Positions 1 through 11,075 of a stretch of 11,075 nucleotides of DNA are shown piece by piece. How positions within the stretch are numbered: position 1 is the stretch's first letter; every line of letters starts with the position of its first letter. The notes under the pieces were generated by a model. That model searched no databases. It worked only from the letters and a program-made list of their open reading frames with translations, and was not told where the DNA came from. Made by a program: the position numbers and the translations under genes. Source of the stretch: Betaproteobacteria bacterium (GTDB taxonomy: Bacteria; Pseudomonadota; Gammaproteobacteria; Burkholderiales; Burkholderiaceae); contig CANIMS010000029.1 of NCBI GenBank assembly GCA_947468785.1, forward strand, positions 1 through 11,075, written 5' to 3'.

Positions 1-371
1 AAGTCTTTTTCAGTGGCATGCCGCAATAGATCTTTGGCTAATAAGATGCCAATCACATTGTCTTTGCTGCCTTCATAAACAGGAAAGCGTGAGTGAGCTG
101 CTTGAATGACACTTTGAATAATTTCACTAAGGCTACGATTGATATCAATCCAATCGATTTGGGCTCTGGGCACTAGGATGTCCCGCGCACAAAGTTGCCC
201 TACCTGAAATACGCCCTCAATCATTGATAGGGCATCTGCATCGATTAAACCTTCGGATTGGGCTTCACGAAGAGTTTCTATGAGCTCTTGTCGGCGCTCG
301 CTCGGACTAATGGGCTGTGGGGTTAAAAAATCGGCTAAGCGATCTAACAAGGATTTAGTGGGGTCAGGCAT
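1..371 (-). CDS. corC: CorC/YbeX-type CBS-domain protein (3' part outside window)
   Basis: Reading leftward from an ATG at 371, 123 residues are visible before the window edge, so the C-terminal half is missing. The N-terminus (MPDPTKSLLDRLADFL) and the following helical segment are typical of the soluble CorC/YbeX family. Residues about 57-120 form most of the first CBS domain, with ARDILVPRAQIDWID and SRFPVYEGSKDNVIGIL as recognisable strands. The full family has two CBS domains, which bind adenine nucleotides, followed by a CorC/HlyC transporter-associated domain. CorC was named for a role in magnesium and cobalt efflux, and YbeX has also been linked to ribosome metabolism in E. coli. It lies 56 bases downstream of ybeY on the same strand, the usual position in the miaB-ybeZ-ybeY-ybeX operon. 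No clear Shine-Dalgarno sequence precedes the ATG; an upstream ATG at 415 is out of frame. Confidence 0.9.
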   Translation of the reverse strand, partial: MPDPTKSLLDRLADFLTPQPISPSERRQELIETLREAQSEGLIDADALSMIEGVFQVGQLCARDILVPRAQIDWIDINRSLSEIIQSVIQAAHSRFPVYEGSKDNVIGILLAKDLLRHATEKD

Positions 372-427
372 ATAGCAAGAATAGCGTAGAAATATGTCAA
401 TTTTTCAATTGGGCATATAAAAGAGGC

Positions 428-898
428 CTAGCTATCTCCATAGGGATTAGAAAAGCCTAATTTTTTGAGAATTTGCACTTCTAATGCCTCCATCTTTTGG
501 GCATCCTTCTTTGTTTCATGATCGTACGCTTGGGCGTGAAGACAGCCGTGCACAATTAAATGAGCAAGATGTGCTTTGAGTGTTTTTCCTTGCTCTTTAG
601 CTTCTTTCTGAAGGACTGGTAAGCAAAAAATAATATCGGCAGACACAGTCGATTTTGAGAGCTCATAAGGAAACGTTAAAACATTGGTTGCTTTATCTTT
701 TTTCCGAAATGCAAAGTTCAATTTTTTGCCTTCAGCGGCATTCACAAAACGCAATGTGAGTTGTCCGCTAAGAGCGCTAGCCGCTTTAACCCATTTTTTG
801 ATCAGGCTATCAGACACTTGAGAAGTCAGTGTGGCTTCGATTGCAGGACTAGCGTACTGAAGCTCAATAATGAGTTTGGATTTAGATGGAGATGGCAT
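428..898 (-). CDS. ybeY: Endoribonuclease YbeY (16S rRNA 3'-end maturation)
   Basis: This is a 156-residue YbeY/UPF0054 metalloprotein, normal length for the family. YbeY is a zinc-dependent single-strand endoribonuclease needed for maturation of the 16S rRNA 3' end and for ribosome quality control. The family signature is at residues 117-127 ([11 protein letters not shown]), whose three histidines H117, H121 and H127 would bind zinc. The conserved TNVLTFPYE segment lies at 71-79 and the C-terminal [14 protein letters not shown] at 136-149. Residue 124 is alanine where most family members have the glycine of the GYDH motif; the metal ligands are unaffected. The ATG at 898 lies inside the end of miaB (17-base overlap), which suggests translational coupling, and corC follows. 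The usual phoH/ybeZ gene between miaB and ybeY is not here. Confidence 0.95.
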
Positions 899-2234
899 CG
901 GCTTTCACAAGCTCACCCCTTAAGGTGTAGTTGAGGACTTCGGTAACTTCAATATCGACCATGCTACCAATGAGTGTATCTAGATCTTGGTCACCCGCCA
1001 TGAAATGAATCACTCGATTATTCGCACAGCGACCTTGGAGGTTGACGCCATCCTTTGCTAAGCCTTCGACTAACACTTTCTCGATATTGCCCAACATTTT
1101 TTGGCTAATTTGATTGGCTTGACCTTCAAGTAAGGCTAATAAAGTTTGTAAACGTTTCAGCTTCACTTCATAAGGTGTGTCATCTTTGAGATTAGCCGCA
1201 GGAGTACCAGGACGCGGACTAAAAATAAAGCAGAAGCTGTTATCAAACTGAAGATCTTCTACCATCTTGAGCAACTTTTCAAAATCGGCTTCAGTTTCAC
1301 CAGGAAAGCCAACAATAAAGTCACTCGATAAGGTGAGATCGGGTCGTACTGCACGCATTTTACGAATGATGCTCTTGTACTCAAGGGCAGTGTAGCCTCG
1401 CTTCATCGCAGATAGCATCGAGTCAGAGCCGTGTTGAACCGGTAAGTGCAAATGACTTACGAGTTTTGGTACTTTTGCATAGACATCAATTAAGCGTTGC
1501 GTAAATTCTTTTGGATGGCTGGTTGTAAAGCGGATGCGCTCTACCCCTGGAATTTCTGCAATGTACTCGATGAGTAAGGCAAAGTCCGCAAGCTCATCGG
1601 AGCCCCCCATCTTTCCCAAGTACGCATTGACGTTCTGACCTAAGAGCACAATTTCCTTAACACCCTGACTGGCTAGCCCAGCCACTTCGGTTAAGACATC
1701 ATCAAAGGGGCGCGATACTTCTTCGCCACGGGTATATGGAACAACGCAATAGCTACAGTATTTTGAGCAACCTTCCATGATGGAAACATATGCTGAGCCG
1801 CGGGTTTGGCGCGATGCTGGAAGATGGTCAAACTTTTCTATTTCTGGAAAAGAGATATCTACTTGTGAGATACCTGTTTGACGACGTTTTGCAAGTAAGT
1901 CAGAGAGACGATGCAACGTTTGCGGACCAAAGACGACATCGACATAAGGTGCGCGACTCACAATTTGCTGACCTTCTTGACTCGCTACGCAGCCCCCAAC
2001 ACCAATCAGTAAGTCAGGCTTTGATTTTTTGAGTTCACGCAAGCGCCCAAGATCAGAGAAGACTTTGTCTTCTGCTTTTTCTCGAATCGAGCAAGTATTG
2101 AGTAGAACGACATCCGCATCTTCTGGAGTATCTGTCATGACCATGCCCTCATTGGCATGCAAGAGGTCAGCCATTTTTCCCGAGTCATACTCGTTCATCT
2201 GACAGCCAAAGGTTTTGATGTAAAGCTTTTTCAT
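882..2234 (-). CDS. miaB: tRNA-2-methylthio-N6-dimethylallyladenosine synthase MiaB
   Basis: MiaB is a radical-SAM methylthiotransferase that adds a methylthio group to i6A37 of tRNAs reading UNN codons. The 450-residue protein has the full family architecture. The N-terminal UPF0004 domain (about 3-117) has three conserved cysteines, C11 ([12 protein letters not shown]), C48 ([20 protein letters not shown]) and C82 (GGCVASQEG), which hold the auxiliary iron-sulfur cluster. The radical-SAM core has the CxxxCxxC motif at C156, C160 and C163 ([19 protein letters not shown]). A C-terminal TRAM domain of about 65 residues binds tRNA. The conserved TTSHPKEF and [12 protein letters not shown] stretches distinguish MiaB from RimO. 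It is the first visible gene of the leftward operon; its stop codon overlaps the ybeY start. The ATG at 2234 begins directly with the canonical [14 protein letters not shown]. Confidence 0.98.
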
Positions 2235-2290
2235 ATGCCGTTCTCAGGTTTATAGCTGGGGGCGAAGCAGAGATTTTACGGGATATCGGC

Positions 2291-3553
2291 TTAGAGTAGG
2301 CGGTAAGCCAGAATTGCCACCAAAGTAGGCGGTATAGCGGCTATTAAAAGGTATAGCGCTGAAACTGTGGCGTTAGGAAAATAGGGGCGCAAAATGGCAA
2401 CGCCCGCTGGATTAGGAGCGTTAGCAATGACGGTTAATCCTCCACCAGCAACAGCACCACCTACTAAAGCTAACTTAAATTCTGGAGTGGTGCCTGTTAC
2501 TAAAGAGCCTAAATAAGTAAGGGCAGCATTATCAGTAATAGCGGTTAGCGCAAGGCTGCCGTAAAACACTGCTGTTGGACTCATCATTTCTAAAAGCGGT
2601 TGTAGCCACCATCCTTGCAGTGATCCTAAGACCACTAAGCCGCCCAAGAAAAAGCCTACCAAAAGCGCTTCTTTAAGAATGAGTGGACTTTGATGTTTTG
2701 GGTAGGCGGTAGTGTAGCCAATGAAAAAAAGTAGCAACCACATAAACATAATCGGATCATGTGCAAAGACGACTACTCCAAGTAAAAAGAGTAGGTGCAC
2801 TAAAACGACTGCAAAAGGAATCTTAGCTGGTTTACTGCTAGCTTGAGGTTCAATTAATTGGCGATGAAATAAAAGAGTAACTACAAGCGAATTAATCAAA
2901 ATGGCAACACAAGATTCAATACCAAAATTAGCGAACATGAAGGCAGAGCTCCAGTTCCAGGTTGCAGCAACCATGAGTACAGGAGGCGCAGCAAAATTTG
3001 TCAGCGTTCCACCAATGGAGATGTTGACGAATAAAACACCAATCGTTCCAAACATCAGGATGGCTGAGGGCTTATTTTTATAGACTAGATCTCGCAATAG
3101 AAATGCTGCAAGAGTCATCGCTGCTGGTTCAGTAATCAGCGACCCTAGCAAGGGTGTGACCGCCAAGGTTAAGAAATAGAGTGCAGGCGCGCTACGAATG
3201 CCTAATACGGTCTGTAATACTTTGCCTAGGTGATGAAGAATTTGTGTGGCGAAATAGAGAATCGGTTTGCTAGCAGCCACAATCATGATGGCAAAAACAA
3301 ATAGAGGCTCTGTGAAATTGCGCTGATCTAAAAATGATTGGGCCGCTTTCAAGCTGTCGCTTAAGCTGATGAAGATAACCAGAATCGCTGCCCAAAAGCC
3401 AAAGACAATTTCGACTTCCCCCAACAGATGCCATAAACCAGAATGTCTTAAAGACTTACCCGCAAGCTTTTCAAAATAGCTAGTACAAAAGGTATGCAAG
3501 ACGGCAATCGCAAAAATAATGCTTGCGCCTAGTTCAGTCGGGGTAAAGTTCAT
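2291..3553 (-). CDS. Putative Na+/H+ antiporter (PF07399-type membrane protein)
   Basis: This is a 420-residue polytopic inner-membrane protein with about ten to twelve hydrophobic segments. I assign it to the putative Na+/H+ antiporter family (Pfam PF07399), within the ion-transporter superfamily, from its conserved re-entrant-type motifs. These are SLITEPAAMTLAA (138-150), SIGGTLTNFAAPPVLM (179-194), LTAITDNAALTYLGS (336-350) and GGLTVIANAPNPAG (371-384). The two half-sequence motifs, TEP with GGTLTNF and TDN with IANAPNP, look like the duplicated hairpin signatures expected of this superfamily. Function as a cation/proton exchanger is a family-level prediction; substrate and direction are not shown by the sequence. 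It ends 56 bases before miaB on the same strand, so some read-through into miaB is possible. It starts divergently from the rhodanese gene with only 58 bases between start codons. No Shine-Dalgarno sequence is evident before the ATG at 3553. Confidence 0.85.
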   Translation of the reverse strand: MNFTPTELGASIIFAIAVLHTFCTSYFEKLAGKSLRHSGLWHLLGEVEIVFGFWAAILVIFISLSDSLKAAQSFLDQRNFTEPLFVFAIMIVAASKPILYFATQILHHLGKVLQTVLGIRSAPALYFLTLAVTPLLGSLITEPAAMTLAAFLLRDLVYKNKPSAILMFGTIGVLFVNISIGGTLTNFAAPPVLMVAATWNWSSAFMFANFGIESCVAILINSLVVTLLFHRQLIEPQASSKPAKIPFAVVLVHLLFLLGVVVFAHDPIMFMWLLLFFIGYTTAYPKHQSPLILKEALLVGFFLGGLVVLGSLQGWWLQPLLEMMSPTAVFYGSLALTAITDNAALTYLGSLVTGTTPEFKLALVGGAVAGGGLTVIANAPNPAGVAILRPYFPNATVSALYLLIAAIPPTLVAILAYRLL

Positions 3554-3599
3554 AGCAGAATGTTATCAGGTGCTTCAATAGAATAAGAGATTGTTATTT

Positions 3600-3605
3600 A
3601 AGGAG
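3600..3605 (+). promoter_or_regulatory. Shine-Dalgarno AAGGAG deciding the rhodanese start
   Basis: A strong AAGGAG lies six bases before a GTG at 3612. This argues against the longer reading from TTG at 3591, which would place the ribosome site inside the coding sequence. The protein then begins MKLKIGYQELIARA. Confidence 0.8.
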
Positions 3606-3611
3606 ATTTTG

Positions 3612-4013
3612 GTGAAGTTAAAGATTGGATATCAAGAGCTGATTGCCCGTGCGATGGCAGAGATTGAAACCATCACACTTGAGCAGGCCCAGGCATTATT
3701 AAAGGATCCGAATACCGTTTTTGTCGATATTCGTGATGTTCGCGAATTAGAGCGTGAGGGAATGATCCCGGATGCTTTCCATGCTCCACGTGGCATGCTG
3801 GAGTTTTGGGTTGATCCCGATAGTCCTTATTTCAAGCCTATTTTTGGTGAAGGCAAACGCATCGTTTTATATTGTGCGTCTGCATGGCGCTCTTCCTTAT
3901 CTACCCAGACCTTGCAAAATATGGGCTTGTCAGATGTGTGTCATTTAGAGGGTGGATTTAGTGCCTGGAAAAAGGCAGGCTTACCGATTCAAGAAAAGAG
4001 TGTCAAGCCCTAG
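3612..4013 (+). CDS. Single-domain rhodanese-like sulfurtransferase
   Basis: A 133-residue protein starting at GTG 3612, chosen for the AAGGAG six bases upstream. It is one rhodanese domain: an N-terminal helix with ITLEQAQALL, the VFVDIRDVRELEREGMI strand-helix segment, and the active-site loop CASAWRS with the catalytic cysteine at residue 88. The segment HLEGGFSAWKKAGLPI closes the fold. The six-residue loop starting at the cysteine is the length seen in sulfurtransferases rather than Cdc25-type phosphatases, so it probably carries a persulfide and transfers sulfane sulfur. There is no signal peptide, so it is cytoplasmic. The osmC-like gene starts 45 bases downstream on the same strand and is probably co-transcribed; both families handle sulfur or peroxide chemistry at reactive cysteines. 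The physiological sulfur donor and acceptor cannot be told from sequence. Confidence 0.88.
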   Translation: MKLKIGYQELIARAMAEIETITLEQAQALLKDPNTVFVDIRDVRELEREGMIPDAFHAPRGMLEFWVDPDSPYFKPIFGEGKRIVLYCASAWRSSLSTQTLQNMGLSDVCHLEGGFSAWKKAGLPIQEKSVKP

Positions 4014-4058
4014 CCCTAAAGTACATCGATTCATTTTTTAAAATAGCTAAAGGTCATT

Positions 4059-4448
4059 ATGAGAAAAGTAGTGTCACAGTTTGGAGAGGGTCCTCTTCAA
4101 CAAAAACTCAGTACGGGTGATTTGCATTATTTATCTGACGCAGAAGTTTCAAAAGGTGGCGGGGGTACGGGCCCCTCACCCCATGAATATTTAGCTGCAG
4201 CATTGGCTTCCTGCACTAGCATGACCTTGAAGATGTATTCAGAACGAAAGGCAATCCACTTAAAGAATGCGATTGTGACGGTCGATATTGAACGCCATAA
4301 CGATGTAGAAATCTTTATTCGACATATTGAGTTACTGGGTGATTTAGATGATCAGCAGAGAGAACGTCTTCTAGAGATCGCTGAAAAGTGCCCAATTCAT
4401 AAAGCATTAGCTGGCGAGATCCAAATAAAAACCCAGCTAGTAAATTAA
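4059..4448 (+). CDS. OsmC/Ohr-family protein
   Basis: This 129-residue protein has the OsmC fold signatures. There is a glycine-rich GGGGTGPSPHEYLAAALASC segment (about 33-52) with glutamate E43 and the first redox cysteine C52, a long helix (TSMTLKMYSERK), and the second redox cysteine C111 in AEKCPIHKAL. In characterised relatives the two cysteines reduce organic or fatty-acid hydroperoxides using dihydrolipoamide or other thiols, so a peroxidase role is likely. It belongs to the short OsmC-like subgroup rather than classical OsmC or Ohr, and its substrate is unproven. AAAGGT before the ATG gives an acceptable ribosome site. It follows the rhodanese gene by 45 bases. The 3' end of the coding sequence forms the left arm of a hairpin terminator. 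Confidence 0.88.
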   Translation: MRKVVSQFGEGPLQQKLSTGDLHYLSDAEVSKGGGGTGPSPHEYLAAALASCTSMTLKMYSERKAIHLKNAIVTVDIERHNDVEIFIRHIELLGDLDDQQRERLLEIAEKCPIHKALAGEIQIKTQLVN

Positions 4449-4463
4449 TACGAGCTGGGTTTT
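4428..4463. terminator. Bidirectional hairpin terminator between osmC and the lipoprotein gene
   Basis: Bases 4428-4438 (AAAACCCAGCT) pair perfectly with 4453-4463 (AGCTGGGTTTT), giving an 11-bp stem around a 14-base AT-rich loop. The osmC stop codon lies in the loop. Rightward transcripts end in a short U run; leftward transcripts end in a better T-rich tract (TTTTTATTT), so it can serve both convergent units. Confidence 0.7.
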
Positions 4464-4472
4464 AAACCAACA

Positions 4473-4500
4473 ACTGAACAGACTCTAATGAGTCTGCAGT
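4473..4500. terminator. Second hairpin downstream of the lipoprotein gene
   Basis: CAGACTC (4479-4485) pairs perfectly with GAGTCTG (4490-4496) across a TAAT loop. ACTG (4473-4476) with CAGT (4497-4500) extends the stem after an AA bulge. There is no U tract on either strand, so it may help the neighbouring terminator or protect the 3' end of the leftward mRNA rather than terminate by itself. Confidence 0.45.
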
Positions 4501-4509
4501 GATGAATCC

Positions 4510-4797
4510 TTAGTTAGGTGCGTTAGCAGGCTTTTTGTTTTTGCCAGCATCATAGCCAGCATTGTATTCAGAAGCCTGTTCTTTTTTATACGCATCATAG
4601 ATGTAGCCAGATGCTGCACCAACTGCTGCACCACCGACTGCCCCCCAAATTGGGTTACCGTGGAAAATGGCTGTGCCGATTGCCCCAGCAGTAGCACCAA
4701 TGGCGCCACCGGAGACAGTGCGTTGTTCTGTATTGCTCATATTAGAACAACCTGCAATTGCTAATGTTGCTGCGGTAATTGCAATAATTTTTTTCAT
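4510..4797 (-). CDS. Glycine-zipper lipoprotein
   Basis: This 95-residue protein begins with a lipoprotein signal peptide (MKKIIAITAATLAIAGC), giving a lipidated cysteine at residue 17. Next comes a long Gly/Ala-rich stretch (about 29-66) with small residues at glycine-zipper spacing (GGAIGATAGAIG, WGAVGGAAVGAASG). The C-terminus is charged and polar and ends KKPANAPN. It resembles the small SlyB/OsmB-like or YMGG-type outer-membrane lipoproteins, which insert a glycine-zipper hairpin in a membrane. The fine-grained family and function are not determined. AGAGGA (4807-4812 on the reverse strand) gives a good ribosome site nine bases before the ATG. It lies 47 bases downstream of the Rap1a-like gene on the same strand and may be co-transcribed with it. 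Confidence 0.8.
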   Translation of the reverse strand: MKKIIAITAATLAIAGCSNMSNTEQRTVSGGAIGATAGAIGTAIFHGNPIWGAVGGAAVGAASGYIYDAYKKEQASEYNAGYDAGKNKKPANAPN

Positions 4798-4844
4798 ATC
4801 AACTAATCCTCTGAATGTAATTTGAATAAGCTAGTCTGCTTAGA

Positions 4845-5207
4845 TTATTTTTTGCCGCAAGGAAAGCGCATTGCCAAGTAACCAAGTGCGGTTCCTGAAG
4901 CAGGCTTATCAGCAGTCTGTGGATTTTCACCAGCCCACTTTACAAAATCAGCAATAACATCGTCACGCTTTGGTGCTGGTTGATTGACACAAATAAAAGG
5001 TTTGGCGCGTTGTGGGTGACGTGTTGCAAGATAGGTTTCGTAAATTGCGCTGGTATAGCCAATACAGAAACTGCGGGATTCTGGGCTTGCAGGCATTTTG
5101 CAAGTGTTCACTAGTTCCTGGGTGCTTAATACTTTAATCTGTTCCTGAGCCTGAACAGCACCAGAAATTGCGCCTAAAGCGGCTAATAGAAGGAGGGTTT
5201 TTTTCAT
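4845..5207 (-). CDS. Rap1a/Tai-like secreted protein
   Basis: This 120-residue protein has a clear Sec signal peptide (MKKTLLLLAALGAISGAVQA) with predicted cleavage after A20. The mature part has four cysteines, C36, C48, C73 and C117, probably forming two disulfides in the periplasm. The pattern C-x11-C-IGY, then FICVN, and a late C near the end, with helices such as DVIADFVKWAGENP, matches the Rap1a/Tai family (Pfam PF18602). Founding members are immunity proteins that neutralise type VI amidase effectors in Serratia. No effector, Rhs/Vgr protein or secretion gene is in this window, so an immunity role is unproven, and many family members are orphans. AAGGA six bases before the ATG supports the start. 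It is divergent from amt. Confidence 0.72.
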   Translation of the reverse strand: MKKTLLLLAALGAISGAVQAQEQIKVLSTQELVNTCKMPASPESRSFCIGYTSAIYETYLATRHPQRAKPFICVNQPAPKRDDVIADFVKWAGENPQTADKPASGTALGYLAMRFPCGKK

Positions 5208-5265
5208 TGGTTTTCCTTAGGGTGTATTTGAATCAATCATAAACCATCATATGTGCTCAATTATT

Positions 5266-5280
5266 GCACTATTTTAGTGC
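5266..5280. promoter_or_regulatory. NtrC-like palindrome upstream of amt
   Basis: GCACTATTTTAGTGC is a perfect inverted repeat (GCACTA, TTT, TAGTGC). It fits the enteric NtrC consensus GCAC-Y-N5-R-GTGC, and its centre lies 72 bases before the amt ATG. It is also 59 bases upstream of the divergent Rap1a-like gene. NtrC control of ammonium transporters is established in proteobacteria, but I see no clean sigma-54 -24/-12 element here, so the assignment is an inference. Confidence 0.5.
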
Positions 5281-5344
5281 GAATTGCACCGAAACCGATT
5301 TTTGTATTCCCCATAATGATGCATAAAAAACGAGGGGAAATTTC

Positions 5345-6547
5345 ATGGAAAACTTGAAATCAGGCAGTGATGCTTTATTTATTTTACTTGGCGCCATCAT
5401 GGTCCTGGCAATGCATGCGGGCTTTGCATTCTTAGAGTTGGGAACGGTTCGTAAAAAAAACCAAGTCAATGCTTTGGTCAAAATTTTGGTCGACTTTGCA
5501 GTCTCCACCATTGCTTACTTTTTTATTGGTTACAGCATTGCATACGGCGTGAACTTTTTTTCCGGCGCAGAGTTATTGGCGGAGAAAAATGGGTATGAGT
5601 TAGTGAAGTTTTTCTTCTTGCTTACATTTGCTGCTGCCATCCCAGCGATTATTTCGGGTGGCATTGCTGAGCGAGCTAAATTTAATCCACAACTCATCGC
5701 TACTTTTATATTGGTTGGATTCATTTACCCTTTCTTTGAAGGTATTGCTTGGAATCAGCACTATGGCATTCAGGCATGGATCAAAGGGCTAACGGGTGAA
5801 GAGTTCCATGACTTTGCTGGCTCGATCGTTGTGCATGCCGTTGGCGGCTGGATTGCTTTGCCTGCAGTGATTCTGTTGGGCGCGCGCCGCGGTCGCTACA
5901 CCAAAGAGGGTCAAATCTCAGCGCATCCACCATCCAGCATTCCGTTTTTAGCATTAGGTGCATGGATTCTGGCGGTAGGCTGGTTTGGCTTTAATGTGAT
6001 GAGTGCTCAAACGATCGACAAGATTAGTGGTTTGGTTGCAATGAATTCTTTAATGGCAATGGTTGGCGGAACTCTAGCGGCATGGGTGGTGGGTCGTAAC
6101 GATCCAGGATTTACCTATAACGGGCCACTTGCTGGTTTGGTTGCAGTATGTGCCGGCTCTGACTTAATGCATCCAGTCGGAGCGTTGTTTGTTGGTTTAG
6201 TTGCAGGTGCTTTATTTGTTTACATGTTTACCTTGGTGCAAAACCGTTGGAAGCTTGATGACGTATTGGGCGTGTGGCCGCTTCATGGTTTATGCGGGCT
6301 ATGGGGTGGTTTGGCAGCTGGTATTTTTGGCACTAAAGCACTGGGTGGCCTTGGCGGCATTACCTTTACCGGTCAGTTAATTGGTAGTGCGATAGGCGTG
6401 GGTATTGCTGTAGTTGGTGGTTTTGTGGTCTATGGCGCTCTCAAGGCAATCATGGGTATTCGGATGTCACAAGAAGAAGAATATGAAGGCGCTGATTTAA
6501 GCGTGCATCGCATTTCTTCGACTCCGGATCGCGAACCAAACTGGTAA
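5345..6547 (+). CDS. amt: Ammonium transporter (Amt/MEP/Rh family)
   Basis: This 400-residue inner-membrane protein has about eleven transmembrane helices and conducts ammonium. It carries the twin-histidine pore residues: H164 in DFAGSIVVHAVGGW, with D156 eight residues earlier as in E. coli AmtB, and H314 in DDVLGVWPLHGLCGLWGG. GGIAERAKF (105-113), GWFGFNVMSA (212-221) and NGPLAGLVAVCAG (259-271) are family signatures. The cytoplasmic tail (EEEYEGADLSVHRISSTPDR) is the segment that binds GlnK in relatives. There is no cleavable signal peptide; the start at 5345 is supported by GAGGGG seven bases upstream. Unlike the common glnK-amtB pairing, no PII gene is adjacent on either side. An NtrC-like palindrome upstream hints at nitrogen control. 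Confidence 0.95.
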   Translation: MENLKSGSDALFILLGAIMVLAMHAGFAFLELGTVRKKNQVNALVKILVDFAVSTIAYFFIGYSIAYGVNFFSGAELLAEKNGYELVKFFFLLTFAAAIPAIISGGIAERAKFNPQLIATFILVGFIYPFFEGIAWNQHYGIQAWIKGLTGEEFHDFAGSIVVHAVGGWIALPAVILLGARRGRYTKEGQISAHPPSSIPFLALGAWILAVGWFGFNVMSAQTIDKISGLVAMNSLMAMVGGTLAAWVVGRNDPGFTYNGPLAGLVAVCAGSDLMHPVGALFVGLVAGALFVYMFTLVQNRWKLDDVLGVWPLHGLCGLWGGLAAGIFGTKALGGLGGITFTGQLIGSAIGVGIAVVGGFVVYGALKAIMGIRMSQEEEYEGADLSVHRISSTPDREPNW

Positions 6548-6554
6548 TACTGGC

Positions 6555-6585
6555 TTGCATAGATGGCCTGATTCATCCCTATAAT
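6555..6585 (+). promoter_or_regulatory. Possible promoter giving a leaderless mRNA
   Basis: TTGCAT (6555-6560) and a perfect TATAAT (6580-6585) are separated by 19 bases. The expected start point, about seven bases past the -10, coincides with the ATG at 6591. No Shine-Dalgarno sequence is visible before that ATG, which fits leaderless translation. The spacer is longer than ideal. Confidence 0.45.
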
Positions 6586-6590
6586 GAGTC

Positions 6591-7115
6591 ATGGCCATAT
6601 ATGAACTAGACGGAATTGCCCCTCAGTTATCTGAAGGCGCATGGGTTGCTGAAAGTGCTGAAGTTATCGGCAAAGTAGAGCTGCATCAAAATGCCAACAT
6701 CTGGCCCAAAGTAGTCGTTCGTGGCGATAACGATCTCATTCAAATCGGGGAAGGTAGTAATGTGCAGGACGCCTCAGTTCTACACACTGACCCTGGATAC
6801 CCTCTCATCATTGGTAAGCATGTCACAGTTGGTCATCAAGTCATGCTTCATGGTTGTCAGGTCGATGACGGAAGCTTAATTGGTATTGGCGCAGTGATTC
6901 TGAATGGCGCTAAGATCGGCAAGCATTGTCTAGTGGGAGCAGGCGCACTAGTTACTGAAGGTAAAGAGTTTCCGGACGGCTCAATGATTTTGGGTTCTCC
7001 AGCCAAAGCTGTAAAGACCTTAACGCCAGAGCAAATGTCTGGCATCGAAGAAATCGCAAAACGCTATGTTAAAAATGCACAGCGTTATCTCAAGACGCTG
7101 AAAAAGATTTCGTAA
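6591..7115 (+). CDS. Gamma-class carbonic anhydrase-like protein (YrdA/Cam family)
   Basis: This 174-residue cytoplasmic protein consists mostly of hexapeptide repeats that would form a left-handed beta-helix, followed by a C-terminal helix (about 145-172). The three zinc ligands of the gamma-carbonic anhydrase family are present: H65 (VLHTD), H82 (GHQ) and H87 (LHGC). The RGD at 44-46 and QIGEGSNVQD at 51-60 are also typical. Relatives include archaeal Cam, YrdA and PaaY. Cam is an active carbonic anhydrase, but many bacterial members show little activity, so CO2 hydration is likely but not certain. It follows amt by 43 bases and may have its own promoter with a start point at the ATG. Its 3' end is 12 bases from that of the convergent Lrp-type gene, with no clear terminator between. 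Confidence 0.9.
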   Translation: MAIYELDGIAPQLSEGAWVAESAEVIGKVELHQNANIWPKVVVRGDNDLIQIGEGSNVQDASVLHTDPGYPLIIGKHVTVGHQVMLHGCQVDDGSLIGIGAVILNGAKIGKHCLVGAGALVTEGKEFPDGSMILGSPAKAVKTLTPEQMSGIEEIAKRYVKNAQRYLKTLKKIS

Positions 7116-7127
7116 TCCGTTTTATCT

Positions 7128-7592
7128 TCACTTTGGTAATGGCAAAGCAGTTTTGTAGCGTACTTGCTTTAGTGCAAAGCTAGAGCGAATTTTTTCAATT
7201 CCCGATATTGGCGTTAGCTGTTCTAAGATAAATTTTTCGAGTGCACCCATATCTGCAACAGCAACGCGGATCAGATAGTCGCTATCACCAGTCATTAAAT
7301 AACATTCCATCACTTCATCGTGCTCTGAAATCCGTTGCTCAAATTCAGCTAAGGCTTTTTTGGATTGTTCTTTTAAGCTAATAGAGATAAATACATTTAA
7401 GCCAAGTCCCAAACTCTTAGGGTCTGCGAGTGCCACGTAATTTCGAATGACGCCTTTATCTTTGAGGGCTTTAACCCGCATTAGGCAGGGCGATGGTGAT
7501 AAATGAACCCGCTTAGCAAGCTCTACATTGCTGTGGGAACTGTCATTTTGTAGTTCGTTCAATATTCTGATGTCTATCGGATCTAGCTTCAT
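7128..7592 (-). CDS. Lrp/AsnC-family transcriptional regulator
   Basis: This 154-residue protein has typical Lrp/AsnC layout. An N-terminal winged helix-turn-helix (about 3-60) begins LDPIDIRILNELQNDSSHSN, with the recognition region LSPSPCLMRVKALKDKGVI. A C-terminal RAM/ligand-binding domain (about 66-143) includes VMECYLMTGDSDYLIRVAV, the usual amino-acid-binding loop GDSDY. It would form octamers and sense an amino acid. It is divergent from the E2-E1 genes, and the intergenic region carries a perfect Lrp-consensus palindrome 25 bases before its ATG, so autoregulation and control of the dehydrogenase genes are likely. The layout recalls MdeR and BkdR of Pseudomonas, Lrp-type regulators of oxoacid-dehydrogenase genes. 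It could instead be a global Lrp. The start is supported by TAAGG five bases before the ATG. Confidence 0.93.
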   Translation of the reverse strand: MKLDPIDIRILNELQNDSSHSNVELAKRVHLSPSPCLMRVKALKDKGVIRNYVALADPKSLGLGLNVFISISLKEQSKKALAEFEQRISEHDEVMECYLMTGDSDYLIRVAVADMGALEKFILEQLTPISGIEKIRSSFALKQVRYKTALPLPK

Positions 7593-7616
7593 AAAAACCT
7601 TAAAAAGTCAAATTAG

Positions 7617-7631
7617 CAGCATATTATGCTG
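7617..7631. promoter_or_regulatory. Lrp-type operator, perfect 15-base palindrome
   Basis: CAGCATATTATGCTG is a perfect inverted repeat and matches every position of the E. coli Lrp consensus YAGHAWATTWTDCTR. It lies 25 bases upstream of the regulator's ATG. Its internal CATAAT (reverse strand, 7623-7628) could be the -10 of the regulator's promoter, with TTGTGT at 7647-7652 as a weak -35 (18-base spacer). Binding there would repress the regulator itself. Confidence 0.7.
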
Positions 7632-7656
7632 AATTATCAAATTTAAACACAATAAT

Positions 7657-7671
7657 TAGCATCCTATTTTG
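7657..7671. promoter_or_regulatory. Second, imperfect Lrp-type site
   Basis: TAGCATCCTATTTTG matches 12 of 15 positions of the Lrp consensus. Its centre is 40 bases from the first site, close to four helical turns, which suits cooperative wrapping by an Lrp octamer. A third half-site, CAGCAT at 7692-7697, lies closer to the E2 gene. TTGACC at 7669-7674 is -35-like, but no good -10 follows, which would fit an activated promoter. Confidence 0.45.
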
Positions 7672-7714
7672 ACCGCAATATAACAAAATATCAGCATCGA
7701 TATACCGGTTTGCT

Positions 7715-7718
7715 GGAG
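7715..7718 (+). promoter_or_regulatory. Shine-Dalgarno GGAG deciding the E2 start
   Basis: GGAG (7715-7718) lies six bases before the GTG at 7725. It falls inside the reading frame if TTG 7710 is used, so GTG 7725 is the better start. The frame has a stop at 7653 and no ATG before either codon. Confidence 0.6.
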
Positions 7719-7724
7719 AAAGTT

Positions 7725-8723
7725 GTGGGTGCTGAGCTTGTCCTTCCCAAGATTGAGAGCGTATTGCAGATTAATGATGAGGTCCTCATAAATCAATCGG
7801 GCTTGCATTCGGATGCTTGGGCTAGCCCCTCAGCAAGAAAATTTGCTCGCCAATTTGGTGTTGATATTCATCAAGTAAGAGGGAGTGGACAAAGAGGGCG
7901 AGTTACAAAAGAAGATATTGAGCAATTTATTAAGAGCTCAATGTTGGCTAGAAAAAATTCTAGTGCTCCCATTGCTGCAGGAATTAGTTGTTTAGATTTA
8001 TTGCCTTGGCCAAAAGTCGACTTTGCAAAGTTTGGGGAAGTTGAGCGTCAAGCGCGTAGTCGTATTCAAAAAGTATCAGCTGCCAATCTTGCACGTAATT
8101 GGGTCATGATCCCAGCGGTTACTTATCATGATGATGCTGATATCACTGATCTTGAAGAGTTTCGATCCACATTAAACAAAGAGAATCAAAAAGATGACCT
8201 TAAGCTGACTTTGCTTGCCTTTTTAATAAAGGCGGTAGTTGCCGCTCTGAAGAGATATCCCACATTCAATTCTTCCCTCGATGGCGAAGAGCTCGTTTTG
8301 AAAAAGTATTTCCATATTGGTTTTGCGGTTGATACTAAAAATGGTTTGGTGGTGCCAGTGATTCGCAATGCTGATCAAAAAGGTATTCGGGAGATCGCAA
8401 AAGAAACTGCAGAATTAGCAATCTTGGCCAGGGATGGAAGACTCAAGCCAGATCAGATGCAAGGCGCCAGCTTCACCATCTCATCCTTGGGCGGTATTGG
8501 TGGCACTTACTGTGCCCCAATTGTGAATGCCCCTGAGGTAGCTATCTTGGCGGTTAACAAATCGGCAATAAAGCCAGTTTGGGACGGTTCGCAGTTTATT
8601 CCACGATTGATCTGCCCACTTTCAATGAGCGCAGATCATCGAGTCATTGATGGCGCAATCGCTACACACTTCACCACTTATCTCACTCAGTTACTGGGTG
8701 ATTTTCGTAAAGTCATGTTATGA
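7725..8723 (+). CDS. Lipoyl-domain-less E2 acyltransferase of a 2-oxoacid dehydrogenase
   Basis: Starting at GTG 7725, this is a 332-residue dihydrolipoamide acyltransferase core. Residues about 32-69 (SPSARKFARQFGVDIHQV, then GSGQRGRVTKEDIEQFI) are a peripheral subunit-binding domain, which docks E1 or E3. Residues about 92-332 are the catalytic domain, with FTISSLGGIGGTYCAPIVN (250-268) and the active-site DHRVIDG (304-310) carrying H305 and D309. It closely resembles the AceF core of beta- and gammaproteobacteria (LLPWPKVDFAKFGEVE). The N-terminal lipoyl domain, about 80 residues with a DKA lysine motif, is absent. The Lrp-type gene begins only 132 bases upstream and an in-frame stop lies at 7653, so none could be encoded here. 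The catalytic part looks intact, so this is not an obvious pseudogene. It precedes the E1 gene by 34 bases, the reverse of the usual E1-E2 order. Confidence 0.88.
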   Translation: MGAELVLPKIESVLQINDEVLINQSGLHSDAWASPSARKFARQFGVDIHQVRGSGQRGRVTKEDIEQFIKSSMLARKNSSAPIAAGISCLDLLPWPKVDFAKFGEVERQARSRIQKVSAANLARNWVMIPAVTYHDDADITDLEEFRSTLNKENQKDDLKLTLLAFLIKAVVAALKRYPTFNSSLDGEELVLKKYFHIGFAVDTKNGLVVPVIRNADQKGIREIAKETAELAILARDGRLKPDQMQGASFTISSLGGIGGTYCAPIVNAPEVAILAVNKSAIKPVWDGSQFIPRLICPLSMSADHRVIDGAIATHFTTYLTQLLGDFRKVML

Positions 8724-8757
8724 ATTTAGAACTTAGAAAGTTACAGAGGAATCCTTT

Positions 8758-11075
8758 ATGAATGCTCCCGACATTAAAAAATACTTAAATCTTGAGCACA
8801 TTGATACTGACCCAACAGAAACTGCCGAGTGGAATGAGGCATTCATGGATTTACTGGCCTCTGGAGATAGCGGCCGCGCCAAATTTATTTTGGACAACTT
8901 AGTCAAGCTTGCTAATAAACATCAAATTAATTGGGTGCCAGATTTAGTGACTCCTTATGTCAATTCAATACCAGTGGATGAGCAGCCCCCTTTTCCAGGC
9001 GACCTTGCGATTGAAGAAAAGCTCGCTTCTTTGATGAGGTGGAATGCTTTAGCGATGGTTGCAAAAGCGAATGAAGCTTATGGAGAGTTGGGCGGACATA
9101 TCGCAAGCTATGCCAGTGCTGCTGATTTATTTGAAGTGGGGTTCAATCATTTTTTTCGGGCTAGAACCGAGAGTGGAGAGGCTAAAGATCGTGGCGATTT
9201 AGTTTTCTTTCAGCCTCATAGTGCTCCAGGGGTATATGCCAGAGCTTATTTAGAAGGAAGGCTTACTGAGAATGATCTTGCTCACTATCGGCGTGAGATT
9301 ACTGCGCCTGAGTCTGGAGCAAGGGGTTTATCAAGCTACCCACATCCTTGGTTAATGCCCGATTTTTGGCAATTTCCAACAGGCTCAATGGGGATTGGGC
9401 CAATCAGCTCGATCTATCATGCGCGCTTTATGCGTTATCTCACTGATCGCAAATTACTAGATTGCACTACTAGAAAAGTTTGGGGTGTATTTGGTGATGG
9501 CGAAATGGATGAGCCAGAAAGTATGAGCGCTTTGACATTGGCATCTAGAGAGAAGCTTGATAACTTGGTTTGGGTCGTCAATTGCAACTTGCAACGCTTA
9601 GATGGTCCAGTACGAGGTAATGGCAGAATTATTGATGAGCTCGAAAAGCTCTTTAGAGGTTCTGGCTGGAACGTTATCAAATTGGTTTGGGGTAGCGATT
9701 GGGATGGGCTCTTTGCTAGAGACACCACCGGAGCATTGGTAAAGGCCTTTGCGCAAACAGTTGATGGGCAAATGCAAACATTTGCAGCAAAAGACGGTAG
9801 CTTTAATCGTAAGAATTTCTTTGGTCAAAATGAAGAATTGGCTCATCTTGCGCAAGGCATGACAGATGAGCAAATTGATCGTCTGAAAAGAGGTGGCCAT
9901 GATCTAGTCAAAATTTATGCTGCCTATCAAGCAGCAGCCAATCACCTTGGTCAACCTACTGTGATCTTAGCCCATACCAAAAAAGGCTATGGCATGGGCC
10001 ATGCTGGTCAAGGAAAAATGACTACCCACAGCCAGAAAAAATTAGATGGCGAAGCTTTGATTGAATACCGCAATCGTTTTAATTTACCTTTGACCGATGA
10101 GCAGGCAACAAGCTTGACCTTTTTTAGGCCTGATGAAAATAGCGAAGAGTTGAAGTACTTAAAAGAGCGACGTCATCAGCTCGGCGGTCAGATGCCAAAG
10201 CGTCATTCAGATTGTGAGCAATTAAAAGTACCGGACATGCATTCATATGCAGCCTTTGCCATGAAGCCTGAAGCAAAAGAGATGTCGACCACGATGGCGT
10301 TTGTCAGGATGTTGGGAAATCTACTAAAGGATAAAGAGCTTGGTCCTAGGGTTGTACCAATTGTGGCTGATGAGGCCCGTACTTTTGGTATGGCCAATCT
10401 ATTTAAGCAAGTCGGTATTTATTCCAGTGTTGGTCAGCGCTATGAGCCAGAGGATATTGGCTCAGTACTGAGCTATCGCGAAGCATTGGATGGGCAAATT
10501 TTAGAAGAGGGTATTAGTGAGGCAGGCGCGATTGCAAGTTGGACGGCGGCAGCTACTAGTTACAGCGTACATGGAATTGCGATGCTGCCTTTCTATATCT
10601 ATTACTCAATGTTTGGGTTTCAGAGAATTGGCGATGCTATCTGGGCGGCGGCTGATCAGCGTGCTAGAGGTTTCTTATTGGGCGCGACCTCTGGCAGGAC
10701 AACATTAGGTGGTGAAGGTTTGCAGCACCAGGATGGAAGCAGTCATTTGGTGGCTGGAACTATTCCGAACTGTAAAGCATACGACCCTGCGTTTGCAGGA
10801 GAGTTGGCTGTGATCATCGATCAGGGCATGCGCGATATGTTAGTTGATCAAAAAGATTTGTTCTACTACATCACTCTCATGAATGAAAATTATCCTCAGC
10901 AAGATTTGCCTGATAACGCAGCCCAGGATGTGATTCGTGGTTGCTATAAATTAAAGACTGTAAAAGCATTGAATGGGAATACTGAGTCACATGTCAGTTT
11001 GTTGGGCTCTGGGGCGATTATGACTGAAGTGCTAAAGGCAGCAGATATGCTTGCTAATTCTGGAATCAATGTTGA
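8758..11075 (+). CDS. Homodimeric AceE-type 2-oxoacid dehydrogenase E1 (3' end outside window), possibly MdeB-like
   Basis: The 772 visible residues align along E. coli AceE (about 890), so roughly 115 are missing. E1 uses thiamine diphosphate to decarboxylate a 2-oxoacid and acylate a lipoyl arm. Seen are GGHIAS (H114), QPHSAPG (H154), the thiamine-diphosphate motif GDGEMDEPE (D247) with NCNLQRLDGP (N277) 30 residues on, the mobile-loop histidine in GKMTTHSQKK, and ILEEGISEAGA with the catalytic glutamate. All are intact. QPHSAPG replaces QGHISPG of E. coli AceE, which I associate, tentatively, with the MdeB-like paralogue branch whose Pseudomonas member acts on 2-oxobutyrate. The Lrp neighbour and odd E2 partner fit that, but pyruvate remains possible. 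AGAGGA seven bases before the ATG supports the start; the 34-base gap to E2 suggests one operon. Confidence 0.88.
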   Translation, partial: MNAPDIKKYLNLEHIDTDPTETAEWNEAFMDLLASGDSGRAKFILDNLVKLANKHQINWVPDLVTPYVNSIPVDEQPPFPGDLAIEEKLASLMRWNALAMVAKANEAYGELGGHIASYASAADLFEVGFNHFFRARTESGEAKDRGDLVFFQPHSAPGVYARAYLEGRLTENDLAHYRREITAPESGARGLSSYPHPWLMPDFWQFPTGSMGIGPISSIYHARFMRYLTDRKLLDCTTRKVWGVFGDGEMDEPESMSALTLASREKLDNLVWVVNCNLQRLDGPVRGNGRIIDELEKLFRGSGWNVIKLVWGSDWDGLFARDTTGALVKAFAQTVDGQMQTFAAKDGSFNRKNFFGQNEELAHLAQGMTDEQIDRLKRGGHDLVKIYAAYQAAANHLGQPTVILAHTKKGYGMGHAGQGKMTTHSQKKLDGEALIEYRNRFNLPLTDEQATSLTFFRPDENSEELKYLKERRHQLGGQMPKRHSDCEQLKVPDMHSYAAFAMKPEAKEMSTTMAFVRMLGNLLKDKELGPRVVPIVADEARTFGMANLFKQVGIYSSVGQRYEPEDIGSVLSYREALDGQILEEGISEAGAIASWTAAATSYSVHGIAMLPFYIYYSMFGFQRIGDAIWAAADQRARGFLLGATSGRTTLGGEGLQHQDGSSHLVAGTIPNCKAYDPAFAGELAVIIDQGMRDMLVDQKDLFYYITLMNENYPQQDLPDNAAQDVIRGCYKLKTVKALNGNTESHVSLLGSGAIMTEVLKAADMLANSGINV

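Follow-up and report, generated by a model that had tools for sequence, protein, structure and literature searches.

The lipoyl arm of E2 is usually regarded as a defining part of the 2-oxoacid dehydrogenase complexes; the locus described here raises the question of how an E2 acyltransferase that has no lipoyl domain, and that is encoded next to its own E1, can take part in acyl transfer. The window, i.e., the whole stretch of 11,075 nucleotides that was analyzed, is the entire contig C29 of a Polynucleobacter genome (257 contigs, 1.72 Mb, completeness 74.8%), the closest named relatives of which are Polynucleobacter, a group of freshwater bacteria. The features of the locus are the following:

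7128..7592, minus strand: divergent gene for an Lrp/AsnC-family regulator
7617..7631, no strand assigned: near-perfect palindrome CAGCATATTATGCTG, candidate operator
7654..7671, plus strand: conserved upstream element AATTAGCATCCTATTTTG
7715..7718, plus strand: ribosome-binding site GGAG, preceding the GTG start at 7725
7725..8723, plus strand: lipoyl-less E2 acyltransferase, 332 aa, GTG start
7725..7754, plus strand: N-terminal stub MGAELVLPKI, aligning with MAIEVVVPDI (first strand of the lost domain) of lipoyl-bearing relatives
7818..7922, plus strand: peripheral subunit-binding (E3_binding) domain, PF02817, E 1.1e-15
8037..8720, plus strand: catalytic core, 2-oxoacid_dh, PF00198, E 9.9e-80
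8634..8654, plus strand: intact DHRVIDG active-site motif
8758..11073, plus strand: MdeB-type homodimeric E1 (TIGR03186 family), running off the contig end

The initial annotation, made from the sequence alone, had described a binding domain and an intact acyltransferase core, and both were recovered, E3_binding with 58 bits against a cut-off of 23.7 and 2-oxoacid_dh with 267.7 bits, the DHRVIDG motif being complete. Pfam gave no Biotin_lipoyl match in the 332-aa protein up to an E-value of 1. The 132 bases that separate the E2 from the Lrp gene contain three in-frame stops, the nearest of which is the TAA at 7653-7655; these stops, together with a translation start common to the relatives, exclude that a lipoyl domain was overlooked upstream and bear out the earlier view that the domain is absent rather than missed. 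The E2 falls below the cut-off of TIGR01348, the model of E2p (AceF), with 448.4 versus 552.1 bits and a match limited to model positions 285-587, and below that of PRK11857 (193.4 versus 378 bits), a 308-aa E2 model that presumably covers the lipoyl-less E2s of Mollicutes. By sequence, its nearest solved relatives are the E. coli E2p chains 7b9k and 4n72, and the mean pLDDT of its predicted structure is only 41.6 (13 sequences). The locus E2 is thus an AceF-type E2 failing one defining feature of its family, the lipoyl domain. A literature search, mostly without subscription journals, retrieved no publication on this E2 and none on mdeB by name.

The adjoining E1 belongs to the AceE family. 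Four full-length relatives score above the TIGR03186 cut-off of 1408.3 (1425.0-1445.4), and the window E1, which is cut by the contig end, reaches 1313.7. MdeB of P. putida acts on 2-oxobutyrate, which, from the family, we take to be the likely substrate of this MdeB-type E1 as well.

Three states of the locus in Polynucleobacter

An initial search, covering 61 genomes of the genus, retrieved the E1 in 13, the source genome included (rows at E 0), and a wider search of 186 Polynucleobacter genomes retrieved it in 35 (E 1e-290 or better); all 35 loci were classed by inspecting the DNA adjoining E1. A lipoyl-less E2 lies beside E1 in 18 genomes (G000, G014, G028, G049, G059, G067, G072, G076, G086, G090, G111, G112, G125, G136, G159, G160, G171, and G175), the class of G028 resting on an N-terminal piece from another contig (L237). 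A lipoyl-bearing E2 is present in four (G018, G026, G134, and G153), and the other 13 have no E2 beside E1, that is, none within flanks of about 1.5 kb; in six of these 13, a whole-genome search likewise yields just two E2 matches. Twelve named loci of the same gene comprise ten lipoyl-less (L042-L050 and L053) and two lipoyl-bearing copies (L051 and L052), some genomes appearing under two handles (L043/G049, L046/G059, and L053/G175). A sequencing slip, considered initially as a trivial cause of the missing domain, is excluded, because the lipoyl-less E2 occupies this position in 18 of the 35 E1-bearing genomes.

The upstream element AATTAGCATCCTATTTTG was found, with up to two mismatches, at all 18 lipoyl-less and all four lipoyl-bearing loci, and about 100 bases before E1 in five of the 13 loci devoid of E2 (G003, G015, G025, G097, and G100); at the same threshold, it was not found in the other eight. 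Since the element precedes E1 also where there is no E2, the sequences suggest that E2 sits between a pre-existing control region and E1. The palindrome CAGCATATTATGCTG does not recur elsewhere in the window at up to two mismatches, and this candidate operator region is presumably bound by Lrp. The flanks of the module vary by species: SDR, Rieske, class II aldolase, ketopantoate-reductase-like and DRL-type oxidoreductase genes are found in G014 (L245), an IlvD/Edd dehydratase at L051, and a mandelate-racemase-type enzyme with a TctC receptor at L053. It is possible that the Lrp-E2-E1 module moves as a cassette, in the vicinity of genes for organic-acid catabolism.

Across the order, 321 of 399 genomes gave at least one match in a search for E2p; among the matches listed there were, besides the window, four short frames, none of them an intact lipoyl-less E2p. 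Those of G578 and G758 run into a contig end, while those of G638 and G773 are broken, with the lipoyl motif in an overlapping frame. In the single-contig genome G638 (L238), the aceF linker is split, with the formation of overlapping lipoyl and core frames, which may reflect either a sequencing slip or a real split.

The mdeB-type E1 (TIGR03186), belonging to the same family as the window E1 and often having an Lrp-family neighbor, is found in Burkholderiales and others, and it occurs in 118 of 299 genomes of the family sample. Unlike the window, where a lipoyl-less E2 lies upstream, 23 of the 27 loci fetched outside Polynucleobacter have no E2 in the inspected flanks (about 1.5 kb), and the remaining four have a lipoyl-bearing E2 downstream; among the loci inspected, Polynucleobacter alone has the lipoyl-less E2 upstream, and none of these 27 does. 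Lrp-family and mdeB genes are annotated without E2 on Polaromonas and Cupriavidus plasmids, and an mdeB-E2-lpdA gene set is annotated in Roseinatronobacter. One E1 relative (L207, in G311) contains one in-frame stop codon and is possibly a pseudogene. Given the 13 genomes of the genus and the 23 loci of other genera without E2 in the flanks, an E1 of this type is probably able to work with another E2. As E1 is mostly without an adjoining E2 in the loci inspected, use of the E2 or of the arm of another complex is probably the older condition, to which the lipoyl-less E2 would represent a partial return.

Possible donors of the lipoyl arm

In the source genome, aceE and aceF are located on contig C48, at the edge of which, in the expected place of lpd, there is a fragment of a lipoyl domain; C67 contains a partial odhA, sucB and lpd; gene names on both contigs were assigned by look rather than by family search. 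The second aceE-aceF-lpd set that the initial annotation had advised to look for is represented by aceE, aceF and the edge fragment on C48. The AceF of this genome has one lipoyl domain, and further matches on C81, C30 and C93 were rejected as lipoyl proteins, their motifs being of the biotin type (EVMK, EAMK, and EAMKM).

A Biotin_lipoyl scan of 14 genomes, 12 with E1 and two without, included four lipoyl-less relatives (G014, G028, G049, and G059). All four have an AceF with one or two lipoyl domains, an adjoining frame of about 600 aa with one, corresponding to Lpd (its sequence was inspected for G049 and G014), and SucB. The seven matches in G014, a single contig that is 99% complete, are two in AceF, one each in Lpd, SucB and GcvH, and two biotin-motif proteins. 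The number of lipoyl domains in AceF, one or two, does not vary in step with the domain loss in E2, and the lipoyl domain of Lpd was found also in genomes with other states of the locus. In the Lpd of the genus, e.g., L244 of G014, the lipoyl domain is N-terminal and the gene adjoins aceF. No lipoyl match occurs at the locus in the four relatives and no lipoyl motif in the 12 kb around that of G014; this finding speaks against a separate lipoyl protein encoded beyond position 11,075, one of two options put forward at the outset. An adjoining lipoyl protein is unlikely also because the lipoyl domains of G014 sit only in AceF, Lpd, SucB and GcvH.

The other option, an arm provided in trans by the housekeeping PDH, best explains the absent domain in a functional-looking E2; aceE and aceF are present in the same genome. 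We assign a probability of about 0.6 to the reading that the lipoyl-less E2-E1 pair uses the arm of the housekeeping PDH, carried by AceF or by the lipoyl domain of Lpd, possibly within a mixed E2/AceF core. The locus would thus code for an accessory 2-oxoacid dehydrogenase, with the divergent Lrp protein as its probable regulator; E1 would decarboxylate an oxoacid, probably 2-oxobutyrate to judge from its family, and load the acyl group on the AceF arm or on the N-terminal lipoyl domain of Lpd. The binding domain of the lipoyl-less E2 would tether E1 and E3, the latter presumably being the housekeeping Lpd, while transfer of the acyl group to CoA would take place in its own core. One likely form of the assembly is a core in which E2 and AceF are mixed, which is not assured because the core of the window E2 has only 71% identity with that of the AceF of its own genome.

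It is also conceivable, but in our opinion unlikely, that the arm comes from the lipoyl domain of Lpd alone, with a homomeric E2 core binding the lipoyl-bearing E3 and no involvement of AceF. A similar arrangement is found in Mycoplasma hyopneumoniae, in which the lipoyl domain of PDH sits in the E3 subunit PdhD, according to the available part of the source (PMC7873978). The Lpd frames with a lipoyl domain in all four scanned lipoyl-less relatives, and the edge fragment in the source genome, agree with this possibility; however, the lipoyl domain of Lpd has 52-58% identity with those of the lipoyl-bearing locus E2s, compared to 64-71% for AceF, and its occurrence in genomes with other locus states implies that it arrived independently of the loss.

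The part of E2 that remains is well conserved. The median dN/dS of the E2 core in 11 lipoyl-less rows is 0.070 (0.044-0.125, 55 pairs); the corresponding medians are 0.065 for lipoyl-bearing E2s (5 of 6 pairs usable), 0.046 for AceF (34 of 136 usable) and 0.026 for the E1 of the lipoyl-less clade (55 pairs), all of them rough figures with dS of about 1 or more. The active-site motif is DHRVIDG in 15 and DHRVVDG in one of the 16 lipoyl-less genomes parsed. These sequence comparisons indicate that E2 is under purifying selection and that the gene is kept for its remaining parts; together with the conserved motif, they sustain the original impression of a functional protein. Alternatively, the E2 could be a mere adaptor, devoid of acyltransferase activity, through which the MdeB-type E1 (and E3) would attach to the AceF core, a role compatible with the retained binding domain and with the 71% core identity, which makes a mixed core plausible. 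We hold this role to be improbable, as the active-site motif is retained too and the dN/dS of the core is near that of the lipoyl-bearing E2s.

At position 231 from the binding domain, corresponding to 561 in the numbering of the aligned E. coli E2p chain, a cysteine is found in 16 of 16 locus E2s versus a phenylalanine in 69 of 69 AceF-like rows; with the thresholds applied, 14 positions in total distinguish the locus E2s from the AceF-like rows. It may be speculated that the change from F to C widens the acyl pocket or relates to acyl size; the available part of a structure paper searched for this residue (PMC8421416) does not mention the position.

History of the lipoyl domain

Lipoyl-bearing E2s start with MAIEVVVPDIGDYQNIPVIEV and similar sequences, whereas lipoyl-less ones start with MGIEIAFPG or similar, followed by the binding domain; the start is MGAELVLPKIESVLQ in the window and MAIELFVPDIGKDPSEH in L053. 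The N-terminal part comprises 132-139 residues in the four copies with a lipoyl domain; the window has 33, and the other 15 parsed genomes of the lipoyl-less type have 20-29. The parsing of start codons and motifs covered 16 of the 18 lipoyl-less genomes (leaving out G028 and G111), and the same start is present in all 16, with GTG in 15, including the window, TTG in one and GGAG before each. Because the N-terminal lengths differ while the start and the first strand stay, the alignment indicates that the gene retained its translation start and first strand and that about 100-120 residues were removed in frame. The deletion junctions of L053, of the window and of the remaining copies all differ.

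Several observations argue for loss rather than gain of the domain: lipoyl-less copies retain a stub of it, the lipoyl motif is present in 64 of the 68 AceF-like loci of relatives (the other four begin less than 270 bases from a contig end), and the E1 DNA tree places the lipoyl row L018 as the sister of a group made up of the window's clade and the remaining lipoyl rows (98/94). The direction appears supported by these data, although it falls short of proof. In the same tree, which contains 41 rows, 12 of the 13 E2-free rows fall outside the E2-bearing group, within which G175 is the first branch (84/93), followed by G015, without E2, and by lipoyl-bearing G026; three lipoyl rows (98/93) and a lipoyl-less clade of 17 genomes (100/100) come thereafter. 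G015 (L019) lacks E2 though it lies inside the E2-bearing group; its branch is long, and the whole E2 gene was perhaps lost. In the E2 tree, the locus E2s form a group cleanly apart from the AceF-like rows (100/99), represented by 17 of the 68, all from Polynucleobacter, with AceF from other genera left out.

A single clade of the 18 lipoyl-less rows is rejected on E1 DNA (AU p 7.4e-7), and a single lipoyl-less clade is rejected as well in a smaller E1 tree (AU p 6.9e-5), after removal of long rows (AU p 2.1e-10) and on E1 protein (AU p 0.016). L053 falls outside also in the E2 core protein tree (96/89), yet there one lipoyl-less clade stays unrejected (p 0.082), as it does with E2 core DNA (p 0.439), the tree of which fails to resolve. 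Two separate losses are thus likely, though short of proof, on the basis of the E1 trees, one in the window's clade and a second in G175, the latter group consisting of one MAG (G175 = L053). The four lipoyl rows form one clade in the protein trees of E2 (97/84) and E1 (96/86); on this topology the argument from L018 falls, and a loss followed by a regain requires no more steps than two losses. This leaves a small chance for a different history, with the same mechanism, in which a single early loss of the domain from the locus E2 was followed by its reacquisition in the four lipoyl-bearing genomes. However, the E1 DNA tree splits the four lipoyl rows, the stub junction of L053 is unlike that of the window's clade, and the four lipoyl domains are 86-96% alike versus 64-71% to those of AceF, so that any regain must be old.

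The initial annotation had also reckoned with close relatives carrying the domain in the same gene and a copy simply truncated here; the domain is indeed found in four of the 35 genomes, but simple truncation does not hold, the loss being common to the 17-genome clade of the E1 tree and present in G175 outside it, and the remainder being under purifying selection. A decaying copy without function, to which the longer form in those four relatives might point, is extremely improbable in view of the open frame, ribosome site and start, which all of the parsed genomes (16 of the 18) retain, and of the dN/dS of about 0.07, on which a pseudogene was rejected.

Returning to the use of a housekeeping arm in trans, the starting point would have been an E1 lacking an E2 of its own, the state of most relatives inspected; a lipoyl-bearing AceF-type E2 would then have been gained between the control region and E1, and its lipoyl domain excised once in the window's clade and probably again in G175. 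We tentatively extend this into a broader scenario, which is possible but, as a whole, less likely than not: an accessory dehydrogenase, at first reliant on AceF, gained its own E2 and, by probably dropping the arm twice, became an obligate guest in the housekeeping PDH, with a mixed AceF/E2 core, two types of E1, a pair of acyltransferase sites, of which one may be adapted to larger acyl groups, and one shared set of lipoyl arms.

Comparison with known systems

Within one genus, the same operon either lacks E2 or encodes it in a full or an armless form, a natural series suited to asking when an arm in cis is needed, whether complexes share arms and how hybrids like PDH/OdhA begin; an automatic label of ordinary acetyltransferase would mask the dependence of this E2 on another operon. 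The locus E2 has the binding domain and core in common with the AceF (E2p) of the same genomes, and it differs by the absent lipoyl domain and by the C versus F residue.

By analogy, OdhA and a Mycoplasma PDH may be taken as precedents for the proposed arrangement. In OdhA/KGD of Actinobacteria, the E2 acyltransferase, part of a PDH/ODH supercomplex, relies on the lipoyl groups that AceF carries, as described in the available parts of PMC10415282 and PMC7568260. OdhA, the precedent invoked initially, is a fair functional analogue, its E2 part lacking a lipoyl domain and its armless acyltransferase being served by the arms of another complex, as would be the case at the window locus if the arm donor is the one proposed here. 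The architecture differs: OdhA is an E1-E2 fusion acting on 2-oxoglutarate, while the window locus has separate E1 and E2 genes, and its E2, an AceF-type protein, has a subunit-binding domain. The PdhC of M. hyopneumoniae is not known to have a lipoyl domain, and the Mycoplasma complex is the only known PDH of that organism. The likeness to the PdhC/PdhD pair lies in the lipoyl-bearing E3 of the four scanned lipoyl-less relatives, of which the source genome has only an edge fragment; unlike in Mycoplasma, the window genome has a normal AceF alongside, and the locus E1 is homodimeric.
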